Positions 1-64,000 of a stretch of DNA of 64,000 bases are shown piece after piece. Where the stretch lies: assembly GCA_004764695.1 (NCBI GenBank), contig SMSO01000037.1, positions 46,247 through 110,246 of the forward strand. The letters are read 5' to 3'. The notes below the pieces were generated by a model. The model was not told the origin of the DNA and ran no database searches. It saw nothing but the letters and a program-made list of their open reading frames with translations. This stretch comes from Schizochytrium sp. TIO01. Its lineage: Eukaryota; Sar; Bigyra; Thraustochytrida; Thraustochytriidae. The position numbers were made by a program, and so were the translations under genes. Every line of letters starts with the position of its first letter. The stretch's first letter is position 1.

Positions 1-631
1 CGGTCGCCCATGCCAGAAATTCAACTACGAGCTTTTTAACTGCAACAACTTTAGCATATGCTTCTGGAGCTGGAATTACCGCGGCTGCTGGCACCAGACT
101 TGCCCTCCAGTTGATCCTCGATGAGGGTTTTACATTGCTCTCATTCCGATAGCAAAACGCATACACGCTTCGCATCGATATTTCTCGTCACTACCTCGTG
201 GAGTCCACAGTGGGTAATTTACGCGCCTGCTGCTATCCTTGGATATGGTAGCCGTCTCTCAGGCTCCCTCTCCGGAGTCGAGCCCTAACTCTCCGTCACC
301 CGTTATAGTCACCGTAGTCCAATACACTACCGTCGACAACTGATGGGGCAGAAACTCAAACGATTCATCGACTAAAAAAGTCAATCTGCTCAATTATCAT
401 GATTCACCAATAAAATCGGCTTCAATCTAATAAGTGCAGCCCCATACAGGGCTCTTACGGCATGTATTATTTCCAGAATTACTGCAGGTATCCATATAAA
501 AGAAACTACCGAAGAAATTATTACTGATATAATGAGCCGTTCGCAGTCTCACAGTACAATCGCTTATACTTACACATGCATGGCTTAATCTTTGAGACGA
601 GCATATGACTACTGGCAGGATCAACCAGATT
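1..631 (-). rRNA. 18S (SSU) rRNA, 5' part, cut by the window edge
   Basis: The reverse complement begins at about 631 with the universal eukaryotic SSU 5' end (AATCTGGTTGATCCTGCCAG) and runs through helices with GCTCATTATATCAG, GGAGCCTGAGAGACGGC and CAGCAGCCGCGGTAATTCC (near 80-100). It leaves the window after about one third of a normal 1.8-kb SSU gene. Transcription is leftwards, so 5.8S and 28S would lie outside the window. The wording of the variable stretches resembles labyrinthulomycete 18S as I remember it. Identification as SSU rRNA is secure; the taxonomic reading is not. Confidence 0.97.
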
Positions 632-3600
632 GCTATGTGATAATTTTATTTAGAATGGTATTAAAACCATTCTAAACAAATCTCTTCAACAATCAAAGTG
701 TATTTCAAAACTCAGCCAATCGTCCTTTTCAACCTTGACCAATCTCACGCCAAAGAATGTTTTATTAAACATCCCTAGGGGAGACTTCGATGTGAAGTGC
801 TACACGCTTCTGAAGAAATCTTCATCCACATGCAACGGTCCTCACGCCTTCGGTTCAGATCAAAACTTTGCGAAGATCTACGTAACAATACGAAGCTTCA
901 AGACCGCGACAGCTTCAAAATGTACCCAAACGGCACACGCTGTCTCAGATCCAATCTTAGCGCATTTTGCAGGAAGTACTTGATATGCTTCACATGTCCA
1001 ACGGAGTTAAACCTGTCCGCACACACCCTTCCTCGCGCCACCTCGAGAACTCACAAAACCAGCAACAGTTGGAACTTGTCATCTGTTCTGTTCTGTTCTG
1101 ACGGTTTCCCGTTCAGTGGCCGCGTTGAACAAGGGCCCTCCGACGAAGGAAACGTGAATGTATATTACAGGTGTTTGTTTGTTTTGAAGATTTGAGAAGA
1201 CCTAATCAGTGGTGGCAAATTTGATAATTTCCAAATATTTTAAAGCAGAATTTCTATAAATTCAAAAAGTGAAAATCCCTGTGGGGAATTTCTTCCAAAA
1301 ACTTTATCTCGTATTTTGGGGTCATGTTTGCTGCATGAACAGTTGAAGTACCTGTGATACTAAGACGAATAAGGTTAAATATCTCTAAGAGAATAGTTAT
1401 AGATAGTATGCAAGCATTATACAACACTTTAAATATACAGAGAATCTCAATTCTGGCTTTGCCCAATATTGAAGTATAATGTTGCCTAATGAATGCATTC
1501 GCCGTCACATTCTATAGAAAGAGAGAAAAAAAAAAAGAAATAATATTATAAAACGTTTTAATGTTTCAAGCTAAAACTTTCTTTTACTTTTTCATTTTAA
1601 AGAAAAGTAAAAGAAAAACATTTTAACCGAAAATCTTTTAGACATAGAAGATTTCCTCTTATTGTGCATGCTATCGTGCAACAGGGAAACTGCACACTAC
1701 CTCTCAAAGAAGAAGCCCTATATGCAAGCATACAAACATATAAAAATCAGCTACTCACAGCCCTCAGAGTCTCACTGACCTCACTAGCAGGAACTCTTAG
1801 TCCACCGCGCTCCACGCACGCATCCTCTTCGTTCACCCTTTTGAAGGCTACCCTATCCTGGTAAGGATTCCTTCTTTCTCGTGATTGAAAGGCAATCACG
1901 CAGGGGTCACGACAATGCTGTGTTTAACCATAAATGTTCGAGCTTCTTAGACCCAGTTGTAATCACTGATGGGTGCTTTGATTTGCCATATAGGCTTCAG
2001 ATGGAACAGCGCCCCAGCATGACTTGAGGTTTGTCACCGATGCTCACACTCACTTGCTTCAGCATCACGTTTTATCTAGTAGACAACGTCATTTCAAAAC
2101 TGGAAAGCCGTGTTGTACTATAAGACCCCGGCTATTGATACCACAACTACTTTATTGTTTTAGTAAATGTGCATTGACCATAACAATTGCTCTAATTGCA
2201 AAAGAAATTTTCTGATTGAGAAATTTATTTAGGAAAGCTTTGAGCCGATTATTTTCATCGCATGACCCTGGTTGACCACTGCTATGGAGATAAACATACT
2301 GGCAGGTGAGAAATACGTATTCACATTAATGGGCCCCGGACAACTCTGAAAATGTAACGATCTCCTTGTTTGAAGATACAAATCTAGTTTATGATGGTTC
2401 TCGTCCTGCAATTTACTGTTTTTTTATCGACAACTCAGCTAGCCTCTGCCGCCGCTTCCTAAAGTCTTAGTTTCAGGAAATTAAAACAACAGGAGTGTTT
2501 TATTAAAATGCCGTAACTAGCATGCTCCTTAGAGCATATATGTAGCGAAGTTTACGAACCACTCGTTCGAGGCTTTCATTCTTTCTCTAGAAAACGATCG
2601 GTGAGGTTTGATGAAGAACATGAAAGAGAAAAGAATGTCCTTGAGATTATTCAGCTTCCAAATTCAGGCAGCTTGATTGTTTAGATTTCGGTTAGGTTAA
2701 TTTAGATTTGGGTAAGACACCAACTTGGGTTTTTCTCAATAAAAAGTAAGGTCTAAAACCCAGTCTACTTCCAACACACGACAACGCCATCAATTTTGAA
2801 GAATTCATTCGCGTTCCCATCATTGCTCGTTTTTTATCGTGACATTTGTTACTAAATCACAGATATTATTGGAAAGTTGTGTGGCATATCATGGAAAGCA
2901 TCCCCCGATATAATGTTTCAGAAGTTGCATTTTCATAATTTTTAAGATAATAAAATTTAGCCTTCTCGAACTTGAGAATGCCGACTACTGAGAAGGAATA
3001 CAGATACATCTTTGCGACATCACTTTGCAAGGTTAAGAGGAGCATCCATCTGACGCAACAGTGTCAAAAGTGTCATGATGGCATGATGGCATGATGTATA
3101 ACACTGCACGCGACTCACCCATGGGACGAATGGAATCAAGCAAGCATCGAGAGAAGTCTGCAAAGTAAAACCTGCAGGCAGACCCGAAATACCAAAGCGA
3201 ACAAAAGTACTTGGATCTATCAAGCACATTCAACAAGACAACCCTAGTCATAATACTAACTAACTACTATCATCTAAGACATTTCCCCAAATACCTCTAA
3301 GTAATCATAACCACGTTTCATTACGACTACAAATGAAATACATATTTGAAAAGGCTAAAGCTCGAGTAAAATGATCGATGATAACAATACTTCTGGCGTG
3401 TGGAATCTGATGATGAACCCGACTTCCAAACACACCATCACAATTTCACAATATTTATGAAGTATTATACTCCACCATCTTGTAAAGAACAGATTATGAC
3501 CCTTGCATACCCGATCCGTGATGGTCGATCTCAGTCATCATTGAAAACATTTATTAAAGAGCATATCACGCTTTATGTTAGGATGATGAACATTTTCAAG

Positions 3601-3692
3601 CACATTCATATTCCTGAGAATCTACAAAATAATAACACTCATGCAGTTTGACATGCAAGCAACACGGCAAAGATAATGATTTAGGGTTTGAT
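632..3692. other. Spacer upstream of 18S (5' ETS/IGS) and AT-rich subtelomeric DNA
   Basis: No convincing gene. The first few hundred bases upstream of the 18S 5' end should contain the rRNA promoter and external transcribed spacer, but no consensus is available to place them. A purine run lies at 1,520-1,545, and GATGGCAT is repeated three times near 3,076-3,096. At 3,371-3,651 a short plus-strand stretch looks weakly coding: it is acidic at first, then reads open for 83 codons, but needs a frame change to reach an ATG. I cannot assign it. Confidence 0.5.
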
Positions 3693-6600
3693 TCATTCAA
3701 AAATGTAAGGGCCCACCAATCGCAATGATTCACTAAAGGCAACGATTAAAGCTTCCAGTATATCAAGCTCTACTTTCTGCGTAGCAAGAAATTCCTCTTT
3801 CGAGCTCTGCTCACCATTACTGCTAGCAAGCAGACTCTGTCCAGAACGACTGAGTTTCACTGAAGATGGCATAGAAAGTGCATTGTTTACAGCATGTATA
3901 CAACCAAGCTCACGAGAGATCTGCTCAAGACTTGTCCTTCTTGTCTTTGCATAATAAATCTCTTCATTCAATTTCAGCTCCCTCTGTCCTTCATAGCTCA
4001 ATCTTAAACTAAGAATTAACAGACCAAATAGCATCATCTCCGTTCGTCAGTTAACAATTGAACCTCATCTAAGGTACCAAAGGAATGATAGTACAATTTC
4101 ATTTCTCCTTTGATGTGGTCATGCTCTCTGTTGCATCCACCCCAACCAAACAAGCAAAAACAGAATTAAACAAACAAGCAATCGAGTAAACTTGCTAAAC
4201 AAAACTGGACAAAAAAACACCAACCCACCCACCAACCAACAAAGCAAGGATCATGTACAAAAACGTCTTTGAGCTGCGGTGTTGCGTAGACAACTTACTC
4301 GAGTGATGTCAGCGACCGGTTCTCTTTCAGCGCCGCAGCCACTGCCTTGGCGCCCTCGTCGCCGATATTGTTGCCATAAAGACTGTCAATTTGATTAAAT
4401 GATGGCAACCAATACATTACATTGCAGTGCATTACATTAGATACATGCATGCATGGACGTGAGTGATCTAGGTTGGCTTTCAGCATTTATCTTTGTTGTG
4501 TTGTCATTTTGCTCTTTGTTCGATGCATGTATACTCACTCAAACAGACAACCCATCCATCCATCCATCCATCCATCAAACAAACAAACCAAACAAACAAG
4601 CAAGCGATTGCATAAACTTGCAAAAAAACACCGACCCACCCACCAAATAACAAACCAAGCATCATGTACAAACAAGTCCACGAGCTGCGCTGTTGCGTAG
4701 ACAACTTACGATAGTGATGTCAGGGACAGGTTCTCTTTCAGCGCCGCAGCCACTGCCTTGCCGCCCTCGTCGCCGATATCGTTGCCAAAAAGACTGTCGA
4801 TTTAATTGAATGATGGCAACCCATACATTACATTGCAATGCATTACATTGGATACATGCATGGACGTGAGTGATCTAGGTTGGCTTTCAGCTATTATCTT
4901 TGTTGTGTTGTCATTTTGCTCTTTGTTCGATGCATGTATACTCACTCAAACAGACAACTCATCCATTCATCAAACAAACAAGCGATTGCATAAACTTGCA
5001 AAACAACACCGACCCACCCACCAAACAACAAACCAAGCATCATGTACAAACAAGTCCACGAGCCGCGGTGTTGCGCAGACAACTTACACAAGTGATGTCA
5101 GCGACCGGTTCTCTTTCAGCGCCGCAGCCACTGCCTTGGCGCCCTCGTCGCCGATTTTGTTGTTATCAAGACTGTCGATTTGATTGAATGAGGGCAACCA
5201 ATACATTACACGTTACATATTACAATAGATGTACGCATGCATGCATGGACGTGAGTGATCTAGGTTGGCTGTCAGGATTTATCTTTGTTGTATTGTCATT
5301 TTGCTCTTTGTTCGATGGATGTGTACTCAAACAGACAACCTATCCATCCATCAAACAAACAAGAGATAGCATAAACTTGCAAAACAACACCGATCCACCC
5401 ACCAAACAACAAACCAAGCATCATGTACAAACACGTCCACGAGCTGCGCTGTTGCGAAGACAACTTACTCAAGTGATGTCAGCGACCGGTTCTCTTTCAG
5501 CGCCGCACCCACTGCCTTGGCGCCCTCGTCGCCGATTTTGTTGCTTTTAAGACTGTCGATTTGATTGAATGATGGCAAGCAGTACAATACACGTTACATA
5601 TTACAATAGATGCACGCATGCATGCATGGACGTGAGTGATCTAGGTTGGCTTTCAGCATTTATCTTTGTTGTGTTGTCATTTTGCTCTTTGTTCGATGCA
5701 TGTATACTCACTCAAACAGACAACCCATCCATCCATCAAACAAACAAGCGATTGCATGAACTTGCAAAACAACACAGATCCACCCATCAAACAACAAACC
5801 AAGCATCATGTACAAACACGTCCACGAGCTACGGTGTTGCGTAGACAACTTACTATAGTGATGTCAGCGACCGGTTCTCTTTCAGCGCCGCAGCCACTGC
5901 CTTGGCGCCCTCTGAGCCGATTTTGTTGCCTTCAAGACTGTCGATTTGATTGAATGATGGCAAGCAATACATTACACATTACATATTACATTAGATGCAC
6001 GCATGCATGCATGAACGTGAGTGATCTAGGTTGGCTTTCAGCATTTATCTTTGTTGTGTTGTCATTTTGCTCTTTGTTCGATGGATGTGTACTCACTCAA
6101 ACAGACAACTTATCCATCCATCCATCAAACAAACAAACAAACAAGCGATTGCATAAACTTGCAAAACAACACCGACCCACCCATCAAACAACAAACCAAG
6201 CATCATGTACAAACAAGTCCACGAGCTGCGGTGTTGCGTAGAAAACTTACTCAAGTGATGTCAGCGACCGGTTCTCTTTCAGCGCCGCACCCACTGCCTT
6301 GGCGCCCTCTGAGCCGATATGGTTAAATCGAAGACTGTCGATTTGATTGAATGATGGCAAGCAATACATTACACGTTACATATTACAATAGATGCACGCA
6401 TGTATGCATGGACGTGAGTAATCTAGGTTGGCTCTCAGCATCTTTCTTTGTTGTGTTGTCATTTTGCTCTTTGTTCGATGAATGTATACTCACTCAAACA
6501 GACAACCCATCCATCCATCAAACAAACAAGCGATTGCATAAACTTGCAAAACAACACCGACCCACCCACCAAACAACAAACCAAGCATAATGTACAAACA

Positions 6601-8510
6601 AGTCCACGAGCTGTGGGTGTTGCGTAGACAACTTACGATAGTGATGTCAGCGACCGGTTCTCCTTCAGCGCCGCACCCACTGCCTTGGCGCCCTCGTCGC
6701 CGATATAGTTGCCTTCAAGACTGTCGATTTGATTGAATGATGGCAAGCAATACATTACACGTTACACATTACAATAGATGCACGCATGCATGCATGGACG
6801 TGAGTGATCTAGGTTGGCTTTCAGCATTTATCTTTATTGTGTTGTCATTTTGCTCTTTGTTCGATGGATGTATACTCACTCAAACAGACAACCAATCCAT
6901 CCATCAAACAAACAAGCGATTGCATAAACTTGCAAAACAACACCGACCCACCCACCAAACAACAAACCAAGCATCATGTACAAACCACTCCACGAGCTGC
7001 GGTGTTGCGTAGACAACTTACGATAGTGATGTCAGCGACCGGTTCTCTTTCAGCGCCGCACCCACTGCCTTGGCGCCCTCGTCGCCAATTTCGTTATCCT
7101 GAAGACTGTCGATTTGATTGAATGATGGCAAGCAATACATTACACGTTACATATTACAATAGATGCACGCATGCATGCATGGACGTGAGTGATCTAGGCT
7201 GGCTTTCAGCATTTATCTTTGTTGTGTTGTCATTTTGCTCTTTGTTCGATGGATGTATACTCACTCAAACTGACAACTCATCCATCCATCAAACAAACAA
7301 GCGATTGCATAAACTTGCAAAACATCACTGACCAAAATAACACACCAACGAAGCAAGCATCATGTACAAACAAGTCCATGAGCTGCGGTGTTGCGTAGAC
7401 AACTTACGATAGTGATGTGAGCGACCGGTTCTCTTTCAGCGCCGCACCCACTGCCTTGGCGCCCTCGTCGCCGATATAGTTGCTTTGAAGACTGTCGATT
7501 TGATTGAATGATGGCAAGTAATACATTACATTGCAATGCATTACATTGGATACATGCATGGACGTGAGTGATCTAGGTTGGCTTTTAGGATTTCCTCTTT
7601 GTTGTGTTGCCATTTTGCTCTTTGTTCGATGGATGTATACTCACTCAAACAGACAACCCATCCATCCATCAAACAAACAAGCGATTGCATAAACTTGCAA
7701 AGCAACACCGACCCACCCACCAAACAACAAACCAAGAATCATGTACAAACAAGTCCACGAGCTGCGGTGTTGCGTAGACAACTTACTCAAGTGATGCCAG
7801 CGACCGGTTCTCTTTCAGCGCCGCACCCACTGCCTTGGCGCCCTCTGAGCCGATATGGTTGTGTTGAAGACTGTCGATTTGATTGAATGATGGCAAGCAA
7901 TACATTACACGTTACATATTAAAATAGATACACGCATGCATGCATGGACGTGAGTGATCTAGGTTGGCTTTCCGAATTTCATTCTTTGTTGTGTTGCCAT
8001 TTTGCTCTTTGTTCGATGGATGTATACTCAGTCAAACAGACAACTTATCTATCCATCAAACAAACAAGCGATTGCATAAACTTGCAAAACAACACCGACC
8101 CACCCACCAAACAACAAACCAAGCATCATGTACAAACAAGTCCACGAGCTGCGGTGTTGCGTAGACAACTTACTCAAGTGATGTCAGCGACCGGTTCTCT
8201 TTCAGCGCCGCAGCCACTGCCTTGCCGCCCTCTGAGCCGATATAGTTGCTTCTAAGACTGTCGATTTGATTGAATGATGGCAAGCAATACATTACGCGCA
8301 TGCATGCATGGAAGTGAGTGATCTAGGTTGGCTTTCAGCATTTCGCTTTGTTGTGTTGTCATTTTGCTCTTTGTTCGATGGATGTATACTCACTCAAACA
8401 GACAACTTATCCATTCATCCATCCATCCATCCATCCATCCATCAAACAAACAAACAAACCAGCCATTGCATAAACTTGCAAAACAATAACAACAAAAGCA
8501 ACACCGTGCA

Positions 8511-8586
<76 letters not shown>

Positions 8587-8667
8587 GAGCGTCTTAACTT
8601 ACTTCAGTGTTGTAGCGCCATTCTGAAGCTGTTCAAGGGCATAGACAACACGTGGGTGGTCTGACAT
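3693..8667 (-). CDS. 13-exon leucine-rich-repeat protein (RNase-inhibitor-type LRRs), one LRR per exon
   Basis: Exons in coding order: 8603-8667, 8174-8257, 7787-7870, 7408-7491, 7022-7105, 6637-6720, 6251-6334, 5854-5937, 5469-5552, 5088-5171, 4710-4793, 4299-4382, 3693-4008. They total 1,305 nt, giving 434 residues plus stop. Exon 1 starts at an ATG (MSDHPRVVYALEQLQNGATT) and ends in phase 2. The 11 internal exons are each exactly 84 nt, phase 2-2 and stop-free, with GTAAGT donors and CAG acceptors. Each encodes one 28-residue repeat, LxxNxIGDEGAKAVxAALKEN, followed by RSLTSLx. The last exon joins in frame (DLRLSYEGQREL) and gives a mostly helical, charged tail of about 104 residues with no family I recognise. 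No signal peptide or membrane segment is seen, so the protein is probably cytosolic. RI-type LRRs normally bind proteins; the partner here is unknown. Expression is not proven. Confidence 0.85.
4299..8602 (-). repeat. Tandem array of 11 exon-plus-intron cassettes, period about 378-411 bp
   Basis: Distances between successive exon starts are 411, 378, 381, 385, 397, 386, 385, 386, 379 and 387 bp. Introns (290-345 bp) are near-identical between units. Each contains, read on the plus strand, CATCCATC and AAACAAAC runs, a GCATGCATGCATGGACGTGAG block, the string TTGTTGTGTTGTCATTTTGCTC and the mirrored GTAAGT donor. Length differences come mainly from short-repeat copy number. The units belong to the LRR gene and are best explained by unequal crossing-over or gene conversion of an exon-intron module. 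Confidence 0.92.
8511..8586. repeat. (AAGC)n microsatellite inside intron 1 of the LRR gene
   Basis: About 19 uninterrupted AAGC units lie just downstream of the first donor site. A (CATC)n and (AAAC)n tract follows at about 8,411-8,458. No other cassette intron carries the AAGC expansion, so it arose after the cassettes duplicated. It is a likely length-polymorphic marker for this locus. Confidence 0.95.
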
Positions 8668-11600
8668 CGCGCAGCAAGTAACGATCTATACCTTAACTAG
8701 CGGGGGCGTGCGTGTGCCTTTTCAGCTAAGCTCGTGGCACAGTCCCAGTCGTTGCAGAAGGTTTCGAACCTGCTGGACGTAAAGCTGCAAGTCGATGATC
8801 GGGTTCTGCACACATGGTCTGACTTACTGAGTTATTATGGTTTTCCCTAAGAAGGAGATGCTTCTTAGTGCTCTCGAGGTAAAAGGATATTTTACTAGTT
8901 TGAACCTAACCTTGCCTACTCAGCCTCGGGCCCTGCACGTGTTTCTCGCTCTTTCAAGACTATTACTATTTCCTAGAGCCTCGTCCTAAAATATCTTATG
9001 CAGTGATATTGCTCCAGAAGTTCCAGCAATACTACCCCTTAGTACTACCTATTATGAACTAGATAGTCATAGAAGTAAGAAGTAAACAGCAACCCATTTA
9101 ATACTAAGTATATATAGAGTACGCACCAATTTGTTAGTACATTCGATCATACCACGCGGGTAACACCTCATCTCATTCGCACTGAGAAGTAAAGTCGCGT
9201 AGGGCCGGGTCAGTAGTATGATAGGGGACTGCATGCGAAGCCCCGGTGTTGAATGTTTTTTTCGTATGAAAGCAACTCCACGGTTCAATAATTTTGGTGG
9301 CGCATACTCAAAAGAGATAGATACGTCAGCAATGTTATCATCTCGCGGAACGCACTGTGCTTGTTTTTAATCGAGTAAATCCTTTGCACGCATGGCAAGG
9401 TTTGCATATTAAATTACCCTTGATGTGAGCCAAGAGAGCAGAATCGACGAGACTGACAGCATTGTGACTGACGCTTCACCAAAGGAACAATGTTTTTGAC
9501 AGTCTTCTGGGGCTTTGCATTTCTAGCGAACCACTCATCCTGTACTTCGTCTCTGTCAAATATTGAAATCGCATTTGTCTCCTTCTATAAGTTGTTTGCC
9601 TCTTCAGCCGTGTATTTCGAAAATTAAATAATAATTGTCTTGCTCTAAAAAGAAATGTCTTGACACAACAGTTACCTTTTCTGATTTCAAAAGTACGGAC
9701 CACTCACACCTCTGCTTCTGAAACCTTTTAAAGTTGGCAACTCATTCAATTGTTACCAAGTATACATGTATGTTCTGCTGTGCTTTGTTCTTGAGCCACC
9801 TAGCGTTAGTGCGGTCTAAAAAAATATTGAACACTGTCATAATCATAAAATGATTTGCTTGCGTAGCTCTAATCAAATACTACTACAGCATGAAAGATAG
9901 TAAGCAAATATACTTTGGTTAGTTCAATTGAAATCTGGTACGGTTGTTCTAGCAAGGATACTAGTGCAAGCATTAGGGATTTGTCTACTTCAATCAATCG
10001 AACCTTAACTTAAAGGAGGAAGAATCTGGTCCATGTGGTGGATCTTGATTGCTGGGGATCGAGAGATCTTGCTCGACCCCTTGTGTTTGCAAGCCCTTAT
10101 TGTTCTAGTTTCTCTTCTGCTCTGCCGTTTTGAAAGCCAGGAGATAAGCACTTGCTTGGAAGAAACTCTGCCTCACCCGCCGCTTCTAAGAGGTCCTTCC
10201 TCGTCGTTCACAAACGGAACAGTTTAGACGATCTCTGGATTTGCAAATCAAAGTCTCTGTGGCAATACACTGTTCAATAAGACTGTTGTGTCGAAAGAGG
10301 ACAATCGATTAGGGCTCTTTAAAGCTTTCTCTACCTCTCGAGACGATAACTTCACTAGCAGAACAACAATACACTATGAAGCATCGAGTCAGAGCAACAG
10401 AGACACAAGATCTATTTTTTACGGAACCTAAGCACTACGAAATGAAGGCGGGTCAAACAACTGCTCGGCAGACTAGCAATACACCTAGACCGAGGCGGTG
10501 TCCGAATGATCTTTCAGAAGAAGGATGGGTGGGTGGGGTACTGACGACTGGAAAATATGTAAGTGGAGGATTTCTCGGCCATGAAGTTGTACCTATGCTT
10601 TTGGAAAGGAAAGTTCCGCCTTCACAAGTCGCGATTGTTTTTATTGCTCTCACCCAGGCTGGACTCTTCACTGCTTAACATCGTTAGGGATGCCACAAGG
10701 TTTATTCTCAAGCAGTGACACGAGATAACCTATCAAACATTTACTTGGCTATTTCACGAGTATATTGGCGAGACACACTTGCCCCTGAGTAAGATTCAAT
10801 AGCCTTCCTTCTTCAACACGGACATTCTCGGTCAAGGCAGAGCTCAGGCCTTGAAGGGCGCATCGACCATATGTCTAAGATTGAAATCAAAAGTTACGGA
10901 GGATCAGCAAGCGTGGCTTCGAAGTGTGTTGGGTACTGAGATCGTGAATTACAAACTCGAATACTTATGGTTCGTGGACCGGCCCAAGATGGCCGGCGGC
11001 TACAGAATTGGTGTGGCAAAGGTGGTATGGAAGAGTGAAGAAAAGTTTGCTATGGATAGTTCAATGTACGTGGTCACCTTGTCACGCACCGTTCCATGAA
11101 GCTGGATCGAATACTTCATTCTTCAGAATTGAAGATACTGGTCCTCTGAAGGCATAATATAAAAGTTCAGATATCATTGGCTACCCGGGTATCTTAAAGT
11201 CTTGGCAAAGTTGGAAGTATCTCGTGGTGATATCCAACCCTAAAGTGTTGCGTATTTCTGGGTGAAGACGTCGAAGTGCTTTCACAGCCGAAAGTTATCA
11301 TCAGAGCAATCGGTCGAGGACAGGGATATCTTTTAGTGATAATATTACCTCTATGGCGTCAAGAGTAGGCCTGCGCACATGCGTTACAAGAAAGCATGAA
11401 TTCGATTCGATCAATTGATCACAGTGAACAGTTGTTGTGCGAGCCAGAGTCCCCAAAGCAGGAAGTACTTGCAGTTCGCGAAATACCATGTATCGCTGCT
11501 TGTTCTCCAGATACGCAGTGCTACAAAGAGTTTTGCAAACAGTATGATGCAAAGAAGCTTTATATGTCATGCGCAACACGAATTGAACTACTTTGATGAG

Positions 11601-13233
11601 ATCTAGTTTGCAAGTACTCTCCGGGAGGGAGTAGACATGTCGATACGAAGCGAATGGAAGACCGTTCATAACACATGGGACCTTTCTTTCGAACAATGTC
11701 CTAGCCTGATGATGGATTTGCATTGACTTTATGAAATCACAAGAACTTTCTGAATTGGATGACGAAGGCTGTTATTGAACAGGATACAATTTGAAATTGT
11801 AATCCAAAGGAAAGTTCGATCCATTGGGTTAGCGCTTTGTGTATGTACGTCAAGGGAATTACAGGCAAACGATTTTGTGATCCAAGTATTGTCTATACAC
11901 TTGGGTTCATTTTAAAGGAGTTCAGCATTCAAGAACTAAGGGAAATGCTTCAAATGGATGAGATAGGTATCTATCAACCGCCAACTACTCCAAAGGTTTT
12001 TGAGGTCCTACTGGCACTTTGTTCTTTCGAGTGAAGTCTTAAAATAGACATGGATTCCAAAGCCGTACAAAGTATCGAAGCTTTGAGGCACAAGTTCAAA
12101 GGGCTTAGATTTCACTCCGTTGTTCTAACAAGGAAGTTGACGTTTCCGACTCTGTAGTTGAAAATATGAAAGAAGCTCGTCATTACGTGCCTGGAAAGTT
12201 CGATTATTCTTTCTCTGATATTCTCTGGGTGTAGAAGGGCGGAGCTTTTGAGGGGCCAGATCTAAATATTCGAATTGTGCATGCTATAAGAATCACCCAA
12301 GGCAAGGCGAGCCTTGTATATGCAATTTTACTAAGATTTTGGACTTACGCCAAGCGATCACGTACCTTGCATTAGCTCAAAATGCATCGAGCTATATTGA
12401 TGGACCAAAAATTAGTTTTTTGGGGGGTGGCGGGAAGCTACTCCAAACACCCATCTACTACCTGTGTAATTCGTGCGTCGACCCATGGGTTCAATTTGAA
12501 AACACGGGAGCAGCCTCCAGAATCTCTGACACAGGTGATGTGATGTAAATGATTTTATTTGTTAACAGGTTAAATGGGACAGGGAAAACATAAACCCCCA
12601 CCCCCTCAAAAAATCTAAACCAACAGTGACGCTGACATCACTCACTTCTTTTCTCTTCTCTAGTTGAAGCTCTCCACTAACTATAAACCGAAAATCTGGT
12701 CAGTGATTTGCGGGTACTCTTTTTTTCCTTTAAAGATCTAGTACTATGATAGGATCAGCAGATTTGATATCCATTTTGCCCTATACTGCGTCCTTTGCGC
12801 AAGTATACACCAATTGTCAAGTCATATTTTGGTACAACATCTTTCACCAAGTTCGTACCATTTCCATTACTTCAATTTTGACCAACATTATCTTCGCTCA
12901 CCTTTTTGTCTTTGACGATAGTATCCTATGCAAAATTTGCTTTATACTTTCAAGGACCCTTTATGAGTTTTCTACTATGTAGGTGATTTCAGGTTGTGTA
13001 GAAAAAATAATAGACGGGTGAACGCTCTCACTAGTCAGGGGTAGCTTCCATCAATCTTTTAATTTAACTTAGGTGAAAGCGCAGAACAATCAGTCATTAC
13101 GCCGGCCGGGCAAAGACCACATACTTAAAGTGCGCTGTTTCGGTTTTAAAAATAAGAATAGATACTTTTTTGTGTCATACCAAATTGAACAAAATTGAAC
13201 GTCCAAGATCAAGGAAAAATATAAGTGAACCTA
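8668..13233. other. Region upstream of the LRR gene, with decayed unidentified coding debris
   Basis: The bases immediately above 8,667 must contain the LRR gene promoter; no element is recognisable. From about 9,990 to 12,560 on the plus strand there are short open stretches with protein-like composition, for example 10,851-11,099, 11,837-12,034 and 12,180-12,350. They are repeatedly interrupted by stops and frame changes. The pattern suits one or more dead genes or elements, but none of the pieces matches a family I know. Confidence 0.35.
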
Positions 13234-13770
13234 CTATAACAAGTGTAAGTGGCCCTCCAATACACGCAGCTGTTGGCCCGTCTCAAGGTTCCAGATGCGC
13301 ACAGTTTGGTCTTCTGACCCAGAAACCACAGTGTTAGTGACAACACTCACAGCCATAGTAGTGACGCTTTCAGAGTGGCCATTCGTTGATCCAAATATAC
13401 TCCGCTTCTGGTCCGTCTCAAGGTCCCAGATGCACACGGTTTGGTCATCTGCATCTGACCCACAAACCAAATTATTGGTAGCATCATTCACAGCCACATT
13501 CCTGACCAAACCACCGAGGCCCTTAAATATATTTCGCTGTTGGCCAGTCTCAATATCCCAGATGCGCACTGTCTGATTATATGACCTAGAAACCACAGTC
13601 TTGGTGGCATCACTCACAGCCACACTGGTGACTCCGCCAGAGCGTTCTCCGCTATGCAAGAACAGATTTTCAAATGCCAGATCGGCGACCTCCAGCATGC
13701 CTATCCAGATGCCTCCGCTGTCCGGTAGAGGGGTCAACTTCAACAGGCTGGGCTTCCGTGCCCTACTAGA
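13234..13770 (-). pseudogene. Truncated WD40-repeat gene fragment
   Basis: One open stretch bounded by stops encodes three WD40-like blades, with signatures QTVRIWDIETGQQ, QTVCIWDLETDQK and QTVRIWNLETGQQ. Each is preceded by a VTSVAVSDATKTVVS-like strand. It ends after LEGHLHLL where another blade would be expected, and the 5' side begins at a stop codon without an ATG. Three blades cannot close a propeller. It is therefore a fragment of a longer gene, or one exon of a gene whose other exons I cannot find. The low-divergence repeats resemble repetitive WD40 proteins of large families. Confidence 0.6.
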
Positions 13771-13969
13771 CTACCGAGGTTCACCGCAAGCTTGCGCTTT
13801 GGCTCCGTGAGAAGTGCGGTGTTACCTTTTGCCTAAATCTGAAACCGCATCAGAATGGATCAAAATCAAGACAGCTCGAATGATGTGTTGTTGGATCTCG
13901 ACAAGCGCTCATTCACAAAGCGTAGTGTTATTCCTGCCAGTGATGCAGACTTTGCTGAGAGGATTGCTC

Positions 13970-14130
13970 TTCAATTCAAAACCATGCAATGAATGCGGTG
14001 CAATTCACGACAAGCTCGGAACATACAAGGTTTTCAAATACACCCAAAATGCGAACATGATGTATCCGATCGTGATATCCACGCCGCTAGAGGCATCCTT
14101 TTATGCTACCTAACCGAGTCCAATATATGA
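13970..14130 (+). pseudogene. Fanzor/TnpB-like nuclease remnant: zinc finger and RuvC-III end
   Basis: One frame reads SKPCNECGAIHDKLGTYKVF, the first half of an OrfB/TnpB zinc ribbon (CxxCG, LG, KVF). After a frame change near 14,040 another frame reads KCEHDVSDRDIHAARGILL, matching the second half (C, DRD, AAR-G/N-I) that carries the last RuvC Asp. This order and spacing are typical of TnpB and its eukaryotic relatives, the Fanzors. The expected first Cys of the second CxxC reads Tyr (TAC). With the frameshift and no RuvC-I or RuvC-II visible upstream, it is a dead remnant. Part of the rest may have been replaced by the adjacent WD40 fragment. No guide RNA or element ends were found. Confidence 0.6.
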
Positions 14131-17100
14131 TTCAAGAATTGTATTTTAGTTGCGGGTTAGTTTTTTAACCCGTGACTGGGTCTTCGCCCCACTTTGTCAC
14201 CATAGGAAATACAAGCTTTGCGGGTTAATCTCTGATTGTATTAGTACTATGGTAAGTTTATTATAGGGTCCTTTAAAAAAGCTCTCCTTTTTTAAACCCA
14301 AATAAAAAAGGTAAAGAAGTAACAATGGCTTTTATACACCCCTTGGCTGACAAATCTAAAGGTTGCGAGGAATTTGTAAAACGAATGGTCCCACTAGAAG
14401 CAGCTTGTAGGTCTTAAATTGCTGGAGGTTAAAGTAGTTACTCTCCAGAGGCAAGAACAAATTGGCGGTACCTTAGTAGGTGGGTAGGTAGGTAGGTACC
14501 GCTCTTTGATCTTTGAACATAGGTCACTCTCTGGGTAAATGTGAAAAGTTAAAATCTTTAAGTTTGGGTGAAAAGTCAAGCCATTCCTGATCATTTGTTC
14601 TCATCAGCAATACATATAAATATCTTGCCTACTATTGCTAGGTTAGAACAGTTAATTCTACGGCCCCTATATATGTAGTTTAAAATAAGAATTTTAAAAC
14701 TATTTTATTAATTCGCTTCACTAACAATAGTAACCTGAAAGTGTGTGATACACACCTGTGCACACGCATGCGCGCGACATTGCTTTGCTCTATGAAGAAA
14801 TAATCATGATGAAGTTGTATCATAAAAGGCCCCGGAGGCGCTGCCCAGCAGCATGAGCAACTCAGGCTGAATAAGCCACTGGTGGTGGCTCGACCTAGGC
14901 ATATTTTCAATGCAACTTCAATCCAATTTGCACTCAGATTTTGAGATCTTGAACTTACAAGTATATACCATTACTATCACAGTGGAGGGTCGCATTTCTT
15001 CATGCTCGCCAAACTCTATTAGAGGTATTGAGTGATTGTTTTGGCCTGCGTTGTTTTTTAAAGATTTAACCTCTGACTATTGGGAGTGGGAAGGATGTAT
15101 TCTGAGGTGTTTTTATTTAAGCGAAAGGAGTTGTTTGGATTTGGATATCCTCTGATTGACAAAATCAATTACAACCAATAGTTGAGTGTGATATTTTCCC
15201 CTTGAGTAGTAGTAGCGGATATCATAGCACCCCATATAATGTTGTGTGGTAGCGCTAAACTAATGAGTACTACATTTTGGGGAGCTCAAGAGTCGATACA
15301 CACTCCAAACTGAAGATTTTGAATCGGAAGAGGACAATTGAAGTGCCAGTATTGTCAACACGAACATTTTCTTCAGTAATCTCTGTAAGTTGTTTTAATA
15401 GTGCTTTACAGGTTCAAACCTACTCTCAAAATATGGTGACAGTGTTTCGTTGACATGCAGTTTTGTATTTTAAGCTAGGATAATATCTAATTAATAATTA
15501 GTATGGGCTATAACTATTTTCACACTGCTAGTACACACGTTTGTTTTTAAAATTATTTAGGTGTTTGAACAAAGGGCTATCTACTACTGCTACCCACCTA
15601 CCTACAGGCAAAAGAAAGTAAATCAAAATGGTGAACAGCACTAGTACCAGTCCAATGTGAAAGTATTCTAGTTGGAGTCTAAGTGGAGATAAATGCAACT
15701 CCCGATGCGCAATTCGCACCATCTAAGCTGGTATGTGTACTATTGGACTTTGGTCAGTGCTTGACCGACTTTAAATAAAGAAGAAAAATATATCTTGTGC
15801 CAAGTAAGTGTTTAATTTATAGTTGCTCTTCATCCTCTTGACTTTCAAAGTCCGATTACTTTGTTTGTAATACTGGAGGGATGCACCGAATCGAACATAT
15901 TGCTCTGCCTTGACACACTCTTTCAGAGTGCTGGAGTATACTGTTATCTCAGAATTCTGCAGACGGCCTTTTGCGCATCCTTCCCACCTCCAAATCCCTC
16001 TTTCCTTTTGAGAAGGCCCTCTCTTTGGTGCGTCGCACAATTATTCTGGTGTGCAGTGCTTCAAGTTCAAATGATAAAAGAAAATCATATAATTGAAAAG
16101 TGAAAATTATCTTTGGTATTATTCGGGCTAGGGACTCTTTATATTTTCGAAAATACACACTCTCGTGAGTGTCTGGGAGCTTTCAAGACTATCATATTTA
16201 CTTAGATATTATTAGGTAGGTAGTACGACCCAAACGTCATAAACGTTCACTGGGCACGAGGCAAACAAACAGCTCAAGCTTCAAGTCTCATGTTCATGTC
16301 ATGGTGTGTAGTTCCTTATAATAATAAAATAAAATTTGAACACAGCCATATAAAAAAATTATTACAGTTCTATGTAGGTACCCCCTCCCCCCCCCAAAAA
16401 GATAAAAGAGAGCGCAGGCACTCCTACTCGTATGAATACGATGAAGTTTAAAACGTGATTAATCAAAGAGGCTTTTTAGAGCATTTGTTCATGATTGCCA
16501 TCATCCATCCCCAATTTGTCTCAAGCATATCAACACATAGCTCTGAGCGGTGGTGTGTAGCTCCTTACCCCTGCTTTAGCTTGTACAAAGCTAGCGTCCC
16601 TGTTTTGGATACAATAAAAATGCCCCTTAATTTGGTAGTTTTAATTTTTAAAGGTGGGTGCTAGTATCTATCTACGATAAAGTTTAGGTAATAATGTCAC
16701 GATTCCAAGAATGAGTTGGCTTTGGCTAAATAGCACAATATTAAGTGGAAGGGGTGAGTTGGAGGGCGACAATTTAGAGCCTGGCATGCTCCTTCTTGTT
16801 TGTTGGTGATTTTGAAAACGTGAAAAGCAAATCGTTACATAGTTCACGGGATCCAAACAAATTAATTCATGTATGGTAGGTATGTAGATAGGTAGGTGGG
16901 AAGGTAGTCTGGATGTTTTATCATTAAAGGTTGGACTAGACGCACATGTTTTTATTTAAGGACACAACTGGAAGTCAGTCAATCTTAGCTGGGGTTCTCA
17001 CCTTTTTCAAATTGATTGCCCCTTGCAACTAGCTATCTAGCTATAGCTGGCTAGTAGATTTTTGGAAGTCGGGTATTGAAGGTATGCGCACACGTGCAAA

Positions 17101-17239
17101 TCCCTCCTACAATCACTGCCTCCTAAACCCTTCCCTCACAAGACCTCCAGATGTTACTCCAAAGTGAACAAAAGTATTGGTGCACCCTCACAATAATACA
17201 AACACGCTAAAATGTGCTAGAGGGCCCCCACTGAGAAAG
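14131..17239. other. Gene-poor AT-rich spacer, subtelomere/core boundary
   Basis: No supportable coding region. It contains several (TAGG)n-like patches (14,480-14,500; 15,590-15,606; 16,212-16,220; 16,870-16,910), a C-run at 16,381-16,396 and poly-A/T tracts. The right end holds the actin promoter and transcription start, but no TATA-like element is obvious at a fixed distance. Confidence 0.5.
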
Positions 17240-17331
17240 GTAAGTGATAGAGGAGTGTCTTCGGGCACGAAGATCTGCAAGCGCGCCATCAGCAGATCCG
17301 CAACCTTCGAGCTCAAGAAGCAACTCAACAG
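17240..17331 (+). other. Possible 5'-UTR intron of actin
   Basis: A strong donor (AAAG|GTAAGTGA) and an acceptor (CTCAACAG|T) bracket 92 bp ending 27 bp before the actin ATG. The same GTAAGT donor is used by the LRR gene in this window. Actin genes often carry leader introns. No transcript evidence is available here. Confidence 0.35.
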
Positions 17332-17358
17332 TAGCAGAACAAGCCCCCAACTAGCAAA

Positions 17359-18408
17359 ATGGCTGACGACGAAGTTCAAGCCCTTGTCATTGACAACGGC
17401 TCCGGTATGTGCAAGGCCGGTTTCGCTGGTGACGATGCACCCCGCGCCGTCTTCCCCTCCATTGTCGGCCGCCCCAAGCACCCCGGTATCATGGTTGGTA
17501 TGGACCAGAAGGACGCCTATGTCGGTGATGAGGCCCAGTCCAAGCGTGGTGTCCTCACCCTCAAGTACCCCATTGAGCACGGTATCGTGACCAACTGGGA
17601 CGACATGGAGAAGATCTGGCACCACACCTTCTACAACGAGCTCCGCGTTGCCCCCGAGGAGCACCCCGTTCTCCTCACCGAGGCCCCCCTCAACCCCAAG
17701 GCCAACCGTGAGCGCATGACCCAGATCATGTTCGAGACCTTCAACGTGCCCGCCATGTACGTCAACATCCAGGCCGTTCTCTCCCTCTACGCCTCTGGTC
17801 GTACCACCGGTGCCGTCCTCGACTCTGGTGATGGTGTCACCCACACCGTCCCCATCTACGAGGGTTACGCTCTCCCGCACGCCGTTCTCCGTATCGATCT
17901 TGCCGGCCGTGACCTCACCGACTACATGATGAAGATCCTCACCGAGCGTGGCTACTCCTTCACCACCACCGCCGAGCGCGAAATTGTTCGTGACATCAAG
18001 GAGAAGCTCGCCTACGTCGCCCAGGACTTCGACGAGGAGATGCGCCTCGCCGCCGAGTCCTCCGCCCTCGAGAAGTCCTACGAGCTTCCGGACGGTAACG
18101 TCATCACCATCGGCAACGAGCGCTTCCGCTGCCCCGAGGTTCTCTTCCAGCCGTCCTTCATCGGCAAGGAGGCCCAGGGTGTCCACGACACCATGTTCCA
18201 GACCATCATGAAGTGTGACGTCGATATCCGCAAGGACCTCTACGCCAACATCGTCATGTCTGGTGGCTCCACCATGTACGAGGGTCTCGCCGCTCGTCTC
18301 GAGAAGGAGATGATCGCCCTTGCCCCCTCCACCATGAAGATCAAGGTCGTCGCCCCCCCTGAGCGCAAGTACTCTGTGTGGATCGGTGGCTCCATTCTTG
18401 CCTCCCTC

Positions 18409-18440
<32 letters not shown>

Positions 18441-18489
18441 GGAGTACGACGAGTCTGGACCCTCGATCGTCCACCGCAAGTGCTTCTAA
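17359..18489 (+). CDS. Actin
   Basis: The 376-residue single-exon protein has the usual actin length. It carries all the hallmarks: the acidic N-terminus [28 protein letters not shown] phosphate loop 1, the [13 protein letters not shown] region of subdomain 2, LDSGDGVTH phosphate loop 2, [10 protein letters not shown] and the C-terminal SIVHRKCF. It polymerises into F-actin for cytokinesis, endocytosis and amoeboid or ectoplasmic movement. Codons are almost all C- or G-ending, much more strongly than in its neighbours, as expected of a very highly expressed gene. The ATG at 17,359 follows AGCAAA. Its 3' neighbour, the PX-PH-kinase gene, is convergent, 1.2 kb away. Confidence 0.99.
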
Positions 18490-19717
18490 GTTGCTGTACA
18501 CCAGAACATAACAGAGCAACTCTTCGCGCGGTGAAAATGGTGCTTTGAGTCGCAGGCTTTGGTGCTTCCTCACAAGCCCTCTTTCATCCCGCCTGAGTGT
18601 GTAGATATGTGCACGCACTCTTTCTTACTAGAAATTAATTTTCTCCTTTGCCCATAAAAGATTTGAAAACTGTCCATCACATCAATTCACACATTCCCTT
18701 CTCCCACACAGAGTACACCTCATTTTTGATTATTTGTTTGCAAGGGCTATCTCCATTTCTGAACTGAAGCCGTCCGCTTCCCTTCTTATTTCGCCATTGA
18801 AACAAGGTCTTTAAACCCTCTAGTGCTAAAAATTGCTTTCTTTTTTTATACGCTCAATGCTATAGTTGGGCTTGTATTAAAGACTCTGATTTTGATGTCT
18901 ACCTTAAAGGCAGCTCTGATGAATCGCACATTCTTCTCACTAACTTCTTTCCAAACCTTGCAATTTATTGTCCACTCAAGAAACACTCAACGACACGAAT
19001 TCTACTTTCACTGAACTTTAAATCGGTACACCGCAGGATACATCGGTAAGTTGAACCGTTTAAAAGTGCCACTACACCAATGAAAACGATTTTCCTTAGG
19101 TTTGTGAAAGAATGAATAGTTGAACGCTCATACCTTTTCCTTTTCAATTTGTTTTCAAATTTCAACAAAACCTACTTGAAATATTAGCAACGCACGCACG
19201 AAGCGAGACTCGAATAAAGGAAACGAATACTTATCACCTTTCGTTGGAATGAATAAGAAGCATAACAAACAAATATGCGAGATCAATTTACAATTGATGC
19301 ATTGGTGTAATTTGAAAAATTACAAAAAAGACATGAGTTACAAAACTTCTCCATTATGTTCTTAAACAGTAGTTACCAACTAGGAAATGTGTCAATCATA
19401 GAACACTATGCTAACATGATAAAATAACAAACAAATCAAAGCACATACTAAGGCCAACAACAATGCAAGCGCTTTCAGCATGCATATGTTAACAGCTCAG
19501 CAACATTTACGAACAGATCTTGCAAAAGTAAGCTTATGCAAAAACATAAAGACAATTTTGCTTAGTCCTTTCTCCCTAGACCATGGCAATATAAAACTTT
19601 TATAGACCTATCTTTGCCTCAGAATCACACGACGAAGTTAACGTATGGTAGATAACAGGTAACAATAAAATGCTCCACAGAAAGTGAACATAAATACAAG
19701 GTATATCTCAAAGTAGT
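18490..19717. other. Convergent intergenic spacer (actin 3' / kinase 3')
   Basis: Holds the two 3' UTRs. It is AT-rich with no coding signal. CATAAAAG at 18,652 could serve actin polyadenylation; AT-rich sequence with AATAAA-like variants on the minus strand lies below 19,718. Confidence 0.5.
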
Positions 19718-22700
19718 TCACAGTTCCCGTCGAGAACCGCTACGAACAGCTTTCATTTGCCGTCGAAGCGCCTCAAGCTCTTGGCGCATCTGATGATTTT
19801 CTTGGCGTAAATCCTCCATTTGCTCACGAATATTTACTGTATCGATGGCAGAGCTACGCATGGGGTCAAACCTGACGCAATCCACAAAACCTGTTGTATC
19901 GGTATGCAAGTTGATTCCTGCTGATTGGCACCGTGAACGGGCACGGGACGCCAGGTGAGATGCTTCATCCACAGCATGGAGCTGCTCCAATATGACTCGT
20001 TCGACTGCCTCAGCCACACGGCTTCCTTGAGTCGCTACGCCCAAATATGAGAGAATAAGGCCTGCCTGGAAAAGGCTGGCAAAATCTGGAATGCGATTTT
20101 TTACAATATGTTGAATTTCCGCTTCCTGGTCGTATGCAGAAGGCTTCACTTCAACTCGCTCTGAATCTTGAGCTGCGTCTGCAAAAAGAAATAGACGAGT
20201 GAGTACCGGAAGAGCGCCCTGATCTACAATTACATTGGCGGACTGCATTGTTACACCATCATCCGCGTTACTTAGTTGAAGAAGGTGATAGATAGCAACA
20301 GCCAGCTCCGCAAAAATCCGCTCCGGTATATGCACTTGCACACGCTCACCTCCACAAGTCAAAATAAAATCGGTCTCACGAGTAAGACGGTCTACTAGGC
20401 GCACAACAAGAGGACACACCCAGTTCATCAATATAAACTTGGCTGAATTACTCATGGAGGAGAGTGACGAAAACTCTTCGACATCGTCTGAGTCGTGGTC
20501 GTCCATCACAACAGAGAATGGGCTTTTGCTCTGTACATGATGAGCAATCTTGCTTACTTCTCGAGCAGCAAGACTCACATCAAATAGACTTCCCATTTCT
20601 AGCATTTCATGAACTCTTGGGAGATCAAAGAATTCAAGCAAGTCATCTGCAGAGTTGTCCATGAGCTTGCTCAGACGTACAACTATGTCCTGAAAACTCG
20701 GCCTTGCACGGGGGTCACGACTCAGACACTCCAGAGTGAGGCGCTGAATATTCGCAGGGCGCCGCAATTCACGATCTGCTTCGCCCACATGCCCAGGATG
20801 AAGTCGATCACTTCTCGCACGTTGTGCACGTCGAGCAAGGTAGGCATCGTGGCCTGGAATCAATTTACGCATGAAAGAAGACCGACGACCCTTTGCAGTT
20901 CTGCCATTGACTTTACTGATACTACTACTACTGGCTATCCTACCTTGGGAGCTAGTGGACGAAGTCCTCTCCTTGCGATCCTTGTTAGCATATCGCGGAC
21001 TGCTCTTTCGACTGGTGCTCCTTTCACTTTCATTGCCTTCGTCATCCTCATACATTTCCTCATCGCCCTCATCATCTTCGTCAGCTCCATCATCCACATC
21101 CTCGTCACTAATATCAATTACAGACTCGTTTTCATCCTCGTCTTGATCTCCCTTCGCAAGAGCTTTGGAGGTATCATCTCGACAGGAGGTGAAAAGCATA
21201 CTCCGCCTCCGAAAGCGACTACTGCGTCGAGGAGGAGGAGGAGCTATAAAACCATCATCATGCGAAGAACCTCCATCATCACTAGGCTCAAACTCTCCGC
21301 TGATATCTTCTTCATCATCGTCCTTCGTAAAATCATCCCAGCGTGTTGCATCGCTGGCCCAGACTGGGATAGTTGGTGTTTCGCCCTCTAATACAGCGTC
21401 GACGAAGTCAAATTTCTTATACCGGTCTGCAAACGGCATTTTTCTGGTTATAATCTCAGTTAAAACAATGCCAAAGCTGTACACATCAACTTTACCATTG
21501 TAGCGGTTGCCTTCCATGACTTCTGGTGCCATCCATTGAGGTGTACCTTGAATGCCAAAGTGACCACCCTCATCTTCGTACAGATCAGACTTACGCCGAA
21601 CGATAGTAAGACCAAAATCAGCAACCTTAGCTTGCCATGCTTGAGTAATTAGAACATTCATCGATTTAAGGTCTCGGTGAATAATCTGCTTGGGCCGACC
21701 ATGTAGATACGACATCCCTTTTGCCACTTGAAGCGCCAGATCCAATCGGCGTCGAGTGTTAAGAAGAAGCGAACTTGAGTGCAATATATCAAACAGGGAG
21801 CCTCGAGAGCACCACTCCGTAACCATACCAACATTAGGTGGTTGTGTACATGCGCCGATATAGAGAACGACGCAAGGGTGGCGGAGCTGACTCAGGATGG
21901 TAACCTCCTTACGAAGTGCTCTTAAAAGGTTTGGGGTAATGTCTTCACAATGCATTTTCTTCACGGCTACTTCCGAGCCCCACAACGAGCCCCGAAATAC
22001 TTGCCCCGAGGCTCCTTCACCGACCTTTTCTCGAAGTTCCAGTTGATTCCAGTCTACCTCCCATGGATCCTTGCGTTGTAAATCAGGTGCATCAAAGCTG
22101 TTGTCCTCTTTCTGAAATTTACCCTTAGCACGAGATGCATCAAAAGGGTCAAATCGTATTGAGTCATTGGTTGATGCACGTCTACTTCGCATACGTGACA
22201 GCTTACGACGCGAAGATGATGTTCGCTGCAGTTTGGCATCATTTGAGTTCACGATACTATGCTCTTTTTCTTCGTCACAATTAGCTTCAAAGTCAACAAC
22301 TTTAACGTCTGCTATGCTTTCTTGCCCTTTGTTGACCTTCCTTCCACTTTCACTTCCACATCCAACCTCATCAATATTATCCTTTTTAGTCCAGTCCAAT
22401 TTTGTCTGTTTAGATCCGGCATTCAAGACTTGTACATTGCCGAATTGTCCCGGGAGCTCCATGTCAAAGGCCTTGTCAAGAAGCATCTTTTTAGCATCCC
22501 GTCCTTGTTGTTGCTCTTCAATATCTTCATCTTTGTCGTCTTCCTCCTCACCCTCCGCTATAGCACTTTCCTGAAGGTTGTGGGATTCTTGCGTAGTAGT
22601 CCGACCCCTTCGACCTCGAGACTTGCGACGCCTCTGAAGTGATGAGATATTTGTAGACTGAGAACTACTCAGCAGAAACGGGGAAGACACGGGTTCATCT

Positions 22701-24271
22701 TCATCATACCACGAATCTTCTTTCCAAGCCGAGGATGATTGTGCATCTGAACTGCTGGGGTGTCTTCCAATTACACTACTTATCGCTTGCATCCAATCTT
22801 CGCGATCCCCAGCAGAGTCGGCATACAAAAGTAGCTCGCGATCTTCCGTACAAACAACAAATCCAAACTTATTTGCGGGAACGCGTTCATACTTGGCTTG
22901 CTCTGGTTCCATACAGGTAACAATCCCAGATGCATCGCCAACGCGAGTGACACCCAGCAGTGCCATCGTACTTGCTGAATAGTACGATAAACAGGTGGGT
23001 AAGAGCCTAAAATATCGGCGTTTCCAGGTCTTACGACCTCCTGAGAACCCCCCTCGTTTGGTCAAGTAGCCTGCTTTAATGATCATCATTGGTGTACCAT
23101 CTACTGTGCCTGAGCCTCGTGTCACTTCTTCATAGAAAAGGTCCTCTGCTTCAGCGCCATTGTGCTTTTCCGTGTCGTCACGGGCATGCATAACCCATGC
23201 GCTTTCCGTATGGGTGGTATCTCGACTTGATTCCGTTGTCATATCAGACTTGGACCGCATCCAATTCTGGCGCAGGGTTAGCACACGCTTTATTGGTTTG
23301 CGCATTAAGCTCTTGAGACGGTTAAATCGTGAACGCTTATCAATGCGATCAAACTCTGAAGAGACAGATCCGGTAACATGGTGCGCGCGTACCACTGTTT
23401 CATCGCCTCGAGCTTTCCCTCCCGTTGCTCCTACCTCACTATCTAGTTCGTATATAGTTTCTTCTCCCTCCTCTGTGTGATCCAGTGCACGGGAAGACCC
23501 AGCACCCTCATCCTGCTGGTGTTGCAGCTGATGCTGCTGTGCTTGCACGGAAGAACCTTGCGTTCTCTTCTTTGATGGCATGTCCTGCTGACGGGGCTGT
23601 TGTTGCGATGTGAGTACAGTGGCGCTGCTTGTATTTTGCTCATGGTGGATTGCATCTTCGTCCATATCAAGAAATGCGCAAGCCAGAGTGCAAACATCAC
23701 GATCGATTGTGGCGAGAGCCAAGACATCTTGCAGAAATTCCTTCAGTCTCTTCTTACGCACCGTAAGATGAGCAGTCGACTGTGTTTCGAAATATCGCCG
23801 CCTGGGCAAGGGACGTACGAATGGTTTGTAGCTTTTGCCCTTGTTCTCAAGAGTTCTCTTCACAAGTTTGTGTAAGCGCACAAAATGTCCCATGCGACGC
23901 TTCACAATCCATTTCTCCTCCAAGAACCCCTGCACCTGGACGACTATGCAGTATTGAATAAAACTCGAATTACTTTTTGAATCATGGCCCATCTGAGTTA
24001 ATGGAATAGCAAAACGAAACCGGATATTGCCAAGGTGAACTTCTCCGTCCTCAGCATTGGCCCACACAATGTCGGTTTGTACTCCATTTGTTGTGAAGCC
24101 TCCCGTTCTCGAAGTTGACGACTCACCACCATTATGACTCATCGCTGGTGCCGCATGACCTACAGCATGGCCCACTAATGCTGGGGTATCTGGGTGGTTT
24201 CCTTCTCGTCTCCCGCGCGGGCTGTGTCGTGACCCTGCACGAGGTCTTGCCGAGCTCCCCAAATCCCGCAT
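19718..24271 (-). CDS. PX-PH-protein kinase (TKL/MLK-like) of 1,517 residues
   Basis: Single exon. Domains in order: PX at about 82-205 (IRFRFAIPL; VRLHKLVKRT; PLPRRRYF), a Q- and acid-rich linker, PH at about 396-504 (KAGYLTKRGG, KRRYFRLLP, EDWMQAISS), a long charged linker, then a kinase domain from about 744. The kinase has glycine loop GEGASGQV (751-758), Lys771, catalytic HRDLKSMN (865-872), DFG (885-887) and APE (915-917), so it should be active. A Ser/Asp/Glu-rich insert of nearly 200 residues (about 975-1168) splits the domain before the final ECLSRDPRARPSFQDI helix. The C-terminus ends in a short coiled coil (about 1480-1510). PX and PH suggest recruitment to phosphoinositide membranes. 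The ATG at 24,271 is used; a second Met at residue 44 is a plausible start. Substrate unknown. Confidence 0.93.
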   Translation of the reverse strand: MRDLGSSARPRAGSRHSPRGRREGNHPDTPALVGHAVGHAAPAMSHNGGESSTSRTGGFTTNGVQTDIVWANAEDGEVHLGNIRFRFAIPLTQMGHDSKSNSSFIQYCIVVQVQGFLEEKWIVKRRMGHFVRLHKLVKRTLENKGKSYKPFVRPLPRRRYFETQSTAHLTVRKKRLKEFLQDVLALATIDRDVCTLACAFLDMDEDAIHHEQNTSSATVLTSQQQPRQQDMPSKKRTQGSSVQAQQHQLQHQQDEGAGSSRALDHTEEGEETIYELDSEVGATGGKARGDETVVRAHHVTGSVSSEFDRIDKRSRFNRLKSLMRKPIKRVLTLRQNWMRSKSDMTTESSRDTTHTESAWVMHARDDTEKHNGAEAEDLFYEEVTRGSGTVDGTPMMIIKAGYLTKRGGFSGGRKTWKRRYFRLLPTCLSYYSASTMALLGVTRVGDASGIVTCMEPEQAKYERVPANKFGFVVCTEDRELLLYADSAGDREDWMQAISSVIGRHPSSSDAQSSSAWKEDSWYDEDEPVSSPFLLSSSQSTNISSLQRRRKSRGRRGRTTTQESHNLQESAIAEGEEEDDKDEDIEEQQQGRDAKKMLLDKAFDMELPGQFGNVQVLNAGSKQTKLDWTKKDNIDEVGCGSESGRKVNKGQESIADVKVVDFEANCDEEKEHSIVNSNDAKLQRTSSSRRKLSRMRSRRASTNDSIRFDPFDASRAKGKFQKEDNSFDAPDLQRKDPWEVDWNQLELREKVGEGASGQVFRGSLWGSEVAVKKMHCEDITPNLLRALRKEVTILSQLRHPCVVLYIGACTQPPNVGMVTEWCSRGSLFDILHSSSLLLNTRRRLDLALQVAKGMSYLHGRPKQIIHRDLKSMNVLITQAWQAKVADFGLTIVRRKSDLYEDEGGHFGIQGTPQWMAPEVMEGNRYNGKVDVYSFGIVLTEIITRKMPFADRYKKFDFVDAVLEGETPTIPVWASDATRWDDFTKDDDEEDISGEFEPSDDGGSSHDDGFIAPPPPRRSSRFRRRSMLFTSCRDDTSKALAKGDQDEDENESVIDISDEDVDDGADEDDEGDEEMYEDDEGNESERSTSRKSSPRYANKDRKERTSSTSSQGRIASSSSISKVNGRTAKGRRSSFMRKLIPGHDAYLARRAQRARSDRLHPGHVGEADRELRRPANIQRLTLECLSRDPRARPSFQDIVVRLSKLMDNSADDLLEFFDLPRVHEMLEMGSLFDVSLAAREVSKIAHHVQSKSPFSVVMDDHDSDDVEEFSSLSSMSNSAKFILMNWVCPLVVRLVDRLTRETDFILTCGGERVQVHIPERIFAELAVAIYHLLQLSNADDGVTMQSANVIVDQGALPVLTRLFLFADAAQDSERVEVKPSAYDQEAEIQHIVKNRIPDFASLFQAGLILSYLGVATQGSRVAEAVERVILEQLHAVDEASHLASRARSRCQSAGINLHTDTTGFVDCVRFDPMRSSAIDTVNIREQMEDLRQENHQMRQELEALRRQMKAVRSGSRREL

Positions 24272-25456
24272 GGGTTTCGACTGGAACCCTTACAACACCA
24301 GCGAGAAAAAAGTTCCTCTCCTCTCCTCTTGTACGAGCGTTGTTTCTAGGATACCGGATATACTCTTGAATTCCCTTTTCTTCGTTGAATTGGTACGCCT
24401 CCTCTTGTTCTCCCTCCACTTCTTTCTGGCGGCTGCTCAAGCTCCGTGCGCGAGTTGGACAGTCCAGGCCTAAGGATCTGCTCTAGGCTCTAGCTCAATT
24501 TGATCAACGTGAAATGACAAACTAGGTAGAAATCAATAGTCCTACCTATATAGCCTAAGTACCTCTTGTAGTTTTCCAACACTCTTTTTAGCAATGTACC
24601 TACTCCCTAGTTAGGTAGGGAGATACTACTACTGTAACCCTTTCCTTATCTAATTACTATCTCCCACCGTCTCTGAGGCACTCTCACTATTGTAGTTTCA
24701 GGTGTTGAGAGACCTCTATAATTTAAGTTTAAGATGACGAGAAAGCCCGCGACGAAGTCTACTCTGGAAAGCTCTTGTACACCTTGAACACTTAGAAACT
24801 ACAATTCTTTGTCGTTGAAGGTGGTACTAGTAGGTAGGTAGGTACCGGCCACCGTACTTTGAACAGGTAATTTCTATTAGGAAGGTAGGTAGTATCTACC
24901 CTAAGTAGACGCTCCCGTTTCGTCAGACCGGCCACAAACACTGCGACTTTCAATCAGGCCACAGAACTCCAGTACTATCCTTGCTACTTCTGCCTCGTTG
25001 CTTTTTGGCTAACTTCTCGGGCGCACACCACATGCACTGGTTTTGGTGCTGCTGAGACGAGATGGTGACAGTTCGGGAATAAAACCCGAAAAAGTAAAAC
25101 AAGAAGAAGACGGACTCGGAAGGTTTGAAAATGCGGGTGCGCGCTCCAAGAATGAAAGAAATCATAAATAATGAAAAACCTGAACAACAAAACAATGAAA
25201 TTAAAGAACTCCAGCAATACGAGCTAGCTACCTATCCAGTTTTCTCAAGTCTTCGAGCTCGTTCGACTAAGCGAAATCAAGCAGCCAGGCCAGTCAGTTA
25301 CAGCAGCCTGCGATCCTTCTGTTCTCTGTGAGCCGCTCCGCGAACGATGTCTGGACACACCACAAAACAAACTATAAAAAAAGCGCGTGAAAATCAACTA
25401 CTTGCCACTAACGAGTGGTAATGGCGCCTAGACGTACACAGGTAGTAAAGGCGAAC
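24272..25456. other. Spacer upstream of the kinase gene
   Basis: Contains the kinase promoter region. Repeated TAGGTAGG/CCTACCTA patches occur at 24,541, 24,597, 24,832 and 24,885. No convincing coding sequence; the open stretches here are low-complexity or antisense. Confidence 0.45.
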
Positions 25457-25752
25457 AGACAAACAAACAACTTGAAACAAACAAACAACTTGAAACAAAC
25501 AAACAACTTGAAACAAACAAACAACTTGAAACAAACAAACAACTTGAAACAAACAAACAACTTGAAACAAACAAACAACTTGAAACAAACAAACAACTTG
25601 AAACAAACAAACAAACAAACAAACAAACAACTTGAAACAAACAAACAACTTGAAACAAACAAACAACTTGAAACAAACAAACAAACAAACAAACAACTTG
25701 AAACAAACAAACAACTTGAAACAAACAAACAAACAAACAAACAAACAAACAA
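25457..25752. repeat. 18-bp minisatellite (AACTTGAAACAAACAAAC)n
   Basis: About 14 copies of an 18-bp unit alternate with extra AAAC tetramers. The unit length is a multiple of three, so both strands stay open for about 120 codons (NLKQTN repeats on plus, KLFVCF-like on minus). That openness is a by-product of the repeat and not evidence for a gene. The AAAC motif also occurs in the LRR cassette introns. Confidence 0.97.
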
Positions 25753-26554
25753 GAAGCTAAGAATTTCTACCATCTAGGTGTTACTTACCTACCTATAGAG
25801 TATTTGGAGGCGCTAATACACTTTTACCTAAGTGATAGGAACGCCTCGTGCAACACTTAGGCTTCCCACTATGCTGCCTCTAGGGACGACAACGAATCAG
25901 ACTGATCTCCTCCTTCAGCAATGCCAGCAATCAGGCCAGCGAACGAGCGAAGCGACGAGCACACGGGCTAGCTAAACGATGGAGAAGACGAAGAAGAAGA
26001 AGAAGAAGACGCCGATGAACCTGAGGAGACAGAGGTAAGGATGTTGGCAAGGGGTAGCAGCGATGAGCAAAGACTGCCGCAATGTCAGCCTGTCCCTGTG
26101 CAAAAGGATCTAGGATGACCCGTCGTGGCCCAGCGAGGCAGATTCGACCACCTTTTATGCACCGATCGATTGGCAGACAGCCTGAGCTCCTAGCTAGCTG
26201 GATCGGTGGACAGGTGGATCGATTGCAAAAGCGACTCGACTGATTCTTAGGTACCTGGCTAGGTCACCAAGGGAGAAGGTAACTTCGAGGTTTAGTCGTT
26301 TCCACAAATTGGTTGCCGGAATTGGCGGAATTCGCTGTCTCCCTCCAAAACGAGGCTTGCTTACTTGGGACGCGACAAAGCCACCTTCGACTGCAGGCAG
26401 CGGAGTTTGCAAGGAGCGGCGAAGACCGTCTTCTATGGCCCCGGCAGACCCCTCGAGCTTGTCCTGGTGCCAGATCTGAAGCTGCAGCAGAATATCCGTC
26501 GAGATGACGCTTTGTTTTTTGGGGTTTTCTACTCCTTTCTTATTGCGAAAATCC

Positions 26555-26587
<33 letters not shown>

Positions 26588-27690
26588 ATAAAAAATCCAC
26601 CAGAAGTCTGGGACTAGGCAGCCTGACTCTGAGTTTGAGATACTGTCTACCGCCACGGCGGCGGTAGCGAAGGCAGCTGCTGTTGCCAAAGACGCAAGTT
26701 TTGCCCCTTGTCTGAATTTAATTCAAATCTTTCTGCTCTCGCATTTTTTCCAATTAATTTCGAAGTTCCCTATTTTCTTCGCAAGGTCGGTCGATCGCTC
26801 GCGCCGCTTCCCAACTCAAGCTAGGTGGCTAACCCTCAGCCTGACCGCAGAGATTCGTCCAGCGACTACGAGCTCTTGAGCCTGGCGAGGCCACCAGCGC
26901 TGACCATGCCACCTGGCCTGTCTCGTCTCGTTGCAGTTCCAAGGATCAAGGTTTGCTTGGTGTGCCTTATCTTCGTCGCTCTCTCTCTCTTTCTTTTCTT
27001 TTCTTTTTCTTTCGAATGGAAAACGTTTAAATAGAAAACTTTGAGTTCTCGCTTTCAAATTCGAAATTGGAGACTTATAGTTTTGTTGTTTCTTATCTGG
27101 AGATGGAGCCCCCTTTCAAAGTTCTTCTAACCTCGCGTGTGCTCTTTAATGTTGTAAGGGGCGAACTCAATCGAACGTTGGAATAGCGTAGGAGAAGGAG
27201 CAAAGCCACACTGAGAGTCTTGCGAGTGTCTAGACTGCATGGGACATTGGTAGGCGATAACCAAGCTCAACCAAACGAACCTCGACCTGCTTAGCGAGAA
27301 CAATCGGCCTTAGTCTTTCTTGAGAAGCCCTGATTATCCATCAAACCTTACTTAACTTACTTTTAAAATCTTTTATTCAAGTATATTTTCACGGTATTTT
27401 GAAAGTCCTTTTTTAAAGTACAAGAAAGAAATCATTACGAGGTATGCTTTGTTGCGTTCCGTTGATTGAGAGGCAATCGGAGAGATGAAGGAAGGGATCC
27501 ATGGCAAATAGAATGTGAGGCGAACGCATTCATTAGACCTCTTGTATAGAAATAGCCCAGAGGGCCAGGATAGCGTTTCCCATACAACCTCAAGCCAAGG
27601 AAAAGCCTCAACTACAGCAAAAACACCATCAGCAGCAAGCAGAACACAAACGACAGCCAAGCCAGGTGGTAGCACGACGGACACCAACGA
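25753..27690. other. Intergenic region with simple repeats
   Basis: Contains (GAA)n at about 25,985-26,010, (AGCAAC)n at about 26,556-26,590 and a CT-rich run at 26,976-27,012. Open stretches of up to 120 codons occur (for example 26,194-26,556, minus) but lack a proper ATG or any recognisable domain. I see no gene I can defend. Confidence 0.4.
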
Positions 27691-28450
27691 TGGTACGATG
27701 AATTTGATGCTGAAGATGACGTCGCCCAAACAACACCTTCGTACGACGAGGTGAAGGCAACGATAAAGAGAGCGGCCAATCAGTTCAGTCAGCAAGATGG
27801 GATAGAGGCTCTCCGCAAAAGAGTCGCCAGCCTCCTACCCCTGCGCGAGCATGCCTCTGCCATGGGAGGAGGATTTTAAGCTTGTGGCAGAAGGCGTGGT
27901 TCGGATTCCTTGGGTTTCCTACAAAGGTTTAACATGGGAGGTCTTTGTCAGGACCATACACTTTTCGAAGAATTGGTCGAAGTGGGCTTTTGCGGAGAGC
28001 AAAGAGTTCTTTCTCAAAAAAGTTGAGTTCTACAAGCCCCCCCTGCACAAGTTGCAGGGTCTCTACATCCCTTTCTTGGTATAAGGCGGCATGTTCCACG
28101 GCCGAGCAATAATTGCAACGACCTCTTCAGGTGTAACTGCGACTAAAGAGCTGATGATCACTTATCGTGATTGGGGGCCCTATTCAAGCAGGGAATTGCT
28201 TACGCACGTGCATCAGGCGGACGTCTTGCACGGCAACATCGCATGGCGCAACATTGCACTCAACCTGGAGTCCAAGACGGCTTATCTGATCGACTTTGGC
28301 CGCGCCATCCAACAATAAGACCCCAAGGAGTTTGAGAGGTTACAGACTGAGGAAAAAAGGCGCTTGAACACTTGCTATCCAGTGTCAGCGCGCGGAAACG
28401 TCTGCGCGACTAATTTAGGTCGCTCAAAGAATCGCTTAACGTGTAAAAAT
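27691..28450 (+). pseudogene. Decayed kinase-like gene
   Basis: The stretch 27,691-27,877 reads open in one frame (WYDEFDAEDDVAQTTPSYDE, then a helical segment). The reading moves to another frame at about 27,851, meets an in-frame TAA at 28,082 and continues in the same frame to a second TAA at 28,316. The end has the kinase-like core: VLHGNIAWRN followed by LIDFGRA, where a working enzyme would have HGD and DFG. The layout (LQGLYIPFLV, then a loop, then the HG(D/N)I-RNI and IDFG motifs) resembles the short kinase-like domains common in oomycetes and fungi. The Asp-to-Asn change, a frameshift and two stops make it a pseudogene. Confidence 0.6.
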
Positions 28451-30191
28451 TGAGCAATACTGATTCCCATTCTTTTTCTTCTTCTTCATGCCTCGTGTCT
28501 TTTCTTGTGCCGATTCATGGAGTGGTCGCTGTGGCGGTGGCGGTATTCATTTTGCTTCTGCCTGAACTCGAAGGCTTGTCCAATGAGGTCCAGGTGGCGG
28601 CGCTGGTAGGAATAGACCTCGCTAACATGCTCTGTGCTGGAAGGTAAGACCCGCCTCCAGGCCCGAAGGCCAAGTGGGCTCTGAATTTGATATATTTTAT
28701 GATGAGGCGGCGCTTTGTGCCTCATTATGGTTTCGGGTTAACTGGGACTGGTAAAATTCGAGAAACGAAATTTGATGAGTGATTCGAGGCATCGCCCGTT
28801 CTCCTCAACTACCTTCCTTTCACAGATAACTACCTAGTAATTTGACTTTTCACGTAATATTCTTCCCAACTCCCTTCCCTTCACAGATACACAGCACTGT
28901 ATACATCTTAATTGGGCTCCTACCTCTGTACCAACAAACTAAAAGAAAAACCTTTGATGCGAGGAACGACATTGTTCTTTTCACCTTTCCGTGGGTCCTC
29001 CGTGCTATGATTTTGGTTGCCAGGGTGATCAGAATCAGAGAATTATTTGGTCAAGCAGAAACTTTTCTTACTGCTACGCTACAAGATTAAGATTCCAGAG
29101 CTTTCGTTTCATGAGCTGGTTGGCTTTTCTCCCAGTTCTTCCTTCCTAAAGTTTTAAAGTTGAGATTGTGAGCTTTTCTCGCAGTTGTTAAAGTTGAGAT
29201 TGCGAGCTTTTCTCGCAGTGCTTAAAGTCGAGATTGTGCAATTTCGTCTGATTTTCCCAAACCAAGACTGGCCCCGAACCAGCAACTCGCGGGTTCACTC
29301 TACCTCAGCGCCAAATAGGTGCACACCTAAGTAGAGGGCATACTTACTCCTAAAATAGGCACTAACTTGAATCAAATCAGGGCCCAAGCTCATAGCTGAC
29401 CCTCAACCATAAAAGTGTCAGATGCCACAAGCTCCACAATCACCGCAAGCCTAGACCACCTCTAGTCGCAGTGCATGCTTACATGGCGGGAAGGAATTCC
29501 CAGGCCATGCTACGCGGAGCTCATTATCACTACCGTTTACTTTTCCATGCCTAGTCCGGGGTACTCTGTGTTTGTGTACACAATGATTGTTGTGCACTAC
29601 TACTTCCTAAGAGCTAATGGCAAACCATAGCAAAGTTGTTAGGTAGAGGTTGCTACGGGTAGACCTGGTGGCCTATTAGTAATGTAAGGAGAACACTACC
29701 GTAGGTACCTTGTAGGTAGTAGGAAGAAAGGAGGCGTGCATTGTGAGACTCTAATCATACTACCATGGTATTGTCATCAGTCTTGGCTAAGCTTACAATT
29801 GCTAGTAATTGGACTAAACGATGATAGCTAGGAGGACCAAGTTGGCACGAGGTCGGCCTCAACAGCAGACAACAAAGGTCACCCTGGCAAGAACAGCAGC
29901 AGCAGCAGCAGCAGCAGCCAAACGACGAACAGGTTGAATCGTATGGGCTTGTTTGCTGGCTGTATAGAAGAGGCTGAGAACCTTGGAAACTCGACTTGGT
30001 TGATTGGCTGAACAAAACCCAGCCAGCGTAACCGGTCTGGGCAACAACACCTGGAGGCTGTGAGCTACTTTGAACAAGACGGAAAGAAACCAAAGCTTTT
30101 TGGGTTTGGTTTTCGAACGAAAGATTGCGAGATAGTGCTACAACTGAGATTGCAAGGTAGTGTTCCAAATATAGTAACGTGTATAGCTAAA
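28451..30191. other. Intergenic region upstream of the ArfGAP-fold gene
   Basis: No gene seen. It contains a 34-bp tandem duplication at 29,159-29,226, TAGGTAG patches at 29,640 and 29,701-29,720, and a (CAG)n run at about 29,893-29,920. The ArfGAP 5' UTR should lie in the last one or two hundred bases. The open frame does extend upstream of the chosen ATG to 30,060, but without another ATG. Confidence 0.45.
29159..29240. repeat. 34-bp tandem repeat, two full copies and a partial third
   Basis: Units starting at 29,159 and 29,193 share GTTGAGATTG-GAGCTTTTCTCGCAGT-TTAAA with three or four differences, and a partial third starts at 29,227. A more diverged copy may precede at about 29,110. Function unknown. 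Confidence 0.85.
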
Positions 30192-31397
30192 ATGGGCGGC
30201 GGGAGCGATGCCGAGGCAGCCCTGCACAAGCTACGTAAGCTTGCAGCGAACCGTGAGTGCGTGAACTGCCGAGGACAGAGCCGCTTGGGATTTGGTGCCA
30301 TCTGTGTCAAGTTTGGCACCTTTGTATGCAATCACTGCAAAACCTCTCATCAAGCTATCTCACACCGTGTCAAATCTGCAACCATGTCCACCTGGACCAT
30401 GGAGGAGGTCGACGCCCTTCGCAAGCGCAACGGAGGTGGAAACGAAGTAGCACGTGCTAAATGGTTTGCTAAATGGACCTCCAAAGACGAAGAACGCTAC
30501 ATGCCGCATGAGGGTGACAAAATTGACAAATGGAAGGAGCTTATCATCATGGTGTACGAGGACAAGCGTTGGTATGACCCTGATGCTGAGGTATCTTCTT
30601 CGCTTTCAACGGATAAAACATCAAAGCGTCAATCTTCTGCTTCAGCAATGAAAGATACTGCTAATATGTTTGGTTCGCTTACGATCAAGTCTAAATCATC
30701 AGCACCAGAACCAAATGATGAACTTGACCTTTTTGGAGGGAGTGGGGACTCCGGCTTTGACGCCTTCAATTCTGCTCAAATATCTCAAACAAAACCCTCA
30801 ACAGGCCTTGAGGATGATTTCGATTTTTTCTCATCCTCATCAGAACCATCAATGTCTGCGGCACCGGCCTCTGTGGATACTACAACTCAAGGGTTCTCCT
30901 TTATTCAGCCAACATTTCCTCCTTCATCTGCCCCGCGTTCAACGCATCAAACCAGTATGGCGAATGTGCCCTTCCCATCATCCTTGTCTAATTCGGATGA
31001 CCCATTTGCTATTTTGCATCAACCACAAGCTATCCAAGGACGAGGCGGTGCGCAAAATATGCAGGCTTTTCAACAGCAAAAACAACAGCCTGTACACTAT
31101 GGTGGCAACTCCAGTGCTCCTGTAACACAACTTCAGCACCAGCAACAGCAGCACCAGCAATTTCAACCCATGCTTCATCAACAACAACAGCACCAGCCTC
31201 AACCTGATCTATCGGCACAGATGGCAAACTTTTCTGCTCCTAAATCCGATGATCCTTTTGCAAGTTTGCATATGCCTGCTCAAGTGCACAAACCTCAGCC
31301 TATGCAAATGCCAATGCAGACTGGAAGACCTATGGGCATGGCGAACACTCATCAGATGCACCCTTCAGCTTACCATTTGAGTTCCAGCGCCACTGCT

Positions 31398-31433
<36 letters not shown>

Positions 31434-31553
31434 AACTTTTTTTATGCCCATGGACTGAATAACAGTTCTCCAGGAATGATGCCGAACCATGGCAGGATGG
31501 CACCAATGGCTTCTGGTGGATACGATCCGACTGATCCTTTTGCTGGACTTTAA
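30192..31553 (+). CDS. ArfGAP-fold protein, AGFG/AGD14-like, with DPF motifs
   Basis: 453 residues from the first in-frame ATG. The N-terminal zinc finger has Cys23, Cys26, Cys46 and Cys49, followed by SHRVKSATMSTWTMEEVDAL and a helix ending EDKRWY. The HRVKS and KRWY wording is that of the AGFG/plant AGD14 branch of ArfGAPs. The position where these proteins carry the catalytic arginine finger (CSGIHR) reads CKTSHQ, with Gln54, so GAP activity is doubtful. The rest is disordered, Ser- and Gln-rich, with DDPFAIL, DDPFASL and a terminal DPFAGL. Such DPF motifs bind clathrin adaptor (AP-2 ear) domains. The likely role is in clathrin-coated vesicle traffic. A (AGC)n run encodes a poly-Ser tract at about 31,398. 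Confidence 0.85.
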
Positions 31554-32319
31554 CCACAAAGAAGATCAAGAAGCGATATTAAACGGGATTAGTAGCTTTT
31601 TCCAAGCGCATAACTGGAAAGCTAGAGAGGTTAAATTTGTGTATCTTTCATGATATATACTATTTTCTGGAGAGTTTAGTGGATGCAGGGAGCATAGTTT
31701 ACTGCAACGCTGCCTTCTATTGTTTATGCAAACCAGATCTAGAGCCTTCATTCACTGATCTAGCTTTCTATTTAGTACCCACGATGCTTTTTAACGTGCC
31801 TTTTATAAATTTATTTTATTTTTCTGGAATGTGAAACATAATTCGCCAGTGTTCTATATTCTTGCTTGATCTCAATTTAATTTGGAATTTTGGATATCCA
31901 GTCATGATTAACTGAGCAAAGTGAAAGGAAATAAACTACACATTCTTATTTTAATTCCCTGCATCCACAGTATAATGAACGTTAAGTCACGATGATATTT
32001 CTTTCGTGTTGACTAGAGAGGATACATGCTTCTCAAACAAGGGCAGCTCGGAAAATATGTTTCAAAAAGTGCTACATGGAAACATCAAAGAATTACATGT
32101 GTAAACAGTTGTTTTGGTTTAACTTTTATAAAGAATTCTCTGGTTATGAGACGATGTAAAATATATGCAGTTTCAGTGCAAGAGGGGAGTGGTGCTAAGG
32201 AAGTCATACCAAAAAGCCGCGACTGACGGCATACTGGCTATATCAACAATAGCTACAAGGATAGTATACGAATATGACGATATGAAACGCTGCGTTCCGA
32301 GTATCAGCAAGAGCAGAGG
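31554..32319. other. Convergent spacer (ArfGAP-fold 3' / COQ10 3')
   Basis: AT-rich 3' UTR sequence of two convergent genes. No coding signal or structured element was recognised. Confidence 0.5.
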
Positions 32320-32880
32320 CTATCGACTTTTGGGCGGGGTGAGAACAGCAACCTCACGTACGCGATCAGATATAGCCTGCATGACACGATTTTTTATGGC
32401 ATCTGAAAACACGTCAAAGAGGAATGCCGAGCTGATCGAATTGAAGACAACGTCAAGTTCCATCTTTGCCAGTGTTCGCACGGGGCTTCGCTCCTCGAAT
32501 TCCCATCGGTACTCAATTCGCTTGGCGAGTTTAGTATCCGTGGCAACCGAGGTGACCTTGCTTGGTGACTTCCAGCTTACATCATAGTGTATGCGCTCTT
32601 GAAACAACCGATGCGAAAAGATAACGTCGGCATGCATTTGCTGATGGCCGAAATGTTTAATTTTGGCTCCTGTGCAATATGGTAAGAATTCTGGGTATTT
32701 TACAACGTCGACGACGACTTTAAAAACATCCAGCCGATCATACGGCAGCTCACGCTCCACGCTTATGGTGCGGATAGCTTCACTCAGGTGTCTTGCCTGC
32801 TCTCTCGCACGAATCCCATTCAGAAACGCTGGTATAACCAGGGCGCCACGCGATCGCAAAGCTTTTTGACAGCCGAGCAT
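32320..32880 (-). CDS. COQ10: Coenzyme Q-binding protein COQ10 (START domain), mitochondrial
   Basis: 186 residues from the first in-frame ATG; the open frame continues 30 codons further upstream without an ATG. A basic, acid-free start (MLGCQKALRSRGALVIPAFL) looks like a mitochondrial presequence. The body matches the COQ10/START family: RELPYDRLDVFKVVVDVVKY and PEFLPYC (the YPEFLPWC-type signature), then a chain of beta strands and a long C-terminal helix (SSAFLFDVFSDAIKNRVMQA). COQ10 binds ubiquinone in the inner membrane and is needed for its use in respiration and for efficient CoQ synthesis. It is divergent from the solenoid gene, with 477 bp between the two starts. Confidence 0.9.
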   Translation of the reverse strand: MLGCQKALRSRGALVIPAFLNGIRAREQARHLSEAIRTISVERELPYDRLDVFKVVVDVVKYPEFLPYCTGAKIKHFGHQQMHADVIFSHRLFQERIHYDVSWKSPSKVTSVATDTKLAKRIEYRWEFEERSPVRTLAKMELDVVFNSISSAFLFDVFSDAIKNRVMQAISDRVREVAVLTPPKSR

Positions 32881-33357
32881 TTCCACCAAGATACAACTAA
32901 GTTGACCTTTGCAAAGACAACTTCTTTGCTCTGGCAACCGCGCAGTGGCTAGTGCTGCTCTCAGACTCACGATTCTATTTTAAAGCTTTGCAAGTAAAGT
33001 TTGATGGCACCCTTTAATGAACCTCTCTCTCTCTCTTTAACTTTTATTTTCATTTTGAAATAGAGTATGTAGGTACCTTTTATATATTGAATTCTCTATA
33101 AAAGTTGTCCATAGGTGTTTCTAATAGTTTGGGACTACCACTAGGAGGGATTAGGTTTCAAAGAAAGATGAGATATGGCGTTGAAACCCTAGAACTCTAA
33201 TTGCTGCAGTTTATTCAAAGAAGGCGCCTCAGAGGCGTGGGTAGAACAAACGGGCCGTCAAGGCGGCGACGCTAGCTCTTCTCTACAACCCTTTCAATCT
33301 CTCTGGTTTGTCAAGAGAGATATTTACTTTGTTACAAAGGTATTCTCTGGAACAGAG
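32881..33357. promoter_or_regulatory. Bidirectional upstream region, COQ10 / propeller-solenoid gene
   Basis: The two divergent genes share these 477 bp, so both core promoters must be inside. It contains a (CT)n run at about 33,023-33,036, a TAGGTACC patch at 33,068 and an inverted GGCGCCTCAGAGGCG motif near 33,220-33,236. No TATA box is obvious. Confidence 0.4.
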
Positions 33358-36018
33358 ATGGCACACAACGGCTTATCCAAGTTGGGACACAACAACATCG
33401 AAAGTTTAACACTCCATCAGGAAGATCACATGCGCACAGAAGTCACGAGTACACCTCTCTCATTTTCGAAATCTAATCTTAATTTTCAAGGCTCTAGTGA
33501 TGAATTCGTTGAGTCAGTTCCAAAAGCAATTGTCCTCGCAACAGTGTTAGAGAAAGAACTTTATGTGCAAACCTTCGATCTTCGGCTGGAGACCAAAGTC
33601 TGGTTTCTACATGGCGAAGAAACGGAACATGCTTCCAGTAGTACCTTGATCGAGCATGATACCTCCATAGGGCGGCTGCTTCCTAATGATGAGTCCGAAA
33701 GTATTGTTGCCGCAGCTCTCTCGCACCGGGGTTCTTTTCTGGTAGCGTCTATCTCCAATGGCGCAGTTGTTGGCTGCATGCTTCAAACGCATGGAGAGTT
33801 TGCTGCGTACCATGCAGCTGAATCAGAAACATTCTCTTCTTTGCTAGAGCTTCCATATCCAGCGGAAAGCCTCAATATTAGCTCTGATGGAGAGCTCATG
33901 GTTGTCGATTTTGGACAAAATAACAAAGATCATCCAAACATTGCCGGCATGGTTGTTGCTGTAGTCAAACAGCAAATTCCAGGGGGCAGTTCACATAGTT
34001 GTAAACTTCGCTTTGAGGTATTACGCCATCTCAACCACCTCTATGTAAATGCAGTTCCTGGAACCTTACGTTTTCAAGATGACAATCCAAGAGAAATGCT
34101 ATGTGCATGGTCTCATGAGATGGGGCAAATTCAGGTCGGTGTTCTCAAACTTGCGCATAGTGAAGTGGTGCAGCAGGTGGAAGGGCGACTTGACTCTCAT
34201 GAACTGAAGTATGTTCAACGCGGAGCATGGACTCTTGATGGTCAAGCAGTGGCATTGGTTGGTGATGCAGTGCAGCTATTTCTCTTTGCTCCATTCTGGC
34301 TCGAAGCCCATTCACCCTGGCATCACACGGTACTTGATCACCCTATAGACTTTTTGCAATGGGAGCGAAGTTCTTTGGTACTCGTTGTAGCATCTGTAGA
34401 GGAAGGCATAGTTACCTTGCTTGACCGTGTTCTCCAGCCCTTAGTCAGAGTAAATGCAAACTTCCCTGACCACATTCTTGACGCTACTCAGGTTTTCTCT
34501 TGCCTATGGGCTCACGAGGGACAACACTCACTCGCTCAGGCAAGACGGGAAGAAGCGAGTGATATAGAGGTTTTTTGTGTACCTTCAAATGCAAAGTATA
34601 TGGATGAACCAACCGCATGTTTCCGCTGTCAGAGCCATTACGCAGAAGCTATGGAAAATGATTTTTTGGAAGCACAGTCTGAATCAGCCCTCGCTATCGT
34701 CTGTCACGATGGGACCCCAATCACAGTACTATTCCCTACTTCGCTTAACATTTCCCGCTGGAGATCCATAATTGCTTGCCATCTTCTGCAAGATATTGGG
34801 TCAGAAAGTTTGACACTAAAGACGAGAATGCGTTATGCAACTCGCTTTGCATTGGCCCTTGGGGAGCCTACCGATCGCCGTTTTCGTGCTTTACGACTTA
34901 TGAGTCGTGAGTTAAGTAAAGCTGCACAATGTGAGCTCGTCATTTCAACTCAGGATCAACTTCATGCCTGGTTGCTAGATGTGCTTGATGGGTTGTCTAC
35001 AGCGACAAGAGCCGTTCAGGATCCTCGATTGCAGGAACGTTGGATTGCCCTGCTTGAGGCATCCCAGCGTCGTTATATTGCTGATCGACTTCGTCTTGGC
35101 CAGTTAGAACGCGCATGTCAATTTACTTATCGTCTTGTGGATCGAGGGCCTGTAACGAAACGGACAGTACATTTAGCAGCGTCACTATTTCAACAGATTG
35201 CAGCTTGGGCTGAACGGTTCGGCCAAGGACAATCCATAGGCGGAATTGCCAGAAATGCAGCCCAGCGACTTTATAACATAGAAATGACTTCCGCCTTAGA
35301 ATCGGAACTACACTTACAGAGCAACGAACTTTCTAGTACCACATCCTCTTCTTTTTCACCTGCCCTATCCTCACCTGGTTCCCTTCAGACAATGTCCCCA
35401 TCCCAAACTACAAATTCACATAATGCAGATTCATTCATTGAATCTGAGAGCTCTTCAACTCTGAGTCCATCCAGCCCAAATAGCAGCCTTGGAAGTCGGG
35501 CAAGTGTCAGAATGGGTAAATCACGTCAAGGGTCTTCTAACTCCACCGAAGTAGGTATCTCACTAAAAGAGATTTATGAAATGGTATCTGGGAAGGACCT
35601 GAAACCAAAACAAAGAAGTGGTGATCTGGAAGTCAACTTTTCTGCGGCAGACGCAGCAGAAGAAATAAGTTTGATTTGGAGAGAGTGGCGTTGCTCCGAG
35701 GCAGCTCGCCAAGGCACAAGTGCTATTTCTGGCTCGCTCAGTCCATTAAGTTTAGAAAGCGAAGACCTAAACGAAGATTTGCAGCGCCAGAAGGCACACG
35801 GAAAGGGGGCATACACGAAAGCCCTGACAGATGAGAATGGGCTATTAAGCACTTCCCATGCCCGGCAACTTGCTCTTTGGCTAGAATGTCGTGGAAAGTT
35901 CTCCCAAGCTATTGATGTTTGTGTGCGTCACGGCCTTGAGCGGGAGGCTCAGCGACTCCAGCGGCTCCGCCAGCATATAGACCATGACGGTCCAATTCGA
36001 CGAATCAAAAGGTTATAA
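33358..36018 (+). CDS. Large protein with probable beta-propeller and alpha-solenoid parts, 886 residues
   Basis: Single exon. The first half (about 1-470) is strand-rich with repeated short hydrophobic strands, such as KAIVLATVLEKELYVQTF and SSLVLVVASVEEGIVTLLDR, as in WD40-type propellers lacking clear WD signatures. The second half is helical (RWIALLEASQRRYIADRL, RLGQLERACQFTYRLVDRG), has a Ser-rich disordered stretch at about 655-730, then a conserved-looking C-terminal helix (GKFSQAIDVCVRHGLEREAQ). This architecture suits trafficking or ciliary coat proteins. The sentence around the propeller end faintly recalls the planar-polarity/ciliary protein WDPCP (fritz), and RIC1-like proteins are another option. 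I do not recognise it with confidence. Confidence 0.85.
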   Translation: MAHNGLSKLGHNNIESLTLHQEDHMRTEVTSTPLSFSKSNLNFQGSSDEFVESVPKAIVLATVLEKELYVQTFDLRLETKVWFLHGEETEHASSSTLIEHDTSIGRLLPNDESESIVAAALSHRGSFLVASISNGAVVGCMLQTHGEFAAYHAAESETFSSLLELPYPAESLNISSDGELMVVDFGQNNKDHPNIAGMVVAVVKQQIPGGSSHSCKLRFEVLRHLNHLYVNAVPGTLRFQDDNPREMLCAWSHEMGQIQVGVLKLAHSEVVQQVEGRLDSHELKYVQRGAWTLDGQAVALVGDAVQLFLFAPFWLEAHSPWHHTVLDHPIDFLQWERSSLVLVVASVEEGIVTLLDRVLQPLVRVNANFPDHILDATQVFSCLWAHEGQHSLAQARREEASDIEVFCVPSNAKYMDEPTACFRCQSHYAEAMENDFLEAQSESALAIVCHDGTPITVLFPTSLNISRWRSIIACHLLQDIGSESLTLKTRMRYATRFALALGEPTDRRFRALRLMSRELSKAAQCELVISTQDQLHAWLLDVLDGLSTATRAVQDPRLQERWIALLEASQRRYIADRLRLGQLERACQFTYRLVDRGPVTKRTVHLAASLFQQIAAWAERFGQGQSIGGIARNAAQRLYNIEMTSALESELHLQSNELSSTTSSSFSPALSSPGSLQTMSPSQTTNSHNADSFIESESSSTLSPSSPNSSLGSRASVRMGKSRQGSSNSTEVGISLKEIYEMVSGKDLKPKQRSGDLEVNFSAADAAEEISLIWREWRCSEAARQGTSAISGSLSPLSLESEDLNEDLQRQKAHGKGAYTKALTDENGLLSTSHARQLALWLECRGKFSQAIDVCVRHGLEREAQRLQRLRQHIDHDGPIRRIKRL

Positions 36019-36722
36019 CCAACGTAGGATCAAACAAAGTAATTGTGAAGCTTGAGTCCACACCCATGGTCTATTGTTTGATAAAAAAACAAAATTGAAA
36101 TGAAATTAGAGTAATTCCATAACGCCTCGCAAAGCAAATAAAAAGGAGAGATTCATCCAGCAGTACGAGTGCTTATATTTGTGCTTAAAAAAAATAAAAT
36201 GTATTCTGTTGATGTCGTGGGCGCAGGGAGGAAGAAGTGGGATCCTACGTGAGCTTATTTATGAAGAAGAAAACTAGAAATGCGGTGCTAAGGACGATAT
36301 AATAATAATAATAAAAACAATGAGAGGGCGAGGAAGCGGAGGGGGATTAGAAGTCACACTTAAAAGGTTTTATTCCATGTGAATCGTTGGGGTAAATGTA
36401 CGAACCCGATGAAGGAGTGAAGAGTTGTTTATTGCTGCTCGCATTAGTGTATCTCTCTCCTTTCGAGCTGCACTCGCCACGCATTATTTAGTTCGAAGAA
36501 GAAAACGCGAAAAGAGCATATAGGAAAACAAGTCAAATCAGATCAACACAAATTTTAAAAATGGATGTTTCCCAGCAGGCCTTGTCAGATGCACGTGAGA
36601 GGTGTAACGGTGGATAGATGAATGAGTGGGGATACAAAGGAAAACAAAACAGGGTTGTCGTATCTGCACAAAATAAATCTTGGTTTTCAGTGAGGCTGCA
36701 GGAGCAGCAGACTTGAGGTATC
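36019..36722. other. Convergent spacer (solenoid 3' / RRM 3')
   Basis: 3' UTRs of two convergent genes. A short (ATA)n run lies at 36,299-36,315. No coding signal. Confidence 0.5.
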
Positions 36723-37643
36723 TTACTTGGACTTTGCTGGTTCCACGCCAATTTTGACCCCTTTGAATTCGGTTTGATTAAAGAACTCCGGAGCACTTTG
36801 CGCCGCATTCGGGTCTTCGTAGGCCAATACAGCATCTCCCTTAAACTTCCCCTGTTCATCAGTATACAAAGTGATCTTGTACGGCCACTGGTCTGGGTAT
36901 CCGCGTTTCTGTTTCTTCCGAGCGATCATGCCTAGGCCGCCAAAGTACTGCGCCAGTTCCTCCTCAGTCGTGTCTGCCGGGAGATTCGTAATGTAGATCC
37001 TCGTATTGTCATCATTCGGGTCGCGTGCCTCCTGGCTTCCAGCTCCAGGTCTTCGAACTGGTGCATTGTCACGCGAAGAAGACCCACGCGAGGCCCTATC
37101 GTCACGCCTTGACCGATCTTCATATCTGTCGGTAGGCCGTCTATCGTCATACCGTCCCCTTCCTGGACTGCGGTCCCGACTGGATCTTTCATCACGCCCC
37201 CCTCTTCCACCGCGGTCGTCTCGCTGTCCACGACCATCGCGACTCGAGCGGTCATCACGGCTCTCGCGATCGTCTCCTCGGCGGTCGCGGCCAGATCTTC
37301 CCGCGTCGCTGCCATGGCCGCCGCTGCCACCTACACCACCACCACCACCACCACCACCGGAGGATCCTCCAGAGCCTCCAGGACCGTGAGATTTGTCAGA
37401 GAACTGCACGCGAATGCTCCTGCCATCGACGGCGTGGTTGTCAAGCGCTCGCAAAGCTCGATCCGCATCCGCTGAATTCTTGAACGTCACAAACGCGAAA
37501 CCCCGGGAACGATCCGGCTGGTCCCTCTCCATAATCACTTTGCACTCAGACATCTCTCCAAACCTCCCAAACAGCTCACGAAGTCGATCATCGCGTACAG
37601 AGTACGCCAGCGAGCGCACCATGAGCTTGCCGTTCGCGCTCAT
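36723..37643 (-). CDS. RNA-binding protein with two RRM domains around an RGG/RD linker (FET/TAF15-like)
   Basis: 306 residues from the first in-frame ATG (MSANGKLMVRSL). RRM1 spans about 6-82 with RNP2 LMVRSL and RNP1 RGFAFVTF. A poly-Gly stretch and a long Arg/Asp/Ser linker (repeats of DDR, SSRD, RGGRD) follow. The second RRM (about 212-300) reads TRIYITNLPADTTEEELAQY, then KRGYPDQWPYKITLYTDEQG and FKGDAVLAYEDP. That is the RRM of the FUS/EWS/TAF15 class, closest to plant TAF15-like proteins. Such proteins bind nascent RNA and act in transcription and splicing in the nucleus; the RD/G-rich linker is likely to drive condensate formation. The classical FET RanBP2 zinc finger is not present. 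Confidence 0.88.
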   Translation of the reverse strand: MSANGKLMVRSLAYSVRDDRLRELFGRFGEMSECKVIMERDQPDRSRGFAFVTFKNSADADRALRALDNHAVDGRSIRVQFSDKSHGPGGSGGSSGGGGGGGGVGGSGGHGSDAGRSGRDRRGDDRESRDDRSSRDGRGQRDDRGGRGGRDERSSRDRSPGRGRYDDRRPTDRYEDRSRRDDRASRGSSSRDNAPVRRPGAGSQEARDPNDDNTRIYITNLPADTTEEELAQYFGGLGMIARKKQKRGYPDQWPYKITLYTDEQGKFKGDAVLAYEDPNAAQSAPEFFNQTEFKGVKIGVEPAKSK

Positions 37644-38605
37644 GTTGATGCCGGGTCTAGACAAAGGACGAGGAGTTTGGGGCTCGGAGGAGTCGGCGGA
37701 CCCTGATTTGAGTATACAAACCGGCTAGACCGGCGTATTAGAAAGAAGCTTGGGAGCCTTTGGCCTCCCAGCGCGGTCTGTGGGGCTAGAAATAGTTTGG
37801 TTGCGACTGTACACGAATGTCTTCGTTGCAATCGTTAATCTCAAACAGCCCAAGACTGGCTGAGATAAGGGAAACTTTGGCGCAAAAGGGCGCCGGTAAA
37901 GTGGAATCTGGCCTCTTCCCTTGCAAGCCTATAGCAGCAGATGTTGCAAGTTGAGCTAGAAAAGCAAAACGTTGATTCAAAGGTGTCAGCAAAATTTAAT
38001 AGGCCGCAGCATGTTTGTTAGCGCGCTGCTGTGATTCTCCTTGTGATCTTGACTTAATTGAAAGCACATGCGTTGAGAACTGTTTACTACTTCTCTAGAG
38101 TATGCCTAAGTACCTATTGAATGAATCTGTAATAGAGGGCTATTACTCTTGTTAAGAGGTTCTAGTAGATACTTTTCGATCCCTCGTGGGCACTCCCTTC
38201 GAGCAATCCAAGATTGCTTGTCGCGTCGACGCGCTAGCTCTGTGGACCTCTTGTGGATCGCGCCAGAGACGCCCACTGTCGATTTGCTGCGCTCTTAGTA
38301 CGTCGCCACCTTTTGCACCAACAAAACTGCCTCTTGAACATCTGATTCGTTGCTGCAGCCTTGGCATCCTTTTAAAGAAGTACTTCTCCTTCAAGTCTTT
38401 CGCATATTGTCATATGCTCGCATCCTGTACTGCATTTTAGACAATAGCTGCAAACCCAAGTTTGACGCTGGGATTTTCCACGAAAGTCTCTTAACCAGAA
38501 CTAAATCAAGATCTTGTGAAGTGCTAAAGCTTTTCTGAGGAACAACTTAGTCAAGGATTCTGAATTTCTCAGGTTTTGATTCTAGTGCCGACCAGGGTAC
38601 AAAGT
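37644..38605. promoter_or_regulatory. Bidirectional upstream region, RRM gene / GNAT-like gene
   Basis: About 960 bp between divergent starts, containing both promoters and 5' UTRs. Open stretches of up to 84 codons exist on both strands at 38,150-38,440 but show no domain. No defined regulatory motif is recognised. Confidence 0.4.
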
Positions 38606-39706
38606 ATGCAAGGTTTTGGCGACACTGGCCAAACTACACAACAGGCACGTGGCTCAATGGGCCTCCCAGAATCGACGAACCTTGAGGTGGGAAATGTGCC
38701 AGTGGAGGTGCAAAAGAACGCCATTGCGAATTTTTTGACACAGTGTGAAAAGGAACTTCGTGAACGCAATCGTGAACGAGCGGTTCAGTTTCTGGCGAGG
38801 GCTGCACGCAGAATCCAAGCGCTACCAGATATGGCTTCGCGAAATGAATTCCAGGAGCAATATCACAACCTCGAACGTAATGTCCATCTGATCCAACTCT
38901 TTCCGCGTGCTGCAAAACCGTTCGAGAGGAGAACCAAAATCTATACCAAAGAGACGATGGACCCCATAGCTTACAGTTGCTTTCACAAGATCAGTCGCTA
39001 CATGCGTACAAATGTTTTTATCAAAGAGCTAAATATTCCTGTACAGATTGAATTTGATGAGAGAGACGATGTTGCGCTGCATGGCATTGTGCTGATCGGC
39101 GATGCGCCCCAGACCTATGCGCGCTTCTGGATAGACTCTGGAGAGAGCAACGTGAAATGGGCTGTGCTTGACCGCATGTGCACCCTGCGCTCTGTTCACG
39201 TCTCGCGTCAAAAGGGACACGCTGTGTATATGCTTAACAGCCTTGTCTACTATTTGGATAGCATCGCTGCAAAAGCCAACCTGCACGTCCTTGTTGTCCA
39301 TGTACCCATCAAGTCATCCCTACCCATTGTGGACACCCTTCTTGCCAAGGGTTTTCGTTTTGTGTTGTCTCATGAGGCATATCAGCAACGCAAATCGAGT
39401 AGCTCCGTATCCCTCTTTTATTTTGAGGGCGATCGCATGCGCCTCAACACTGTTCATTTGTACTTTCCTCTGCCAAATATTCCTGAAGAGCGTGTACGAA
39501 TGGATCTTGAGGAGATCCGAAAGGCAGAGCAGAGGCAGATTGCCATCTCTCAAGACCCAGAAAACATCAAACGTCAGAGAGAGGTGTTCATGCGCGCAAG
39601 GAAGCGGTATGAGGAGTACAAACGCCAGCAGGAGCTTGCACAGCACCAAGATCAAGATGGAGATACTACTAGTGGCAATGATGACAAAGAGGTTATGGAT
39701 CAATAA
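38606..39706 (+). CDS. Hypothetical protein with a GNAT-like core, 366 residues
   Basis: Start at the first in-frame ATG (MQGFGDTGQTTQQARGSMGL). A helical N-terminal third (FLTQCEKELRERNRERAVQF) is followed by an alpha/beta region. There, YARFWIDS, LRSVHVSRQKGHAVYMLNSL, LHVLVVHVP, IVDTLLAKGFRFVLS and VSLFYF are laid out like an acetyl-CoA-dependent N-acetyltransferase: strand 4, the Q/RxxGxG/A loop, then a GF turn. The loop reads RQKGHA, so cofactor binding is possible but not certain. The C-terminus is a charged helix (about 310-350) and an acidic tail. The substrate cannot be guessed. Confidence 0.8.
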   Translation: MQGFGDTGQTTQQARGSMGLPESTNLEVGNVPVEVQKNAIANFLTQCEKELRERNRERAVQFLARAARRIQALPDMASRNEFQEQYHNLERNVHLIQLFPRAAKPFERRTKIYTKETMDPIAYSCFHKISRYMRTNVFIKELNIPVQIEFDERDDVALHGIVLIGDAPQTYARFWIDSGESNVKWAVLDRMCTLRSVHVSRQKGHAVYMLNSLVYYLDSIAAKANLHVLVVHVPIKSSLPIVDTLLAKGFRFVLSHEAYQQRKSSSSVSLFYFEGDRMRLNTVHLYFPLPNIPEERVRMDLEEIRKAEQRQIAISQDPENIKRQREVFMRARKRYEEYKRQQELAQHQDQDGDTTSGNDDKEVMDQ

Positions 39707-41516
39707 GATATTCCTTTTTCCTGTCTGACCTTGCCATCAGTCAAAGGAATAGGTTTACGGGCATTTTATCAGAAACATTATGAGTTTTTATCTGAACTGG
39801 CCGCCTTCAGCTACAGAGCTTATGCCTACCATATTCATCATTACATACGTTTCATCTTGGTTGGGTATGTTGTTGCCACCCTCACGCCATCTACCACAAT
39901 CTTTGTCATATTTTCCACTGCCTGCATTGCTCTAATGGTGACGTTTCTTAATTGCTGTTGTTTACTCTGCATGTTCAGCGAATCGGTTGGTGGCTGAACA
40001 CAGGTCCTTGCCATTCTATTTAGCAATAACCAGATTTCTTTTTGGCGCGAGTAGCGCGTTATATCTGATGAAAGCAGGGGGCTGATTCTCGAAATTAGGG
40101 CTGTGCTACTGTCTCTAGAGGTCCATACGAATATTTCAAATTGTTCGTCACGCCCACGCATACTTGCAATACGCAATAGGATGGTTAACCTAGTACTACA
40201 GTTCTTCTGGAATTACCCGAGTGCAGATCGCGGATTCACCATGACAAACAATGAGATCCAGACTGGTATGATTATGGATAGAAGAAAGTAACGATTACTT
40301 TGCCAGAAAACTAGTATTTTAACGTTGGCTACATACATTTCTTGATTCCCTTTTCTCAAACACGATCCAACAGATCTCCCCATACCACTGAAAATGGGCT
40401 GTGGGATTTAAGCTTTATTACTTGAACAAAACTCCCAGAGCTAGCTTTTATCCATCTTGGAATAGAGTCTATTTCATTACACCAAAGCTAATCGAATCAT
40501 AGAGAGCACTGTGTTGATGTATTGGTTTCAAATGCGTATAAATGTAACAAAGACTCATGTTCTTCTTTCAAATCTTACTCAGATGATCGACTGGGGGAGT
40601 ATGGCACGGTTGGTATACAAAGAATAGGTCCGAGGAGATGAAGAATACATTCTATGCCCTCTTCTTTGCGGTGATTGAAGATCAGATTAGCAAAGGATTA
40701 TTGCTTGCTATTAACGAGAATACTGAAGTTCAAGTTGCGCGGACTGTCTCTGGGCAACAACAACACTGCATTTTACCCCGCTTCTACGAGCTAGAGGCTA
40801 TTCCTGTAAATGATTTTATTATCTGGTAGTTGAGTAAAAACAAATAGTAGCTCCAAAACATCTTATGTTCTGTAATCAAGACTACCTATTTAGTATCTCT
40901 CTTTGCATTTTTGTATCAATTAAAACACCAAACAGCAACATGTGAAGAGTAGACACTAAGATCAATCAGGAAAAATTAAATGCAATGAAAATGATACGCT
41001 ACAATAATAGACTACGAGTTGAAATTAAGACAAAAAGACATGGGGTGGTAATACTGGGCAATTGTTGACTCAAGGTCATCAGAGTTTACAAAGAAACATT
41101 AACATGGGGAAAAACACATTGTACACACACAGAAGCCGGGGCAAGTCGAGAACTGGCAGTGTGATTTAAAAAAAGGCGGGCAGGAGGGGGGGGGAGCGGT
41201 GGAACATTTGAAGCCACGGTGCCAAGCGCTTGACACGAGAATGTTGCGCTTTTTATAGCTAGCTAGGCCGCGTCTGAAAGGGCTCCTCCATCGGTCAAGA
41301 GAAGAACGAATTCTTCCGTCTATTGAATCTACTCCGTCCCCGGCAACAGGTAACTCTCGTAAGATTTGTGGTCTGAAAGAGGGAGCATAATAAAAGTAGA
41401 CCTTTGAAATTCGCTGCTAGTTGCAAGTATGCACGTGCAAGGCTTCTGCGGTAAAGCAGGACTACGATTCAGTTGCAGGCAGGCAAACAGGAGGAGGTGC
41501 AGGTGCTGTGATTTTT
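39707..41516. other. Convergent spacer (GNAT-like 3' / Cys-His protein 3')
   Basis: 1.8 kb with no supportable gene. A 63-codon open stretch at 40,638-40,829 (plus, ATG) is not recognisable. A G-run lies at 41,184-41,197. The right part should be the 3' UTR of the Cys/His-repeat gene. Confidence 0.45.
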
Positions 41517-42968
41517 TTACTCCTGCGGCTCTGAGCCGTTGGGGCTAAAGTGCAGTTTGCAAAAGCCATCAATAACGGGGCAGCGCAAGCAATCGCGGAC
41601 TGAGCAGCGACGGCCACCGCCATGTGTCCAGCAGAGGCCACGCCCAATGTCGCGGCGCTGGCAGTTAGCAAAGGTGCAGCGACGACCACCACCGTGAGCT
41701 GCGCAAAAACCGCCACCCTGATCTCCCTTGTTACAACTCGGCATTGAGCACTTCTTCTTGCGCGTGCCACCATGCGCCGAGCAGAAGCGGAGACCGGCGA
41801 CGATCTTTGTGCAACCTTGATGTTTGCAAGGGCGCCCGCCGCCGTGTTTTGCGCACAGACCGCCGCCCTTGTCGCGAGTGTTGCAACCTTCCACAGTGCA
41901 TAGTTTCCCAGCACGCTTGCTACGCTTAGAGCAAGGCTTAGATATTTCTTGAAGAGGCGCCTGAACAACGGGGACGGGAGGGGGGTTCTGTTGCTGCTGC
42001 TGTTGCTGCTGCTGCCGTTGCAATTCGAGCAAGAGGCTTTCACGAGAGTCCGTACGAGGCAGGTTTGTATTGTTAAGTGCGGAAAAATACTGAGAGGAAA
42101 ATGCGGAAGTCTCCTGATACTGCTGGGGCTGGTGTTGTGTAGAAGGAGGTCTCGAGAGAATGGAATCGGCTTTGCTTTGTGCGAGAAAAGGAAACTGCTG
42201 CAAAAGAGAGTCTCCAGAGACGAAGCTTCCCAAACGAGGGCGCTTTCGCGACTCTCTGGGAAGGTACTCGTCTGAGACCTGCTGCTGTTGCTGCTGAAAA
42301 TGGCCCGGATGACTGCTAGTGCTGGAGAAAGACTCACTGCGAAGAGAGTTCATCGTGCGGGAAGGGCTCTGAGACTTGCTCAGAAGAGCCACGAGGTCGA
42401 TGTTGCTCTGGTAATGTTGGCCGCTCGAGGTGCTGGCCACAGAGGATGTCTCCTCGCTGCAAGATGAGGTGGAGAGCCGAGAGGACATCATCTCATCAAA
42501 GCTGCGCTTTGGTGAATTAGGTCCGCAGGAGAAGGTGCCGGTCATGATAGGGGCCACGGTTTCACTGCTGCTGCTGCTGCCAGTGCTGCTGCTACGACTA
42601 CGAAGCTGTTGAGCACCGGCCAGTGAGCCAAGGTTCAAGACGTCCTGCTGGCTGCCAATACTTCTCAGGCTGGAAGATCTCTGGTGGTTACTCCAAAGGC
42701 TAGAGTCCTGTGGCTGATGTTGCTGTTGTTGTTGCTGCTGCTGCTGCATGCCGAGATTGAGCAGGAGCTCCTGAGTATATCTTGGGAAGACTGACTGCAG
42801 CGAAGAGGACCGGGAAGACCCGAGCAAGTCGAGATATGAGAGCGACCTTGAGACTTGTTTCTGATGAAGCGGGATCGCATCTTCGCGAGTATGTTTGCCG
42901 AAGCTTTGTTCTGAAGATGTACCAAGCATGTATGTGGTTGCTGGATTCTCGTACGCGGCGAGTGTCAT
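41517..42968 (-). CDS. Cys/His-rich HGGG-repeat protein, putative DNA-binding regulator
   Basis: 483 residues, single exon, clear ATG. The first 350 residues are disordered and Ser/Gln-rich, with poly-Gln at about 75-83, 226-230 and 318-327. The C-terminal 120 residues carry five units of the form C-x4-C-x(about 10)-C-x2-H-GGG(R): KLCTVEGCNTRDKGGGLCAK, RPCKHQGC, KKCSMPSC, RRCTFANC and RRCSVRDC, each closing with xxHGGG or xxHF. These repeats are abundant in oomycetes, diatoms and thraustochytrids and are often annotated as WRKY19-like. The Cys/His set would bind zinc. A basic stretch (SKRSKRAGK) just before them could be a nuclear signal. A role as a transcription factor is inferred, not shown. 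Confidence 0.87.
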   Translation of the reverse strand: MTLAAYENPATTYMLGTSSEQSFGKHTREDAIPLHQKQVSRSLSYLDLLGSSRSSSLQSVFPRYTQELLLNLGMQQQQQQQQQHQPQDSSLWSNHQRSSSLRSIGSQQDVLNLGSLAGAQQLRSRSSSTGSSSSSETVAPIMTGTFSCGPNSPKRSFDEMMSSRLSTSSCSEETSSVASTSSGQHYQSNIDLVALLSKSQSPSRTMNSLRSESFSSTSSHPGHFQQQQQQVSDEYLPRESRKRPRLGSFVSGDSLLQQFPFLAQSKADSILSRPPSTQHQPQQYQETSAFSSQYFSALNNTNLPRTDSRESLLLELQRQQQQQQQQQNPPPVPVVQAPLQEISKPCSKRSKRAGKLCTVEGCNTRDKGGGLCAKHGGGRPCKHQGCTKIVAGLRFCSAHGGTRKKKCSMPSCNKGDQGGGFCAAHGGGRRCTFANCQRRDIGRGLCWTHGGGRRCSVRDCLRCPVIDGFCKLHFSPNGSEPQE

Positions 42969-45900
42969 TTTGATTGACGTCCCTTAAGTGTAGAATGCCG
43001 AGCTGACAGTACTAAGAAGATTATGTGACGAAAGCTTTGGCGTCAGGAGGGGCTGAGTGAGAGAGGCTAACGTTCACGATAGCTGACCTCCTTCCTTTCT
43101 CTGTCTGTGTTGACAGATAGGTTTTGCGAGTTTATTGGTTTTGTTTGCTCGCGAGATGAAAAAAATGAGCACGACTAGTTCTCTGCTTTTGATAGTGGAC
43201 CAGCGGGTCTCCGCGACCTGCTGAGACCGAACCGGCGTTTCGAGACTGCTCAGGGCCAAGCTGCCGCCGGACCGCACAGATAGATGTGTCGCCTGACTTG
43301 GCCGAGCTCTTGCAGTTGCTGGCGTTGGTTTGGAGTTTGCTTTTTGCTCGCTTTGCTTCTCCACGCCAACTAACATTCCAACTAAGCTATTGCTAATACT
43401 CTCCTACTTCCTCGCTTGTCTAAAATGAACCAATTAATCGCCTGCTAACAACAAACAGGCCGGGATAGCACCTCTAGAGTATTCACTAGCGCACCGAGAG
43501 CCGAGGAGGAGGAAGCAGGAAGGAGAGAAAGGGTGCAGAGAGGTGCTTCTATGCCCCCCACCTCCGCCCTTTTTATTTTTTTCTTTCCTTAAGAAACACC
43601 CTGAGATATCTATATATGTGTATGTAAAGGTTTTTGTTTGTTTGTTCATTTTTACTTCATAGTTTTTTTTGTTTTCTTTTTTTCTGAATGGTCTCTTCGT
43701 TTGAAGTGTTGTGGGCTAAGGTGGGTGGTTGTATGGTATGGTCCATGCTCTGCAAGCCTTGGAGGGTGGTGACCTTGGAGTGAACGAATCTGGGATGGCA
43801 AGTACGTCTGCAAGAGGAGACGTTTCCATTCCTTTTCTTTTTCCTCATAGATAGCTAGGCAGTAACGAAAACAATTTATTTCTATTAACACTACTTCATT
43901 TTCAATAACTCCCATTATCATTATTATTGTCATTATCATTATCCCTCTTTCTCTTTCTCTCTTTCTCCCTCTGGCAATAAAAGACAAAGGTGGCTAAACT
44001 TGATGCAAAACTTTTCTCGCTTTGAGAAGTTCGCGAGACCTAATTCTCATTAGTTTTGATCTTGATGCCACGCAAGCATGGCTATTTTACAAATAAAAAC
44101 AAAAGGGAATCTGAGCGATGCCTTTGCTTCTGCGCAGAAAGATCCTCCTCACATTGACTCATTCGTTCACAGTAGGCACACGAAGGCCTCAGCCATCTTC
44201 GTGGTGGTGATGATGACCTGCTCATTTGCTACGCCACCCTGGTTTCTGTGCTTACGGCCCTTCTTCTTCTTTGTTGTGTCTCAAACATTCGCTGTGAGAT
44301 CTCCACGGTATTACGGGTTTCCGCGAAGGTTTACAGATGAGCAGCGTTGGCTTCTTGAATATCGCTGCTCAAACCTTAGCCTGCACATCTTCATCCATGA
44401 TTTCATAAACATCAACCCAATGTTTCAAAACGACGTGCCCTGTGTCCGTGCGGTAGTATCAGCGAGAGCGTCAGGCATGGTCGAAAGTGGAGTCACGTGG
44501 AGTCGAATTCTTTGGATATCCATTCCAATGTCGCAGCACCTTGTTCTTCAAAAAGGCAACAAAACTTCCTCTCGCCAAACGCGCGGAAAAGTGCCCATCC
44601 TTATGAGTCCCGTGTCTCTGTGCACCTCCATAAATTCGCAGTGCACCGCCTTCCGCCTGTAAGTCTATCGCCCTTCTCAGCCTTGCTCCAGAGACAAACG
44701 AGCAATTTTTTATTCTTGCTCTTCATCTTTTCCTCGCATTTCTGGTTTTAATATTTTTATTTAAAAAATTAAAAAATAAAAGTCACGAACAAACCTTCCA
44801 TTGATCTTTTGTGATTGTACACTTGACAATGACTCAGGCAAGAGTCGTAACCTTCAAATAGCCCCCGTTAGAGCTTCGGAGCCAAAGCAAGCCTTTGGAG
44901 CGATGCGCATGCACACTAGATTCTCCTCGATCCTCGTCACCCGCCAGTCTAGTAGAGTGATGACTCACTTTTATAGGATCTCCTTCTTATCTCTAGCAGA
45001 CCTGAGGATAATAGCGGCAGGACGGCCCAGCTGCCGCAGTCTCCCCCCGTCCGTTTCCCTCGTCTTGAGGCAGCACAGAGCCTCTGTTATACGTCCAAGA
45101 CCTCTCTACAGCATCGCCAAAGTCGAGTGGGCCAAGACGCATCGCCCGCTCTGAGCAGAAGGGCTCCCGAAAGATCAGAAGATAGAGGCTAAAAAAAGCT
45201 TTGAGCTCTGACTTCAAGCGTATCAAAGGCTCTCTCCTTCCTTAAAACAGCTCAGGACCGTGCTTTGAGACTTCATCTCACGAGACGAGGCAGTCTTTGA
45301 ATCAACAAGTTCTTCTGATTGAGTGGAGAAAGAGAAGAGAAGAATCAGTTTCTTTTCATTAATTTTAAACAACAAAATAAAAACTTTATCGAATTGAAGG
45401 GGAGCACACTGGGACCAGGCGCAGACTGACCTGCCAAGTTCGCCTGCAGGGGGTACGTATGACGTTATCAGCAGGGGCCACCCTCGCTTCCTCCTTATTG
45501 GACGAGTAAATGTTTCAGCGACAGGTAGATTCTGTTTACCCCTTAGGTCGAATCAGAGCCACCCCACAGTCTTGTTTTTATTACGGGGACACCCTGGGTA
45601 AGAAAGTTGCAGTTGTGAGGTAGAGGAGTAAGAGTGACAAGGGTGAATTTAGAATTGAGAGTTCTATAGTGCCCTTGTAGAAGATTCCCTGGTGCACTTT
45701 TGGGAGGAAGCAGACAGAGCACTCGCATCTTTCTCGTCTTGAAACTTTGGGCACTGTGGCCGAAGATCAAGTTGAACTCCTCTTTGACGTCTCCAGTTAA
45801 GCTATCCAGAAACCACCGCTGGGCCCAAATATGATAACGATGGGTAGAACTTGATAATCCCCATGCTGACGTGTCTCTGCTCTTTTCGCAGATATTGACA

Positions 45901-46168
45901 TTGCGTTGTCGAAGAAGGCAACTTTTGCCACGAAAAGTCTCAGGTAAGCGCGTAGACGGGTCAGTCAAATCGCTTTGAGCGTCGCAAAAGGAGTCTTTTC
46001 TTCCTGTTCGCGCTGTTACAAGAAGCCACGATCCTGTTTGTCTTCTTGGGTGAAACAAATCTACCGCTTCCTTCCTAGACTCACGTTGCATCGATTTGAT
46101 TTTCTTTTTGATTTTCTTCTTCTTCTTTTTATTTATATTTTAGTCATTCGTATCTAAATAAAAATTGC

Positions 46169-46207
<39 letters not shown>

Positions 46208-49200
46208 CTCTGCAGGGAATGTAATATGACAGTTTTATAAATTCTTTGTTAGCGTTCCTAACAAGTTTCCTCCTTTTCTTTTCCTGGCAGAAAGAAGGAA
46301 ATCTGGTGTCGTATGCGATGATGATGCCGTGGAATTTAAACGAGCCGAAGGAGTCACATACTAACTTCAACAGGGTGTGATCTTTACCTGCAGCCAACGA
46401 GAACTGAAAAATGAAGGCTGTGGATCGATTTGAACCACGATTTACCCTCGTCCATAGGCACCTCTGATCAAGCCAGGCTGCGATTACCACAAATGAATTC
46501 GAGGGACGCAGAGCTGCGGAAAGCTGATCCCGGCCAATTTGGCAAGCTTAGCAAAAGATCGGGCTACACACGAACTTGAAATGCATAAATTTCAGTTTCT
46601 GGCTTTCTCTTGATTCTTTTTCTCTACCCGAGAGCTAGTTCGCTAGCGCGATTTCTGTGAGGTGACGCTTACATACCGATTTCTACCTTACAACTACTGA
46701 TTTCCCTCCCAGCTTGAAATAGCTCGTTTACCAGGCTTTTATAATCCCTACCGGTTATAACCAACATCAATCATGAACAGAAGAAGTGAAACATTTAAGA
46801 CTGTGTCCACGACACTATTATGTCCCTTGGAAGACGGGCAAGAATAGCCTGAAAGCGCGGAACCCTGCTTGAGTATTTTCATAAATGCATCTCTTTTCTT
46901 GTCTGTTTCATCTCTATATTTCATCTATCCACAGCAACCAGACTTTCATACACGTTGCAGATAAAACCCAATTGCTTTCATTTCAGAGAAGAAATCGACA
47001 ACAAGAAAACTTAACGAGGAATGGAATCCGAACTAGGTATTCTTATGCAATATATATTTGTATAAAAATGTTTTATTCACAATTTTGTGTACCTAATACT
47101 ACTAATACTGCTATTAGTAGTATTTATTTATTTAAAAAATGAATTTTTACTTTAAACTTTTTGTTTTTAATTAAAACATCCTTGTATTAAAAAAAACGAT
47201 CCGCAAGTGTTTCTTGCAGCAGGGTGAGTAACCAGCCAACTCTGAACCATCTCCTGCTCCTTTTCCCCTTGACGAGCCTATGCGAAGAAACAGGCTTCTG
47301 CTACGAGACGACAACAATAAGCAATAAAGAAATCTTCCTTGTGATTTTGCAGCGTGGATAATTAAAGAAAAAGGAAAGCGCACTGTTTGATCTGATTAAA
47401 GAGAACCGACGTCCTTTGTCTGCCGCTGCTTTCCAAGCCATGCTTTAGTAAAGCTTCTTACGAGTGCGAGTAAGCGAAACATTTATTTGAAGACTTTTTC
47501 ATTCTTCGTCGAATGCATCGAGCGGCACCAATTACTGGCAACAAAGGCACATTGGAACCGTGCTTAATGGCTGAGCATAGCTAGAACATAGTACTTACAA
47601 ATAAGCTATATTCCGGATATTCATGTTGTTGTTGCAATGCTTGAAATCATGAATCTAGACAGGTAGAAGATGGCTAAGCTGAGACATCTTCACAGTGCTC
47701 AAGTATTTAAAAGAAAGTGATAAGAGTGAGTTTAGCGTATCCCCTTTCGTTCCTTTATAGTATGTATGTATTTATCATAAAGCTGTCACTTCTGCATTTG
47801 AGGCGATCCTATTCTTTCTTCAGAAGAGCTAAACAAAACAAAAAAATCAAATCAAATCGAATCGAATCGAATCGAATCAATTCAAACCCAAACCCTCAGA
47901 TACGCTTTACAGGGAAGCTAGTTTGCTAGGCCTGATAGTGTATTTTTCATTTCGCATGCCTTTAAGATATGAACGCCATCATCTTTCTGGTGGTAGCAGC
48001 TCAGTATATCGTAGGAATTCTAATGCAAGGGAATGGACCAATTGGAAAAGCAAAGGAAACAAGAAGCTTGTGAACAAAGTTCCACCCTGTTGCTTCGAGA
48101 CGAATTCCTCGGGCCTTGCCATTCATCTTGTCGATGTTGTTCTATGTACAAGATTTTGAATCGCCTGATATTGGCCTGAATATGATTGATCGTACAGAAT
48201 TTCTCGGAGTTTCATATACAAAGAGGATAAAGATAATGCAATGCATGATCGCATTTCACCTCGGCAAATAATGTTCTTATCCTCTGAACATAGGTATGCA
48301 TTAACGCAAGCGAAAATTGTTAAATCTTACTGTGATATCTTAAAGAAGTGCAGAAACGCCCTTGGCTTCAGGCTTTATTTGGCAGGTTAATATCAAGTGT
48401 TCTTTTTTTGCTCAACCTAGTTTCAAACAATTTTTCGCTCAGCACCATATAATCTAGCCTAACGTTGCAAAGTTTGCAATCACATTCTTGAGCTGATGAT
48501 GTTGTGATTTTCTTCCGCAAATGCAAAGAATATATTTGGTTTTGCATAGTTGTTCTCTAAGGACAAAGGAGAGAAAAGAAAAGAGCAGCAATACGCATCC
48601 TGCCTACTAATAACTTTGAACAGGGTGGGCCCACAGCCAGTGAGACAATAAAGAAGAATACAGTCTAATGCATCAGTATCACGAAACCTGTTTAATATGC
48701 CACTTGAATTCTCTAGCTACCTATGTCTTCTAGGAACCTGCATCGCAGTTCTTAGCGCCGGTTTTATATTTTTATTTTGCGTTGTTGGGTTCTAATCGAA
48801 AACTGAAGAAAAGAGGTACATATGAAGTCAGCCTCTTTTCTAGGATTGGTCTCTCTTTAGCCTCCCATCCTTAAATTAGGTTTTTCTGCATTTCTATTTC
48901 TTAAAAAATAAATGCTGTTGTTAAAAAATGAAATTTCAATCAACTGTAATACATTGTGGATAAGTGATGACAAGGTTAACTGGAGGGTGAGTCGAGGCCG
49001 TTACCAAACAAACAAAAACAAACACGAGGGTGGAAGCAAATTGGAGGCAGACACTCGACACTGTAGACTACTGTTGCGATCCCCATCTTCTTAACTTGGC
49101 GAGGCTGGGCACTACAAATATTTTATCCGCCCGAGGTTACGGGAGAACTCTGAGGTTCAAAGTTGATCATGCCTCGCCACACGTGGAAAATTCTGAATTT

Positions 49201-52200
49201 CTCGAGTCAACACCCCCTTTCGAATCGCGAATCTTGGGCCCCTTACAGCCCCCTTTAAGATACCCGCCGTCCTTGGTTTTCGAAAAGGAAAAGAAAAAGG
49301 AAACCTTCGCGGTCTCCCGCCTCAAAAGGTTGCTTGCACCGAGTGCTCGTTGTACAAAGGGCTGAATATTACTACTCATTACTACCATGTTGGCACCCAG
49401 TGCCCTCGCTATATGATTGTGAAATGATGAACTTCGCAGATGCGATGAGGCAGGCGGCCATTTGCTGCTTGCTCCGTGGCGTACTTCACGCAGTCAGTCG
49501 CTCTACCTACTACTGACCTGAAATCCATCGTCCCCCACGAAAGCCCTTGAAAATCTATCTTGCACCCCAGAGTTGAGCTCTTGCGGCCTACTGTAGTTTT
49601 TCAAGCACACCTTCCTTTACTTGGCCATTCTCGTTTCAAGCCTTCAAATTTCGAAATAAGTACCAAGGTAGCTAGTAGCTATCCAATTCTCTAACCCGTG
49701 AGCAAACATCAGAACAGCGTCTTTACAGCAGCACCCTGCTACCACTACTTATACAGGCCACGTACTGGCGCCTTTCAAGTGCTAAGCAGACAGCGGCTGC
49801 CGGAACCGAGAGAGGCACCCGCCCTGCCAAAGCTCCAAAAGCTAGATTCGTTTAGGTGCTTCTGAAATGACATCGTGCGCCAGGTCCGGTTCTCTCAAAG
49901 CCCTTCTGTTTGCGACTGGGAAGAGGTCCCAGTCTCCTTCAATGAGGTAGTAGTACCTACGGCAGGTAGGTAGCATGCTGGTATCGAGAAGACGAGAAAT
50001 TGTGTGAGGGAAAACATCTTTCAAGGCTTTACAACCCCAGCGCTGAGGCTCTCTCTCACAGGAGCTTGCTTATAAAGAGAGAATAAGAGGAAAACCGGCT
50101 ATTGGCGAGAGGAGGGGGTGGAGATTTGGCTGCAAAGAAACAGTGATTAAGTTGGTTTATTCCGCTTGAGGATTGATTGACGACTTGTAACGCGGAGGTG
50201 TTTCAGGATGAAAGAGACGCGCCAGGAGCCGCAATGCATTGGCGACACGCTTCACCAGATTATTCGAATTGTGAGAAAAAAAGCTATACGACTCTGCGAT
50301 AGCTGAGGCAAGCAAAATTACCATAATTCGGGGAAGAATAGCGTAACAGGAATTATTTTCTACTTCTTAGCCAACTCCACAAGCACTCGAAGGCCTAAGG
50401 AAAGGTCAAAGAACGAGCTATCAATACAGCCACTGACTGACCTTGCCTGCACGTGCGCAATGAAATAGCGCCAGCCGCTCAAGTTGGAATATGGCCTAAG
50501 GGGAGAGCATTGCGAGTTCAGCCAACAATAAACATAATCTCCATCGATGCAAATCAGAACGGGGCAAGTAAGAAATTCCCTGCTGGCTTTGTCGATCCTG
50601 ATTAATTTCTATTTCTTACCCTTTTTTAATGAGAACAAAATAATGTAATACAATTAAAAAGACGCTAGGTATCGATTTTCTCGCTCGCTAAGTTGGTTGC
50701 ATCATGCCAGGTATGTCGATTCACTTTTGAGAAACCTTGTCATATTATTTGACACTGTTCGCTGCGTGCCGAATTGCATCTTCTGAAAAAGGCTTTTGTT
50801 GCCGTGGGCCACATGTGCATCGAGATGGTGGGCAGTTTTGTGCTGAGTTGAGACAGAATTCATCAGCCTTCCTTTATCTACACCCTGGACAGTGCATTTT
50901 TTACCTTCGAATCGCACTCCTAGCCCGTGAAGTAGATAAGCTTCTAGTAGTCATTGCAAACTACTACTACATTGCCGAATATTTATGGCACCAGCTAGCC
51001 TTGGGACTAGGACACTTCTAGACTTGTTAGAAAGTGGTCATACATTGGAAGACAGCACTTGGGCTGGAGCCACGAATTCGGCCGTACAGAAGCAAGATTC
51101 AGAATGAGAGGCTCTGAGTTCGGAGAATAACGCCGTGCACTCGCACGAATAATGAATGGAGGATCACAATCAATGAAATGTTCCATCTCTCTCAATAATC
51201 TCTGGATGTTGAACAGGAGCAAGATGCCTAGCTATCGAGACAGCAAAGGTTTGTTGATGATTCCCCATTTCATCTTGCATGTTATATGATTTGATGTTTT
51301 CAATTTTTTAATTTTTTTTTCCTGTTTGGGCGCATTCTTTTCTAAATCGGTCCAAAGTCTTTTTTTAGCCTTTGCCCATGTAAAGTGATTAATTTCTTTA
51401 TTGCAATACTAAATGCCCTTGGGATTGAAGATGATAGGCATCGCGATCTATATAGCTGAAGCACAGTCACCATGATTTTTAATATCCCAGCCAGCATGAC
51501 CTGATGTCCCTTGCACAGCACGTATTTGCTCAAAGATTCAGAGATACGACACGTGGCTGCCAATCAATCAAGCATGGTACAAGATTCATGCTAAGAGCCT
51601 ATTGCAGAGTAGGTAAAAGCGAGTATAATAAAATGATTCTTGAAATTTTCATTTCGCACGTGCCGCAAAAATAAATAAGATCATAAGTATCTACTAGCAT
51701 CGCAATGATGTGTGGATAGATTCTGCTTTGCCTTTTATCAAATAAAAATTCTCCTTACCAAATTCCAAATTCAACGAAGCTGTGAACGCAAAAGGTATTC
51801 TCTTATTTTTAATGGTGTAAATTTGAGAAAAATGAAGTAAGTATTAGTCACGGCATGCTGTAGTTCAAATTTCAAGCCGATTCAGGCAAGCTTGCACCTG
51901 CACGTCCATTTCTTCTGAAGTTCATTCTCAAGGTATTCAAGCCCAAAAAACAAATCTATTCAACACTTTTTCCTTGCGCACCTTGCGATCTTGATGGCCT
52001 TAGCAGACCTCCAACCACTTTCCATCTCTTGATCTTCCTCTTTTTTTTTTCCTTTTTTTTTAACAACTATAATCTTTTATAAATCTTTGTTGCTTCACTT
52101 CATTTTGTTCGCTTGCACACTGGGCCACGTTCGTCATACTAGTAGGCTATGTTTCTCGCAACTCGTGCACGTTCTCGAGCCAGCTCCGCTGCTCAGCTCT

Positions 52201-53751
52201 TTAGCTCAGCGCAATCGTGCCCAGCTTTGCGAGGTTTACTTCCAACACTTTGGACAGCACGTGCAGCCCATTACATTCAACTTGCACTTTTACTTCAAGT
52301 TGTCTCCATTTTTCAAATTTTTTTAATTATGAAACAAAACAAAAACATTTTCAACTGTTTGAAGAAAAAATATATGTAAACTAAAAGAAAGTGAAAAATA
52401 TTCATTCTTTCTTGAGAAAGACACAATTTCGTGAGCAGTTGCGATCTTAGCCGCATTCACCCTTGCTGCATCTCCACGACGGGGGCAATCACTGGTCTGC
52501 ATACCTTTGTATCCTTCCCTGACTCGAATCTTCAAAGTAGACAAAGCTCGATTTTTTGATGAATGAGACCGCCTTCCAATTTGCGATCACGATCCTCTCC
52601 CTTTCACTAGGAAGTCCGGACTTCCTCCCTTGCCTGCCTGCGCCTTTCTAGAGTTCTTTCATTTCATCATCGCAGCAACTTCAACGTCATCACATATCAA
52701 AAGAGAGCTCATCTTCTCAGAACATGCTGCCTGCAGTTTCGAATCGTATACGAATTTCTGTTTGTGTTTTTCCGAATGCCGCATTACCCATCTGTAAAGA
52801 CAAGGCCTACTTTCAAGCGAGTCTGCCTCCCTCTTCCCCCTTTTTGTTATTTCGTTTGCTTTTGTACATTGCACCCCTTTCTTTTCTTTTTTCAAAAGTA
52901 CACATCTCGCTCAGGCAATCTTGCCCAAGATGCGGTCGCCGTGGGCCACCAATTCGGCATTTCGAGCCGCCCGCGGATGGCCTGCAAGTAAGTCGCAGGC
53001 CTTCAAGCCCGGCGGCTGCCTGCCTGGCTGCCTGGCTGCCTGCCTCGAGCAAGACGCCTGACTAGTGATCGCTCGCTGTACGCGCATGCACGCCTTCCAC
53101 CAGTACCGCTGACTGAATCCCGCGCCACAAGCAAGAAATTCAGACCTCGCGGGAATCTTTCAGCTGCCGCCAGCTCTGGACGCCTCCAGCTCGCTCCTGT
53201 CGCACCAAGTAAGGCTGCCTACCAGTGTAAGGCCGCCAAGATGCGACGATTGTGCACCACAGGTTGAGCTGCTACAGCTGGAGGTGCTCATGGTAACGGT
53301 GCTGGAGGCCGTGGACCTGTACGAGCTGGAGGTCGGCAACGTGGATAAAGGAGCAAAAGCCCTAACTTAAACGGCAAGAATACCTTGTCAGCCTTCAGCT
53401 TGCTCGATCCGCGAGGGAATTAGAAGCAAGCAGCCCAGCTTCGTCCCGAATCGAGGTGGGCTTACGAGCCTGGGGCTGAATTCTGCCTCATGAAATGCAC
53501 GCTGTGAGTGGAGGCCCGGTTCGGCGATCATGCCTCTGAATGAATAGCGTCTCTGATTGCATTCATCTCACTCAAGTCAAACAAAGATGATGAGTATAAT
53601 GCCTTTAAAAAAAGGTAATTGTTGTTCCTTTTGGCCGATACTCTTAGTAGTCTTATCACTCTTACCTATCCGAAACTGTAATATAATCTACATGTGTCCC
53701 TGCTTATGTGCAGTGAGTGAATTCTGAGCTCAATACCAGGTTACACTATTC
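42969..53751. other. 10.8-kb stretch without a recognisable gene
   Basis: Open stretches reach 194 codons (44,078-44,662, plus) but look like chance: no domains, mixed composition and no partner exons. Simple repeats include CATTAT runs at 43,912-43,940, (TTA)n at 46,169-46,207, (AATCG)n at about 47,856-47,878 and CTGCCTGCCTGG runs at 53,018-53,045. A GC-rich island occupies about 52,900-53,540. Overall the region is AT-rich with frequent poly-T and poly-A tracts. It may hold non-coding RNA genes, exons of a heavily split gene or structural chromosome DNA; the sequence alone does not say which. Confidence 0.5.
46169..46207. repeat. (TTA)n microsatellite
   Basis: About 13 uninterrupted TTA units within the gene-poor region. 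Confidence 0.97.
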
Positions 53752-55323
53752 ATGACCGCCACAAGCGTCTCGCTCTCGGCGGGAACTGTCTTACTGCTTA
53801 CTGTGCTGGTTGTAGGGATATGTGTGAGCTATTCAGCGGGCGACCTAGAGCTGGATGGTGTAGCGGAGTGGGGCTTTGTGCAACGTACTGCCGGTGGACT
53901 TGTTGAAGGTGTTGCATTTGCAAACGCAACGATAGCTCAGGTTCCCTTTGAGAATCTCTCCCAGAGCGTGAGGTTAAGACGCCCGGCGCTGGTTCGAGCA
54001 GCAGAACCAGCCTTAGAATGGCCTGCCCTACGTCGCTGGAAGCAAAAAGGCTATCTCGCTGGGACTATAGATGAATTACATGTTGTTACCAGCGAGCAGC
54101 ATGTAAATATACACCTTGCCAAGGACCGTCCTATGGGTTCTTACATGAGCCAGCAACTGGAAGAGTCCAGGTCAAACGAGGAAAATGAAATACCAAGTTA
54201 TGAGCAAGAGCGTCGGCTTGCAGAAATGCAGGAATCTTTGCAACGTAAGCACTCTTCGCCTCGGATGAAGTACGTGGATCTAGAGTCTAAATTCCTGAAC
54301 TCAAACGTCGAGGACAACAACGAAAGAAACCTGGATCAGAATTATTACTACGGCACTACAAACTTGAAATCAATTTGTAATCGCACGCAACTCTGCAGTG
54401 ACCTGCCAGGTATATCTGCTTTGTTTGTACAAGATCCGTTGCTAAACAATGTTCCTACCGAAACGAATCAACTTTACATGTGGATTGGCAAACCTGGAGT
54501 TGTCGCGGGAACCCATTACGATGTCTTTCACAATCTTTTTGCACAAATCACAGGGCGGAAAAGATTTCTCATTATGAATATTACTGATGCAGAGAGGATT
54601 TTTCTTTTCCCTTACTTGCATCCACACTCTCGCCATTCCATGCTTGAGCTGGACAGCCTAGATATTGATTGGAAGAAATCAGACTTACCCGTTGAGATGC
54701 ATGTGATTGATCTTGAACCTGGGGATATTCTTTACATTCCGCCTCACTGGCTGCATCGGGTATTACCTCTCCCAAGCGATGACGACTTGTCGATAAGTGT
54801 GAACGGCTGGACGGCCAGCACCGAAGCCGTGTTTGCTGACTTTTTACGAAAGCTCCCTCTCCCGCCCTGGCTTCACCTTCAAGACACGGCGGTCCCGCAA
54901 AGGCTTGCAACGCTTTACCATTTGTGTGTATCCACCTTATTGGACACCTTGGTACCTGCAATATCTGATAGGAAGAAGTTCCTAGAGCAACTTCTTAAAC
55001 AAAGATACAACGGGAAGATTGCATCAATGCTCTCGTGCTCATCTTGCCCTTCAGGCCTTGCCACAGAATCATCCCAATCTGTTGAGGGTATTGGTACTAA
55101 CGATCAAGTCCTGCGTTCAAAGAAAGCTCTAGCTTTTGCCATGGAGAAGGCCTCTACAGTATCTCAAATTAAAAGTGAAGCACTTCGCATCCTAGCTGCA
55201 GATTATGTCGAAGTACTGATGCACCATGCATTTGGCTACCCGCAAGCATGTACGTATTTGCACTGTCTGATAGAAATGGCTAGCGAGCTCTCCGAAGATA
55301 CTGAGTGCTTGAACCTTGTGTAA
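53752..55323 (+). CDS. JmjC/cupin-8 oxygenase with signal peptide, probably ER-lumenal
   Basis: 523 residues, single exon. A hydrophobic N-terminal segment (SLSAGTVLLLTVLVVGICVS) ends near residue 28 and is a signal peptide or anchor. Potential N-glycosylation sites are Asn58, Asn68, Asn210 and Asn276. The JmjC fold is clear: an N-terminal PALEWPALRRW block, Fe(II) ligands His255 and Asp257 in GTHYDVFHN, GRKRFLIM with the 2-oxoglutarate lysine, and the distal His335 in GDILYIPPHWLHRV. All three metal ligands are present. Soluble JmjC proteins of this type hydroxylate proteins (JMJD6/7/8, FIH class); the secretory signal makes JMJD8 the nearest analogue. The C-terminal 160 residues are helical and unassigned. 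Substrate unknown. Confidence 0.9.
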   Translation: MTATSVSLSAGTVLLLTVLVVGICVSYSAGDLELDGVAEWGFVQRTAGGLVEGVAFANATIAQVPFENLSQSVRLRRPALVRAAEPALEWPALRRWKQKGYLAGTIDELHVVTSEQHVNIHLAKDRPMGSYMSQQLEESRSNEENEIPSYEQERRLAEMQESLQRKHSSPRMKYVDLESKFLNSNVEDNNERNLDQNYYYGTTNLKSICNRTQLCSDLPGISALFVQDPLLNNVPTETNQLYMWIGKPGVVAGTHYDVFHNLFAQITGRKRFLIMNITDAERIFLFPYLHPHSRHSMLELDSLDIDWKKSDLPVEMHVIDLEPGDILYIPPHWLHRVLPLPSDDDLSISVNGWTASTEAVFADFLRKLPLPPWLHLQDTAVPQRLATLYHLCVSTLLDTLVPAISDRKKFLEQLLKQRYNGKIASMLSCSSCPSGLATESSQSVEGIGTNDQVLRSKKALAFAMEKASTVSQIKSEALRILAADYVEVLMHHAFGYPQACTYLHCLIEMASELSEDTECLNLV

Positions 55324-56796
55324 GTCTCAGACTTAACATTTCCTAGCTTCATGTGAAAGTTAAACTTTCCATCCTTTGGAATCAGAGGCATGCATGACCA
55401 TGCAAAAGGATGTGATGCCTCGATCTTGTATCAATTTGTTTGACAGTGCACCAAGGGTTTATGTATCAAAGACTAATACACGCACTCGCGACTAATGTTC
55501 GATGGCTTTTGTACGTAATATAGATCAGCCAGAGCTACTGTTGAACGTGCATTAGACGTGGTATAACAGAAGTTCCTAACAAATTAAACTGTACTATAGA
55601 GGGAATGCGCAAGCGTTCTTCTTGATTGCATAATAATGGTCAGAGCAGACGTTTGGTATCAGTGCATGTACCCTCGATACTTTACAGCGAGGAGAAATAC
55701 AAGCCGATGGTTGAGAATCAGCATGACAATCTAATCTTGTAAATATTTATTCCCTTTAAAAATTTAATGCGGAGAGCCATGATCCTAATCACATCTGAGA
55801 GATGATATTCACTGTCGATAGGGTGTTGCTGAAAAATAACTCTAGTTAGCTTGAGGTTCACTGTAAAGATGTAGGCAAGGGACTTATTCAAGAGTTAGCG
55901 AACTGCTGTCCTGGAGAATAAATTCCAGGACAGATGGATTCATGTAGTATTTAAGGAGATTAAGACATTCTTGAAAGGTGTTAGAGATAATCAATGGGTT
56001 TAGGTTCATTCGACCTCTACAACCATCGATTCAAGTTACACCATGCTTGGATGTAGGTAATGTGTATTCCCACTTCTAGTTCTTGACTCTGGCAGTCACA
56101 TGAATCTGGCTGCCTATTCTTGCTCTATTGTAAACCCTATGTCTACTGGGGTTTCATAAAAGGACGCCAAGAACTCTAGAAATGTCTTGTCCACTAGTTC
56201 CTTCGATTGGAGATCTCAGCAGGTGTCAAACTGTAAAACTTGAGAAATGCCACTTGTACTCGACATTACTGACCTGATCTTGACTAATTAATACCTTGTT
56301 TTGGAAAAGTCGTAATGTCTAGAAGAAAGTATACTGGCTTAGAAATGAAGTCACAGCATGAAAGACATCCATACTCTGGCACCAGAACAAATCACAATAC
56401 GACACAGATTACAAAATACTGCTATGCTAATTCAAAAAGCAGTTTCCTTGGACTGTAACATACCTTGCTATAGTTATTCATATATTCTAGGATGTACTTT
56501 TTAAACTTCGCATGAAGTTAACCAAAACTTTATAATATCTCGAGTGCTCAACATGTAAGCGTGTTCAGGTGTTGACCTTTATGTTGGTAGTTATTTATTA
56601 CTTGGTAATTCAGAGAAAAGCATAGGCATTGGCAAGGTGAATAGAAATAACTACACCCTACTTTTCTTTCAACAATTAAATTCAAAAATAGTACCAGTAC
56701 CTACATACACTATCTACTTCATGCTAATGTATTTTGAAAAGAAACAGAACGGAAGATGTAAATGGTGATTAAGCAAATTAATTTTTGAGATACTAA
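55324..56796. other. Convergent spacer (JmjC 3' / TPR-headpiece 3')
   Basis: AT-rich, no open stretch of note. Contains the two 3' UTRs. Nothing structured was recognised. Confidence 0.5.
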
Positions 56797-58059
56797 CTAA
56801 AACAGGCCATGCTCTTTCTTCAGCTTATCACGCCTCCAGTCAGGCAAATCCGCAAATTCATCCTTACTCATGTCAAAAGTCTCATAGAATTCTTGGTCAT
56901 CCAAGTACATTTCACGGCTTGCCGGGTCGACACCATCAGGCGCTGGGTGAGCTTGAAGCTCTTGCTTGGTGTAGAACTTTCTACGGCTGCGGCGCCTTGC
57001 ACTGGAGGAGCTGCGGGACTGGGACCCACGAGACTGAGATCGAACCCGAGAATGTGACGAGGATCGCGAACCATTTGCAGAACCTTTAAGAAGCTCGAAT
57101 GCCACTCGTGCATCTTCGTTACTAGGGTCTAATTTGCGAAGAACCTTAAAGGCGCGCAAGGCATCATCACGTTTTCCAACTTTCATGTAAATAATGCCCA
57201 AGTTGTAAAGGTTGTCTGTGTTTGTAGGATCGACATCATAGGCCTTACGGAGAAACGGGAGGGCTTGATCGTAGCTTGCATCTCGTGCATGAAGAACACC
57301 AAGGGCTGCACTAGCTTCGAAAAAGTCGGGATCACGCTTTAAAGCTTTGCTAAAGCACGAACGAGCCTTTGAGGCATGCTTCAGTTTCATGTACAGCACG
57401 CCCAAGTTATGCAGCGCAAGTGGTGTTTCGTTCTTTTCCAGGGCCCGTTCGTAAAGCTCTAGAGCGCGCTTGGGATCATTTTTCTTCTGACAACTCAATG
57501 CATACTCTGATAGTGCAAGGGCATACAACCGGGATGTCTCTGGGGAACGGTCTTTAAGCTTAATTGCTTGCTCGTACGCCTTGACTGAGGATTCAAATCG
57601 TTTCATCTTCAGATATGCGAATCCAAGATCTGCGTACGCAATAGGTTCCTCACGGTTCTCCCGGATTCCATCTTTCGCAGCAGCGGCTGCTTCTTCGAAG
57701 CGGTTCAGGCTTGCCAATGCCTCAGATTTTCCACAATATGATGCGTAAAAGTCAGGCGCGCGCTCAATCGTTTTATCGAAGCACTCGAGTGCTTTGCTGT
57801 ATTGCTGTGAGGCTGCGAAGGCAACGCCAAGGTTGTGCATACTTTCATAATGTTCATCGTTAAGTTCGAGTGCGCGTCGAAAACACTTAATGGCTTCCTT
57901 GGTGCGGCCCGTGTTCATCAGTGCGGCGCCCTTGTTAGAGTATGCTACAAAAAGCTGGTCATCAGGTAAGTCCTTGAGCGCACGATCATAGTTGGCGATC
58001 GCTCCCTTAAAGTCGCGGTGAATAAATGCCTGTTTGGCGAGCTCAATGCTATCAGCCAT
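56797..58059 (-). CDS. TPR protein with C-terminal villin headpiece
   Basis: 420 residues from the ATG at 58,059; the open frame runs eight codons further but begins with TTG. Residues 1-320 are about nine TPR units with the usual spacing (NKGAALMNTGRTKEAIKCFR, HNLGVAFAASQQYSKALECF, YNLGIIYMKVGKRDDALRAF). An Arg/Ser linker (about 325-358) follows. Residues 359-420 are a villin headpiece: FYTKQELQ, then DGVDPASREMYLDDQEFYET, FDMSKDEFADLPDWRRDKL and the terminal KKEHGLF. The three core Phe, the LPxW motif and the KKE-GLF F-actin-binding end are all present. Headpieces bind F-actin, so the protein may tether a TPR-bound client or chaperone to actin filaments. The RS linker is a likely phosphorylation target. 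Confidence 0.93.
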   Translation of the reverse strand: MADSIELAKQAFIHRDFKGAIANYDRALKDLPDDQLFVAYSNKGAALMNTGRTKEAIKCFRRALELNDEHYESMHNLGVAFAASQQYSKALECFDKTIERAPDFYASYCGKSEALASLNRFEEAAAAAKDGIRENREEPIAYADLGFAYLKMKRFESSVKAYEQAIKLKDRSPETSRLYALALSEYALSCQKKNDPKRALELYERALEKNETPLALHNLGVLYMKLKHASKARSCFSKALKRDPDFFEASAALGVLHARDASYDQALPFLRKAYDVDPTNTDNLYNLGIIYMKVGKRDDALRAFKVLRKLDPSNEDARVAFELLKGSANGSRSSSHSRVRSQSRGSQSRSSSSARRRSRRKFYTKQELQAHPAPDGVDPASREMYLDDQEFYETFDMSKDEFADLPDWRRDKLKKEHGLF

Positions 58060-61000
58060 GGCGCGTTTAGATGTTTTACACAACCCTCACTGCCTAGTTC
58101 CTTAAGTGTCAGTCTGCACAGAGTTATTGATTAACTCCCTCCGTTTGATATGCTGCGGCCTTGGCTATACCTACGCGTCTCGCGATTGAACAAGCTCAAA
58201 GAATCTTCAAAAGCCTGAAATAAACTTGCTGCACGTGCTCGTAATTTGTTTCTCGCAGGTGCACTTGAGAGTAATGATGAAAAGCTTCGCCCTTTAATCT
58301 GGTTTTTTGGTATTATACTGTGCACCACTGCTCTGATTATTAAAAGCTTGTAATACAAAGACAAGCAGGCCAAGACTAGGTTTATCAAACAAGCCCTCTC
58401 GTGTAAACCTTCTCGAGGTTGCTCCAAATTGAAGAATCTAAAGCTGGAGTGCTTGGTTAAACAATCGTTGTTTTGAGTTTTGAGTTAATGGATGAAGGAA
58501 GTCCAGGCCGAGCACAATCGCACGCGCCCGCTCCACAGACCACTCCGCGGTCCAGCAGATTCAGAGCGCCAGAGGCCTAGCCAATGAGACCAACCTCGTA
58601 CAGGTACGGTCGGCGAGGTGAGCCCGAAGACACCTCTCCGCAGCAGACTTTGCGCTTTGCAGGCGGATGCGCAAGAGCACTCTAGCTAGTAAAACTTAGT
58701 TTTCACTCCCTCATTTATTTATTCTCTCACCCTCTTCCTTTCCATATTGCCATCATAGCACATGTCATAGAGGTTTTGACTATCTGTAGTGTGTGTTATT
58801 ACACCTATTCGATCCATGTGCACGCTAACTTAGTACTTATCCTACCACTAGTAGCACTACCATGAGCAATTGGGAGAACCCATTTTATAAATTGCGTTGT
58901 TCAAGTACCTCAACACTATGGCCAGACCTTAGGAAGCCATAGTACTATTCGAAAACAGGACTACCATGCCTCTCTATGCAACACATTAGCTAGAGTCTCA
59001 GTGAGCAAGAACGCCACGTAACGGAACAGGACAAATAGTTACGTAACTCTCTTAAAGCGGTTATATAAGTTACAGTTGCAACTACAAAAAATTCCAGCAC
59101 GTTCCAGGAACAGCGGAACTCAGAGCCGGTCCTCGCAGAGCTGGGACAGAGCAATTAATTTAAGGTGGTCTTCCGTTGAAGCGACGGTGTTCCTCCCGAG
59201 TTCTTCGCAGCACTTTTGGCTACCCTAGCCCCTCTTGGAAGTTCGTAGACTTGTAGATAGTATGGAAGGGAGAGAGAGAGAGTGGTGTAGGCGAGGAGAG
59301 TGCGGTAAGGAAGAATGGTTTTGTCGCTGGAGACGTGCAAGAGAGGACAGAGCAAGGGTGGAAATCGATGTCTTTCTTTTTGTGTCTTTGTTTTGGATCG
59401 CTTCTAACTTCCCATACATACATAACACATAAAAATACATAGAGAGAGATCCATGATAAGGTTATCGCAGATCACGCCGTGGGCTTCAAGTTGAAAGCTC
59501 AAGGTCATCACGGCTTTGCGATAGCTCAAGCTGAGAAGGAGCTCAACGGAGGCCCCAATAGGCAGCCGAACCCACGTTAAACTTGGCCAGTTCGAAGTGG
59601 ACTCGCTAGATCAGGCAGGCGCACAGGCTCTTGGAACCACTGCACTGCCTGCTCAGGTCACCTTGGGAAAACGATTTCGCGCCGCTGCCTCGTAAGAATA
59701 TCGACGCGAACCTGAGCCCGCAATTGCAATAGCCCGCAATTGCAATCGCGATTGCAATTGCTGGCACCATCACAATACACCGCACGAGTTCTTTGCAGCC
59801 GGAGTTATGCACGCCAGCATGCCAGCCCTCACCTTGAAGATCTCCGCGGTTCTACAGTTCTGTGCGGCGATTGGCTTCCGGCGTCTTTCTCTGGCTGATG
59901 CCGATGGCTGAGTGAGCGTCGATCTCTCACAGGAACTAAGACACTGCGCTCGCCTCGTCTTGGCTGACTCTGTCTTGAGTCTTCAGTGTCTTCAGCAACA
60001 TCTTTCCAGCCGCTCTCCAGGAGATACACGCATGTATTCGCTGCTGCGCGTGGTGTGCCTCGCCCTGCCAGAAGACCCTCGTCTTTGAATTTCAGGTGCG
60101 TTGTATCGTCTTCGAGCTCTCTCGTCTTGCTGCAGGTACCTGCCTGCCTGTCCACTAATCTCCGTGCGCTTTTGTCGCCGTTCAAGCAGTTCTTCAAGTT
60201 CACAATCGTCATTCTAAGCCATTTCCTCCTGCGCGTTTGTCCCCTAAATAGCTAGCCTTCGCGCTCTTATATTGCACTACCTGTAAGCCAGCCTGAACGA
60301 ACGAAGCCTCTTCTGCAGCTTGTTTGATCTTGCGCTGGGAACTCGCTCGCTCGCTCGCTTGCTCGCTGGCCTGGCGGACTCCGGAGCAAGAGGTTCTCGA
60401 CAACCCTGTGCGCTGCGCTGCCAGCCCCGGCTCCCGGCCCCCTCCCTCGGCGCCGTCCCTCTGGCAGCCTCCAGGTCCTCTGCAGCCTCATCTTCGAAGA
60501 GGTCGTCATCGCGAGCAATCACCTCATCTTCTCCGTCTCTCTGACTCCTCACACATACCCTCTCAGATACCCACAGCCGTGTAAGCACGTTCTGTCTAGC
60601 AGCTGAAGACACAAATGATAGGCACGATAGACACTCTCTCTCTCTCTCTCTGTGGGCACAATAACGCATCGGTAGAATGGACATTCATTCGAGGTAGATT
60701 GATACTCTTTGGATATGCCTGCCCGTGCTTTTATTTGTTAATTTGTTTCTATGTTTCTTTATTTGTGAATGATTGAATGAATGAATGGAATTGATTTTTG
60801 TTCCTTGGCAGGAAGGCATTTAATTAAGTTAATCAATCGATCAATCAAGCCTTCGATTTGTAATTGATTCGATGGTTCAAGCAATCAATTTTTGTGTTTA
60901 ACGCCTCGCAACTTGGTTCTCGCGAAGACCGCCAGGTTGAGGAGTCTGCCCACGAATCGATCACTTCGCGTGCTTCGATTGTTGGAGCTGCTCTGACTGA

Positions 61001-61721
61001 GATCAAATACCAAAAGAGAGAAGGAGACTCAGACTCAGACTCGGTAGGACTATAGCTCTCATCATGATCGCCAACTGATAGCGGGTGGTAGGAACCCCTA
61101 GGGGCCAGCTACCGGCTGGAAGAACTGGTAGAAGTTCAAAGCTTTCATCATATTTTTTTAACATCACAAAATCAAACTTGAACTGATCCAGAATCAAGTA
61201 CTAACAAATCCACTACCAGGCCACCTAGCGACACTGCTAGTGTTAACAATAGAGGGGGACAATAGCCCCTTCGGCGCACCTGGAGCCGAGGTGGAGCAGA
61301 AGCAAACCTCCAACCCGGACTCCAGCTCCAGAAAGTCAAAACTCCATAGGTCCACTACTCCGGCCAGGCTCATTAGAGTGGCAGGGAGGATTGTACAAGG
61401 ATCACGTAGTTTGCACTGGCACGTCTTAGTGTGCTGCCTGCGTGTTTGTCGTTGTCGACCTAGACGTCGCTGCGATCGTAAGTCGAGTAGACCTGCCAAA
61501 TTGGTCTGGTCTATCTATCAAAAGCTTGCGAGTACTCCCTTGCTGGCTTTTGCGTAAAACGCGTAAATTTATTTCTGTCAGTAAGTGTTCGCTACAGTTC
61601 AACGTTTCCGATTTAGCGTGAAACAGGACAGCAGAACCTTATCGTGGCTGTCAATTGACTGTTTGGTTGATTGATTACATTGTAGTAGTAATAGTAGAAG
61701 CAAACAGCCAAAGTTAGTAAA
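58060..61721. other. Divergent intergenic region, TPR-headpiece / HMG-CoA lyase
   Basis: 3.7 kb. Both promoters are at its edges. It contains a perfect 26-bp palindrome at 59,736-59,761, (CTCG)n at about 60,341-60,366, (TC)n at 60,637-60,652 and (GACTCA)n at about 61,025-61,040. Two minus-strand open stretches with real ATGs (59,829-60,212 and 60,277-60,684) are charged and low-complexity, sit in GC-rich DNA and show no domain; I do not call them genes. Confidence 0.45.
59736..59761. repeat. Perfect 26-bp palindrome
   Basis: GCAATTGCAATCG followed by its exact reverse complement, with no spacer. A partial copy (CCCGCAATTGCAATAGC) lies just upstream at about 59,718-59,734. It could bind a dimeric protein or fold into a hairpin. 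Confidence 0.95.
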
Positions 61722-62726
61722 ATGTCGTTCGCAACTGGCTTGCAAATGCTCAAGAGACCGAGACACCTTGCTATGGCAGGCCGTGGCCTCGCCACGTCAG
61801 CAGGCTTCCCGCAACATGTGCGAATTGTAGAGGTAGGCCCACGAGATGGCCTACAAAATGAGAAAACCATCATCCCTACGGATGTCAAGGTGGATTTCAT
61901 TGACCGCCTCACCAACACTGGTCTGCAGACCGTAGAGGCAACGAGTTTTGTGTCACCTGACTACGTCCCTCAAATGGGTGACCATCGCCAGGTTATGGAA
62001 CGCATCTCCCGTAAACCTGGCGTCAGCTACCCTGTGCTCACACCCAACATGAAGGGCTTCATGGGCGCTCTTGAGGCCAAGGCTGAGGAAGTCGCAGTAT
62101 TCGCAGCTGCTTCAGAAGCCTTTTCAAAGAAGAACCTTAACTGTGATATCGCCAAGAGCCTTGAGCGCTTCAAGCCAGTTTGTGAAGAGGCCCAGAAACA
62201 TGGCATCCGTGTCAGAGGCTACGTCTCCTGTGTCCTGGGCTGCCCCTACGAGGGGTACATTTCTCCGGAAAAGGTACTCGAGGTTAGCCAGCGGCTTCTT
62301 GATATGGGCTGCTATGAAGTCAGCCTCGGTGATACCATCGGCATTGGTACAGCGGGATCTACCCATGTACTCCTTGACCACATTACGAAGCACATTCCCA
62401 AGGAACAAGTTGCTGTTCATTTTCATGATACATACGGGCAGGCCTTGACCAATATCTTCGTGGCCCTCCAGCACGGCATTAGCGTCGTAGATAGTTCTGT
62501 TGGTGGGCTTGGTGGCTGCCCTTTTGCCAAGGGTGCTACCGGAAACGTAGCCACCGAGGACGTTGTATACATGCTCCACGGGCTCGGTATTAGCACCGGC
62601 ATCGATCTTGAGCAGCTCTGCCAGGTTGGAGAGTTCATGTCCCAATATCTTGGCCGCCTCAACCATGCACGGGCTGGTCGTGCAATGCTCACTAAGGGGC
62701 AATTCGTGCCTGTCACTCCTCCTTAA
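61722..62726 (+). CDS. HMGCL: Hydroxymethylglutaryl-CoA lyase, mitochondrial
   Basis: 334 residues. The N-terminus (MSFATGLQMLKRPRHLAMAG) is basic and acid-free, fitting a mitochondrial presequence. The enzyme cleaves HMG-CoA to acetyl-CoA and acetoacetate, the last step of leucine breakdown and of ketone-body formation. Catalytic residues are all present and fall at the same numbers as I recall for the human enzyme: Arg41 and Asp42 in EVGPRDGLQNE, Asp204, His233 and His235 in HFHDTYG, Cys266 in the signature SSVGGLGGCPFAKGATGN, and Asn275. The protein ends VTPP, so there is no PTS1 peroxisomal signal of the animal CKL kind. It is a single exon with fairly C-rich codons, suggesting good expression. 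Confidence 0.97.
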   Translation: MSFATGLQMLKRPRHLAMAGRGLATSAGFPQHVRIVEVGPRDGLQNEKTIIPTDVKVDFIDRLTNTGLQTVEATSFVSPDYVPQMGDHRQVMERISRKPGVSYPVLTPNMKGFMGALEAKAEEVAVFAAASEAFSKKNLNCDIAKSLERFKPVCEEAQKHGIRVRGYVSCVLGCPYEGYISPEKVLEVSQRLLDMGCYEVSLGDTIGIGTAGSTHVLLDHITKHIPKEQVAVHFHDTYGQALTNIFVALQHGISVVDSSVGGLGGCPFAKGATGNVATEDVVYMLHGLGISTGIDLEQLCQVGEFMSQYLGRLNHARAGRAMLTKGQFVPVTPP

Positions 62727-63483
62727 ATTTAACAAGTGCTCATTAAAAAAGACAAGTGGTATCCCGCGCAAACGAAGCGCACTGTACAGCAACACCCTCA
62801 CGATGCCACATTGTTATAACCTTTTATCCCTCCTCTAACGTGTAGCTTTATTCGAACCTTTTCACGCACGTTTTGGTGCTCTCAATTGCTTGAGATAAGC
62901 CTCCCAGGACGCGCTCCGCCATTCTCCTTCAAACTTTCTCTTCTTTCTTTACTTATCAACTTATCTATTTGCAAAACTTTTTATTATGTTGAATTTTCTA
63001 TGACAATACCCTGTTTCTATTTACGGAGTGTATTATATCCCACAGCTCTGAGAACTTTATTTGTAAACACAATTCCCTTCTCAACTTTTCTTATGGTGAA
63101 AGCATTTACCTTTCTGAAAGGCGGTAAGAACCTAGTGGGGAAATGCCCTCACTACATGCACAGATATATTCTTTTAAAGAAAATCCTTCCTCTGTGTTCT
63201 ACGGTAGTAGATCTAGATTATCAAAAGTAGGACCAGCCAGAACTGAGGGGATACTAATGAGAATTTTCAAATTAGGAATTATAGCATTTAGACATGCAGT
63301 GAGCCCACTAGGATCTCTAAAACAGTGAGACCTGCATACCTGATTGGAATGACTAAACATTCTGGGACATCTGATTTCATACTTCGCAATCTTTCTCTTT
63401 TGAAGAACAATAAAACAGCAATTTAGACAAACAAATAAACGGGGTTTTAAAGCGTCAAGGTAACCGGCAAAACATTAAAATAT
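62727..63483. other. Convergent spacer (HMGCL 3' / partial gene 3')
   Basis: AT-rich 3' UTR sequence; AATAAAAC at 63,409. No gene seen. Confidence 0.5.
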
Positions 63484-64000
63484 TCACGCAATTGGGTAAC
63501 CAAAGGATCCGGCAAGTTCACTCATGGCCTCCTTGAGATCCGGAAGATCATCAAAATCAGACCAGGTAAGGTTCAGATAACCCTTATTACCACGATTTAC
63601 GTCACCATGAGACCTGATTTTAGCTGGCTTTGCATGCTGTGCAGAGTCGCTATCTGAAATGAGCTCAACTTTACCTGTACAAGCTTTCCGTGCATTATCT
63701 CGGGTTGGTCCGTACGTGAGATCATTCCCTCCAGGAATCGGAGACAGAAATCCTGCAAGTTTTGCTACCTCACATGCGCTCGTGTCCTCAACACGGAACC
63801 ATGTAAATGAAGGGGAGACTTCATTGTTGAAGGCTGCAAGGACACGCCGGTTGTACTCAACCCAGTACCAACCAAAAACCTCTTTGCAACCACCTCGCAT
63901 GTCCTGCCAGTTCATATCAGCCATAATACCATCAAGAGTAGCCATTTTTAATGGATGAGGGAGTGTACCGGGTTTAGCGTCGGTGCAGTACTTCACGACA
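63484..64000 (-). CDS. Partial gene, C-terminal 171 codons, unassigned
   Basis: The frame is open from the right window edge to a stop at 63,484, so the 5' end lies outside. Visible parts include MATLDGIMADMNWQDMRGGC, FGWYWVEYNRRVLAAFNNEV, FTWFRVEDTSACEVAKLAGF and a C-terminal NLTWSDFDDLPDLKEAMSEL. The order (WYWVEYNRRVL, then VEDTSACEVAKLAGFL) loosely recalls the C-terminal half of a P-loop sulfotransferase, where a YED-type strand precedes a helix with the FLG turn. The P-loop itself would be upstream, so this cannot be tested here. Confidence 0.75.
   Translation of the reverse strand, partial: VVKYCTDAKPGTLPHPLKMATLDGIMADMNWQDMRGGCKEVFGWYWVEYNRRVLAAFNNEVSPSFTWFRVEDTSACEVAKLAGFLSPIPGGNDLTYGPTRDNARKACTGKVELISDSDSAQHAKPAKIRSHGDVNRGNKGYLNLTWSDFDDLPDLKEAMSELAGSFGYPIA

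What the first reader, a model, noticed from the sequence alone, without database searches (positions are those of the whole stretch)
3693..8667. A tandem repeat that is really a 13-exon LRR gene, one 28-residue LRR per 84-nt exon
Eleven cassettes of about 385 bp each contain one stop-free 84-nt exon with GTAAGT donor and CAG acceptor, all phase 2-2. A 65-nt first exon with ATG and a 316-nt last exon with stop complete a 1,305-nt frame of exactly 435 codons. ORF finders and repeat maskers would both miss it, since no exon is long enough to stand out and the array looks like satellite DNA. RI-type LRR genes with one repeat per exon are known in animals; a tandem array with near-identical introns in a protist subtelomere is, as far as I know, not described.
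Basis: seen in the sequence. Interest (0 to 1): 0.88.

Follow-up and report, generated by a model that had tools for sequence, protein, structure and literature searches.

The report
Exon-cassette LRR receptor gene family
The repeat looks like one gene of a large family in a single-celled eukaryote, in which each small exon encodes one leucine-rich repeat that is nearly the same everywhere except at four positions that vary wildly, as expected of a recognition receptor.

Summary
Window 3693-8667 (minus strand) joins into a 13-exon, 1,305-nt frame (434 aa plus stop): 65 nt, eleven 84-nt phase-2 exons, 316 nt. It is not a lone array: the same genome holds 53 matches to the last exon and at least 391 matches to one 385-bp cassette. 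In 11 arrays read, 165 of 166 LRR exons are intact, and all 10 arrays with exon 1 in range give an uninterrupted frame with 7-21 repeats.

Introns (about 5% apart) hardly sort by gene, yet 12 bases at codons 2, 3, 5 and the 27/28 junction differ at 60% of sites against 3.6% for 66 other exon bases; 0 of 495 codons at 2, 3, 5 are stops. Of 47 5S rRNA genes listed, 28 lie head-to-head upstream of a family member.

Best reading: LRR recognition receptors whose repeats are exchanged genome-wide as exon cassettes while four codons diversify. No transcript data were available; function is inferred. Closest known: brown-algal ROCO LRR exons and fungal HNWD repeats. New variant of a known kind.

The parts
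8603..8667 (-). exon 1 (65 nt, ATG, MSDHPRVVYALEQLQNGATTL), half-repeat cap
   Evidence: homologous exon 1 of 62 or 65 nt, same phase, found in 9 further arrays
8174..8257 (-). LRR exon 2 (84 nt, phase 2-2)
7787..7870 (-). LRR exon 3
7408..7491 (-). LRR exon 4
7022..7105 (-). LRR exon 5
6637..6720 (-). LRR exon 6
6251..6334 (-). LRR exon 7
5854..5937 (-). LRR exon 8
5469..5552 (-). LRR exon 9
5088..5171 (-). LRR exon 10
4710..4793 (-). LRR exon 11
4299..4382 (-). LRR exon 12
3693..4008 (-). exon 13 (316 nt), conserved C-terminal domain of about 100 aa and stop
   Evidence: 53 matches in the same genome; no Pfam, NCBIfam, PHROGs or PDB-sequence family at a meaningful score
4202..8419 (.). tandem array of about 385-bp cassettes (84-nt exon plus about 300-nt intron)
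   Evidence: TRF; at least 391 matches to one cassette genome-wide
9139..9257 (+). 5S rRNA gene, head-to-head with the LRR gene (471 bases between it and the ATG)
   Evidence: Rfam RF00001, 96.5 bits; same arrangement at other arrays
1..631 (-). 5' part of an 18S rRNA gene; 28S matches follow on the same contig at about 41.4-43.8 kb

Best explanation
The array is a real spliced gene of a dispersed family of LRR recognition receptors. Shown from sequence: each repeat is one symmetric phase-2 exon in a nearly standard 300-nt intron, so any number of whole cassettes can be gained, lost or exchanged without breaking the frame; repeat numbers run from 7 to 21 among the 11 arrays read; introns and most exon bases are homogenised across the genome; codons 2, 3, 5 and 28 of each repeat are hypervariable. 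From the known geometry of LRR solenoids (knowledge, not modelled here) these are the x positions of xLxxNx, on the beta strand and the loop after it that line the concave face. Inferred: recombination in the near-identical introns, within and between loci, supplies new repeat combinations; diversifying selection keeps the concave residues different; the conserved C-terminal 100 aa is the common signalling or partner-binding part; the product is intracellular, because exon 1 looks like no signal peptide by eye (no predictor was run), and binds foreign or non-self molecules. The head-to-head 5S rRNA gene may keep the promoter open near chromosome ends and may serve as a further homology anchor.
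For: Gene model. Family: 53 last-exon matches, 46 of them covering 86 or more of 104 residues without a stop; at least 391 cassette matches. Position: 22 of 40 matches on contigs above 1 Mb lie within 100 kb of a contig end, 4.3% of that sequence expected. Hypervariability: amino-acid heterozygosity .91.86.86 at codons 2, 3, 5, against .54 at codon 8.44 at 15 and .24 or less at the other 22. 12 hypervariable bases differ at .599, 66 other bases (codons 8 and 15 set aside) at .036, flanking introns at .052 within and .054 between genes. Introns diverge like synonymous sites of conserved codons (.048.044 without codon 27). 0 of 495 hypervariable codons are stops. LRR fold by sequence: LRR_6 E 1.4e-82, ribonuclease inhibitor 1dfj E 2.7e-36.
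Against: No transcript, protein or binding data. The C-terminal exon is only weakly constrained (median dN/dS .72 over 136 pairs). No signalling domain is recognisable. Some exons are broken (1 of 166; 2 of 60), so some members may be decaying. Introns cluster a little by gene: nearest neighbour in the same gene for 21 of 69, 12.1 expected, maximum of 2,000 shuffles 24. One-step codon pairs at the variable codons are only mildly richer in amino-acid changes than mutation alone predicts (62:14, 48:9, 32:5 against 2.8, 3.4, 4.1 to 1), and synonymous alternatives are commoner there (74 of 495) than in conserved codons (84 of 3,329), so part of the excess may be mutational or come from old alleles. 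The concave placement was not modelled.
Confidence: 0.6

Rival explanations
1. LRR-only proteins with another binding role (adhesion, flagellar or cytoskeletal scaffold, or inhibitors of foreign enzymes, as ribonuclease inhibitor does), diversified for partners other than pathogens or non-self.
For: Sequence matches include axonemal LRR proteins and ribonuclease inhibitor; no immune-type domain (NACHT, NB-ARC, Roc-COR, TIR) among the 15 Pfam families listed for the 434-aa product.
Against: The extreme variability at four codons and the size of the family are unusual for scaffolds (judgement).
Confidence: 0.25
2. The arrays are decaying repeats or satellite DNA with accidental open frames.
For: Tandem, homogenised; no expression data; a few broken exons; weak constraint on the last exon.
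Against: 165 of 166 exons intact, 10 of 10 testable arrays with a complete frame, 0 stops in 495 hypervariable codons, exon length fixed while 81 of 155 introns differ from the modal length, lower pN (.032) than pS (.078) at 22 other codons.
Confidence: 0.05
3. Diversity comes from a localised mutation or short-tract copying process aimed at the start and end of each exon, rather than from selection on ordinary mutations.
For: Hypervariable distance is nearly independent of flank distance (Spearman .046 over 10,153 pairs) and is at its plateau by 1.5-2% flank divergence (6.90 of 12 against 7.0-7.6 at larger distances); the adjacent cassettes L042_3 and L042_4 differ at 10 of 12 hypervariable bases, 0 of 66 others and 6 intron bases. 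Association is lost between hypervariable bases 3-12 nt apart (.05.018) where intron sites keep it (.23.26). A synonymous site, base 3 of codon 27, is also hypervariable, tied to codon 28.
Against: Very recent duplicates in L055 keep the same variable codons (2 of 5 pairs below 1% flank divergence are identical). Silent T/C alternatives are rare: T 78, C 3 at codon 5 and C 70, T 3 at codon 3 (summed). No stops arise. No mutator was looked for.
Confidence: 0.15
4. The other strand is the coding one.
For: Plus-strand ORFs of up to 125 aa recur through the array.
Against: The minus strand gives a canonical LRR with 28-residue period and joins 13 exons in frame; the last exon is conserved as protein on that strand.
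Confidence: 0.02

Closest known systems
Brown algal ROCO LRR exon arrays (PMC11378527, citing Zambounis et al. 2012)
   Same: Stated there: one LRR per exon, phase 2, exon shuffling, four positively selected sites on the concave face, alternative splicing, candidate immune receptors, and also LRR-only genes with shuffling exons (abstract and sections 11 and 15 read).
   Different: 72-nt exons and another LRR class; ROC-COR GTPase domain, absent here. Near-identical introns shared across the genome and a 5S partner were not mentioned in the sections read.
Podospora HNWD NLR sensor repeats (het-d, het-e) and fungal NLRs with high internal conservation (PMC12222747, PMC4986451)
   Same: Near-identical repeats kept so by concerted evolution, with about four hypervariable codons per repeat under diversifying selection at the binding face; repeat number variable (passages read).
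   Different: WD40, ANK or TPR repeats, no LRR found in fungal NLRs; NACHT or NB-ARC NLR architecture, absent here; variation there clusters essentially by gene, here hardly. Repeats here are separate exons in introns.
Ribonuclease inhibitor / NLRP-type LRR domains
   Same: 28-residue RI-type repeat, best known fold match by sequence.
   Different: Those are not arrays of nearly identical repeats; exon layout of those genes recalled, not checked.
Lamprey variable lymphocyte receptors (recalled, no call)
   Same: LRR modules carrying hypervariable concave residues.
   Different: VLRs are assembled somatically from cassettes; nothing here tests or shows somatic assembly.

Membership tests
LRR, ribonuclease-inhibitor type | 28-residue LxxLxLxxNxIxxxGxxxLxxxLxxN-type repeats | tested here: met
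   LRR_6 E 1.4e-82, 11 stretches; RI and NLRP chains in the PDB by sequence
ROCO GTPases | ROC-COR tandem domain | tested here: not met
   no such family among the 15 Pfam hits at E up to 10
ROCO-like LRR exon arrays | one LRR per symmetric phase-2 exon | tested here: met
   exon 84 nt, not 72
ROCO-like LRR exon arrays | alternative splicing of LRR exons | not testable with these tools
   no RNA data at hand
NLR (NACHT or NB-ARC with sensor repeats) | NACHT or NB-ARC domain | tested here: not met
   absent from the Pfam scan of the 434-aa product; exons upstream of exon 1 cannot be excluded
High-internal-conservation sensor repeats (HNWD type) | near-identical repeats with a few hypervariable codons | tested here: met
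High-internal-conservation sensor repeats (HNWD type) | formal test of diversifying selection at those codons | tested here: inconclusive
   excess over introns is large, but synonymous sites in and beside these codons are raised too; no site model was run
VLR-like somatic assembly | cell-to-cell differences in assembled arrays | not testable with these tools
   one assembly only
Concave-face hypervariable LRR receptor | variable residues on the concave face in a structure | not tested

The most novel reading that the evidence does not exclude
A unicellular eukaryote carries a system that generates recognition diversity actively: hundreds of interchangeable LRR exon cassettes in dozens of loci, many at chromosome ends and head-to-head with 5S rRNA genes, re-sorted by recombination in standard introns and retargeted by a process focused on four codons per exon, in the germline or between clonal cells, with exon skipping adding further combinations.
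Probability: 0.12. Interest if true: 0.95.

Novelty: new variant of a known kind. Interest (0 to 1): 0.74.

Why it matters
It joins two patterns known from different lineages, LRR exon shuffling (brown algae) and homogenised repeats with a few hypervariable codons (fungal NLRs), in one gene family. Because each repeat is wrapped in an intron that evolves at about the synonymous rate of the conserved codons, every cassette carries its own clock, so the contributions of selection, gene conversion and local mutation to receptor diversity can be measured directly. The head-to-head 5S pairing was not reported in the papers our searches returned (one search was the one search aimed at it) and makes a simple, testable prediction about expression at chromosome ends.

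Tried and rejected
Satellite or chance frame: rejected. Antisense coding: rejected. Separate short gene for exon 13 (an ATG gives a 114-aa ORF): not excluded outright, but exon 13 lies downstream of an LRR array in 20 of 20 loci and in phase in the 10 complete arrays. Steady untargeted hypermutation: weakened by rare silent T/C changes and by unchanged duplicates in L055. Relatives elsewhere: none confirmed in viral contigs (52 pattern hits) or genome contigs (16 pattern hits), with close-match patterns only; both collections are unlikely to hold this lineage. Known family for exon 13: none convincing (PGAP1_2nd at E 0.05-0.11 is below cut-off). Universal 5S pairing: rejected; 19 of 47 listed 5S genes have no last-exon match so placed, four such places were read and three of them (the fourth, L061, is mostly withheld) show no exon 1. 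Exon hits suggest two of the 19 (C30:70919, C13:4088720) still adjoin an LRR array. No answer came to the 18S search of the genome. Promoter scan is for bacterial promoters and says nothing here.

Rows dropped before counts: the one broken exon, and the first and last exons of each array for pair statistics (143 cassettes used of 165 intact exons); the L055 array; codons 8 and 15 left out of the 66 'other' bases; searches used the first six arrays only.
Full report
Observation. The 13-exon frame is in the sequence as described, with two small corrections: the last acceptor is CTTAG, and 435 codons include the stop. The window lies at C36:46247-110246 of a 64.06-Mb, 37-contig assembly. It holds an actin ORF and eukaryotic 18S rRNA.

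Family. The last exon's 104 residues give 53 matches in the same genome, 46 of which cover 86 or more residues without a stop. The 20 loci returned with sequence all carry 84-nt LRR exons just upstream; of their last three exons, 58 of 60 are intact. One 385-bp cassette finds 391 matches, a lower bound; the 150 or so listed are 92-100% identical. Of the 40 last-exon matches on contigs above 1 Mb, 22 lie within 100 kb of a contig end, against 4.3% of that sequence; 13 matches are on smaller contigs; 15 of the 40 lie more than 400 kb from an end. Of 23 within 200 kb, 17 are transcribed towards the end. Contig lengths were known for 24 of 37 contigs (61.1 Mb), and contig ends are not proven telomeres.

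Gene models. Eleven arrays were read in full or nearly so (window, L041-L045, L054-L058). BLAST placed 166 LRR exons; 165 are 84 nt, stop-free and bordered by AG and GT. Ten of the 11 have exon 1 in view (62 or 65 nt, same phase), and all ten join into a frame without internal stop. Exon 1 plus 250 bp upstream is 84-98% alike among the five first paralogs compared.

Variation. In 165 exons, amino-acid heterozygosity is .91.86 and .86 at codons 2, 3 and 5.54 at codon 8 (S or D).44 at codon 15 (A or G), and .24 or less at the other 22. Codon 28 is split by the intron and is mainly N, S or D (one search list of bases 81-83). Across pairs of 143 internal cassettes, 12 hypervariable bases differ at .599 of sites, 66 other exon bases at .036, flanking introns at .052 within and .054 between genes. 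On the first six arrays, introns (.048) match synonymous divergence of conserved codons (.044 without codon 27.078 with it). Hypervariable distance barely depends on flank distance (Spearman .046); at 1.5-2% flank divergence it is already 6.90 of 12. Below 1% there are 5 pairs, all within a gene: two identical, the others differing at 1, 4 and 10 of 12.

Recombination. Association between intron sites fades from .23-.26 at 3-12 nt to .13 at 13-29 and .02 at 30-79 nt; between hypervariable bases it is .05 at 3-6 and .018 at 7-12 nt (L055 left out). So cassettes exchange short tracts genome-wide, and the variable codons turn over faster still. Introns cluster by gene only slightly (21 of 69 nearest neighbours, 12.1 expected, maximum 24 in 2,000 shuffles). 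L055 shows block duplication of several cassettes with the variable codons unchanged.

Selection or mutation. No stops in 495 variable codons, and silent T/C alternatives are rare at codons 3 and 5: selection on the protein. Against a pure selection reading: one-step codon pairs exceed the mutational N:S only mildly, synonymous alternatives are commoner than in conserved codons, and the silent third base of codon 27 is hypervariable and tied to codon 28. I favour diversifying selection plus frequent gene conversion of older variants, and leave a localised process as the bold alternative.

5S pairing. Rfam finds a 5S gene at window 9139-9257, head-to-head with the LRR gene. The same arrangement occurs in L041, L042, L044, L045, L054, L056 and L058 and, from the positions, at L057: nine of ten arrays with exon 1 in view, 438-472 bases from the ATG. 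L043 has 703 bases upstream in view and no 5S hit. Genome-wide, 28 of 47 listed 5S genes have a last-exon match 0.8-12 kb away in the divergent arrangement, and 1 has one in any other arrangement. The list of 47 is incomplete (it omits the window's own). Four unpaired 5S places were read; three readable ones lack exon 1.

Protein. RI-type LRR by Pfam and by PDB sequence. The C-terminal domain matches nothing known and is weakly constrained. No structure was obtained.

Comparison. Brown algal ROCO genes share the one-LRR-per-phase-2-exon layout, shuffling and variable concave sites (PMC11378527: abstract, sections 11 and 15). Podospora HNWD and other fungal NLR repeats share the homogenised repeat with about four hypervariable codons (PMC12222747 and PMC4986451: passages). 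The present gene has neither ROC-COR nor NACHT, so it belongs to neither family though it may work like both. Ten literature searches, in open-licence PMC papers only, returned no listing that appeared to describe this family; the listed papers other than those cited were not opened.

Verdict. Gene and cassette organisation: very likely (about 0.93). Recognition receptor as described: 0.6. Active, targeted diversification: 0.12.

Noticed in passing
window 9139-9257 and loci L041, L042, L044, L045, L054, L056, L058: 5S rRNA gene head-to-head with the LRR gene, 438-472 bases from its ATG; 28 of 47 listed 5S genes of the genome are so placed relative to a last-exon match.
   Followed up: yes
window 1-631 and L019 5107-7512: 18S and 28S rRNA matches on the minus strand, so an rDNA unit lies about 3 kb beyond the array, some 41-47 kb from the contig end.
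   Followed up: partly
window 13234-13743 (minus): ORF of 169 aa with WD40-like repeats (TVVSGSEDQTVRIW type, by eye); no NCBIfam hit; not scanned with Pfam.
   Followed up: no
L055: Block of several cassettes duplicated with unchanged variable codons; one copy of one exon is frameshifted.
   Followed up: partly
C30:70919/83444, C33:1945987/1958511, C34:2961146/2974211, C7:1027717/1040686: Pairs of 5S genes about 12.5-13 kb apart, same strand; in each pair one is next to an LRR array and the other is not (exon 1 searched only at C33:1945987 and C30:83444). Looks like a larger duplicated unit.
   Followed up: partly
window 8511-8590: AAGC tetranucleotide run in intron 1; TTGC- or TCGG-type runs stand at the same place in other arrays.
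   Followed up: no
L022 and L023; L029 and L030: Pairs of loci on different contigs with the same last three LRR exons, either recent duplications or separate haplotype contigs.
   Followed up: no
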